A stretch of 38,985 bases of DNA from a virus. Location of the stretch: positions 1-38,985 of the IMG/VR virus record IMGVR_UViG_3300027911_000033. One strand, given 5' to 3'. The notes under the pieces were generated by a model that ran no database searches, was not told where the DNA came from, and saw nothing but the letters and a program-made list of their open reading frames with translations. Shown in pieces: positions 1 through 38,985 of the stretch; position 1 is the stretch's first letter, and each line of letters opens with the position of its first letter. A program made the position numbers and the translations under genes.

Positions 1-3000
1 AGTTGTGGAGTACCACTCACACCATTTACAATAAGTGCATTTCCACTGGCAGGATTGATAGTTGTAGGACCTGCCAAATAGTTTGCAGCAGATCCAGCCA
101 TATACAGGTTATACCTATTGGTTCCTGATGGAATATTTCCTTCGAAACCATAAGTGTAGGTACCACCAGTAAATCCAGAATCAACTGCATAAGCACTCAA
201 TACGGTTACAGTGGTATTCGCTCCGAAACTTGCCACCTGTGATTTGAATGTGTTGATACGTGGGATAGTATAAGGTGTAGCATTGGCATTAGTACTTACG
301 GCAGCAATGAAGTAATCACCACGGGCTGATGTACCCGTTCCGAATCCACCGACAGCAGCCACCAAGGAACTATAACCACCATAGTTGGGTGCTGTGCCAC
401 CAACTTGGAAAGGTGCTTGTCCTGAATCTAATGTGGTAGCAATCAGCAATGCGCCGGACGTTGGAGCAAATCTAGCAAATTCAGTTCCACCGTTATAGAA
501 TCTCATCCATGGTGCACCAATCTGCATATATCCCGTAGCAGCGGATAGTTGTGTATATGGTGAACCCGCATTGTCATATTGACCAAGTGTGAAGTGACTA
601 TTTGTACTTCCAGTGAATCCTTGGAATGCAGCGATAGTTCCTGATGAAGTACCAGAATTGGTATTCGTAATGATACTTGCACTATTACTGTTATAGTTTG
701 TTTGGAGTAAATATCCTGAACCAAGATTGGTTGTCGAAGTTCCGATTATAAGGTTATTTGCAAGATAGTTTACAGCAGATCCATCCATATACAGATTGTA
801 TACATTGTTACCTGCTGCAAATGATCCACGGAAACCATAGTTATTCGTGTAGATTGAGGTATTGGCAAATCCTCCACCAGCTTGGAATCCAACAGAAGTT
901 GTTGCAGTTGCTCCTGGTCCAATTGCTATCGCAGGACCTCTAGCTGCAAATCCAGTAATCGTTCCTACAGCAGCATTAGCAGCTAGTGTAGGATATGCTT
1001 TGAATGAGTCATAGTTTTGAGCATTACCAACACCTGTCAAGATGTTTGTGTCTGTTACAGCAGTAGAATAACCATTAGATAGATTAGCTGTGTTTGCCGT
1101 AAATAGCATTGTGAACACATTAGGCATACCAAAGGTAAGCGCACCAGGAATAACAATCGTGTTACTTCCAGGATTAAACGTCAATCCACCTTCCGCATAT
1201 AGAGCCACGTTACCAGTATTGGCAGCAGCAAACGGAATATACATTGTTTGGTTATTGTTATTTGCAGACAATGCAATACCATTAGCACTTGATGAGTATA
1301 CAGAGGAACTTGTGGCATCGATCTTCACAATACCCGTAGAAGTATTCACGGAGATATTGTTACCTGCTACGATACTCAGTACACCAGAGTTGTTTATTGT
1401 AACACCACCGGCAGTTGTGTGTGATGTGGAGATACCACTTCCTGCGTACACAGCATCTTCAAAAGAAGTCCAAGATGATGTTGATGTTGCATATAGTCCA
1501 ACAGATTCACCTACTGGCAAACTAAACGATGCATTAGCTACAGCACTATCCAGTGTAGCTCCAACTTGTGGATACACCAGTAGATTATTAGCAGAGTCAT
1601 TATTGATGATCCAATGTGTCTGACCAGATTGTGCAGGAACCGGAAGTATCACACCAGAACCAGCAGGTACCGATGAAACATTAGAATACATTGCATGAAT
1701 GGCAGTAGCGTTAGCTTGAACAGTTCCTGCGGCTGTTATTGTCTCTGTAGAGAATGACACATTTGAAGAAATCACCACATTTGACATAATCGCATTGGAA
1801 GCCAACACGATGTTACCATTGCCGGTTACGTTAGTGTTGATATCATTGATTGCCAACTGTACGTTCGTATCCAGTGAGGACAAGAAGTTCTGGAATCCAG
1901 TAGTTGTCAAGGACACTAGAGAAGCAGATCCAGAATTTCCTCCACCAATCAGTGAACTATTGATGGTAGATTTCTGAATGGTCACCAGGTAAATATATCC
2001 ACCACCCGAGTTGAATACCGTCAGATATCCAAGTTGAGCCGGTTGAAGTGCCAGAAGTTCATTGGTAGCCAGAGGTACCGTACCACCCGTAATAGCACTT
2101 GCAGCAGCTCCAGAGTTGGTGTAATCAGAATTACCAATGACACCAATATAGACTGGACCTGAGCCGGTGTTATTGTCATCCTTGATGGCATAGATGGTGT
2201 GATTGCCGTACTTACTTAATGAAGTGATAGTACCAGCATTGTTATACACCATAGGAGCCTGTACGGTGTTCGCATATTGAACCCATTGTCCTGAGGCATT
2301 CGTGTACATCCAACGAATGTTAATACCCACACCTCCTGTATCACTCAGAGTTGTTTGTAGTTCAGCATCATTGATTGTGGTTGTTCCGACGATAGACACT
2401 TCACGGTCGGTATTAGCACCACCAGTACCCGTGGTAACTCTCGTGATATTACCACCCGTACCCTGAATGATTGTTCCGATATTCTGGTGGACATATCCAA
2501 CGAATGTGGTACTTACGTTATAGTCATGGTCCTCTTTACAGACAATGGTGTTAGCACCATCATAGAATACCGTGAATAGTGGAATAAGTCCATTGTATAA
2601 ACTGGTGGAAGGACGACCAGATACCGCAGTATTCGAAATGAGACCAGCAGAGTTGATATAAATGAGTTGTGAACTGTGAGCCGGTAGTGTAACGCTCTGA
2701 GGTCCAGTGAATGCAATATTCTTGGAACCAATGAAGCCATTACCATTGGCACTCATGGTGAATGTGTTACCACTCAATGAATAGTATGGTGAAGCTGTCA
2801 TATACTGGTCATGTCCTGATTGGTCCAGGGAGTTCAGTGAGAAATCTAGTTGACCAATTGAGGTAAACACTGAGTTACTGGTGATTACGTTACCTGAATT
2901 AGGTTTGTCTAGATTAGGAAGAACCAAATCTGTGGTTGTTATGGTATTGGTTGAAGGATTGAAAGTCAATCCATTCGAAACATCAATAGAGTTATTTCCA

Positions 3001-5213
3001 CTATTTGCACTAACGAATGTTGGGAAGAAAGTGGCATTAGCATTGGTTACTGTGGTAGTAACATAGGATGCTACGTTAGCTCCAGTAACAGAAGTAACCG
3101 CAGGACCAACCCAGTAACCGGCAGAGTTCACAACAGGACCGAATCCTTGAATTGCGATAGATCCAGAGTTAGCTTGACCCAACACATTTAGTGTGTTAGT
3201 AGAAGGATTGAACAACAATCCTGATGTTACCTGTACAGCATTGTTTCCAGTGTTAGCTGCTGATAGATCAACGTAGAAGTTTGCGTTAGTTGACGTTCCA
3301 TTTACTTGAACGCCGTTAGCAGTATTTGCGTACACAGAGTTCAGATTATCAACCACAGTATTAGCGTTGATGGTAATCGATCCACCAAGATTTACTGAAC
3401 CTCCACCATTCAATCCTGTACCAGCAACGATAGTGATAGAGCTATTCACCAATCCTGCATTCGGTATTCCTGTGAGTGATGCACCAGATCCAATGAATGA
3501 GTTGGCCGTAATATTATAGGTGTTTAGGTTGACGTTACCTGTTGCTCCAGTATATGGAACAAAGATAACATTAGCAGTATTAGCATTCGTATTGCTTGAT
3601 GCAAAAGCAGCATTAGCCTCAGAGTATGCCAGATTGGCTACATTGAATGCCGCATTAGCTTGTGCATATGCCAAGTTAGCCGTCGAATATGCCGCATTGG
3701 CTTCCAGATATACAGTGTTGGCTTCTGAATATGCCAAATTTGCGATATTGAATGCCGCATTAGCTTGAGTATATGCTACATTGGCAATATTGAATGCTGC
3801 ATTGGCTTGAGTATATGATACATTGGCAATATTGAATGCTGCATTGGCTTGATTGAATACAACCGAGATATTCGTATTCTGAGTATTGGCTATACCTTCC
3901 AAATAGGAAACATTGGATGATATCCATGAACTCACATTAGCAATGTTATTCGCATTGGTGTTAGCAAGAATATAGGAAGCATTAGCATGGTCATATGCTG
4001 CATACATGAATGCGTTCTGAGTTAAATCTACTCCTTGAATAACACTGATTGCGTTATTTTGGGCAAGATCAACACCTTGGATTATCAGTATATCCGAGTT
4101 CTGGCCAGCATCAATTCCGAATAAAGTTACAATATTAGCGGCCGCGGTATTGGCTATTGATAGAGATAAGTTGATTTGTGAGTTTTGATATAGATCAACA
4201 CCCTGAATCACGGAAATCTCTGTATTCTGGAAAACATCTACTCCCTGAATTGCAGCTATAGCACTATTCTGAGTGGCATCGATAGCATACAGATTAGCCA
4301 AGTTTGCGGTAGTAACATTAGCTTCCGCAAAGGCAGATTGTGCATATGCTAGTATGTCAGTACCACTTATCAGTACCGTATTAGCCGATAGAGTACCCGT
4401 ATTCGGATTGAAGGTCAGATTATTCGATACATTGACCGCATTATTTCCAGAGTTGGCTGCTACAATAGTAGGGTAGAATAGTTGATTGCTAGTGTTACTG
4501 TTGATAGCAACCGAAGGAACACCTACAGCAGTTATAGTGATAGAACTTCCAAGATTGACACTTCCTGCACCAGAGATACCATTACCAGCAATGATGGTGA
4601 TCGCAGAGTTCACCAGAGCAGAGTTGGGTACATTAGAGAAGTTATTACCACTCAGGAAAGGAGTATTAGTCCAGCTTGGTGATAGTCCAGACACAAGAAC
4701 TTGGTTATTACTTCCGTGAGCAAGGAATGTGGTTACACCGGTGGCCGCTTGATATGGAATAGAACCCAAAAGTCCACCGGTGATGTTGTTTGCTTGTCCA
4801 ACATACGTAGCAGATGTGGCATTACCGATGAAGTTACCAACGAAGTTAGCAACAGTTAGTGTCTCGGTTCCTGGATTGTATTGGAAGAATGGATTAGCAG
4901 AAATGCCTTCCGATCCACTGAATCCAGATGCGAACAATGGATAGTATACACCCGATGCAGTTACCTCTGATATTGCAATCGATTCACCGGCTGATACCCA
5001 AGCAGTACCATTCCACGTTACGGTATTCTGTAAAGTAGAATCAAAGAACTTTCGTCCTACGAATAGTCCTGTGGTTGGTCTTTGTGCAGATGTGCCCGAT
5101 TGAGTCTGTGCTGTAACAACATTCAAAATCTGTTGTAATAGCTGATTCTCCTGTGGACTCTTAGATGGGTCATATGCAAGAACAAGTGGTAACGCTTGAT
5201 TTGGATTTGCCAT
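1..5213 (-). CDS. giant tail fibre protein, N-terminal part (3' end outside window)
   Basis: Reading leftward from ATG at 5213-5211, one frame stays open to the window edge, about 1,737 codons with no stop in the stretches I checked codon by codon. The start follows GAGGAAAA and lies 3 bases after the stop of the gp10-like gene. The N-terminus (RPTTGLFVGRKFFD, then TWNGTAWV) is typical of phage fibre attachment regions. The middle is Asn/Ala/Thr/Ser-rich and repetitive: IQGVDLxQN units, a heptad-like AYxxANAAFxxAN tract, and several LTFNPSTNT modules. Near the edge two related units, YNLYMDGSAVNYLA and YNLYMAGSAANYLA, appear. This is a repeat-built trimeric fibre or host-recognition protein. 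The family is inferred from composition and motifs. It may continue in the gene at the right edge of the window. Confidence 0.85.
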   Translation of the reverse strand, partial: MANPNQALPLVLAYDPSKSPQENQLLQQILNVVTAQTQSGTSAQRPTTGLFVGRKFFDSTLQNTVTWNGTAWVSAGESIAISEVTASGVYYPLFASGFSGSEGISANPFFQYNPGTETLTVANFVGNFIGNATSATYVGQANNITGGLLGSIPYQAATGVTTFLAHGSNNQVLVSGLSPSWTNTPFLSGNNFSNVPNSALVNSAITIIAGNGISGAGSVNLGSSITITAVGVPSVAINSNTSNQLFYPTIVAANSGNNAVNVSNNLTFNPNTGTLSANTVLISGTDILAYAQSAFAEANVTTANLANLYAIDATQNSAIAAIQGVDVFQNTEISVIQGVDLYQNSQINLSLSIANTAAANIVTLFGIDAGQNSDILIIQGVDLAQNNAISVIQGVDLTQNAFMYAAYDHANASYILANTNANNIANVSSWISSNVSYLEGIANTQNTNISVVFNQANAAFNIANVSYTQANAAFNIANVAYTQANAAFNIANLAYSEANTVYLEANAAYSTANLAYAQANAAFNVANLAYSEANAAFASSNTNANTANVIFVPYTGATGNVNLNTYNITANSFIGSGASLTGIPNAGLVNSSITIVAGTGLNGGGSVNLGGSITINANTVVDNLNSVYANTANGVQVNGTSTNANFYVDLSAANTGNNAVQVTSGLLFNPSTNTLNVLGQANSGSIAIQGFGPVVNSAGYWVGPAVTSVTGANVASYVTTTVTNANATFFPTFVSANSGNNSIDVSNGLTFNPSTNTITTTDLVLPNLDKPNSGNVITSNSVFTSIGQLDFSLNSLDQSGHDQYMTASPYYSLSGNTFTMSANGNGFIGSKNIAFTGPQSVTLPAHSSQLIYINSAGLISNTAVSGRPSTSLYNGLIPLFTVFYDGANTIVCKEDHDYNVSTTFVGYVHQNIGTIIQGTGGNITRVTTGTGGANTDREVSIVGTTTINDAELQTTLSDTGGVGINIRWMYTNASGQWVQYANTVQAPMVYNNAGTITSLSKYGNHTIYAIKDDNNTGSGPVYIGVIGNSDYTNSGAAASAITGGTVPLATNELLALQPAQLGYLTVFNSGGGYIYLVTIQKSTINSSLIGGGNSGSASLVSLTTTGFQNFLSSLDTNVQLAINDINTNVTGNGNIVLASNAIMSNVVISSNVSFSTETITAAGTVQANATAIHAMYSNVSSVPAGSGVILPVPAQSGQTHWIINNDSANNLLVYPQVGATLDSAVANASFSLPVGESVGLYATSTSSWTSFEDAVYAGSGISTSHTTAGGVTINNSGVLSIVAGNNISVNTSTGIVKIDATSSSVYSSSANGIALSANNNNQTMYIPFAAANTGNVALYAEGGLTFNPGSNTIVIPGALTFGMPNVFTMLFTANTANLSNGYSTAVTDTNILTGVGNAQNYDSFKAYPTLAANAAVGTITGFAARGPAIAIGPGATATTSVGFQAGGGFANTSIYTNNYGFRGSFAAGNNVYNLYMDGSAVNYLANNLIIGTSTTNLGSGYLLQTNYNSNSASIITNTNSGTSSGTIAAFQGFTGSTNSHFTLGQYDNAGSPYTQLSAATGYMQIGAPWMRFYNGGTEFARFAPTSGALLIATTLDSGQAPFQVGGTAPNYGGYSSLVAAVGGFGTGTSARGDYFIAAVSTNANATPYTIPRINTFKSQVASFGANTTVTVLSAYAVDSGFTGGTYTYGFEGNIPSGTNRYNLYMAGSAANYLAGPTTINPASGNALIVNGVSGTPQ
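3745..3870 (-). repeat. 42-bp tandem repeat inside the fibre gene
   Basis: The string ATATTGAATGC recurs at 3745, 3787 and 3829, exactly 42 bp apart, with near-identical sequence between. It encodes about 14 residues (two heptads) of the form YTQANAAFNIANVA. Looser copies extend to about 3600. The pattern suggests a trimeric coiled coil or stalk that grew by unit duplication. Confidence 0.8.
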
Positions 5214-5216
5214 GTA

Positions 5217-6953
5217 TTAGCTCTTTTTTCCTCGTCGCACTGTAAATGATCCAGACTTGATTACAAAAGGAACTGCCGAGGTTTGTATAAACTTCAACAC
5301 GAAATCCTTAGATGATCCTAGTCTATTCCAAACAACTCTCGGTCCTTTGTATTGTCCTACTTTACCGATAGAACATGGTCGTGGATTCTCAAAGGTGTTT
5401 CCATAGTCACGCGATACTTGCATGGTGATCTGTGGCGTATTCGAATCTCCAGTGGTAGGTAGTTGAGTTCCTTTTCCTATTTCCATATTCAGATACACTT
5501 CGGAAATACCAAACTCATTTCCACCATCATTCAGATGTATTGTCGTTGCTTCCCTACGGATGAAACTTCCATTATCTGTATAGTCATTTGAATTCAGGTA
5601 ATAGATGTTACCATTCACGCAATCTGATGCATATGAACAGTAGTTATACGAATAACCCAGTGAGGTCAGGTGTCGATTGTACTCATTCAGACCTGATTGT
5701 GCCTCATTCCAAATACCAGTGGTTGCATCGAAGTCAAAGGTACGATTTCCAGTTGGGAAAGTTATGCGATAAATCTCATGACCATCCAAGAAGAAACTAT
5801 AAGCCAATGCATCATTCACGGTAACAAATGAGTTGATGATGTTGTTGATATCTGGTGTCGAGATAACTTGTGGTTGAGTTCCACCACCAGCAATCACCAT
5901 TACTTGTGCTTCACCTTCAAAGTTCTGACCTAGGAATGCGATACCACCTTGGAAATGTGTACGTGACCACTTAGCAGCAAGACCGTAATCTTGTTGGGCA
6001 CCAGATGCACGTTGATATGGTGATGGTTGTGTTGACTGATCACTCCAGAATTCAAGTGACTTCTGACCAAAGATGATTACATAACCACCTGAGAATTGGT
6101 CAATAGCATTCACAGTATCACTTCTGGTTTCCATGGTATTCGTTGCAAGAGGTTGCCATTGGCTTCCATCTTGAGGAATACTTGGTAGCCATTGTCCTGT
6201 ACCTGCCTGTTCCGCAATGAAGTATCCATCATTACAGATAACCGTAGTAGCACCATTAGGGAATGCACCCCCAATTCGCACAGGAACCACTGAAGAAAGT
6301 GTATTTACAGTGCAGGTAAAGCCGGATCCGTTAGCAGAACTCAAATCTGTATTCAAGCAAGTCAGTACATCACCAGTATGATATCCGAATCCATTCGTTT
6401 CCATAACAACATTAGATACATTACCCAAGACATTCACAGTAACTTCGGCAGTGGCACCAGAACCGGATCCACCTGTCAACTGAATACCAGGATATGTTCC
6501 TTGAATATAGTTGTTACCTGATGTTGTAATGCTGACTGTGCTTATGACACCTTCATTGTTGGCAACATCTGTGGTTGACATTAGGTTGATATTCACACCA
6601 GACCATGCGCGAACCATCTGGCTCACGATAACGATATTTTCCAAATCAGTTACGGTGAAGGTCCATGGACCAGTTGTCACTGTTCCAAACAATGTCTGCA
6701 CATAGTTCACCGCGGTGTTTTGCTGTGGTGTCATGTTGAATGGGTTCATCACACTTGGATTATACCAAAGAAGTATAGAACTCAGTGCAGTACCCACATT
6801 AGCAATATCAGTAGATGTGATAGTAGCGGTTACATTAGCTGTAACTATCGGTGTTGAATATGCAGAGTCAGGACGAGCAATAGGAAACCTCTTGGAATAT
6901 GAGGCAGCCTGTAGCGATGTTCCTGTGGTGAATGGATCAGTAAGTGATGGCAT
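5217..6953 (-). CDS. gp10-like tail / packaged-DNA stabilization protein, C-terminal cistron
   Basis: 578 residues from ATG 6953, which overlaps the upstream stop as TAATG and follows GGGGAA. An alternative start at 6977 would overlap the upstream gene further. The last ~340 residues carry hallmarks of P22 gp10-type proteins: DGYFIAEQAGTGQW, then IIFGQKSLEFWSDQ, then a beta-rich region ending in basic residues (VRRGKKS). The first ~230 residues look like an addition: a Thr/Ser-rich stretch and a unit of the type GxxYxxGTYPGIQLTGGSGSGATAEV. In relatives I know, the N-terminal part encoded by the next gene upstream and this C-terminal part form one chain. Probable role: sealing the portal-adaptor channel or forming part of the tail hub. 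The family call is by motif resemblance. Confidence 0.7.
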   Translation of the reverse strand: MPSLTDPFTTGTSLQAASYSKRFPIARPDSAYSTPIVTANVTATITSTDIANVGTALSSILLWYNPSVMNPFNMTPQQNTAVNYVQTLFGTVTTGPWTFTVTDLENIVIVSQMVRAWSGVNINLMSTTDVANNEGVISTVSITTSGNNYIQGTYPGIQLTGGSGSGATAEVTVNVLGNVSNVVMETNGFGYHTGDVLTCLNTDLSSANGSGFTCTVNTLSSVVPVRIGGAFPNGATTVICNDGYFIAEQAGTGQWLPSIPQDGSQWQPLATNTMETRSDTVNAIDQFSGGYVIIFGQKSLEFWSDQSTQPSPYQRASGAQQDYGLAAKWSRTHFQGGIAFLGQNFEGEAQVMVIAGGGTQPQVISTPDINNIINSFVTVNDALAYSFFLDGHEIYRITFPTGNRTFDFDATTGIWNEAQSGLNEYNRHLTSLGYSYNYCSYASDCVNGNIYYLNSNDYTDNGSFIRREATTIHLNDGGNEFGISEVYLNMEIGKGTQLPTTGDSNTPQITMQVSRDYGNTFENPRPCSIGKVGQYKGPRVVWNRLGSSKDFVLKFIQTSAVPFVIKSGSFTVRRGKKS

Positions 6954-7411
6954 TATACATTCCCCGTTAGATAGCATAGTTTGTTGAGGAAGGAAATATC
7001 CAGATTCAATGCATCAACTGCTCCTTTGCTACCTGCTTGGATCAGTGCATAGTTGAACAGATATCCATAGAAGCCATCAACAATAATAACTTGTGTTTCA
7101 TTTATAGCCATGGAAACAGGAGTAGGAGTAGTGGAAGCAATCGCACCAATAACCGTATAACCCCCGTTCTGACAGACTTGATACACATTCGATCCAGAGA
7201 CCACATATAGGTATTCTCCTGCTTCTATCCATCCACGGATGGGTGATGTTGGGAGTGTAGTCCACAAGGTTAGCCCTGGTGTTCCACGAACACCTATCTT
7301 TGCCGTTTCACCTTCTTGAATCACTTCGAAGTAACAGTTCACTCGGCGTTGGGCCGATAGTGTAGGTGATATGGACTTTACTGATGCTCCAAATAGAGGT
7401 ACTTGTTTCAT
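6953..7411 (-). CDS. gp10-like tail / DNA stabilization protein, N-terminal cistron
   Basis: 152 residues. The start MKQVPLFGASVKSISPTLSA, then RRVNCYFEV, GTPGLTLW and LYVVSGSNVYQV, match the beginning of gp10-like stabilization proteins, as does VSMAINETQVIIVDGFYGYL near the end. The chain stops at about one quarter of the usual family length, and the rest of the family signature resumes ~230 codons into the following gene. It is coupled to its neighbours by TAATG overlaps at both ends (7411 and 6953), so the two halves are probably made together and may assemble as subunits. A broken ancestral gene is the alternative. Confidence 0.68.
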   Translation of the reverse strand: MKQVPLFGASVKSISPTLSAQRRVNCYFEVIQEGETAKIGVRGTPGLTLWTTLPTSPIRGWIEAGEYLYVVSGSNVYQVCQNGGYTVIGAIASTTPTPVSMAINETQVIIVDGFYGYLFNYALIQAGSKGAVDALNLDISFLNKLCYLTGNV

Positions 7412-7605
7412 TAGTCGTTATCCGGTCCTTTTATGGCCCAGTCATATGTCACAAAGACACGTTGACCGGCCGCGGTGTTCAAGATGTAGTTTGCTTGAGG
7501 TAGATTCCAGCGATCACCTTCGGTTTCACGTACCAACTGTGACCAGTCTACTTTACGTACAGTGACCTTATAACCCAAATTCTTGGTGTTGATTCCATTA
7601 CCCAT
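7411..7605 (-). CDS. small conserved-looking protein between adaptor and stabilization genes
   Basis: 64 residues starting MGNGINTKNLGYKV and ending AIKGPDND. It starts 3 bases beyond the stop of the gp4-like gene and its own stop overlaps the next start (TAATG), so it is embedded in the tail operon. It has no membrane segment, cysteines or motif I recognise. The tight coupling suggests a minor tail or assembly protein, but no function can be assigned. Confidence 0.65.
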   Translation of the reverse strand: MGNGINTKNLGYKVTVRKVDWSQLVRETEGDRWNLPQANYILNTAAGQRVFVTYDWAIKGPDND

Positions 7606-7607
7606 TG

Positions 7608-8669
7608 TTATCTCCAGTTAGGAATGTTAGTATCACCACGATTTCCTGGTTGGAAGAAATCTATACTTTTCCTATTGTTGGCATTGCGTGCAAAACGAAT
7701 AGAGGACATTTCAATCTCCTTCATTTCATTGGTCCATACCATATCGAACATAGGACCAATGTGCTTACCCAATCCATAGATCAGTGCCATTCCCCATTCC
7801 TTAGGGAAATACATTTCATCGGAAGGATTTACAAAGTCCTCAAACTCTGTCAGATAGAGAATAACGAGATACTTGGAAACATCCTGTGCGGCAGCCACAT
7901 CGGTGTGCAGATATCCAATACCCTGGCCATTGTTACCGTTTAGATGAGGTTCATAATACACACTTACGGGGTCACCAGTGTATCCCGGAGATTGCTTGGA
8001 AGGATTGTTCATCCAATCTTCCATGTTCACAAGACGTACCGGTGTATCTTCTCCGTTAGAATCACGGAGAACAACCTTTTCGATCACTTGCGGAGGACTT
8101 GCGATTGTACTGAAGGCATATACCACATTACCAATGCTGTTGGATGAAGCTGGAAGGGTACCTGCAATGGTGACTGTGTTAGCAGACGGGACATTGGTGA
8201 TCGTTGACCAGTACATGCTTCCGTTGTCTAGCTGAATGCCAATCACTTGGTTGTTAGCCAGGGGACCTGTCTGTGAGTCAGTGTCCGGCTGCATATTCAT
8301 TACGGCATTGGTGGTAGTTGCCACATGAATAGTGTTAGCTCCAGCAGGATTGGATCCTGTAGAGTTAGTCGTGGCAAAGTTATTGGTCCAACGTGATGCA
8401 CCGGTACCACCTGCTGAACCAAGGGTGTATGTACCGGTGTTTGTTGACAGGAACAAGAATCCCATCTTCCTGGAGAACATCTTTAGTCCAGGAGCGAAGT
8501 CATTCTTGGCAATCCATTGTTTCACCATCAGGTTCAGCATATCCCGACAGTCATTGTATTCTTCGGCTGTCAGTGATGCGTTATCACCTTGCTTACCAAT
8601 GATCTTGGCAGCCTTGGTGATAATCATGTCTTGGGTGACGGTGAATGAGGTGTTTCCAGATGTACTCAT
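7608..8669 (-). CDS. P22 gp4-like head-to-tail adaptor (tail accessory factor)
   Basis: 353 residues; ATG 8669 follows AAAGGA. The N-terminal helical part (ITKAAKIIGKQGDNASLTAE, then DMLNLMVKQWIAK) and the C-terminal region (DVSKYLVILYLTEFEDF, then FPKEWGMALIYGLGKHIG) match gp4-type adaptors, which bind the portal after packaging and carry the rest of the short tail. The protein is longer than P22 gp4 (about 166 residues) because of a beta-rich Asn/Thr-rich middle (about residues 75-190). A CATAAATA promoter motif lies 24 bases upstream. It is the first gene of a leftward operon running into the fibre. Confidence 0.8.
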   Translation of the reverse strand: MSTSGNTSFTVTQDMIITKAAKIIGKQGDNASLTAEEYNDCRDMLNLMVKQWIAKNDFAPGLKMFSRKMGFLFLSTNTGTYTLGSAGGTGASRWTNNFATTNSTGSNPAGANTIHVATTTNAVMNMQPDTDSQTGPLANNQVIGIQLDNGSMYWSTITNVPSANTVTIAGTLPASSNSIGNVVYAFSTIASPPQVIEKVVLRDSNGEDTPVRLVNMEDWMNNPSKQSPGYTGDPVSVYYEPHLNGNNGQGIGYLHTDVAAAQDVSKYLVILYLTEFEDFVNPSDEMYFPKEWGMALIYGLGKHIGPMFDMVWTNEMKEIEMSSIRFARNANNRKSIDFFQPGNRGDTNIPNWR

Positions 8670-8693
8670 ATAGGGTCCTTTTGGTTATCCCTA

Positions 8694-8701
8694 TATTTAT
8701 G
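8694..8701 (-). promoter_or_regulatory. late-promoter-like octamer CATAAATA (leftward)
   Basis: CATAAATATAGGG on the minus strand, 24 bases before the gp4-like start. One of 12 copies in the window, all between genes and pointing into a start codon. It resembles the T4 late promoter TATAAATA. Promoter activity is inferred. Confidence 0.6.
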
Positions 8702-8719
8702 ACTATCTGGATGTGTACC

Positions 8720-8854
8720 TTAGTGCGACTTCTTGGCCTTCCTCTTGACCGAATACGCGATTGCTACAGCTTGTTTCGGGTCTTTTCCGGCTTCGATTTC
8801 CTTCTTGACGTTTTCCTTGAAGGCTTCCTTAGATTTGCTTTTCTTCAATGGCAT
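8720..8854 (-). CDS. small basic protein (DUF6496-like)
   Basis: 44 residues: starts [20 protein letters not shown], continues with [20 protein letters not shown] and ends KSH. ATG 8854 follows a strong AGGAGG. This highly basic mini-protein pattern (KKGKSKxAF...[12 protein letters not shown]) is widespread and conserved in tailed phages, usually near structural genes, and is listed as DUF6496. The function is unknown. It lies between the adaptor gene and a small gene of the accessory cluster. Confidence 0.75.
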
Positions 8855-8862
8855 ATTTCCTC

Positions 8863-9225
8863 CTATAAGTTGACTACATCGTTCAAAGTGTTATCTATTA
8901 GAACCTGAGAGTCGGATAGATCCCATGCACAGTAATACCACCAGGTATTGTCCATCTTCACGGAAACAAGGGTGTACCAGTGTCCCACCTCCAGTTTTCC
9001 ATAAGGAAACTTGGATTTTGCTGGAATGATGTGGTGATATTCACGACCTGTAGGATCAGTCTTGGAGATATAGGTCACCGAATCTTCCCATACGTCCACC
9101 ATACAGATAACCAGAGTGGAGAACTGAATGGGTTTCTTGGTGAGTTCCTTTACATTAGCCGCAAAGGTATCACGTTCCTTACGTAAGGTGTAGATTTCCT
9201 TACCTACATTTTCATCTTTGCTCAT
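8863..9225 (-). CDS. hypothetical protein with N-terminal coiled coil
   Basis: 120 residues. ATG 9225 is preferred over the upstream in-frame start at 9249 because CGGAGGAC sits directly before it. Residues ~5-35 ([20 protein letters not shown]) look like a short coiled coil. The rest is beta-rich with several aromatic residues ([20 protein letters not shown]). The start lies inside the 3' end of the upstream gene (14-base overlap), indicating translational coupling. No family was recognised. Confidence 0.65.
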
Positions 9226-9415
9226 TGTAGTCCTCCGGAGGCAATCCATAGACTTCTTCCCTCAGGATAGACTCATAAAGTGCTGCTTGATTGTTCTGTA
9301 GCCATCTTCCTACTTTGAAGGCTTCGGTACGTTTCTTCTGAGCATTAGAACGATTCGGAGTAGACTTAGAGAGTTTCTTCTTCCATTCCTCGGTCTTTTG
9401 ATAGTTTGGGTTCAT
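9212..9415 (-). CDS. small basic hypothetical protein
   Basis: 67 residues (starts MNPNYQKTEEWKKKLSKSTP), rich in Lys, Arg and Asn. The first half, with PNRSNAQKKRTEAF, could bind nucleic acid, but no motif is definite. A CATAAATA motif lies 32 bases upstream, and its 3' end overlaps the following gene by 14 bases. Function not assignable. Confidence 0.6.
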   Translation of the reverse strand: MNPNYQKTEEWKKKLSKSTPNRSNAQKKRTEAFKVGRWLQNNQAALYESILREEVYGLPPEDYNEQR

Positions 9416-9447
9416 GTTATGTTCCTATATTTGTTATGCTATGCTTA

Positions 9448-9455
9448 TATTTATG
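9448..9455 (-). promoter_or_regulatory. late-promoter-like octamer CATAAATA (leftward)
   Basis: CATAAATATAAGC on the minus strand, 32 bases before the 9415 start and just past the stop of the 86-residue gene. Same motif as the other 11 sites. Confidence 0.55.
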
Positions 9456-9456
9456 G

Positions 9457-9717
9457 TTACTTCATTGAACGCGGAGCCCTTTCCCAATCTTTTATGCATT
9501 CGATCAGTTTCTCGTAATCAACCACCTCAAGTGAACTGTTGATTACACGGGTCTTAGCATCAATGCCACTGATGATAGTCTGAATAGGTTGTTCATAGAC
9601 GAACTTCTCTTTATTCTTCATCAGGTATTGAGACAACATGGAAATGGAAATAGGAACGACCTTTTTGTGTTCAGGATCGAAATCAGGTCTATCCTTGAGT
9701 CTGGTGTATTTGGGCAT
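9457..9717 (-). CDS. hypothetical protein, 86 residues
   Basis: Starts MPKYTRLKDRPDFDPEHKKV. It is basic in the first third, with predicted helical and strand regions after, and no motif I recognise. The start follows GAGGACC and sits downstream of a good sigma-70-like promoter (9745-9773), so it probably belongs to the early, host-polymerase-transcribed accessory genes. Confidence 0.6.
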   Translation of the reverse strand: MPKYTRLKDRPDFDPEHKKVVPISISMLSQYLMKNKEKFVYEQPIQTIISGIDAKTRVINSSLEVVDYEKLIECIKDWERAPRSMK

Positions 9718-9744
9718 GATAGGTCCTCATAATGTCAGATACTT

Positions 9745-9773
9745 ATTATACACTCAAATCAAATATAAAGCAA
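9745..9773 (-). promoter_or_regulatory. sigma-70-like promoter (leftward)
   Basis: On the minus strand TTGCTT (9773-9768), 17-base spacer, TATAAT (9750-9745), placed just upstream of the 86-residue gene. The -10 is a perfect consensus match and the -35 matches 4 of 6. Confidence 0.65.
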
Positions 9774-9780
9774 GACCTTT

Positions 9781-9801
9781 ACGAACGGCTTTATCGTTCG
9801 T
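9781..9801. repeat. perfect 7-bp inverted repeat
   Basis: ACGAACG, 7-base spacer GCTTTAT, CGTTCGT. It lies just upstream of the -35 of the 9745-9773 promoter, a position suited to an operator or activator site. It has no U-tract, so a terminator is less likely. Confidence 0.55.
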
Positions 9802-9914
9802 TACCTAAAGTTTACCATGGACAATAGAAAACCACCAGTGCCTTATCTACACCGCCTGGTTTACCTCATGGGCTACCTATCTGTTAAATTTTTTTAAGTT
9901 CAAAACCAAACACC

Positions 9915-9947
9915 GAGACCCCGGGTCCAGAGGACCGAGGGGGACTC
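9915..9947 (-). terminator. strong GC-rich hairpin, possible terminator of the leftward transcript
   Basis: Nested complementarity GAG/CTC, CCCC/GGGG and GGTCC/GGACC around a 3-base loop, with one mismatch and one small bulge. It lies ~150 bases past the stop of the 59-residue leftward gene. On the minus strand it is followed by a moderately T-rich GGTGTTTGGTTTTG rather than a clean U-tract, so termination is probable but not certain. Confidence 0.5.
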
Positions 9948-10101
9948 GCCAATGTGATTCAGATATTACTATCCAAAGAGTACAATACCAATATCTCCTT
10001 TGTCATACCCACCTTAGTGGTTCTGTTTTGTCCTCACTGCCATGGTAGGCCTGTCATGAGTGTCCGCCGGGGTCTCAATACAGCGGAATTGGGAGACTTT
10101 A

Positions 10102-10281
10102 TTAAAAAACCTTTACTATGGTTATATTCCAATCAGGATGTCTTTTGGATGTATGAAAGGCGAATGAATATGCCTTCTTTTCCTCATCAAACAATCTTAT
10201 ACGCACCTTAGTTTCACTTCTATAAGGCACATAATGATTTAATTTCCTTCTTGGTCCTTCTATCGAAACTTTATACTTCAT
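10102..10281 (-). CDS. small basic hypothetical protein
   Basis: 59 residues (starts MKYKVSIEGPRRKLNHYVPY). ATG 10281 is chosen over the adjacent GTG because ATAGGAG lies 6 bases upstream of it. The second half (TKVRIRLFDEEKKAYSFAFH) alternates like a beta-strand domain. No family was recognised. It is probably transcribed from the extended -10 promoter near 10540, which would give it a leader of ~240 bases. Confidence 0.55.
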   Translation of the reverse strand: MKYKVSIEGPRRKLNHYVPYRSETKVRIRLFDEEKKAYSFAFHTSKRHPDWNITIVKVF

Positions 10282-10285
10282 CACT

Positions 10286-10534
10286 ACTCCTATATTATGA
10301 ACTCATCGAACCGGTACAATCCCCAGCCCCATAACGTGGATGTTCTTTATACTGCCCGGAGACAGTTACAGCACACATTAGACCCGATTGTTCATGTCGC
10401 TATTGTCGCCATCTTCCGATGGAAATGTGTTTTACTGAACGGTACAATATAACCCGAATCGCAACCTTTATTCTACCGTGTTATCTGAGTTTGCCGTAGC
10501 GTCCGGACCAACAGTGTAGAGGTATTCAACAGAC
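10286..10534 (-). other. long untranslated leader between promoter and 59-residue gene
   Basis: If the 10535-10545 promoter is real, these ~250 bases are transcribed ahead of the 59-residue gene. They contain the imperfect repeat ATTGTACCG twice (near 10308 and 10448) and a copy of GAGTTTGCCGTAGC (10487-10500) shared with 13716-13729. No convincing gene or known riboswitch was recognised. Confidence 0.4.
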
Positions 10535-10545
10535 ATTATACCATA
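10535..10545 (-). promoter_or_regulatory. extended -10 sigma-70-like promoter (leftward)
   Basis: The minus strand reads TATGGTATAAT, a full extended -10 (TRTGnTATAAT). The matching -35 position holds only TTTTGT, as expected for extended -10 promoters. Confidence 0.55.
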
Positions 10546-10576
10546 CTAATACTTATAACAAAACTATACAAAACTC

Positions 10577-10792
10577 TCACTCATCATGCAACTTTACCTT
10601 TTTCCTTCTAGGACCCTTAGGACGTTCCCATGTGTGTTCGTGTTCCAATGGCTTCGGTTCAGATCCACAACGCAGAGAACCAAGCCACTTCACATAACCA
10701 TAGAAACCATTCTGAGGTTCAATCACACCCTTAGTGTCCATACGGGCATTAGGGTCTTGACAAATCGCACAAGGACAACCATTCTTTTCCAT
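10577..10792 (-). CDS. small Cys-containing hypothetical protein
   Basis: 71 residues beginning MEKNGCPCAICQDPNAR. The CxCxxC cluster plus a later Cys and His residues (residues ~42-54) could bind a metal, but the pattern fits no zinc-finger class I can name. The C-terminus is very basic (RPKGPRRKKVKLHDE). It starts two bases after the stop of the upstream 61-residue gene, so the two form an operon. Confidence 0.6.
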   Translation of the reverse strand: MEKNGCPCAICQDPNARMDTKGVIEPQNGFYGYVKWLGSLRCGSEPKPLEHEHTWERPKGPRRKKVKLHDE

Positions 10793-10794
10793 TA

Positions 10795-10980
10795 TTATTT
10801 CTTTCCCACAGAAGCGTCATACTCATCCATAAATCGTTCCAGTTGTTCTGCGGTATAATCCGAGAATTCCTTACCGCTGACTGCAAGGGCAGCCTTGATG
10901 TGAACATACGCGGCCAGGGGTCCAACGATAACATCCTGACCATCTGATGACGAAACAATAGCAAAATCTGATTGGAACAT
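10795..10980 (-). CDS. small hypothetical protein, 61 residues
   Basis: Starts MFQSDFAIVSSSDGQDVIVG and ends DEYDASVGKK. ATG 10980 follows ATAGGAG at good spacing and lies ~29 bases downstream of a consensus sigma-70 promoter, so high early expression is likely. Helical segments predominate in the second half. No family was recognised. Confidence 0.65.
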   Translation of the reverse strand: MFQSDFAIVSSSDGQDVIVGPLAAYVHIKAALAVSGKEFSDYTAEQLERFMDEYDASVGKK

Positions 10981-11008
10981 TTTTATCTCCTATATTGATT
11001 GAAAAAAC

Positions 11009-11037
11009 ATTATACTACATTATTTGGTCTTTGTCAA
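11009..11037 (-). promoter_or_regulatory. consensus sigma-70 promoter (leftward)
   Basis: TTGACA (11037-11032), 17-base spacer, TATAAT (11014-11009): an exact match in both hexamers and spacing. It overlaps the 3' end of the 50-residue gene and drives the 61- and 71-residue genes. Confidence 0.85.
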
Positions 11038-11172
11038 GACTTTTTCTAGGTAAGCAACTTCTCTACCATCCAGAGTAAACACTGAGATTACTTTGTAATC
11101 CTTGTATTTCGGATCATTCAGTATTGTGATCAGTTCAGTTGACCAAGAAGATTCCAGTTTGATATATTTCAT
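11020..11172 (-). CDS. small hypothetical protein, 50 residues
   Basis: MKYIKLESSW start at 11172, overlapping the HNH stop as ATGA and preceded by GGTGGA. A longer in-frame version from 11223 has no better signal. The product has a helix then strands (YKVISVFTLDGREVAYLEKV). No family was recognised. Its 3' end contains the consensus promoter for the next operon. Confidence 0.55.
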   Translation of the reverse strand: MKYIKLESSWSTELITILNDPKYKDYKVISVFTLDGREVAYLEKVLTKTK

Positions 11173-11960
11173 TTGATCCACCCATAAGTTATGCCTTTGA
11201 TCATCCGGCTCATTGTGTGCCAACTTACATCATGTTCCATTCGCAGTTCGTTGATAGTTGCCTTACCAGTTTTATGCCTCATGCGCGCGGATAGGACTTC
11301 TTCCTCAGTAAAGGTATTCCAGTGAGGATTGTTCCTTCCCTTGTTCGCCATATCAGCCATATTACCTTTGTGATCAGACCAGAACAGGTTATCAATGGAG
11401 TTATCAGGAGGTATACGTTCTACCTTGTGACACACTTCAGGTAGATTGTCAGGATTGGGAATAAACGCATTGGCAATCAGTCGATGGACGGTAATCTGCC
11501 TCTTGTTTGGAGGATCTTCCTCATCCGACAAGGCAACCTGTAGGTACTCCTTGCGTAGACCACACACATTACCTTTGAGGCGATGCAGGATCTTCTTTTT
11601 GGATGACCAGATCCAACCAGAAGGATCAGCCCAGTAGTTGGAGAAGTCATATCCTTCATAGTACACTTGTTTCCATCCGAAGGGAATACACGGCTTCAGT
11701 GATAGATTGGCTATTGCGAAGTTTTGGTAGTCTCCATCAAGCATATACAGCATACCATTGGGCCATTCTCCGTAGAAGTAGAACCATGCGAGGTCCTGAG
11801 CGAGATACTTGCGACCCATTACAGTGAATGCCACTTCTCTGCCATCGTCACGACCAGCAGAACAGGTCTTGGATTGCTTTGGTACTGTGATGAGCCAGGT
11901 GAACTTACCTGTGAGGTGGTCGTAGTGTATGAGTTTCTTGAGTTTCTTCTGTGTTATCAT
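11169..11960 (-). CDS. HNH homing-type endonuclease with two HNH-like modules
   Basis: 263 residues. Residues 53-87 (AQDLAWFYFYGEWPNGMLYM, then LDGDYQNFAIANL) are an HNH_3-like fold in which the usual catalytic His is replaced (YML where DH is expected). Residues ~105-195 form a second NUMOD4/HNH-type module: YDFSNYWADPSGWIWSSKKK, VHRLIANAFIPNPDNLP, then H178, N187 and N191 in CHKVERIPPDNSIDNLFW. Residues 218-262 look like a helix-turn-helix (SARMRHKTGKATINELRMEH). This matches free-standing HNH mobile endonucleases common in phages. It probably cleaves DNA of phage relatives lacking it. The second module probably carries the activity. Confidence 0.8.
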   Translation of the reverse strand: MITQKKLKKLIHYDHLTGKFTWLITVPKQSKTCSAGRDDGREVAFTVMGRKYLAQDLAWFYFYGEWPNGMLYMLDGDYQNFAIANLSLKPCIPFGWKQVYYEGYDFSNYWADPSGWIWSSKKKILHRLKGNVCGLRKEYLQVALSDEEDPPNKRQITVHRLIANAFIPNPDNLPEVCHKVERIPPDNSIDNLFWSDHKGNMADMANKGRNNPHWNTFTEEEVLSARMRHKTGKATINELRMEHDVSWHTMSRMIKGITYGWIK

Positions 11961-11984
11961 TTTATATTTACTCCGTTATATTGC

Positions 11985-12161
11985 CTATGATTTATTTAGG
12001 TACCCCTTGTGAGCACTTTTCACATCATTACGAAATGCTTGATCCTTCTCAAGTAGTTTTTTATAGTGTTCGGGCATTCCATTGAACTTCATTTCTAAGT
12101 GGAACTCAAGCAGAATATCGAATATTGCTTCTTCTTGTTCGTCTGTTAGTTTGTTCTTCAT
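11985..12161 (-). CDS. small acidic helical hypothetical protein
   Basis: 58 residues (starts MKNKLTDEQEEAIFDILLEF), mostly helical. ATG 12161 is chosen because GGGGAGA precedes it; the upstream in-frame ATG at 12173 lies inside a 20-bp repeat shared with 13778-13797. Function unknown. Confidence 0.55.
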   Translation of the reverse strand: MKNKLTDEQEEAIFDILLEFHLEMKFNGMPEHYKKLLEKDQAFRNDVKSAHKGYLNKS

Positions 12162-12167
12162 AAATCT

Positions 12168-12187
12168 CCCCATGTGCGCGGATAAGG
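12168..12187. repeat. 20-bp repeat CCCCATGTGCGCGGATAAGG, copy 1
   Basis: Identical to 13778-13797; a looser copy (CATGCGCGCGGATAGG) lies at 11280-11295 within the HNH gene. Both exact copies sit just upstream of a small leftward gene. Possible regulator-binding or RNA element. Confidence 0.75.
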
Positions 12188-12203
12188 GGACCGAAGTCCC
12201 CTT
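12184..12203 (-). terminator. 8-bp hairpin with UUCG tetraloop
   Basis: On the minus strand AAGGGGAC-TTCG-GTCCCCTT, the extra-stable C(UUCG)G loop, 8 bases after the stop of the 56-residue gene. The following minus-strand bases (ATCCGCG) are not U-rich, but the plus-strand side is (TTTTCTC). It may act as a terminator or as an RNA-stabilising 3' hairpin. Confidence 0.6.
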
Positions 12204-12211
12204 TTCTCTAT

Positions 12212-12382
12212 TTACTCAACATGAGAAGTGTCATACACATACTTGTAAATAGCCTCAGCTTCCCATTCTTCAATCTCCTTCAAGAGTATTCGAAGCCTCA
12301 ATCTATCAACTAAGCACGACATACTCATATCGAAGGCTTGCTTCTGTTCCTCATCAAGTGTTTCGAACTCCTCCTTATTCAT
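12212..12382 (-). CDS. small acidic helical hypothetical protein
   Basis: 56 residues, MNKEEFETLDEEQKQAF onward. The start is a triple ATG (12388-12380) after GGAGA that overlaps the 3' end of the DGQHR gene; the third ATG has the best spacing. Strongly helical (LVDRLRLRILLKEIEEWEAE), Glu-rich. It is co-transcribed with the DGQHR-like protein and may be its partner. No family was recognised. Confidence 0.6.
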   Translation of the reverse strand: MNKEEFETLDEEQKQAFDMSMSCLVDRLRLRILLKEIEEWEAEAIYKYVYDTSHVE

Positions 12383-13499
12383 CATCATTCTCCAGTTGGC
12401 AAGGCTCAACCTGCTTAGTATCAGGAAAGTGCTTAGTGAAGATTTCCGACAGCTTTTCGATATAAGGACCTTCTGTGGACGAACCCGAAATACCCCTAAA
12501 TCCATTACTGAAACCCTTATCACTTAGTCCATATTCGAAAAACTCTGTGAGAACAGGGGAAAGATCCATACCAATCTTCAGGGCATTGATACTACCGACC
12601 TTATTCGTTTCGATAAGGCGAACGATGAGAGGTGTGACGATAGCATTCTGGATGATACTGAATAGGTGTCCGTGTGACCAATCCTTATCACCATGGGTGA
12701 GACCATAACTGGCAGCAGGGTCATACACCTTCGAACCCAAGGCTAAGCCGATCCCTTGCCATACACGACCGATATCACCGGTAATCTCATTGATGACACG
12801 TTGCGAAGGAGGCTTACCATTTAGCAGATACTTGGCCAGAGGTGCGAAACTCACTGCGGTACGATGGAAACGAAGGAACTGAGTGCCTTGACATGGCGGC
12901 TTCTTGAAGGGTTGTTCGATGTGTGTGCGATAAGGACCATTCATTTCCGAAAAAGCACGGGTAATCAGAGCAGACAGACCACGAACCGTATTCGTCTTGC
13001 CACGGACATACTGACTTGCGAGGGAAAGATCCATCAAGGCAGGAGCCATCTTTCGACCACGACCATTGATATTGAAAAAGACTTCTTCTTCACCATCATC
13101 ATCACAGACGATAAGGGTAAACATCAACTTATAGTCCATACCCTCACCGATATCACGATTCGCTTGAAGCCAACGGTGACCACCATCAACCATATACGAC
13201 TTATCCACATCCTTAGGGCTGGGAAGGTCACCATTCAGCATATCCTGAATCATCCGTTCTTCGGAAGCAGCATTCTTCGGGATAAGGCGAACTGATAGTA
13301 GGGTTTCCAGAACAGGAAGATTGGGATTCGACAACGCTCGTTCGTGAATAACTTCTCCGAACTGCTTTACGTGGGATTCTCGTTGGTCACGCTGGACAAT
13401 CTCAAGGCGGGAGAAATCCGACTCATTGATATCCGGTGAATAGTTGACATGAAACTCGGAAATAGACATAACAACAGGTAATAGTGCTTTGATAGCCAT
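12375..13499 (-). CDS. DGQHR/DndB-like domain protein
   Basis: 374 residues; ATG 13499 follows AAGGAG. Residues 103-111 read MVDGGHRWL, matching the DGQHR signature (Q replaced by G), followed at 140-150 by VFFNINGRGRK, which resembles the conserved FxxIN motif of this family. DGQHR proteins are ParB-like nucleotide-binding-fold proteins that include DndB, the regulator of DNA phosphorothioation. Phage copies are of unknown role. It has its own promoter (TTGACA, 17 bp, CATACT) with a symmetric element over the start region. No Dnd enzymes are present here, so a role in countering or tuning a host modification system is only a guess. Confidence 0.65.
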   Translation of the reverse strand: MAIKALLPVVMSISEFHVNYSPDINESDFSRLEIVQRDQRESHVKQFGEVIHERALSNPNLPVLETLLSVRLIPKNAASEERMIQDMLNGDLPSPKDVDKSYMVDGGHRWLQANRDIGEGMDYKLMFTLIVCDDDGEEEVFFNINGRGRKMAPALMDLSLASQYVRGKTNTVRGLSALITRAFSEMNGPYRTHIEQPFKKPPCQGTQFLRFHRTAVSFAPLAKYLLNGKPPSQRVINEITGDIGRVWQGIGLALGSKVYDPAASYGLTHGDKDWSHGHLFSIIQNAIVTPLIVRLIETNKVGSINALKIGMDLSPVLTEFFEYGLSDKGFSNGFRGISGSSTEGPYIEKLSEIFTKHFPDTKQVEPCQLENDDE

Positions 13500-13532
13500 T
13501 TTATAACTCCTTGAAGGTTGAACTACATTTAG

Positions 13533-13552
13533 TGTTGGTCACGATGCCAACA
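13533..13552. promoter_or_regulatory. candidate operator, inverted repeat
   Basis: TGTTGG-TCACGATG-CCAACA, 6-bp arms, placed 6-25 bases downstream of the -10 of the DGQHR promoter. The position suits repressor binding. Confidence 0.5.
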
Positions 13553-13557
13553 AGTAC

Positions 13558-13586
13558 AGTATGACAGATTTGAATGGCCCTGTCAA
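13558..13586 (-). promoter_or_regulatory. sigma-70-like promoter for the DGQHR operon (leftward)
   Basis: TTGACA (13586-13581), 17-base spacer, CATACT (13563-13558), located ~60 bases before the DGQHR start. Confidence 0.7.
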
Positions 13587-13597
13587 CCATTTACTAC

Positions 13598-13747
13598 TTA
13601 TTTACCTTGATATTTTAGGTCATTGATACGTTTTTTGATTGCTTCTATTAGTTCCTCAGCGATCCTTTGGTTTTCCTCTTGTTCCTTGAGGGGTCTTTGA
13701 GGTAGCCTTGTTATCGAGTTTGCCGTAGCTCCCGAAGTGATGCCCAT
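13598..13747 (-). CDS. small coiled-coil hypothetical protein
   Basis: 49 residues: MGITSGATANSITRLPQRPL then KEQEENQRIAEELIEAIKKR, ending YQGK. ATG 13747 follows ATAGGA. The second half is a clear helix or coiled coil. It lies ~180 bases downstream of a CATAAATA motif, behind the folded leader at 13825-13917 and a copy of the 20-bp repeat, so expression is probably controlled at the RNA level. Function unknown. Confidence 0.55.
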   Translation of the reverse strand: MGITSGATANSITRLPQRPLKEQEENQRIAEELIEAIKKRINDLKYQGK

Positions 13748-13777
13748 TTGGTTATATTCCTATATTTTCGAAAAGTG

Positions 13778-13797
13778 CCCCATGTGCGCGGATAAGG
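13778..13797. repeat. 20-bp repeat CCCCATGTGCGCGGATAAGG, copy 2
   Basis: Exact copy of 12168-12187, between the folded leader and the ribosome-binding site of the 49-residue gene. Confidence 0.75.
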
Positions 13798-13824
13798 TGT
13801 TTTTTTATAGACGCACACAAACGA

Positions 13825-13917
13825 GAGGTAACTGAGATTGCTTCTCAACAGCAATAGGAACCCACTGAGGATGAGTACCTTTCTCAGTTACCTCGTAATG
13901 CTAATGGTTCTTATTGC
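13825..13917 (-). ncRNA. folded leader RNA, pseudoknot-like
   Basis: Two interleaved inverted repeats: A, GAGGTAACTGAGA (13825-13837) with its exact complement at 13882-13894 (13 bp), and B, GCAATAGGAACC (13851-13862) with GGTTCTTATTGC (13906-13917; 11 of 12 paired). The order A-B-A'-B' is the topology of a pseudoknot. A small hairpin ATTGC/GCAAT (13837-13855) competes with B. The element begins ~10 bases after a leftward CATAAATA motif and precedes the 49-residue gene. It could be a regulatory leader or a small RNA; a DNA-level protein site is the alternative. Confidence 0.5.
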
Positions 13918-13926
13918 CTGTCTTTA

Positions 13927-13934
13927 TATTTATG
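13927..13934 (-). promoter_or_regulatory. late-promoter-like octamer CATAAATA (leftward)
   Basis: CATAAATATAAAG on the minus strand, immediately ahead of the folded leader. The first gene downstream starts 179 bases away, the longest spacing among the 12 sites. Confidence 0.55.
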
Positions 13935-13992
13935 TGGATCATAACACAAATGAGAAACTAAATCAACTACCGAGTATCACGCGAATACGCTA

Positions 13993-14021
13993 TTGCTTAT
14001 AAGCCCTCAGTCTGTTATAGT
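13993..14021 (+). promoter_or_regulatory. sigma-70-like promoter (rightward)
   Basis: TTGCTT (13993-13998), 17-base spacer, TATAGT (14016-14021) with a TG one base upstream of the -10. It drives the five small rightward genes that end at the 15249-15282 terminator. Confidence 0.5.
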
Positions 14022-14075
14022 TACACTATCGGTTGAAGTGATTGACCGAACAACTAAACATAAGAGGATATAACG

Positions 14076-14363
14076 ATGAGCAACCTTGACTTTCTACCGC
14101 CAGATCAACGCGAAGTGTTCCGTGACTTCGCCCTGTATAACCTGCTGGATGATGTAACTTCCGATTACTTGCAAACTCTCCACAGTATGGAAACACCGGA
14201 AATGTGCCGAATCCGTAAGGAAAGCATTGACTTCCTTGTTCGAGTGAAGCAACAGCATACGGAACGATATATTGCCTGGCAACACACGGATGAAGATGAT
14301 GATGAAATCGCCTACGAGGAAGATAATGGCATTTACGAAGATAACGGTATATTTCGGAAATAA
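14076..14363 (+). CDS. acidic hypothetical protein, 95 residues
   Basis: Starts MSNLDFLPPDQREVFRDFAL; ATG follows AAGAGG. The first ~70 residues are helical, and the tail is extremely acidic (DEDDDEIAYEEDNGIYEDNG), as in DNA-mimic or charge-shielding phage proteins, although no homology supports that. First gene of a rightward operon of five tiny genes. Confidence 0.65.
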   Translation: MSNLDFLPPDQREVFRDFALYNLLDDVTSDYLQTLHSMETPEMCRIRKESIDFLVRVKQQHTERYIAWQHTDEDDDEIAYEEDNGIYEDNGIFRK

Positions 14364-14372
14364 GGAATGATG

Positions 14373-14546
14373 ATGAAAACTGTGAAAACCCCTAAGCCGA
14401 TGGGTGATGACAACCAAGCCATTACTGTGATGAAACTCGTTATTCAACACTTGAAACGCAAACAAGGTAATGGTCAGAAACTTACCCGTATTGAAAAGAA
14501 TATGCTGAGTGACTATACAGAATATCTGGAAATTGTGGAGTTGTGA
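14373..14546 (+). CDS. small basic hypothetical protein
   Basis: 57 residues, MKTVKTPKPMGDDNQAITVM onward, helical and Lys-rich in the middle (KLVIQHLKRKQGNGQK). Three ATG codons in a row (14367, 14370, 14373) follow AAGGA; the third has the most usual spacing. It follows the 95-residue gene after 9 bases. No family was recognised. Confidence 0.6.
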   Translation: MKTVKTPKPMGDDNQAITVMKLVIQHLKRKQGNGQKLTRIEKNMLSDYTEYLEIVEL

Positions 14547-14555
14547 GTAATGATG

Positions 14556-14696
14556 ATGAATAACACCCAGATCAACAGGAATATCCAGGAAGTGTATGTG
14601 TGGATGGATGAGACCAGCAAGGTCCGTCATAACAACTATCCCGTGGTGATCCTGTTCGGTATCGCCATCCTCGCAACAATCATACAGTTCGCATAA
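14556..14696 (+). CDS. small single-span membrane protein
   Basis: 46 residues: MNNTQINRNIQEVYVWMDET, then a C-terminal hydrophobic segment YPVVILFGIAILATIIQFA. It again starts at a triple ATG (14550-14558) after GGAG. A short soluble N-terminus and one membrane span at the very end fit a phage inner-membrane effector. A role in lysis is possible but unsupported. Confidence 0.6.
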   Translation: MNNTQINRNIQEVYVWMDETSKVRHNNYPVVILFGIAILATIIQFA

Positions 14697-14706
14697 GGGG
14701 AACACA

Positions 14707-14907
14707 ATGGATAACGTACAGACAGTATTGGAAGGCACACTTGAACTAATGACCCTGAAACTTGTTGGTTGTTCCGATGAGACAAAGGAATACTGGATTG
14801 ACCGGTGGAATAACGTGAATGAAATGAGAATAGCCGGCGCGAAAGACGGTAGTGATTTTATGTTGTGGAATGACTTCGCCGCTTGGACCGAGAAGTACGG
14901 ACTATAA
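14707..14907 (+). CDS. small hypothetical protein, 66 residues
   Basis: Starts MDNVQTVLEGTLELMTLKLV; ATG follows AAGGGG. It has several Trp residues (EYWIDRWNNVNEM, FMLWNDFAAWTEKYG) and looks soluble and helical. No family was recognised. Confidence 0.6.
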   Translation: MDNVQTVLEGTLELMTLKLVGCSDETKEYWIDRWNNVNEMRIAGAKDGSDFMLWNDFAAWTEKYGL

Positions 14908-14929
14908 CCAGAGCGCGCGGAGAACTCCA

Positions 14930-15130
14930 ATGAAACTAATAACAGAAACAACAGAACTATCCATAACAAGAATGTTAATGAATATAGTACTATCCTTGCT
15001 AATAGCAATACTATTCATAGTACTATTCCATAGCCTAATCAATCCAGTCATATTAGGAGCATTACAGGTAATCCTAATGATAATCCTATTCACCAACCTA
15101 TGGAATATCGTAAGGAGAATAGTAGAATAA
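14930..15130 (+). CDS. small two-span membrane protein with unusual codon use
   Basis: 66 residues; ATG 14930 follows GGAGAACTCC. After an N-terminal polar stretch (MKLITETTELSITRM) come two hydrophobic segments, roughly residues 15-37 and 42-57, separated by NPVILG, ending in a basic tail (WNIVRRIVE). Size and topology resemble small holins, but no endolysin gene lies nearby. Ile and Leu are written almost entirely as ATA and CTA, unlike neighbouring genes, giving a low-complexity A/T/C-rich sequence with almost no G. This may indicate recent transfer or translation-rate control. Confidence 0.6.
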   Translation: MKLITETTELSITRMLMNIVLSLLIAILFIVLFHSLINPVILGALQVILMIILFTNLWNIVRRIVE

Positions 15131-15248
15131 ACCATATATCTCCGATGTTCCAGTGAAAGAAAACTTATCCGTGGGTAGGTGAAAACTGGATATAGCTGAT
15201 GATTTAGTGTAGTGTGTTACCCTCCGTGGTGCCGCAAGGTGCCCTTAT

Positions 15249-15282
15249 GGCGCTCACCGAAAGGTTTGAGCGCCTTTTTTTC
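15249..15282 (+). terminator. strong intrinsic terminator (rightward)
   Basis: GGCGCTCA stem, CCGAAAGG loop region, TGAGCGCC, then seven Ts. It ends the 14.0-15.13 kb operon. Confidence 0.9.
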
Positions 15283-15937
15283 GCTCGGTTTATTCAGTAT
15301 TCATCAGGTATCAAATACTTATAACTATCGCATAATCAACGAGGTAGAAACAGATAATATGCCGTAGGATTACGTATAACCGAGTGGCTTTGGGTGATCC
15401 CACAGAGTTATACAGTTGCTTTTGTTTTGCTCTGGGGATATCTGGAAGGTAACGAACTTTACCGGTGTCGCAGTGAGACCCCTAGGATTTCCCGAGACAC
15501 ACTAAGACACACTGAGACACACTGAGACACTTATAGTATACTTCGCGCTCCATACAGACCCTTCGCGTGTCTTTATAACTATACTGAGAGTGTCTGGATG
15601 GAGAAGGAACCATATAGCTACTCAGAGTGGCCCAGAGTTTCTTTATAATACTTTGAGAATACTTTTGCGCGAGAGGATCACAGAGTAGCCCGCAGTAGTC
15701 ATAGAGTTACTCGGAGACATACAGAGTTACTTTGGGAGCCTGACAGGAGGACTATAAGGATTGCTGCGAGATTTCTGCGGGTTTCTCTGGAACGAAATGT
15801 CGGTTTCAGGATTTCGGTAGAGCCGCACACCACATCTTCTAGTGTCCCAAAAATTTTCCAGGGTCACTTATAAGTACTCAGAGACACCCACAGGAACTCT
15901 ATGTTACGTTTCCTCGGATCCGCCAGGAAAATTTTTC
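15283..15937. other. repeat-rich non-coding region, possible packaging or replication site
   Basis: No gene on either strand over ~650 bases. It holds the 10-bp tandem repeat at 15494-15529, scattered AGACAC words on both strands (near 15563, 15592, 15713, 15880 and 15964), and ACAGAGTTA(T/C)-type words (near 15400, 15690 and 15720). It lies directly ahead of the candidate small-terminase gene, where pac sites often sit. Function is inferred. Confidence 0.45.
15494..15529. repeat. 10-bp tandem repeat (GAGACACACT)
   Basis: About 3.5 units: GAGACACACT, AAGACACACT, GAGACACACT, GAGACA. Further single AGACAC words surround it in both orientations. Iteron-like; a candidate binding site for a terminase or replication initiator. 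Confidence 0.75.
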
Positions 15938-15945
15938 CATAAATA
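15938..15945 (+). promoter_or_regulatory. late-promoter-like octamer CATAAATA (rightward)
   Basis: CATAAATATAAGG, 30 bases before the 15976 start. Confidence 0.6.
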
Positions 15946-15975
15946 TAAGGACTGAATATAACCGCGAGACACTCC

Positions 15976-16461
15976 ATGAATCTTCCAGTACCCAAAAATA
16001 AAGGTGGTCGTCCACCAGGCGTCAAGAATAAGGTCAAGAAACCCCACAAGAAGCACGCACCACGGGTAAGTATTGAGCAACAACTGAATGTAATCAAATT
16101 GGCTACAGGGTCAACTTTGGTGGAATTGATGGGGGAACTTATTAATACCGCTAGGGCCAAATATATGGCCGGTGAGGACCATCGCGGATACATTCAGCTA
16201 ATGACACACTTTTCCAATAAGTTTACGGAGGAGTTACCTAAGGTAGTTAATGTAACCTCATTGACAAAAGATGAGGCTACTGCTATACTGCTGGATCAGT
16301 CTGAGGCTATTCATCGGAAGATGTTACAGTATTCCAAGGAAAAGCCGGAAACCGCGGCATACGCAGAGAAGATTGAGGAAGAAATGGATCGTGATGCGGA
16401 TGCCATAGATATTGAATGTAGGGTGGTAGAGACACTTACTAAAACAAGTAGTACTGAATAG
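15976..16461 (+). CDS. DNA-binding protein, candidate terminase small subunit
   Basis: 161 residues. The N-terminus is very basic with an AT-hook-like core (KNKGGRPPGVKNKVKKPHKK), followed by a helical middle (LATGSTLVELMGELINTARA) and an acidic C-terminal tail. Many small terminase subunits begin with GRPxGxKNK-like segments and have this length. Its position directly after the repeat-rich region, under a late-type promoter, also fits a packaging-site recogniser. It lies 6.1 kb from the large terminase and there is no decisive motif, so another DNA-binding role remains possible. Confidence 0.5.
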   Translation: MNLPVPKNKGGRPPGVKNKVKKPHKKHAPRVSIEQQLNVIKLATGSTLVELMGELINTARAKYMAGEDHRGYIQLMTHFSNKFTEELPKVVNVTSLTKDEATAILLDQSEAIHRKMLQYSKEKPETAAYAEKIEEEMDRDADAIDIECRVVETLTKTSSTE

Positions 16462-16470
16462 GAGATTTAC

Positions 16471-16758
16471 ATGGATATGGAACAAGATAAGGTAACTATG
16501 CACAATGGACTTCCTGTGGACCGTAAGGATGAGGCAATGGAGGTCTTTACTAAGTTCCAGGAGGATTATAAGGAACTGATGGATGACCAGGTACTCTGTT
16601 CAGTGATTCAGGGATTGGACTTGTATTTGATGATTAATGGATATGCACTGTCGGAAGATCCGGTGGAGAACTTTGATAAACGCCTTCGGTATGTTGGGGA
16701 TCTGGTTCGTTTCTTTGTGACAACTATTCGTAAACAACGGGATGGTTCGGATGAGTGA
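16471..16758 (+). CDS. small protein sharing a domain with the scaffold-like protein
   Basis: 95 residues; starts MDMEQDKVTMHNGLPVDRKD after GGAG. Residues ~25-83 (FTKFQEDYKELMDDQVL, then EDPVENFDKRLRYVGDLVR) align almost without gaps with the C-terminal domain of the scaffold-like protein at 27141 (FNNFAKDYQDLLSDPVL, then PDPLVNFDKKMRFCGEQVR), about one third identical by eye. This suggests an assembly factor using the same capsid- or portal-contacting domain. It overlaps the GNAT gene downstream. Confidence 0.65.
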   Translation: MDMEQDKVTMHNGLPVDRKDEAMEVFTKFQEDYKELMDDQVLCSVIQGLDLYLMINGYALSEDPVENFDKRLRYVGDLVRFFVTTIRKQRDGSDE

Positions 16759-17206
16759 TATTACATTCCAGAGGGAGTTTCTGAGGGATATGTGGAGGGA
16801 ACTGGAACCAGTACTTCCACTACATTACAAGGAACTGGCATTAAATCAGGATTGTATACCTTTGGACATAAATTGGGAAAGGTATCATGAACTGGAAAAG
16901 GCTGGAGTTCTTCATGTATTCACGGCACGTAATGATAGTGAACTTATTGGATATATCATAACCTTGATTACACCGCATTTGCACTATAACAGCACAATTC
17001 ATGGATTAGAAGATATCTATTACGTGAAGAAGGAATATCGGGGTAATGGAATCGGGTATAACTTCTTTCAGGTGTATTTGGAAGAAATGAAGCGTAAGCG
17101 GGTAAAGAAGCTGATCGTATCTACCAAAGGACACCAGAATCACCAGAAGATGTTTGAAGCACTGGGATTTGAGGTATCAGATATTGTGTTAGTGAAGGTA
17201 CTATGA
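16751..17206 (+). CDS. GNAT-family N-acetyltransferase
   Basis: 151 residues from ATG 16751; an in-frame ATG at 16742 is possible. The GNAT core is visible: a beta strand LIGYIITLI, then EDIYYVKKEYRGNGIGYNFF with the acetyl-CoA pyrophosphate-binding R-G-N-G-I-G at 97-102, and the closing FEALGFEVSD. The HLHYNSTIHGLEDIYYV stretch is typical of a phage GNAT subgroup found near packaging and head genes. The substrate is unknown; it could acetylate a host or virion protein. The start overlaps the upstream gene by 8 bases. Confidence 0.8.
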   Translation: MSDITFQREFLRDMWRELEPVLPLHYKELALNQDCIPLDINWERYHELEKAGVLHVFTARNDSELIGYIITLITPHLHYNSTIHGLEDIYYVKKEYRGNGIGYNFFQVYLEEMKRKRVKKLIVSTKGHQNHQKMFEALGFEVSDIVLVKVL

Positions 17207-17229
17207 GGTATGTGTTTTTCCTCATAGTA
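17199..17229 (+). terminator. terminator-like hairpin after the GNAT gene
   Basis: TACTATGAGG/CCTCATAGTA, a perfect 10-bp stem with an 11-base T-rich loop that includes the GNAT stop codon; followed by ATGGCTTCTTTTGTG. It separates the rightward genes from the convergent ejection operon. Confidence 0.6.
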
Positions 17230-17322
17230 TGGCTTCTTTTGTGTTGGATAATGAATATAAAGAAATGACCAAGGGTGCTTGTCCCTAGTAGCCTGTTTGG
17301 TAGAGTTCGGGTGGTCGGTAAA

Positions 17323-19974
17323 CTACTGTTTCTTTCGGATATTCTCTAGGTGTTTCTTGAACAGCGATGTGGCATAGTCCATATATGCCTTGTTTGAGGT
17401 AAAGTTCTCACGGCCAATGCCAGCTAGATCCGCCTTGGTCATCTTCAGTGCTTCCCCATAATCCCGTTCCATCTGTGATCCTGCTGGATTACCGGCAGTG
17501 TGTTCCTTGATATTCTTGTTGATTACCTGTACAGGATCCTTTTCCAACTTCTGCTTGAATCGGTTAATGGCTCCTTCGGTGGCATTCTTCTCTACCGAAC
17601 CTTGGTCGATAATCTCAACCTTTCCATTCGGACCCATCTTCACTACCATTTCATTGGCCCTTGCTCGCGTATCAACTGCATCAACGGTATTGAGAGGTGT
17701 GTATTCTCCCGTTCGTGTGTTGATCTTATAGCGAGTCTCACCCTTGGCGGCTTCAGACTTCAGGCGACTTTGTGCCTCCAGGGATGCACTGGACTCACCT
17801 GAGGCATTGTTCTGTATAGATGCTAACGGTTTCTTAAGAGTTCCTTCGGAAGGCTTATTGAAGTCATTAGCTTTGATAGTCGGAAATTCCTTGTTTAGGG
17901 TTTCAGAAGAAATAATGTTACCTTTGTTATCCCTTATTACACTATCCAACTTACCGGCAATTGTAGACTTGAGGGCTGATTGGGCGAGACCTTGGATCAG
18001 ATTCTTATCTACCGTAGCACCTATTCCATATTCCTTATAAAGCCAAGCACGTACCGAATTAATCATGGTACGAACGAGTCCATTCTCCGGAGAAGTCTCA
18101 GCCAGTCTTGCGGATACTTCACGCAGGAAATGGGTTGACTTCTCGGGGAACTTCTCAGCAGGGTATAGTTTCTTTACCGTGGTCCATGCATTCACCACAT
18201 CAGCATCACCGCGCTTGAAGGCTGTCTTGATACCATTGAGAACTTGGCCATACTTCTCAAGACCAAGCATTCTTGGCATTCCATAGTGTTCGCCAAGTTC
18301 GTGCATGACTAGATTAGGAATCTCTGAAGGTGCCACACGGTTAGCATAGATTTCAACGTGACCTGTACCACGTTCTCCAGGAACATAGGCACCCTTGGCA
18401 TTAGGGAACTCTTTGGCTGTAGGGGTAGAATCACCTTCACCAATGATCCGGACAAGTCCTTTACCTGGACGAGTAGACAACACATTAGGGGCTTCTTCAC
18501 CGAATGCTTGCTTCATCACCGAACGTGTGGTGTTTACCCAGACACCTTCTTCACCGGAACGCATCTTCTGACCACCATAGGTTTCTATGAAGGCTTTCTC
18601 GTTGGGAGTGATACTCGGATTGGCTTGGTACTCTCTTTCGAAATCCTCACGGAGAGCCTTGGTAAGTTCCTGACCATTAGCGAAGTCGGTTAGTTTACCT
18701 GTCTTTGTAATGTTTCGGGCTTGAATTGAATCCTTGAGTGCCTTAGCACCCAACTCAGCGGCACCAGCAGCGGCACCAGCAATAGGACCACCTACAGCAG
18801 TTGCACCACCGACTACACCAACCTTTGCGGCAGTACCTAGCTTGTGTTGCAATGCGTCAGCCAATACATCACCCACCTTACCAAGAACGCTTGGCTTAGG
18901 AAGTTTGTCTGGTAGACTCATGGTCTTTGCTGTATCACGAATCTTTTCCAATTGAGATAACACTTCAGAAGAAAGATTTGCGCGATGCTTTTCGATTAGA
19001 TTGGCGATCTTCTTAGTATCAACTGAGGTGATTACGTCGCCTGTTGTTCTAACGATACCCTTCGTTTTGATTTCAGAGATAGCTTGAGCATCTTCAGGAA
19101 GTTTTGATGTAATATCACCCAGAGCAGAATTTATGATTCGTGCTTGGTATTGGAAATGGTCTGCAACTTCAGGATGACTCTTTGCTAATTCTTGTTCGCG
19201 CTGAAGAACCTTAGCAGCCTGCTCATTCTTTCCGATTGCGCGAAGTCCAGCAGCTTGAAGTTGTCCCTTGGTAAGTTGTCCCTTTTGCTCAGGATCCATA
19301 CCAAGTGCTGATGCATCTTCGTGTGCCTTAACCACACCACTAGAGAACTTCTCGCGGTCAGCTACCTTGACAGACATAGGAACATCATTCTTCAGTGCTT
19401 GTACTGCGCGATCACCTAGTTCAATTCCACCTTTGATTGCGGCACCTGCGCCAGCTTTAACTGCCGGACCAGCAACAAACGGAAGGAAGTCTGTAGTGAT
19501 TTCGTGTGACATCTTCGAACCGGTAACAGCCTCAACAGCTTTACCGGGAAGATCAATAACCTTGGCAGGGTACTTCATGACCTTACCCACATTCTCAGAG
19601 TATTCTTTACCCTTTTCTGTAGTGGGTTCGTATGTGGCTAATTCTTTACCCTTGTGATAAGCATTGGATGCGGCTTCGGTAGCAGACTCACCTTCGGCTT
19701 GTGGGAGTAGACCAGGAGCAGTTGCAGCGAGGAATGGAGCAGCCATTGAGCCAGCCATTTGTAGAGCAGCCTCACCCACACCCTTTGCTTTGTCTAGGAG
19801 TGTTTCTTCCTTCTTTGGTTCGGGTTTCTTACCGCCATCGATATTCGTCAGTTTCTTTCCTGAGAACTCTTTAGCAGCACGTTCTGTAACCTGGTCGGGA
19901 GTAACATCATCCGGCACACCTTTATACTGGTGGGATGATCCATCATCAAACTGAAGGGTGATATCTCTTGTCAT
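17323..19974 (-). CDS. large internal virion / ejection protein with zincin-like motif
   Basis: 883 residues. The N-terminus (MTRDITLQFDDGSSHQYKG, then VPDDVTPDQVTERAAKEF) is typical of large injected virion proteins of short-tailed phages. Ala/Gly-rich helical and amphipathic stretches follow (residues ~60-100, and GGATAVGGPIAGAAAGAAEL). At 558-563, HELGEH within NLVMHELGEHYGMPRMLGLE resembles the HExxGH region of zincin-type domains in polyvalent phage proteins, but with G and E exchanged. The C-terminus is Lys-rich. It is the last gene of a three-gene ejection operon and probably enters the host with the DNA to form a channel or cut the wall or proteins. Confidence 0.65.
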   Translation of the reverse strand: MTRDITLQFDDGSSHQYKGVPDDVTPDQVTERAAKEFSGKKLTNIDGGKKPEPKKEETLLDKAKGVGEAALQMAGSMAAPFLAATAPGLLPQAEGESATEAASNAYHKGKELATYEPTTEKGKEYSENVGKVMKYPAKVIDLPGKAVEAVTGSKMSHEITTDFLPFVAGPAVKAGAGAAIKGGIELGDRAVQALKNDVPMSVKVADREKFSSGVVKAHEDASALGMDPEQKGQLTKGQLQAAGLRAIGKNEQAAKVLQREQELAKSHPEVADHFQYQARIINSALGDITSKLPEDAQAISEIKTKGIVRTTGDVITSVDTKKIANLIEKHRANLSSEVLSQLEKIRDTAKTMSLPDKLPKPSVLGKVGDVLADALQHKLGTAAKVGVVGGATAVGGPIAGAAAGAAELGAKALKDSIQARNITKTGKLTDFANGQELTKALREDFEREYQANPSITPNEKAFIETYGGQKMRSGEEGVWVNTTRSVMKQAFGEEAPNVLSTRPGKGLVRIIGEGDSTPTAKEFPNAKGAYVPGERGTGHVEIYANRVAPSEIPNLVMHELGEHYGMPRMLGLEKYGQVLNGIKTAFKRGDADVVNAWTTVKKLYPAEKFPEKSTHFLREVSARLAETSPENGLVRTMINSVRAWLYKEYGIGATVDKNLIQGLAQSALKSTIAGKLDSVIRDNKGNIISSETLNKEFPTIKANDFNKPSEGTLKKPLASIQNNASGESSASLEAQSRLKSEAAKGETRYKINTRTGEYTPLNTVDAVDTRARANEMVVKMGPNGKVEIIDQGSVEKNATEGAINRFKQKLEKDPVQVINKNIKEHTAGNPAGSQMERDYGEALKMTKADLAGIGRENFTSNKAYMDYATSLFKKHLENIRKKQ

Positions 19975-19976
19975 GA

Positions 19977-21401
19977 TTACCAGTTCGAAACGGTTGGCTT
20001 GCTGGATTCTTTTGGAGCAGAACCTTCTAGTTCCCTAACAGTTTCCGGATTAAGTTTCTCATTGAATCTCTTATCACCACCTGTACCTGAACCTGAAGTA
20101 TATTGCAGACGAAGGCTTCCAAGTTGGCCAGAAAGAAGTTTCTTAGCTTGGTCAATGGCACCCTTCAATTGTGCAGGTGAATTTGCATTGTCAAACAAAC
20201 GTTGCATTTCTTCACGATCTTGCACACCGCCACCACTTGTTCCTGCAATAGCTTTGATAACTTCACTTGCAACAATCTTCTTGGCAGTTTCGAAATTAGT
20301 AACTTCGGGATGACCGAATTGAGTAGCAATATAGTTGGTAACTTTATTCAAGGCTTGTGTATCATTGTTATCCAACTTCTTAACGTCATCAGAAAGCAAT
20401 GCCAAGTGAGACACAGCGGTATTCAAAGCCGTTACTCGCTTGGCTTCCGTACCACTTGAGAATGCTGCATCAGTCTTGATTTGTGCCTTAGCTTCACCAC
20501 GTTGGCCAACAACCTTATCGGCATATTCTTCTGTGGTCAATCCTGCGGTCTTAGCACGTTGGGCAATAACATCCATAACGGCGTCACGTTCCTTCTTATC
20601 AAGTCGTGTGAGTGCCGTTGGGTCCTTTTCGAACATAGATGCCAACATTTCAACACGATCCTTGCTAGGAGGTGTTGCCTCTGAACGCAACTTGGCAGCT
20701 TCGGCAGATAGTTTTTCTTCTTCTGCCTTCTTGTAACGAAGTTCTTCTTCTGCCTTGGCTTTATTCTGAATGGCAATGAAACCAGCCGATTGGGCGTGTT
20801 CTTCCCGAATCTGGTCGATATTGAATGGCTTATTCTTTTCGGCAGCCAATTGTTTCTTGATTTGATCCGGAAGATTAGGATTCTTTAGTGCTTCATCAAT
20901 GTGGGCATCAAGAATAGTCTTGGCAGCAGCCATAGCGGTATTCTTATCACCACCCTTGTTGATGATTGAATCATAGGCTTCGGTAACACCGCCAGTAGCA
21001 TCATTGATCATCGCTGTTGCTTGTTCCATTTGCGCACGTTGTTCCTTGTTGGCATTGATGTATGCTTGTTGCTGTCTTTCGGCAGTCTCAGCCTTCTTGG
21101 CTTCAATGTCCACAGAGTTCTTTTGTGCGGATAGTTGGGATGACTTGAATGCGAGAGCCTTCTGAGGATTGATACCAGATTGAAGCATGGCTTGATAGGC
21201 CTTGTCATCATAGTTCGGATCCTTAGGATCAATACTCTTTAGAATATTTCCCATTGTAGCAGAATCTCGTTGATCCTGTTGCATGGCTTGATATTCCATC
21301 TTCATGGTACCCAACTTCATTGCGTTTTCTTGGGCAACCACAGGATCAGGAATAGCAAACTGCTTTACCTGTAGGGGAATGCTGGCATCGACTTCTGACA
21401 T
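19977..21401 (-). CDS. ejection protein, helical (P22 gp20/gp16-like in position)
   Basis: 474 residues, highly helical and Gln/Ala/Lys-rich with long coiled-coil-like tracts (AEEELRYKKAEEEKLSAEAA), a Gly/Ser-rich linker (YTSGSGTGGDKRFNEKLNPE) near the C-terminus and no membrane span. Composition and location between the other two ejection genes match DNA-ejection proteins of P22-like and related podoviruses. The precise homolog is uncertain. It follows the upstream gene after 9 bases, and the downstream gene starts 2 bases after its stop. Confidence 0.65.
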   Translation of the reverse strand: MSEVDASIPLQVKQFAIPDPVVAQENAMKLGTMKMEYQAMQQDQRDSATMGNILKSIDPKDPNYDDKAYQAMLQSGINPQKALAFKSSQLSAQKNSVDIEAKKAETAERQQQAYINANKEQRAQMEQATAMINDATGGVTEAYDSIINKGGDKNTAMAAAKTILDAHIDEALKNPNLPDQIKKQLAAEKNKPFNIDQIREEHAQSAGFIAIQNKAKAEEELRYKKAEEEKLSAEAAKLRSEATPPSKDRVEMLASMFEKDPTALTRLDKKERDAVMDVIAQRAKTAGLTTEEYADKVVGQRGEAKAQIKTDAAFSSGTEAKRVTALNTAVSHLALLSDDVKKLDNNDTQALNKVTNYIATQFGHPEVTNFETAKKIVASEVIKAIAGTSGGGVQDREEMQRLFDNANSPAQLKGAIDQAKKLLSGQLGSLRLQYTSGSGTGGDKRFNEKLNPETVRELEGSAPKESSKPTVSNW

Positions 21402-21410
21402 ATTGTATCC

Positions 21411-22220
21411 TTAGCTTAGAACTGGAACTGGCGGATTGTAATAGGAACTCATGTTCATATCTATCGGTGCCAATTGTTCGGGTGTTAGGGCTTGAGGTCC
21501 TGCTGCACCACCTGACGGATCACCTGTTGGACCAAAACTATATGGTGTTGATTGCGTTCCGCCGTACTGAGACATTGTGTAAGCATTCAATCCAACTTGA
21601 CCACCTTGAGACAATGCACTACCCCAAGCATTCGCTGAACCAACTTGACCGGCAGCCTGAGCATTACCGGCACCAATTGTGTTGCTTGATATTGCATTGG
21701 TCATGTTAGTGCCGGCAGCATTCAATTGAGAAGTAGCTGTCTGACCAACATTAGCAAGAGATTGTGTGGCTGCAAGAGTACGACCCGTTGTTTGCATGTA
21801 ACGATTGTATGCATCATTGTACGAGGTATTTGCCAAACCTTGGTTGAATTGCGACAATGCCTGAGTAGTTGCCGGTGAAGTATATGTTCCGGCCGCAGCA
21901 CCACGAGCATTGATGGCAGCTTGACCTTGTTGTTTCTGAAAGTTGTATCCTGGGTCTTGTTGAAACTGTGCCATGCTAAATGGCGTATTGAATTGTCCAC
22001 CAGGTTGCAGACCAGCTTGTAGTGTACTCAAAGCACCTTGGCCAGCTTGTAGCCAGGGTTGAAGGTTCTGTTGTTGGGTTAGAAACTCTTGATATTGTAG
22101 TTGCGATGCAGCCTGAGCAGATTGTGCTTGGGTCTGAGCAGCACTAGTGGCTGCATCAGCTTGCATTGAGCCACTAATCAGACTACCACCTACGGCGGCG
22201 ATTCCGGCAGTTATTCCCAT
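21411..22220 (-). CDS. DNA transfer / ejection protein (gp7-like)
   Basis: 269 residues; ATG follows AAGGA. It begins MGITAGIAAVGGSLISGSMQ, a glycine-rich hydrophobic segment, then a Gln/Ala-rich helix (AATSAAQTQAQSAQAASQLQ), then NLQPWLQAGQGALSTLQAGL and FQQDPGYNFQKQQGQAAINA, a pattern shared by small ejection proteins of podoviruses. The C-terminal third is Gly/Ser/Asn-rich and probably flexible. Likely released with DNA to help it cross the envelope. Confidence 0.75.
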   Translation of the reverse strand: MGITAGIAAVGGSLISGSMQADAATSAAQTQAQSAQAASQLQYQEFLTQQQNLQPWLQAGQGALSTLQAGLQPGGQFNTPFSMAQFQQDPGYNFQKQQGQAAINARGAAAGTYTSPATTQALSQFNQGLANTSYNDAYNRYMQTTGRTLAATQSLANVGQTATSQLNAAGTNMTNAISSNTIGAGNAQAAGQVGSANAWGSALSQGGQVGLNAYTMSQYGGTQSTPYSFGPTGDPSGGAAGPQALTPEQLAPIDMNMSSYYNPPVPVLS

Positions 22221-22242
22221 TATAGTTCCTTATGTCTTACGG

Positions 22243-22479
22243 TTAATCGTCGCGGTTATAGCTATACTTACCCTTGTAGCTTGTCTTGGGTCCGTATTTG
22301 TAATCTTCTTCGCACACGATGGATTGCTTAACTTTTTGAAGTACTTTCTTGTTGGTGATGGAGTTGATCTTTGCAGATACATCATAGTCATCACTCAGGT
22401 CTGGCAGACCACGGAAAGGCTCTGGTGCGCAAACGATTTCATCTTCAACGTGGAGTCTTTTAATGTCTTTGCGATTCAT
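22243..22479 (-). CDS. small hypothetical protein at the head of the ejection operon
   Basis: 78 residues from ATG 22479 (MNRKDIKRLHVEDEIVCAPE), preceded by AAGGA; the longer frame from 22653 runs into the terminase gene and is not used. Charged and soluble, ending KYSYNRDD. First gene after the leftward half of the bidirectional promoter. No family was recognised. Confidence 0.6.
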   Translation of the reverse strand: MNRKDIKRLHVEDEIVCAPEPFRGLPDLSDDYDVSAKINSITNKKVLQKVKQSIVCEEDYKYGPKTSYKGKYSYNRDD

Positions 22480-22495
22480 TTGATTATCCTTGGTC

Positions 22496-22503
22496 CATAA
22501 ATA
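22496..22503 (+). promoter_or_regulatory. late-promoter-like octamer CATAAATA driving the terminase operon
   Basis: CATAAATACGG on the plus strand, 53 bases before the terminase start. It forms a 30-bp near-palindrome with the oppositely directed copy at 22518-22525. Confidence 0.65.
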
Positions 22504-22517
22504 CGGTATACTGTAAC

Positions 22518-22525
22518 TATTTATG
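22518..22525 (-). promoter_or_regulatory. late-promoter-like octamer CATAAATA driving the ejection operon
   Basis: CATAAATAGTTACAG on the minus strand, 38 bases before the 22479 start. The two copies face each other with 14 bases between, so one element would serve both operons. Confidence 0.65.
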
Positions 22526-22556
22526 ATTATTTGGAACAACAGAATATAAGGAATAT

Positions 22557-24143
22557 ATGTCAAATCCACTGCACGATTTACCCTTTGAGGACATTGTAAA
22601 GGCCTGGGATGAGTTCGATGAAGGTGGTACCAACATCGCCGGCATCCGGGCACTTTGTCTAAATGACCTCTACTATCTATTAGTCAAGGTTTGTGGTCGA
22701 GTAGACCTTTTGCACCCTTGGTCCTATGAAAGATGCCGTGAAGTTGAAGCGGAACCCAATGGTTATCTGGATCTTTGGGGACGAGAACACGGTAAGTCAT
22801 CTATCATCACCTTCGGTCTAACTCTACAGAACATTCTACAGGATCCAGAGATTACTATCGGTATTTTTTCTGAGAACTATTCCCTTGCACAGAAGTTCCT
22901 GTCCCAGATCAAAAAGGAATTCGAATCCAACAAGATTCTACTGGCTGCATTCCCGGATATCATCTGGACTAATCCTCAAGTCGAAAGTCCTAAGTGGAAT
23001 GAAGATTCCATTACAGTTCGCCGCAAGGGTAATCCAAAGGAACCAACTATTGAGTGTCAGGGTCTACTTTCCCTGAAAACTGGTGCCCACTACAAACTCC
23101 TGATTTATGATGACGTTATTACCGTAAACTCCGTGACTTCCACTGAGACAGTCCAGAAGATTAACTCATACCTTGAGTTGTCTTTGTCACAGTCCCAACA
23201 GGGTGGTCACAAGAGGTTCATTGGAACTCGATATTCTCATGCAGATTCGTATCAGCACATCATTGACCGTGGAATAGCCACACCAAGAGTGTATCCAGCT
23301 ACGGATGATGGTGGTCCGAACGGAAAACCAGTACTTTTCACCGAGGAATACTGGGAACAGAAGAAACGTGAGAACTCCACCTTCAATCTGTCGTGTCAAT
23401 ACCTACAATCACCCTCTGCGGCTGATCAAAAGGTGTTCGATATCTCTAAACTGTGTGCATATGAGGTTCGTCCATACAAGTTGAACGTAGCTATAGTGGT
23501 CGATCCCGCTAAGTCTATGAAGAAAGGCTCTGCTGAGACAGCTATTCTTGTTATCGGTATTGGTGCCAACAAGAGGAAGTATCTACTGGACGGTGCCTGT
23601 CACCATATGACACTATCACAGCGTTGGGAAACACTGAAGTTGCTTCATTACAAGTGGAGAAGGGACCCTGGAGTAGGTAATCTACAGGTCGGATATGAAG
23701 TTTATGGTTCAGGACAGGTTGACCTTGACTATTTCCAGGAACAAATGCGCAAAGAGCAGGCCGGACGATTCATTATCAAGCCCCTAACATCGGCACTGAA
23801 TGGATCCAACCGAAAGGGTGACCGGATTGAGAGAATTCAGCCGGATATCAACTATTCCAACATCTTCGTGCCCTATCCTACAGATCAAAAGGCACTTACC
23901 AAGTCTCAGTTGGGTGCAATTAAGGAAGGATGCGATTATCGGATCAGTAGACCTATCAAGAAGGTCAATCACCTCAAACAGGTGTACGATTTGACTGAAT
24001 TGTTCATCAATGAACTGGACAACTATCCTTTCGGCCGACTTGTTGACTGTCTTGATGCTTTTTCTCGTATTTACGATATGGATATGGCTGCTCCACAGCA
24101 CGCACAGAGAAGTGCCAGCTTATCCGAGGATGAATTGCTCTAA
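22557..24143 (+). CDS. terminase large subunit (packaging ATPase and nuclease)
   Basis: 528 residues. A Walker-A-like loop WGREHGKSS at 74-82, Walker B LLIYDD at 181-186, and a FIGTRYSHAD coupling motif at 221-230 define the packaging ATPase. The RNase-H-like nuclease shows VVDPAKS (D316), a central YEVYGSGQ acidic residue and a C-terminal DCLDAF (about 497-502). Length is normal for the family. The enzyme translocates DNA through the portal and cuts it. First gene of the rightward head operon, ahead of portal, scaffold and capsid. The start lies downstream of AAGGAATAT. Confidence 0.93.
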   Translation: MSNPLHDLPFEDIVKAWDEFDEGGTNIAGIRALCLNDLYYLLVKVCGRVDLLHPWSYERCREVEAEPNGYLDLWGREHGKSSIITFGLTLQNILQDPEITIGIFSENYSLAQKFLSQIKKEFESNKILLAAFPDIIWTNPQVESPKWNEDSITVRRKGNPKEPTIECQGLLSLKTGAHYKLLIYDDVITVNSVTSTETVQKINSYLELSLSQSQQGGHKRFIGTRYSHADSYQHIIDRGIATPRVYPATDDGGPNGKPVLFTEEYWEQKKRENSTFNLSCQYLQSPSAADQKVFDISKLCAYEVRPYKLNVAIVVDPAKSMKKGSAETAILVIGIGANKRKYLLDGACHHMTLSQRWETLKLLHYKWRRDPGVGNLQVGYEVYGSGQVDLDYFQEQMRKEQAGRFIIKPLTSALNGSNRKGDRIERIQPDINYSNIFVPYPTDQKALTKSQLGAIKEGCDYRISRPIKKVNHLKQVYDLTELFINELDNYPFGRLVDCLDAFSRIYDMDMAAPQHAQRSASLSEDELL

Positions 24144-24152
24144 TAAGGAATT

Positions 24153-24160
24153 CATAAATA
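24153..24160 (+). promoter_or_regulatory. late-promoter-like octamer CATAAATA (rightward)
   Basis: CATAAATATAC between the terminase stop and the 24180 start, 19 bases from that ATG, leaving a very short leader. Confidence 0.55.
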
Positions 24161-24179
24161 TACATTACAGGGAGAATAT

Positions 24180-24584
24180 ATGGCTGATATCATTTCCGTC
24201 GAAGAATTCGATGACAAGATTGCAGAGGAACTTGCAGTATACACAGGACACCTACTACAGAGGAAGTACAAGGGTTATTGCTGGGGTGTTCGCGTTCTAC
24301 AAAACAAACCCCCTATGGTTGGTATCTGTCTAGCAGAGTTGCTACAGTTTGGTGATGCCAACGTTATGGTTATCAATCCGGTTGATGTTAGTTGCCGTGA
24401 TGAGTTCGATAAGATCGTTATCCGTCTTGGTGGTGAACTTCTGGAACGTGCCTCCTTGTCCAGAAATGGTTCACAAGGTGTTCAAGTTACCAAGCGACCA
24501 GATGGATTCCATAAGAAATTCGATAAGACACAAAAAGAACGAACAGTGGTATTGAAGGATCAGTTCGGCAATCCAATACGTTAA
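24180..24584 (+). CDS. hypothetical protein between terminase and portal
   Basis: 134 residues; ATG follows GGGAG. Residues 1-95 look like an alpha/beta fold (YCWGVRVLQNKPPMVGICLA, then ANVMVINPVDVSCRDEFDK). The C-terminus is basic (RPDGFHKKFDKTQKERTVVL). Its conserved location between terminase and portal suggests a packaging or head role. No family was recognised. Confidence 0.6.
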   Translation: MADIISVEEFDDKIAEELAVYTGHLLQRKYKGYCWGVRVLQNKPPMVGICLAELLQFGDANVMVINPVDVSCRDEFDKIVIRLGGELLERASLSRNGSQGVQVTKRPDGFHKKFDKTQKERTVVLKDQFGNPIR

Positions 24585-24593
24585 AGGAACAAC

Positions 24594-26750
24594 ATGGCAA
24601 GCATAACCATAAATGACCGAAGCATTCAACCGCCATCATCTAATCAGAAACCAAATTCTGGTGATGAGGAAATCGCTAAAGGTCTAGCCAAGGATAAGTT
24701 GACCGTCGGTCTTGCCGAAGAAACTACTCCTGTGAATGATGAAGTTCAAGACGAACTTCCTAAACTGACGGTTTCGGAAACTCAATGGCTGGCTAAGAGT
24801 CGCGCTGCATTTGATAGTAGCACATCATTCTTCAATGACAGTGTACGCGGCAAGTTGGATGATTCTATCCGTGCTTTCCATTCCCAACACCGTTCAGGTT
24901 CACACTTCAGTACAACTACCAACCAGTTCTCGTCTAAGGTATATCGTCCTAAGACCCGTTCCGTTATTGACAAGTATGAGGCCGCTGCTGATGCTGCATA
25001 CTTCAGTAATCCGGACGTTATCTCTATTGAAGCAGAAAATCCTTCCGATCCAAAGGAAGTTGTATCTGCGGTAGCTGTCAAGGCTCTAATGCAGTATCGT
25101 TTGACCAAGAGTGTTCCTTGGTATCAAATTGTTATTGGTGGATTCCAAGATGCTCAGGTACAAGGTCTTGCCGTTGCACACTACTACTGGAAGGTTAAGG
25201 TAGAGGATGAAATTAAAGTGGAAGGTGGCACTGAGACAAAGACAAAGAAATTCGCTGAGGATAAGCCGGCTGTAGAATTGGTACCTCTTGAGAATTTCCG
25301 TTTTGATCCAAACGCAAGTTGGTTGGACATTGTAGGTACTTCTCCATATCTGATTCACCTGCGCCCAATGTATATCGGTGAAGTTAAGGAGAAAATCAAG
25401 AGTGGTTTCTTCAAAGACTTCAGTGATAACGAACTAATTGCCGCCCAATCTTCTGTCAAGGAAGGTGGTACAACTCGCACAGCACGTTCACATTCTAGCT
25501 CTGATCCAGTCGATAGGACAGCCAAAGAAGTCAGTGATTATGAATTGATCCTTGTACAGGAACACATTCACCGTGTTGATGGTCAAGACTGGGTATGGTA
25601 CACCATCAATAACACACTGATGCTTCGTGATCCTGTGATGATTGAGGAACTTTACTTCACTGGTAAGCGTCAATATGTTGTTGGATCATGCGTACTAGAA
25701 ACCCATAACACCTATGTTTCAAGTACACCGACCAAGCTATCAGGTATTCAAGAAGAACTGAATGAGGTTGCCAATCAAAGACTGAACAACGTTAAGCTGG
25801 CCTTGAACAAGAAGTTTATTGTCAAGACAGACTCAGAGATTGACTTGAGTGCCTTGCTTCGTAACCAACCAGGTTCGGCAGTGTTCACACAGAATCCCAC
25901 AGAGGACGTTCGTGAACTATCTACACCTGATGTTACACAATCATCTTACCTAGAGCAAGACAGACTGAATGCTGACTTTGATGAGTTGGCAGGTAACTTC
26001 TCACCACAGACCATTCAGACTTCCAAGCAACCTGGTGGTGCTGAAACGTGGCGTGGAATGCAGATGTTGAACTCTAATGCCAACGTATCACTTGAACACC
26101 AACTCAGAATCTTCACGGACACCTTCGTTGTTCCGTTGCTTCGTGGTATCATTCAACTTGAAGTTAAGTATGAAACTGATGATATGGTAATGGCACTTGT
26201 TGGTAAGCAAGCCAACCTTATGCGTTATGGAGTAGATGCCATGACGGATGAAATGCTCAAGGCTGATCTAGTGGTGAAGTGTAATGTAGGTATGAATGCT
26301 ACAGACCCAACCACGAAGATGGGTAAGTTGACTGCCGTTATCGGTACACTACAGAACATCATGAAGATGCCTTCATCACGTATGTTTGATATGAAGGAAC
26401 TATCGAAGGAAATGTTTGCTAATGCTGGTTATGGTGATGGAATGCGATTCATCAATCAAGAACAAGATCCTAACATGATTCAAATTCAGCAAGAGAATCA
26501 AATGCTGAAGATGAAGCTGATGAAGGGTCCTGAAGCTAAGGGTCAAATTGAACTTCAAAAGGCCCGTGAAAACAACCAAACCAAGTTGGCAATTGCTTCA
26601 CAACATGAGAAGGTGGATGCTGCTAAGTTCATGGCAACACACGCCTTTGAAGTGGCCAATCAACCGGTTGGTCAACCGCAAGGTGCGCCAGGTATGCCAG
26701 GAGCAACACCTCCAGGAGCAGCAGGAGAGCAAATACCTAAGCAACTTTAA
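24594..26750 (+). CDS. portal protein
   Basis: 718 residues, the usual size for P22-type and related podovirus portals. It has an N-terminal extension of ~55 residues, then a helical region (YRPKTRSVIDKYEAAADAAY), a DPNASW-containing mixed region, a long helical middle (ELNEVANQRLNNVKLALNKK), and a Gln/Ala-rich helical C-terminus ending in a Pro/Gly tail with PQGAPGMPGATPPGAAGEQ. It forms the dodecameric ring through which the terminase pumps DNA and to which the gp4-like adaptor binds. Position directly before the scaffold and capsid genes supports the call. Confidence 0.85.
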   Translation: MASITINDRSIQPPSSNQKPNSGDEEIAKGLAKDKLTVGLAEETTPVNDEVQDELPKLTVSETQWLAKSRAAFDSSTSFFNDSVRGKLDDSIRAFHSQHRSGSHFSTTTNQFSSKVYRPKTRSVIDKYEAAADAAYFSNPDVISIEAENPSDPKEVVSAVAVKALMQYRLTKSVPWYQIVIGGFQDAQVQGLAVAHYYWKVKVEDEIKVEGGTETKTKKFAEDKPAVELVPLENFRFDPNASWLDIVGTSPYLIHLRPMYIGEVKEKIKSGFFKDFSDNELIAAQSSVKEGGTTRTARSHSSSDPVDRTAKEVSDYELILVQEHIHRVDGQDWVWYTINNTLMLRDPVMIEELYFTGKRQYVVGSCVLETHNTYVSSTPTKLSGIQEELNEVANQRLNNVKLALNKKFIVKTDSEIDLSALLRNQPGSAVFTQNPTEDVRELSTPDVTQSSYLEQDRLNADFDELAGNFSPQTIQTSKQPGGAETWRGMQMLNSNANVSLEHQLRIFTDTFVVPLLRGIIQLEVKYETDDMVMALVGKQANLMRYGVDAMTDEMLKADLVVKCNVGMNATDPTTKMGKLTAVIGTLQNIMKMPSSRMFDMKELSKEMFANAGYGDGMRFINQEQDPNMIQIQQENQMLKMKLMKGPEAKGQIELQKARENNQTKLAIASQHEKVDAAKFMATHAFEVANQPVGQPQGAPGMPGATPPGAAGEQIPKQL

Positions 26751-26764
26751 TATAAGGAATATAA

Positions 26765-27094
26765 ATGTATAATCCAATACAGAAGTGGAAGGAAGAAAAG
26801 GAACGTAAGATTCGTGAGAAGTTGGAAGAACAAATCATACGGTCTGAACAAGTTAGGAACTTTTTCTCGACAGATACAGGTAAGTACCTTGAGGCTAGAA
26901 TAGCTCAGGACATTCAGAGTGTAAAGGATAGGTTGGTAAAGGTGGACCATAGGGACTCCAATGCCATCCAGGATTTACAGAATGAGTATTTGGCTATCAA
27001 CAAGATCAAGTTCTACTTCGCTCAGGCATTACTTGATGGTTCTAATGCTGAGAAGGCTTTGAACTTGAATTCTTCCTACGAACAGGAAGAATAA
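26765..27094 (+). CDS. helical hypothetical protein between portal and scaffold
   Basis: 109 residues, almost entirely helical and charged (WKEEKERKIREKLEEQIIRS), with a possible coiled coil at 8-32. It starts after AAGGAATATAA. It may be an assembly factor; no family was recognised. Confidence 0.6.
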   Translation: MYNPIQKWKEEKERKIREKLEEQIIRSEQVRNFFSTDTGKYLEARIAQDIQSVKDRLVKVDHRDSNAIQDLQNEYLAINKIKFYFAQALLDGSNAEKALNLNSSYEQEE

Positions 27095-27095
27095 C

Positions 27096-27103
27096 CATAA
27101 ATA
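27096..27103 (+). promoter_or_regulatory. late-promoter-like octamer CATAAATA (rightward)
   Basis: CATAAATATC, 37 bases ahead of the scaffold start. Confidence 0.55.
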
Positions 27104-27140
27104 TCTCGTTAATATAACAATCTAACTTATAGGAGTTACC

Positions 27141-28106
27141 ATGAGCGATAAGATTCTGTCTGGAGCCGAGGATTCAGTCCTGGCCGCAAATGAAAAGAAG
27201 TCTGTTGAAAAGGATGCCGTAGAAGAACGCATGAAGTTGATGCGGGCTAGAGAAGCACAGAAGGTTGACTGGAGAAACAAGATTGCCGAGGAAGCCCAGG
27301 CTGCCCACGACAAGAACGATGAACTGATGTTCGGTATCAAACCTCAGGATGAGAACGTTGAAGTTGAAAGTAAGTCCGAAGAAGTGGTTGATACACCTGC
27401 TGAGGAAGGTGGAGAATCATCTACTCTTGATGGAACGACGAAGATAACTCGCGTTATCAATGGTAAGGAAGTTACCCGTACAGCCGAGGAATGGTTTGCT
27501 ATTGCAGCTAAGGTCGAAGAAGCTGATCTGTATTATGAGGAAGCTGTTCGCCAAGTTCACTCAAAGAAGGTAGAAACACCAGCAAAACCTAAGGTTGATA
27601 CTAAAGAATTAGCAAAAAAGCTACAGTTGGGTTCGGAAGAAGATGCTGTTGAAGCTGTTGATACACTTCTGAAGGAAGCAATCGACCAATCCAATGAAGT
27701 TAAGCGTCAGGAAGATAACCGTAAGGCTGGACAGGCTATCTTCAACAACTTCGCCAAGGATTATCAGGATTTGCTGAGTGATCCAGTGCTGAATGCTGCT
27801 GTTATGAATATGTGTGACGTTACCTATGCAAATAAGGTGTTTGATCCGGATCCCCTGGTCAATTTTGATAAGAAGATGCGTTTTTGTGGTGAGCAAGTAC
27901 GTGGTTGGAAGAAGGGTCTTGCAGATGTTACAGTGAAGGATAAGGCCAAGGAAGAACTCCTTAACAAAAAGGCTAAAATCCAGAACTTGAACACTTCAGG
28001 AGCTAAGATGAACGGTGGAAATGATGGAAAAGTTCTATCGGAGAAGGAAGCAAGGGAACAAGCGGTCGCCGGAATGTTTGCTGCCCGTAAAAAAGGTCGT
28101 ATTTAA
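27141..28106 (+). CDS. scaffold-like head assembly protein
   Basis: 321 residues, directly before the capsid gene. It has an acidic, helical N-terminal half (Glu/Lys/Val-rich), a region of helices around GKEVTRTAEEWFAIAAKVEE, then a conserved-looking domain (FNNFAKDYQDLLSDPVL, then PLVNFDKKMRFCGEQVR) and a basic C-terminus ending FAARKKGRI. Scaffolding proteins of podoviruses have this position, size and composition, with a basic C-terminus that contacts the coat. The internal domain recurs in the 95-residue protein at 16471. Confidence 0.7.
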   Translation: MSDKILSGAEDSVLAANEKKSVEKDAVEERMKLMRAREAQKVDWRNKIAEEAQAAHDKNDELMFGIKPQDENVEVESKSEEVVDTPAEEGGESSTLDGTTKITRVINGKEVTRTAEEWFAIAAKVEEADLYYEEAVRQVHSKKVETPAKPKVDTKELAKKLQLGSEEDAVEAVDTLLKEAIDQSNEVKRQEDNRKAGQAIFNNFAKDYQDLLSDPVLNAAVMNMCDVTYANKVFDPDPLVNFDKKMRFCGEQVRGWKKGLADVTVKDKAKEELLNKKAKIQNLNTSGAKMNGGNDGKVLSEKEAREQAVAGMFAARKKGRI

Positions 28107-28124
28107 TTTTAGGATCAGTTACCT

Positions 28125-28132
28125 TATAAATA
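28125..28132 (+). promoter_or_regulatory. late-promoter-like octamer TATAAATA upstream of the capsid gene
   Basis: TATAAATATAAT: the only copy that equals the T4 late consensus exactly. It precedes what should be the most highly expressed gene by 75 bases. Confidence 0.65.
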
Positions 28133-28207
28133 TAATTAATATATGAAACGAAATCTTTCCTCGAGGATGATTTCGAACCTAAAATAACTTTTGAAAAGGA
28201 AACACAA

Positions 28208-29194
28208 ATGTCAGGTCAACTTTGGAGTCAATCGACCGCTGGTGGATACTTCTATAGCAATCAACTTTCCAACGTTCTGCGTACATACGTTCAGCCGTTG
28301 ACAAAGTTCCGTCAGTTTTGCGACGGTGAGCAAGTATTCGGTAAGCACCGTGGTCAAACATTTACATGGGACGTTGTATCCGATCTAGCCAATCCTGGTG
28401 GTGTTATTGCAGAAACCAACACGATTCCTCAAAGCAACTTCACCGTTGCCCAAGGAACTCTGACGGTTACTGAATTTGCAAACGCCGTGCCTTGGACCGG
28501 AATGCTGGAAGACCTTTCGAAGTTCTCTATCGATGGTCCTGTCGGTAAGACACTGAAGAACGACTGTGCTAAGACGCTTGACCGCGCGGCATGGTTCCAG
28601 TTCACCAAGACACCGCAACACTTTATCGCTTCGGGTGGTACTGATGCTGCTGCTCTTACGTATTTCACGAACGGTACTGTTACAGGTACAAATAACGTTG
28701 CTCTCGGAACCGGTCACCTGAAGAATCTGGTCGACCACATGAAGCAATCGAATATTCCGGCATTCCTGGGTGATGACTACTACGCAATCGCCAATGTTTC
28801 GACGCTGCGTACAATCAAGAACAGCCTGGAAGGTTTGCACCAGTACAGCGCCACCGGTCTTGATCTGATCATGCGCGGTGAAATCGGCCGTTACGAGAAT
28901 ACCCGTTTCGTTGAACAAACCAACATTGCTCCGGGCGTGGGTGTTACCGGTATTGCTAACGGTTCGACCGGTGGCGATATGGTTCCCTGGACAAATGGCA
29001 AGTCAGACTGGGCTTTCTTCTTCGGTGAAGATACAGTGTATGAAGGTGTTGTTGAGCCAGAACAACTGCGTTACCAAATCGCTGGTGACTACGGTCGTTC
29101 AAAGGGTATGGCATGGTACGCCCTGCTTGGTTTCGGTATCATCCAAACCCAAGCATCGCAAGCCCGTATCTTTATGTGGGACTCACAGGCTTAA
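28208..29194 (+). CDS. major capsid protein (HK97 fold)
   Basis: 328 residues; ATG follows AAAAGGAAAC. It starts MSGQLWSQSTAGGYFYSNQL and contains FTWDVVSDLANPGGVIAETN, VPWTGMLEDLSKF, and near the end QLRYQIAGDYGRSKGMAWYA, features of HK97-fold coat proteins of this size. It follows the scaffold and precedes small head genes. Its codons are visibly more GC-rich and CTG/CGT/CGC-rich than those of neighbours, as expected for the most abundant product. Confidence 0.85.
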   Translation: MSGQLWSQSTAGGYFYSNQLSNVLRTYVQPLTKFRQFCDGEQVFGKHRGQTFTWDVVSDLANPGGVIAETNTIPQSNFTVAQGTLTVTEFANAVPWTGMLEDLSKFSIDGPVGKTLKNDCAKTLDRAAWFQFTKTPQHFIASGGTDAAALTYFTNGTVTGTNNVALGTGHLKNLVDHMKQSNIPAFLGDDYYAIANVSTLRTIKNSLEGLHQYSATGLDLIMRGEIGRYENTRFVEQTNIAPGVGVTGIANGSTGGDMVPWTNGKSDWAFFFGEDTVYEGVVEPEQLRYQIAGDYGRSKGMAWYALLGFGIIQTQASQARIFMWDSQA

Positions 29195-29206
29195 TAGTTG
29201 AGTATA

Positions 29207-29230
29207 GGGACCGTCCATTTGGGCGGTCCC
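29207..29230 (+). terminator. hairpin between capsid and next gene
   Basis: GGGACCG-TCC-ATTT-GG-GCGGTCCC stem with one mismatch, not followed by Ts. Probably partial termination or a 3' stabilising hairpin that keeps capsid mRNA in excess. Confidence 0.55.
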
Positions 29231-29252
29231 AACCACTAAAAAGGAAAAGGAT

Positions 29253-29648
29253 ATGGCAACAAAAGCATTTTCATACGAGAGTTCAGTGTACCAGCAACAC
29301 ATGGTGGTGCCGGTTGGTTCTCTTGCAGCAAATGTGGCTGTCGCTCCGTTTTCAAGTACGGTATTGCTAGGTGCTGCTGTAACAGTAACTACCGCATCTT
29401 CGAACGCAACGACATACCTAACTCTCAACCAGGTTACAAATGGGAATACTGTTCCCCTAACTACTGTTAATGTCTCTACCTCTGCCGCAGGATCAGTTGT
29501 ATATGTTCCTTCATCAGCAGCTAAAGGTGGTGTGATTTTGGCACAAGGTGATATGGTATCACTAACATCTAACACAGCAGCTACTACTCTAGCAGTACAA
29601 GCAGCAGTTGAGATTGGTGTTGCAGAAGAAGGTTCAGTTCAGGCTTAA
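29253..29648 (+). CDS. small beta-rich protein, possible head decoration protein
   Basis: 131 residues rich in Thr, Ser, Ala and Val (SSTVLLGAAVTVTTASSNAT), alternating strands throughout, no Cys. It is located directly after the capsid gene with AAAGGAAAAGG ahead of its ATG. Decoration or cement proteins often have this position and composition, but no motif proves it. Confidence 0.6.
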   Translation: MATKAFSYESSVYQQHMVVPVGSLAANVAVAPFSSTVLLGAAVTVTTASSNATTYLTLNQVTNGNTVPLTTVNVSTSAAGSVVYVPSSAAKGGVILAQGDMVSLTSNTAATTLAVQAAVEIGVAEEGSVQA

Positions 29649-29670
29649 TAACAAAGGAAAAGGAAGAATC

Positions 29671-29889
29671 ATGGCAAAAGTAATGGAAGATCGCACTCTT
29701 GACCCAGTTAAGTATGGCGAAATCGAAATGAAGCGTCGCACCAAGGGTACTCCGTACACCAATGGTGGTACTGGCTTCAATCTGAATTTCAACCATATGC
29801 CGCCGGGCACAGAACTTGAAAATCAAGATATGGCAATGGATGTTAAGGAAACGATGAGCAAGAAGCCGTTTGGTCCGATCTTGGTGTAA
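29671..29889 (+). CDS. small hypothetical head-operon protein
   Basis: 72 residues from ATG 29671 (MAKVMEDRTLDPVKYGEIEM), after AAAGGAAAAGGAAG; a longer in-frame start overlaps the upstream gene and is not favoured. Charged N-terminal half, then Asn/Gly-rich. The function is unknown, but it lies in the capsid operon. Confidence 0.6.
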   Translation: MAKVMEDRTLDPVKYGEIEMKRRTKGTPYTNGGTGFNLNFNHMPPGTELENQDMAMDVKETMSKKPFGPILV

Positions 29890-29915
29890 TCTCTGATTAA
29901 CCAGAAGGAGGACCT

Positions 29916-30311
29916 ATGAAGTACACAGTTGAAGATGCTCTATGTAAAGAGCAGATGAAGTATTCACCTACCTTGCCTATCAAGACAAAGGGTAATACTT
30001 CCAATCGGAACAAGGTTTGGATTGACCAAGTTCAGGTTGATGGATTGATTTCTGGTGAACAAACGCGAGTACAGCGTGATCCAGAGAACAACTTCGTCAA
30101 TCAAGCCGAACTCAATATGAACTATGATCCGACATTCGACGTGGATGCCTGCCGCGCTGGTTACATTCGAAAGGACCTAAATCCCCTAGAGAATGAATAC
30201 ACGGGACAGCATTACGTTGGAATGTACGAAACGGTAACACGCGAAGATAAGGAAACTGGTGATAAGGTTACTGGATTCCTTGAAAGAAACAACTACCTTG
30301 ATCGCATCTAG
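29916..30311 (+). CDS. hypothetical protein ending the head operon
   Basis: 131 residues; ATG follows AGAAGGAGG. Charged and soluble (starts MKYTVEDALCKEQMKYSPTL, ends FLERNNYLDRI), with no recognised motif. Last gene before the strong terminator at 30338. Confidence 0.6.
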   Translation: MKYTVEDALCKEQMKYSPTLPIKTKGNTSNRNKVWIDQVQVDGLISGEQTRVQRDPENNFVNQAELNMNYDPTFDVDACRAGYIRKDLNPLENEYTGQHYVGMYETVTREDKETGDKVTGFLERNNYLDRI

Positions 30312-30337
30312 ACCAATAAAAAGAAGTAGATAGTTTA

Positions 30338-30363
30338 AGAGCCCCATTCGGGGCTCTTTTTTT
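30338..30363 (+). terminator. strong intrinsic terminator of the head operon
   Basis: AGAGCCCC-ATTC-GGGGCTCT, an 8-bp perfect stem followed by Ts. It sits between convergent operons and touches the stop of the leftward GT9 gene. Confidence 0.92.
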
Positions 30364-31744
30364 ACTTCAATTCCTTGTAAATGATGTTCCATACAGTGTC
30401 CGGTGATATTTGAGCCTGGCACTTAGCTACACCAGTCTCATCATCCCTTTCCATGTACTTCCAGCCATCGTCGTTCAGGTGTAGTCTGTGTAGACACTTA
30501 CCACAGCACTCCGATGACAAACTTTCAGTGTTATGCCAGTCTCTACTGAGGTTATTCTTGCTGGAATGGCTTAGAAATAGAACTTTTTTCATCGGTTCAC
30601 AGCACATTCCATTGAGTAATCCAGTCTCAGGACCAACAAGAACATCTGCGTACAATTGAATAAAGGTCAAGGATTGTCTGATGGACCATGCTCCGGATCT
30701 ACAGTGTACCCGTGATTCCTCTTGCCAACCACCTTCCAAAGCTACTGCATCATCACCTCCCAAGGTAACAACGTCAACATCAGGAAGCATAAGCATTGTT
30801 CTGGCAACTATGGTGTCGAAATAAGGCCATACCTTATGCAAGGAACTTCCATTCATAGCATAGCATAGAAGTTTCTTACCAGGCATCTTAGAACGTTCTT
30901 CTTTTGCCCAATTAATCTCAGCATCAGTCGGATAGAACTTTACATCAAGTTTCTTGTATGGTAATCCAGCTAGTTCATGCATAAAGGCAACATAGTTGGC
31001 ATTCAGATACTTGTTACGAACTTTATCGGGCCAATGGAACTGTGGGTGATTCTTATTGGGTAACCAAGCAACCTCCACAGATCCGCATAGATTTACCCAT
31101 CGTTCATGCTTAGTTTCCAACCAATCCCAATACATTTGTAGCTCATTGTTACGAATGATATTCCTGTCAGTACCAACAATCTCATCGATATTTGGGTTAT
31201 TCTGAAGTACGGTTGCCGCTGGATTCTGACCATATACAGTCACATGATAACCCATCTTCTTGGCTTGTGCAGCTACGGAAGTGACTTGTAGAAGGTCTCC
31301 GATTGCTCCGAGTCTCATGATACCAATATTCTTCTTAGGAATTACTGGTTCTTCATAAGGAACCACACCATTGGTAGATTTGATTTGAATACTCAAGTTC
31401 CAAGAACCGTTGTATTTGCAATGTAACATCAAACGACCACCGGATACTAACTTATTGCTATATTCCTCAACCATAGGAGAAGGAATATTTTCCATGGTAA
31501 TGAATACAAAATCCAACGAGTTATCCTCGATTTCCAGGGGGATTGTTGGGTCCTTTACCTTGAATCTTGCTAGGTCCTTGTACGCAAGAGGATCATCTTC
31601 AGTGACAATCTTCACTGCTTTGGGTAAGACATTGAACTTGTTGTTTGATACTTCAATCCCTTTGCCATTGATGTGTCGGACCATATTCCAACGACAATCA
31701 CTGAGGTGTTGAAGATACTCTAGCTGTTCGGGGGTTTGTTCCAT
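30362..31744 (-). CDS. GT9-type glycosyltransferase with N-terminal methyltransferase-like domain
   Basis: 460 residues. Residues ~28-110 resemble a type-11 methyltransferase remnant (IPLEIEDNSLDFVF, then VSGGRLMLH), but the glycine-rich SAM loop is missing (IEVSNNKFNVLPKA). Residues ~138-440 match GT9 heptosyltransferases: KNIGIMRLGAIGDLLQVTSV, QNNPNIDEIVG, and ADVLVGPETGLLNGMC at ~365-380. GT9 enzymes use ADP-heptose to build lipopolysaccharide core. In a phage this could alter the cell surface to block superinfection, or decorate virion proteins. It has its own late-type promoter and faces away from the ATP-grasp gene. A Cys-rich C-terminal segment (SSECCGKCLHRLHL) might bind metal. Confidence 0.75.
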   Translation of the reverse strand: MEQTPEQLEYLQHLSDCRWNMVRHINGKGIEVSNNKFNVLPKAVKIVTEDDPLAYKDLARFKVKDPTIPLEIEDNSLDFVFITMENIPSPMVEEYSNKLVSGGRLMLHCKYNGSWNLSIQIKSTNGVVPYEEPVIPKKNIGIMRLGAIGDLLQVTSVAAQAKKMGYHVTVYGQNPAATVLQNNPNIDEIVGTDRNIIRNNELQMYWDWLETKHERWVNLCGSVEVAWLPNKNHPQFHWPDKVRNKYLNANYVAFMHELAGLPYKKLDVKFYPTDAEINWAKEERSKMPGKKLLCYAMNGSSLHKVWPYFDTIVARTMLMLPDVDVVTLGGDDAVALEGGWQEESRVHCRSGAWSIRQSLTFIQLYADVLVGPETGLLNGMCCEPMKKVLFLSHSSKNNLSRDWHNTESLSSECCGKCLHRLHLNDDGWKYMERDDETGVAKCQAQISPDTVWNIIYKELK

Positions 31745-31769
31745 GGTTATACTCCTTATATTGGTTGGA

Positions 31770-31777
31770 TATTTATG
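31770..31777 (-). promoter_or_regulatory. late-promoter-like octamer CATAAATA (to GT9 gene)
   Basis: CATAAATATCC on the minus strand, 25 bases before the GT9 start; divergent with the copy at 31792. Confidence 0.6.
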
Positions 31778-31791
31778 GTCATCTGAGAACT

Positions 31792-31799
31792 CATAAATA
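31792..31799 (+). promoter_or_regulatory. late-promoter-like octamer CATAAATA (to ATP-grasp gene)
   Basis: CATAAATATAGG on the plus strand, 28 bases before the TTG start of the ATP-grasp gene. Confidence 0.6.
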
Positions 31800-31827
31800 T
31801 AGGTAAATACTGTATTGGAGAATAACC

Positions 31828-33165
31828 TTGCTTATCACCATCATCGATCAGGGCGCCGTCGCTGGTGCCTTTGCGCTAAGGTGCGCAGAACATGGCCATA
31901 CCGTTAAGTGGTTTATTGAACCCAAACCAGGTAATAACCAAAAGATTGGCACAGGACTCCATCCAAGCATAGAGAGGGTTAAGCAATGGCTCCCCTGGGC
32001 TGGAAAATCTGATTTAGTCGTATCTACAGAGAACGGCAACTATCTACCTAAGCTGGAGATGCTTCGAAAAAGAGGTATCGCTGTATTCGCTCCTAGTCAA
32101 GCTGTTGCTGACTTGGAAATTGACCGTAAGAAGGGTATGGACTTTCTGGAAGCACACGGTATCAAAGTTCCGGAATACAAGACCTTCAAGAATATTAAAG
32201 AGGCACAGAAATATGTGTACGACAATCCTGCTCGTTACGTATTCAAAACACTTGGTGATAATGATAACAAGGCCTTATCATTCGTAGGTAAGACACCACA
32301 ACAGATGATCCAACAACTACAGACCTGGATGGACAATAAGGTACCCATCAAAGGCGATGTTATGTTGCAGGAATTCATTGAAGGTGTCGAATTCGGATGC
32401 TCACGTTGGGTCGGTAAGGATGGATTCTTCGGACCCATTGAGGAATCATTCGAACACAAGAAGCTGTTCCCAAGTGAAAAGGGTGTCAATACAGGTGAAA
32501 TGGGTACAGTAGCCAAGTATGTAACCGAGAGCAAGTTATTCGACAAGGTACTCAAGCCACTTGAAGAAGATTTAGTCAAGATGGGTGCCTTCACATCAGT
32601 AGATATCAACTGTATCATCGATAAGAAAGGTAATCCGTGGCCACTAGAGTTTACAAGTCGCTGGGGATGGCCTATCTTCAATCTGGTATTGTACGCACAC
32701 AAAGGTGATCCTGCACAGTGGATGTATGATGCTTGTAAGGGTAAAGAAACACTCAAAGCATCTAAAGATGTGATGATTGGTATCGTTTTGGTTATACCTC
32801 CATTCCCATTCGAGGATAAGGACCAAGTAACCGAGAACATTCCCATCTATGGTATCACAAAGAAGAACTGGGAGAATATTCAACCTCAATCCGTGATGGC
32901 AGGTAAGTTCATCGATGAGGTTGATGGAGAAATGAAGGAAGTTGATGGTTGGGTTACTGCTGGGTCTTACGTTCTAGTTGTTGTTGAAACAGGAAAGACA
33001 ATCGAAGATTCCCGAGATAAGGTATACAAGATCGTCGGTGAGATTTCTATCTCTGATATGGGATATCGTGATGATATCGGTGAGAAGGTTATCAAGAATC
33101 TACCAGAATTACAAAAACATGGATTTGCCGGAGAATGGGAGAAGGCTGATGACAACGGAAAATGA
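31828..33165 (+). CDS. PurD-like ATP-grasp ligase
   Basis: 445 residues, starting at TTG 31828, which follows GGAG at 7 bases. It has a Rossmann-like N-terminal domain (1-95), then an ATP-grasp fold: AYVFK-type strand YVFKTLGD (~137), VMLQEFIEGVEFGCSRWV (178-195), HKKLFPSEKGVNTGEMG (210-226), which matches the glycinamide ribonucleotide synthetase signature (DHKRxxD...GPNTGGMG), and LEFTSRWGWP (273-282) matching LExNxRFGDPE, with the Asn replaced by Ser. These enzymes make amide bonds using ATP. No other purine gene is present, so a different amine or acid substrate is likely. It sits in a divergent pair with a glycosyltransferase, hinting at a shared modification pathway. Confidence 0.75.
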   Translation: MLITIIDQGAVAGAFALRCAEHGHTVKWFIEPKPGNNQKIGTGLHPSIERVKQWLPWAGKSDLVVSTENGNYLPKLEMLRKRGIAVFAPSQAVADLEIDRKKGMDFLEAHGIKVPEYKTFKNIKEAQKYVYDNPARYVFKTLGDNDNKALSFVGKTPQQMIQQLQTWMDNKVPIKGDVMLQEFIEGVEFGCSRWVGKDGFFGPIEESFEHKKLFPSEKGVNTGEMGTVAKYVTESKLFDKVLKPLEEDLVKMGAFTSVDINCIIDKKGNPWPLEFTSRWGWPIFNLVLYAHKGDPAQWMYDACKGKETLKASKDVMIGIVLVIPPFPFEDKDQVTENIPIYGITKKNWENIQPQSVMAGKFIDEVDGEMKEVDGWVTAGSYVLVVVETGKTIEDSRDKVYKIVGEISISDMGYRDDIGEKVIKNLPELQKHGFAGEWEKADDNGK

Positions 33166-33427
33166 TCACGAAAGATTAGTTGATCTAACCATCGAAACTA
33201 ACAAACAGTACTCGGATCTATCAAATAAGATTGATATTCTGTCTACCAAGTTTGATTCCTTCCTGGAAAACGAGGCGCGTCGTAGTGAATTCACCAAGGG
33301 ACTCATGAAGGAAGTTGAAGGCACCAAATCCAAAATCAATCGTGTATATTGGGTTGGCGGAACTATTGCCGCTATGTTGGGTCTTGCTGCTAATGCTGCC
33401 GAACTACTAAAGTTTATTAAGGGATAA
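33149..33427 (+). CDS. small coiled-coil / single-span membrane protein, holin-like
   Basis: 92 residues from ATG 33149 (MTTENDHERLVDLTIETNKQ), overlapping the ATP-grasp stop and preceded by GGGAGAAGG. Residues ~10-55 form a coiled coil (YSDLSNKIDILSTKFDSFLE), and residues ~68-85 form one membrane span (VYWVGGTIAAMLGLAANAAE). This architecture resembles XhlA-type hemolysin or holin-associated phage proteins. No endolysin lies nearby, so a lysis role is unproven. Confidence 0.6.
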   Translation: MTTENDHERLVDLTIETNKQYSDLSNKIDILSTKFDSFLENEARRSEFTKGLMKEVEGTKSKINRVYWVGGTIAAMLGLAANAAELLKFIKG

Positions 33428-33429
33428 AA

Positions 33430-34446
33430 ATGACAACTGTATTTCTATCGAGTCTCTATGCAGCGGGAACTCAGTTTCTTAATAACGGTAATGTAAATGG
33501 TGGAGGATTCATCCACACCTACATCGCAGGTGGACTTATTCCTGCAAACACATACACCGACAATACAGGAACTACACTCAATGCTAATCCTATTCAGTTG
33601 ACCCCTAGTGGTAGACTTCCCAATGGTCTGTGGTTGGCATCCGGTCAAGATTATCACCTTGTGGTCACTGATATTAACGGTGTAACATTGGAAGATCGTG
33701 ACAATGTTCCTAGTATTCCTAGTGCTGAATTCTATTCTGAGTCAAGTGTTGCTAGTGCTAATCAAGTTTATTCGATATCTACTGCGGCAAATGCTGTGTA
33801 TCCGTTGCTTATGTCATCGGTATCTTCTACAGGACTAGAAACACCAATATTCAATACGAATATCAATGCTAATCCTAGTACAGGAACAGTCACGGCTGAG
33901 ATTCTACAGTCTACAGTTGGTACAGGAACACCACCCTTCACGGTGAATAGTACTACTGAGGTTACCAATCTGACCGCTCAAACTGCTATTGGTGCTAACA
34001 CTGTATTGACTCAAACAACGACAGCTAACACCTCACTACCAATTCTATTCGGAAGTTTGGCATCTGGACTTGCTCAGGTATTCACTGCACCTTCAAGTTT
34101 GAACTTCAATCCAACAACCAATGTTCTCACTGCAAACGTATCGGCTGCAAACAATGGTATCATCAGTTCGATATATTCGAATCCTGGATATGTGTTGTTC
34201 GGAAATGGTAATCTGATTATTCAATTCGGTAGAACACATAGCGGCGGTTCTTCTGTTGTTCATCTACCAACAACATTCCCCACTGCTTGTCTTGGAGTGT
34301 ATACACAACCAACATGGGGACAAGGTGGATCGATTGATGTGTCCTTTACAGCAAATGTGGCATCCAATACGTTCAACGTATCAACTTGGGACAACAATGG
34401 TACTCCCCAAGACTACTCATTCAGCTACCTTGCAATAGGATACTAA
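33430..34446 (+). CDS. tail fibre protein A
   Basis: 338 residues; it starts two bases after the holin-like gene. N-terminal ~95 residues (FLNNGNVNGGGFIHTYIAGG, then TYTDNTGTTLNANPIQLTPS) match a widespread phage fibre head domain. The middle is Thr/Asn/Ser-rich with LNFNPTTNVLTANVS modules like those in the giant fibre. The C-terminal 90 residues (GYVLFGNGNLIIQFGRTHSG) resemble gp53-type fibre tips, the probable receptor-binding end. Paralogous at the N-terminus to the next gene. Confidence 0.78.
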   Translation: MTTVFLSSLYAAGTQFLNNGNVNGGGFIHTYIAGGLIPANTYTDNTGTTLNANPIQLTPSGRLPNGLWLASGQDYHLVVTDINGVTLEDRDNVPSIPSAEFYSESSVASANQVYSISTAANAVYPLLMSSVSSTGLETPIFNTNINANPSTGTVTAEILQSTVGTGTPPFTVNSTTEVTNLTAQTAIGANTVLTQTTTANTSLPILFGSLASGLAQVFTAPSSLNFNPTTNVLTANVSAANNGIISSIYSNPGYVLFGNGNLIIQFGRTHSGGSSVVHLPTTFPTACLGVYTQPTWGQGGSIDVSFTANVASNTFNVSTWDNNGTPQDYSFSYLAIGY

Positions 34447-34447
34447 G

Positions 34448-35191
34448 ATGACACTATTTCTACTTCCGTTCTATTCAGCAGGACAGCAATTCACCAATGC
34501 CGGTAATCCGAATGATGGTGGATTGATCTACACATATTACGCTGGAACAACATCGAACTGTGTAACTTATACCGATAACACCGGAACAACTGAGAATTCT
34601 AATCCAATTGTTCTGAATCCTTATGGTCGTTTGACTACTGAAATCTGGGTTCCACAAGGTCAACTGACTCGTTGTGTACTGAAGGATGTGTACAACAACA
34701 CACTGGAAGATAAGGATGACATTGCGGGTATCAATGATACACTAGCCACTGTGACGGTTACTATACCTCCTTTGGGTGGAAGTGGAGCTAACAACACAGT
34801 TCTTACTCAAACTACATCATCCGGCAGTGGACTAGCATGGGAACTACCTGGAACATTCTACAATGCTGCTGCCACGGTGCCTGTCTCTGTGTCATTCACC
34901 ACTACTCCCACATTCGATTGTTTTAATTCCAATGTGTTTTACCTAGGATCTATCACAGCAAGTATTACAGGAATGACCTTCTCTAATCCTTCAGATGGAC
35001 AAACTATCAATATCAAGTTCGTTCAAGATGGAACAGGAAGTCATACGGTAACATGGCCAACGTCAGTGAAATGGCCTGGTGGATCTGCTGGTGTGTTAAG
35101 TACTGCTGCGAATTCAGTGGACTTCTTCGTGGCAACATATGATGCTAGTACCGGTCACTGGTATGCCAACTTACTCAAGGGATTCGCGTAA
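34448..35191 (+). CDS. tail fibre protein B
   Basis: 247 residues. Its first ~95 residues (FYSAGQQFTNAGNPNDGGLI, then VTYTDNTGTTENSNPIVLNP) are clearly related to fibre A, while the C-terminal ~90 residues (DGQTINIKFVQDGTGSHTVT, then ATYDASTGHWYANLLKGFA) are a different beta-sandwich tip. This is a duplicated anchor with a swapped tip, typical of host-range modules. Its stop overlaps the next start (TAATG). Confidence 0.75.
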   Translation: MTLFLLPFYSAGQQFTNAGNPNDGGLIYTYYAGTTSNCVTYTDNTGTTENSNPIVLNPYGRLTTEIWVPQGQLTRCVLKDVYNNTLEDKDDIAGINDTLATVTVTIPPLGGSGANNTVLTQTTSSGSGLAWELPGTFYNAAATVPVSVSFTTTPTFDCFNSNVFYLGSITASITGMTFSNPSDGQTINIKFVQDGTGSHTVTWPTSVKWPGGSAGVLSTAANSVDFFVATYDASTGHWYANLLKGFA

Positions 35192-35802
35192 TGACATTCG
35201 CTTGTAGAACTCTTGCTGATGGTGTACGCGCAGTTGCACCATCATTCCTTGCCTGGGATCCAACAGTTATGGGTCCAGGTATTGTCTTGTCAAATGCTAA
35301 TACAACCGCATCAATATCAACCACAGACACTTCAGGTGTTCGAAGTGTGACCCACTATCCTTGGAATCACGGTGATTATCGTTACGTTGAGTACACTTGT
35401 GGTGCTGTAATCTATCACCAGTGGGTTGGTATTGTGGATGGACTGTATGATGGAACAGACTTTGCTGGATTCTACTATCGAGGCAACGGAAACGTGTATG
35501 GAGACAATGGACGCAGAGTTGTAAATGCCAGTACAGGTGTTTCTGTAGGACAGACATTTACAGCCGGTGACGTTGTTGGACTAGCCATTGACTGTAACCT
35601 GAAGAAACTCAGAGTGTTCGTCAATGGAATTGAAACAGCACTAGGAGATACTAGACCAATGCCAGGAACAGGACCAATCTATCTGGCATTCACTCCGTTT
35701 GCTGGATATTCTCCGGGACTTGGAACAAGCTACGGTACCATGAACTTTGGTAATACACCATTCGTTTATGGTCCTCCGGTGGGATACACCGGAGGTTGGT
35801 AA
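35191..35802 (+). CDS. SPRY-domain-like tail protein
   Basis: 203 residues, starting within the TAATG overlap. Residues ~60-155 fit a SPRY or concanavalin-type beta sandwich: HGDYRYVEYTCG, WVGIVDGLYDGTDFAGFYYR, then FTAGDVVGLAIDCNLKKLRV followed by FVNG, the classic SPRY pattern (GDVxGxxxDxxxxxLxFxxNG). SPRY domains bind protein or carbohydrate partners. Here it is translationally coupled to two fibres, so it is probably a tip or attachment protein recognising the host surface. Confidence 0.7.
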   Translation: MTFACRTLADGVRAVAPSFLAWDPTVMGPGIVLSNANTTASISTTDTSGVRSVTHYPWNHGDYRYVEYTCGAVIYHQWVGIVDGLYDGTDFAGFYYRGNGNVYGDNGRRVVNASTGVSVGQTFTAGDVVGLAIDCNLKKLRVFVNGIETALGDTRPMPGTGPIYLAFTPFAGYSPGLGTSYGTMNFGNTPFVYGPPVGYTGGW

Positions 35803-35988
35803 TTACTCAGGCTTCTTCAGTTGTTCCTGTGATTGACCAATGATGTTATCAACTACTCTACGCGAAATCTTGTGGGGTAGTTCCTCAAGACCTGCAAGAA
35901 TCACATTGACTTCTTCAACATTCACGCGAAGATTAACAAAAACATCCTTGGCTTGAACTTGGGTTTGTTCGGTTGTTTGATCGCTCAT
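35803..35988 (-). CDS. small conserved tail-operon protein
   Basis: 61 residues; ATG follows AAAGGAAAT. VFVNLRVNVEEVNVILAGLE, then ELPHKISRRVVDNI and QSQEQLKK matches a short helical protein family (VNEVNxxLxxLxxLP...) found in many phage fibre regions, possibly an assembly partner. It abuts the convergent SPRY gene with no gap. Confidence 0.6.
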   Translation of the reverse strand: MSDQTTEQTQVQAKDVFVNLRVNVEEVNVILAGLEELPHKISRRVVDNIIGQSQEQLKKPE

Positions 35989-36027
35989 TTCTATTTCCTT
36001 TAGGTTATATTGACAAAACTACGCAAA

Positions 36028-36035
36028 TATTTATG
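36028..36035 (-). promoter_or_regulatory. late-promoter-like octamer CATAAATA (leftward)
   Basis: CATAAATATTTGCG on the minus strand, 39 bases before the 35988 start, overlapping the stop of the upstream gene. Confidence 0.5.
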
Positions 36036-36423
36036 ATGCTGTATTAGAAGTGTTTGCTGTGACAGTATTAGTTACCACAGGTGACCAAGGCAAACCAAAC
36101 TTCACAGGTTGTGGTGTCAACTGACGATTTATATCATTATCCAAACCAGCATAAATCGAAGAAATCATCATTTCACCTATGGACGATTGTACCCATGTCA
36201 TTACAACTTCTTCGGTAAGTTGGTCGAATGGAGTAAATGTCGTGTTAGCTGTAGGTGCAACAAAGTTGATTGGTTGAATTCCATATCTGATCGCAGTGTG
36301 CGGAGGAGTTGCATCATCAGTAGCCGTGCATCTCCAATCCACTTTAGAAACCACATTCTCATATGTCTCTAGAGTAGGATATGCTTCAATATTAACTACA
36401 TTCCATTTGTATGTGTTTGCCAT
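36031..36423 (-). CDS. tail accessory protein (DUF7936-like)
   Basis: 130 residues, starting MANTYKWNVVNIEAYPTLET. The pattern NTYxWxxxNxE, then FTPFDQLTEEVVMTWVQSSI, then ENxxNxQLTPQPVKFGLPW-like ending (DNDINRQLTPQPVKFGLPWS) matches a conserved phage tail-region family known only as a domain of unknown function. It lies between the glycine-rich protein and the 61-residue protein. Probable role in fibre assembly. Confidence 0.65.
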   Translation of the reverse strand: MANTYKWNVVNIEAYPTLETYENVVSKVDWRCTATDDATPPHTAIRYGIQPINFVAPTANTTFTPFDQLTEEVVMTWVQSSIGEMMISSIYAGLDNDINRQLTPQPVKFGLPWSPVVTNTVTANTSNTAS

Positions 36424-36438
36424 TTGTTTTCCTATATG

Positions 36439-37290
36439 TTAACCGTAAAGTACAATATATCCACCACCGCCACTACCTGGACCATAGGCGCCGGCTGAAC
36501 CACCTCCACCACCACCTCCAGTGTTAGCAGTTCCATTTGTTCCTACTCCTGTGCCTCCTGAACCACCACCGCCTCCACCGGAGCCACCATTCGATCTTGC
36601 ATATCCTGGTCCACCACCACCGCCGCAAGGATAACCAACACCATTGATAGTCACAGTTTGTCCTGCACCACCGGCAGTTGTTGTTCCCACAGCAGTTGAA
36701 CCACCTCCACCACCACCGTTCGCGGTAGCAGTTGCACCGGCGTGACTTGATGGTGTTCCACTAGCTCCACCATTACCATACACAAGTGATGTTGCTGTCG
36801 TTCCACCTACTCCACCAGCAGCAGTGATAGTTGTTATTCCTGATCCGCTGAAGATTGAGGAACCTCCTGTTGCTGAGATACCTCCACCTGCACCGATAGT
36901 TATAGTATAAGTGACACCTGGAGTCAATGTTATTGTTCCTGTGGCAACACCTCCACCGCCTCCACCACCACCTGAACGGGATGCTGTCGAACCACCACCT
37001 CCACCACCTCCACCTACTACAAGATACGTGAAGGAACTTGCTCCAGCAGGACAGGTAAACGTTGTGGACGCTGAATATGTCCTAGTGCTAGGAGTGTAGA
37101 ATGTCTTTCCATAGAAGCTGGACATACTTATCTGACCCGAGGCAATGCCTGCCAGTGTTCTCGGATTGGCATCATTCATGGATACTTGAGTTGTACCAGA
37201 GTTTCCTATTTCCACATCCACACTCTGATTGTAGCCTCCCGAGGTTGCAGTTCCGGCGAGGCTAATCTGACCGCTACTTACCATCGTCAT
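36439..37290 (-). CDS. polyglycine-rich tail adhesin-like protein
   Basis: 283 residues; ATG 37290 follows GGAGAAAA and overlaps the S74 fibre stop by 17 bases. The first ~65 residues (SGQISLAGTATSGGYNQSVD, then PRTLAGIASGQISMSSFYGK) are a common phage tail module. Residues ~75-283 are packed with runs of 5-9 glycines (LVVGGGGGGGGSTASRSGG, ending GPGSGGGGYIVLYG). Such polyglycine sandwiches occur in gp38-type adhesins of T-even relatives, where exposed loops bind receptors. Placement right after an S74 fibre supports an adhesin at the fibre tip. Confidence 0.7.
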   Translation of the reverse strand: MTMVSSGQISLAGTATSGGYNQSVDVEIGNSGTTQVSMNDANPRTLAGIASGQISMSSFYGKTFYTPSTRTYSASTTFTCPAGASSFTYLVVGGGGGGGGSTASRSGGGGGGGGVATGTITLTPGVTYTITIGAGGGISATGGSSIFSGSGITTITAAGGVGGTTATSLVYGNGGASGTPSSHAGATATANGGGGGGSTAVGTTTAGGAGQTVTINGVGYPCGGGGGPGYARSNGGSGGGGGGSGGTGVGTNGTANTGGGGGGGSAGAYGPGSGGGGYIVLYG

Positions 37291-38985
37291 TTATTTTCTC
37301 CAGTTCCTTCACACGATTTGTGAGTTCCTTGATGGCTTCAATGAGTAGAGGTACCAACTTGTCATATTGTACTGTCAGATATTCTTCACCAGACTTTGAA
37401 CGTTCTACACCATCAACCAATTCACGGTCGAATGGAGCAGGGAATACAGCCATCGGTAGTTCTCTCTGTACGTCCTGAGCGATAACACCAACCTGAACTT
37501 TCTCGGTGTCGTATCCATACTGAGCAGCAACTTCATTACCACGGAAGAATACACCATTCAGACGAAGTACACGATCCAAAGCACCATCAATAGACCTGAA
37601 GTCCCTCTTTAGTCTCTTATCTGAGTAATATGCCGTGACGTTATTGGTAGCACGGATTTCACCAGTGGTACCCGAGTAACCTGTACCAACACCCAGAGAG
37701 TTAGCAACATACAGACCGCAGTTGACCGTACAGCCCTGTGAGGAATCACCAATCGTTACATATCCCGCCATAGAGATTGTGAATGGTCGCAGAGAGTTCC
37801 ATGATGCCTGCGTCGCAAGGTACTGGGTGGTTTGTGCAGCACTCACCAACCAGTAGAAGTTTGATGCATCGTTACGCCACATAACATTATACCACGTGGA
37901 TCCAGAGCCATAAACCATGTTGATTTGACCCTGGCTAGTACCGACACCAATACCAGTAGATGTTAGTGATCCATAGGTAACCACACCACCTGTTCCAGTG
38001 TATGTTATACCACCACCATTACACAAACTCAATGGAGAACTATAGTTGGCATTGATCCAAAGTTGGGATCCTGAAGTAGACTCAATGTGGGGATTACCAT
38101 CATTGAATATCTGTAGGTTATTGGAAGCACCTGTGTTATAGATGCTGATACCATAACCACCAGTGGATGGTTGATATACCGTTAATGCTGTTTGTGAGCC
38201 GGCATTAATATACGTTTGACCATTTATGGTATGACTTCCACATTGCAGAAGAATATTTCCAGTGTCTCCGGCTGATGTGGTGGTTGAATAACCCATGTAA
38301 CCTTGGCGATTACCGTTGGAAGCAAACCAAGCGAAGTATCCAGTGTGTGTTGCATCTCCCTTGTATACACCTGCGGCACCAGCACTTGGACCGTTAGTTA
38401 CGAAAGAACTCTGAGCCTGGACATTACCGGCATCATCGAATTGACATACCACTTGGGTATATGCATCATTAACAATCTGTAGTTGATTTGAGTTGTTTCT
38501 AAGGAACTTAGAAAGTGAACTAGCTGCACTTGAAGAAAATAGGATTTCAGTACCTCTATACAGTGCATTGGCATCAAAAAGTGCCAGAGTAGATCCTGCT
38601 GAACCCGATGTTCCTCCACCATTGATCTGTACAGCATAGTTTCCTGCGTAACCATATACATTAAAGGCAACACCTGCTGATGCTGGAGACGCAACGGCCA
38701 CTCTACCTATTGAGTCCAGCATCAATGCATCGTGGTTAGTAGATCCCAAGGTTACACCCTGAACACCTGCCCAAGATCCAGCACCACCATCACCGAAGTT
38801 AATATATCCGTGTGAGGTACTATCAACAATCTTTGTTATTGTTAGTGATGAACTTGTCCAGCTGGTACCATTGGTTACTCTTTTTCCTTGAATTGCCAAC
38901 TGATCATTGTTACTTGATGGATAGTTTAGATACAGAATATTTACTGCATTACCTGCTGTGGTTCCAAGAGAACCTTGTGCAAATT
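37274..38985 (-). CDS. tail fibre, C-terminal part with S74 intramolecular chaperone (5' end outside window)
   Basis: The frame is open to the right edge and the true start is not in the window; a TTG at 38899 is internal. About 569 codons are visible. Fibre-type beta-rich repeats (SLGTTAGNAVNILYLNY, then LAIQGKRVTNGTSWTSSSLT) precede a C-terminal Peptidase_S74 chaperone: YYSDKRLKRDFRSIDGALD (encoded near 37600-37630) with the conserved SDxRLK, then VQVGVIAQDVQRELPMAV, YLTVQYDKLVPLLIEAIKEL and a coiled-coil end. S74 domains trimerise the fibre and cleave themselves off before the Ser of SDKRLK. It may be the missing end of the fibre at the left edge. Confidence 0.88.
   Translation of the reverse strand, partial: FAQGSLGTTAGNAVNILYLNYPSSNNDQLAIQGKRVTNGTSWTSSSLTITKIVDSTSHGYINFGDGGAGSWAGVQGVTLGSTNHDALMLDSIGRVAVASPASAGVAFNVYGYAGNYAVQINGGGTSGSAGSTLALFDANALYRGTEILFSSSAASSLSKFLRNNSNQLQIVNDAYTQVVCQFDDAGNVQAQSSFVTNGPSAGAAGVYKGDATHTGYFAWFASNGNRQGYMGYSTTTSAGDTGNILLQCGSHTINGQTYINAGSQTALTVYQPSTGGYGISIYNTGASNNLQIFNDGNPHIESTSGSQLWINANYSSPLSLCNGGGITYTGTGGVVTYGSLTSTGIGVGTSQGQINMVYGSGSTWYNVMWRNDASNFYWLVSAAQTTQYLATQASWNSLRPFTISMAGYVTIGDSSQGCTVNCGLYVANSLGVGTGYSGTTGEIRATNNVTAYYSDKRLKRDFRSIDGALDRVLRLNGVFFRGNEVAAQYGYDTEKVQVGVIAQDVQRELPMAVFPAPFDRELVDGVERSKSGEEYLTVQYDKLVPLLIEAIKELTNRVKELEKINDDGK

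Follow-up and report, generated by a model that had tools for sequence, protein, structure and literature searches.

The element and its setting

In an uncultivated virus record of 38,985 bases, analysed here at full length (the window), two inverted repeats are interleaved within 93 bases between gene sets that point away from each other, and the question is whether these repeats act as RNA, act as DNA or have no function. The predicted proteins of the window identify a phage, with family matches to terminase, portal (head-tail adaptor), major head, head-closure and DNA-ejection proteins; within the structural gene region a 445-aa protein (31828-33165, + strand) contains phosphoribosylglycinamide synthetase ATP-grasp and C domains (Pfam GARS_A and GARS_C). 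The element lies between a leftward 49-aa ORF, accompanied by a leftward 374-aa ORF (12375-13499), and rightward small genes beginning at 14076. Because promoter-like sites point in opposite directions here, with two overlapping on the leftward strand and another directed rightward, the sequence places the element in a putative divergent control region. The 374-aa protein carries a VDGGHR motif and resembles DGQHR-domain families weakly, with scores under the cutoff (TIGR03187, E = 0.021; DpdB, E = 0.033), and no relative of it was found in IMG/VR or among cultured phages.

Table 1. Coordinates in the window of the repeat arms and of the features predicted around them
Feature	Position	Strand	Sequence or remark
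Arm A	13825-13837		+ strand sequence GAGGTAACTGAGA; 13 bp, perfect pairing with 13882-13894
Arm B	13851-13862		+ strand sequence GCAATAGGAACC; 12 bp, one mismatch, interleaved with A
Arm A'	13882-13894		+ strand sequence TCTCAGTTACCTC
Arm B'	13906-13917		+ strand sequence GGTTCTTATTGC; at 5' end of predicted leftward transcript
Late-type promoter motif CATAAATA	13927-13934	-	exact; predicted start near 13921 by T4 spacing
Sigma-70-type promoter	13938-13966	-	TTGATT-17-TATGAT, TG extension (TGTTATGAT); consensus match only; predicted start near 13931
Divergent rightward promoter-like site	13993-14021	+	extended -10 TGTTATAGT, hexamer from 14016; weak -35 TTGCTT; consensus match only
Candidate operator half-site	13948-13957	-	inverted near-copy (9/10) of TTTCTCAGTT
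49-aa ORF	13598-13747	-	charged, probably helical; downstream of putative leader; AGGA before ATG
54-aa ORF	13838-14002	+	TTG start, one hydrophobic stretch; crosses element, antisense to putative leader
Second leader hairpin	13785-13818	-	3' arm overlaps repeated 20-mer (13778-13797)

The interleaved arms exceed chance

An earlier note on this DNA had described two interleaved inverted repeats in the order A-B-A'-B', and all four arms were recovered exactly where it had placed them, separated by spacers of 44 nt in A and 43 nt in B. The element thus has the arm arrangement of an H-type pseudoknot, two interleaved helices, and the single mismatch of B would be a G.U pair in the + strand RNA and A.C in the proposed leftward RNA. 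Apart from repeat A, the window contains no perfect inverted repeat of at least 12 bp at a span of up to 140. When the window was shuffled with its dinucleotides preserved, a repeat of at least 13 bp (span of up to 100) appeared in 15 of 300 shuffles (about 5%), and an A-like repeat together with an interleaved partner of at least 12 bp in none of the 300. With A held fixed and its surroundings shuffled, an interleaved partner of at least 12 bp, with at most one mismatch, arose 10 times in 3000 (about 0.3%). The interleaved arms A and B exceed chance. Among 1556 segments scanned for folding, each compared with just 40 shuffles, the lowest z-score (-5.2) was that of the leftward strand at 13801-13900, and this low value stems mostly from helix A.

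Overlapping promoter-like sites point leftward into the element

The element had been described as lying behind a late-type promoter. An exact CATAAATA motif is indeed located directly upstream, and its 11 copies in the window, against 2.0 expected, are all intergenic or ahead of genes and nearly always correctly oriented just upstream of them, a distribution from which it appears to be a genuine promoter motif of the phage. The designation as solely late-type did not stand, as a sigma-70-like site with an extended -10, identified by consensus match, overlaps the motif. Ten of the CATAAATA copies are found 19-53 nt before a start codon and the copy at the element 179 nt before one; the set spans 8694 to 36035 and includes two divergent pairs (22496/22518 and 31770/31792). 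Like the T4 late promoter TATAAATA (PMC2988020), whose position -13 was used to predict the start near 13921, the motif is an A+T box without a conserved -35 and is enriched ahead of virion genes. Unlike in T4, the main form here is CATAAATA; the TATAAATA form is present in the related contig G003 described below, and more distant relatives lack the motif set. T4-like late promoters depend on a gp55-type sigma factor and on activation by a sliding clamp, and no gp55-like factor was recognised among the proteins scanned from the window of this phage of about 39 kb. Promoter-like sites from which the element could be transcribed occur on the leftward strand only, and on the + strand no such site was detected just upstream of it.

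Predicted folding of the leftward RNA

The best predicted fold of the leftward RNA is nested: helix A closes it, two weak hairpins lie inside, and its energy is -33.2 kcal/mol, against -25.1 kcal/mol when B is forced. A crude estimate for the pseudoknot gave -23.7 to -32.3 kcal/mol, so that the nested A fold equals or beats it and the stable pseudoknot that had been suggested is unsupported. In these models a full pseudoknot of the leftward RNA is not favoured energetically, though it may still form, and the term pseudoknot refers here to the arrangement of the arms rather than to a demonstrated fold. The competing small hairpin that had also been proposed stays within chance, as the interior of A, compared with shuffled interiors while A was kept, gave z-scores of -1.0 on the leftward and 0.0 on the + strand. 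In simulated growing transcripts, with lengths counted from 13931, helix B is predicted to form at 86-102 nt and to be supplanted by A at about 110 nt; on the opposite strand the predicted order is reversed, A preceding B, and the mismatch of B becomes a wobble pair.

The second leader hairpin overlaps a 20-mer (leftward CCTTATCCGCGCACATGGGG) that occurs exactly at 12168-12187 and again at 13778-13797, where 0.01 matches were expected. Both copies lie within predicted leftward leaders, and one of them just after a UUCG-capped hairpin (GGGGACTTCGGTCCCC), ahead of the ribosome-binding site of a 58-aa ORF.

Small ORFs at the element

The 49-aa ORF gave no confident family match and is preceded by a plausible ribosome-binding site, which follows the unusually long leader of 179 nt. 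This site is predicted to be about half to three-quarters unpaired, with the A domain folding independently of it. Sequestration of the site by arm B (UUCCUAU against AUAGGAA) was considered and rejected, as the 7-bp pairing, although possible, is not the favoured state at equilibrium. The 54-aa ORF of the + strand has neither a good ribosome-binding site nor a family match and is probably not a gene. The proposal that no protein is encoded here is probably right, with the qualification that this ORF does cross the element.

Search for relatives of the element

Searches by DNA recovered no homologue of the element from cultured phages, plasmids or 1.74 Mb of fetched relatives, nor did a search of IMG/VR by arm pattern, records very close to the window's own genome possibly being withheld from the collections searched. 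When the flanking proteins were used as queries against IMG/VR and cultured phages, no genome covering the element was obtained, and the immediate neighbour genes had no relatives there. One 16-mer gave 11 exact matches that share a single arm, about as many as chance would give in so large a collection. A covariance model built from the element alone recovered only the element itself and its mirror strand, and Rfam 15 gave no match in the window at the gathering threshold, the region itself yielding only chance-level matches (E>1). In 15 related phage contigs a pseudoknot scan detected weak interleaved pairs of 9-11 bp and no counterpart of the element. A hammerhead was rejected, since inspection by eye of both strands found CUGANGA on the + strand and no GAAA partner, in agreement with the absent Rfam match.

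The nearest relatives found were IMG/VR contigs, foremost G003 (IMGVR_UViG_3300050010_000209, 36.8 kb), which is collinear with the window, cut at another point, and has a capsid protein 87% and a portal protein 65% identical to those of the window. The corresponding intergenic region of G003 contains an inverted repeat of 21 bp (L008:10047-10107; 95%, with 18 bp perfect and a loop of 19 nt) that is unrelated in sequence to the element; no other close inverted repeat of the contig is as long. The 9-mer at the ends of this repeat, AACTTGATT, has four copies in the contig, all within 173 bp (L008:9935-10107), and these form two inverted pairs, one straddling a TATAAATA promoter and the other ending the 21-bp repeat. 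Beside this hairpin, in a long, apparently non-coding and hairpin-rich divergent region, G003 also has a near-identical 45-nt direct repeat (91%; L008:10108-10152 and 10456-10500).

A possible structured leader RNA and the alternatives

The explanation to which we lean, with somewhat less than even confidence, is that the element is a stable structured 5' leader RNA of a leftward transcript. Transcription would start at the extended -10 host-type promoter (about 13931), at the phage CATAAATA promoter (about 13921) or at both, so that the 5' end of the RNA would lie 4-14 nt before arm B'. During transcription B' would pair first with B, and once arm A had emerged the stronger 13-bp A helix would displace B, leaving a hairpin domain, very stable and with A as its closing helix, and a single-stranded 5' tail. 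Such a domain would probably serve to stabilise the start of the transcript, or to time downstream events ahead of the 49-aa ORF, such as the access of RNases, ribosomes or RNA polymerase factors.

Several results argue for this reading. The top folding z-score of the window falls on the leftward strand, A and the interleaved B exceed chance, and B forms before A in the growing predicted transcripts. The promoter motif appears genuine and has an outlier leader length at this copy, the A domain is predicted to fold apart from a ribosome-binding site that is itself at least half accessible, and suitably placed promoter-like sites occur on the leftward strand only. Against it, no homologue was found to supply covariation, the mismatch of B would pair as a wobble in the + strand RNA but not in the leftward one, and the interior of A is not structured beyond chance.

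The main rival, which we regard as rather unlikely, is a DNA operator, in which the arms and their near-copies would be dyad sites for a phage regulator of the divergent promoters and RNA folding would be a by-product. The sequence TTTCTCAGTT (13880-13889, in arm A') has an inverted copy matching at nine of ten positions in the spacer between the leftward -35 and -10, and a further copy at 13830 matching at eight of ten. Nowhere in the window is the TTTCTCAGTT motif denser than in the 131 bp from 13830, though the motif was derived from this same site and picked post hoc. Given these copies of arm parts around the promoter, and the AACTTGATT pairs that flank the promoter and end the 21-bp repeat in G003, a DNA-binding site would also fit. 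However, interleaved arms 44 and 43 nt apart would be unusual in simple operators, and no recognisable DNA-binding regulator was present among the neighbouring proteins tested. A small regulatory or decoy RNA that stands by itself (an antisense, sponge or 5'-protected RNA) in place of a leader is a good deal less probable: the domain is compact at 93 nt and near the predicted transcript start, and there is no clear need for such structure before the 49-aa ORF, yet the stretch from the element to that ORF yielded no intrinsic terminator in the leftward direction, and a match in Rfam is missing.

The known systems compared bear on the remaining possibilities. The leader could be a put-like antitermination RNA that, by binding to RNA polymerase, would let transcription of a leftward early operon read past terminators, and like putL of HK022 (PMC9378689) it follows closely on a candidate early promoter within a divergent region. 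The antitermination activity of put is exerted via the beta' zinc-binding domain of RNA polymerase. The put RNAs have two successive stem-loops in about 70 nt and come in two related copies, one on each arm (PMC9378689), whereas the element is predicted to form one domain, closed by A and with an alternative helix that interleaves with it, and has no second copy in the window; no leftward terminators were seen downstream, up to the 374-aa gene, and we consider this reading very improbable. A part in a replication origin was rejected, with hardly more than a slight probability left to it. The cumulative GC-skew minimum of the window does fall at 13.3-14.2 kb, and with it the inverted repeats; that of G003 is at 6.4 kb, away from its corresponding divergent region, so that the minimum is not common to both. 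Moreover, gene orientation alone could produce the skew, and no initiator was found nearby. That the inverted repeats are chance occurrences without function is the least probable explanation of all: A alone could so arise, as the 15 shuffled windows indicate, and the feature was chosen by eye, but the joint occurrence of A and B, the adjoining promoter and the non-coding position make a coincidence unlikely.

The leader pseudoknot of T4/T2 gene 32 (PMC3014915) resembles the element in that its helices interleave and that it precedes a gene in the 5' leader of a phage RNA. That pseudoknot has coaxial stems, lies 67 nt upstream of the start codon, is followed by UUAA repeats and is bound by gp32 (PMC3014915). 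In contrast, the element has stems of 12-13 bp and a favoured nested fold, and is about 78 nt from the ORF; no gp32-like gene was identified, and the element is not shown to be a pseudoknot of the gene 32 type. ToxI, a further pseudoknot-type RNA of the phage-host field, is an antitoxin made of RNA repeats, with a ribonuclease as its toxin partner, whereas the element is present in one copy and has no toxin candidate.

Returning to the structured leader, it is conceivable, though improbable, that the element represents a new class of leader RNA in phages. Helix B at the 5' end would then be transient and would give way during transcription to the stable long-range helix A, and the RNA would act as a timed, protein-free switch at overlapping host-type and phage-type promoters. 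If real, the leader would be a compact and testable case of a phage RNA that refolds during transcription, at promoters of both types. If the operator reading is true, the repeats would instead mark the control region of a poorly studied group of uncultivated phages, and under either reading the sequence of the element is specific enough for direct testing.
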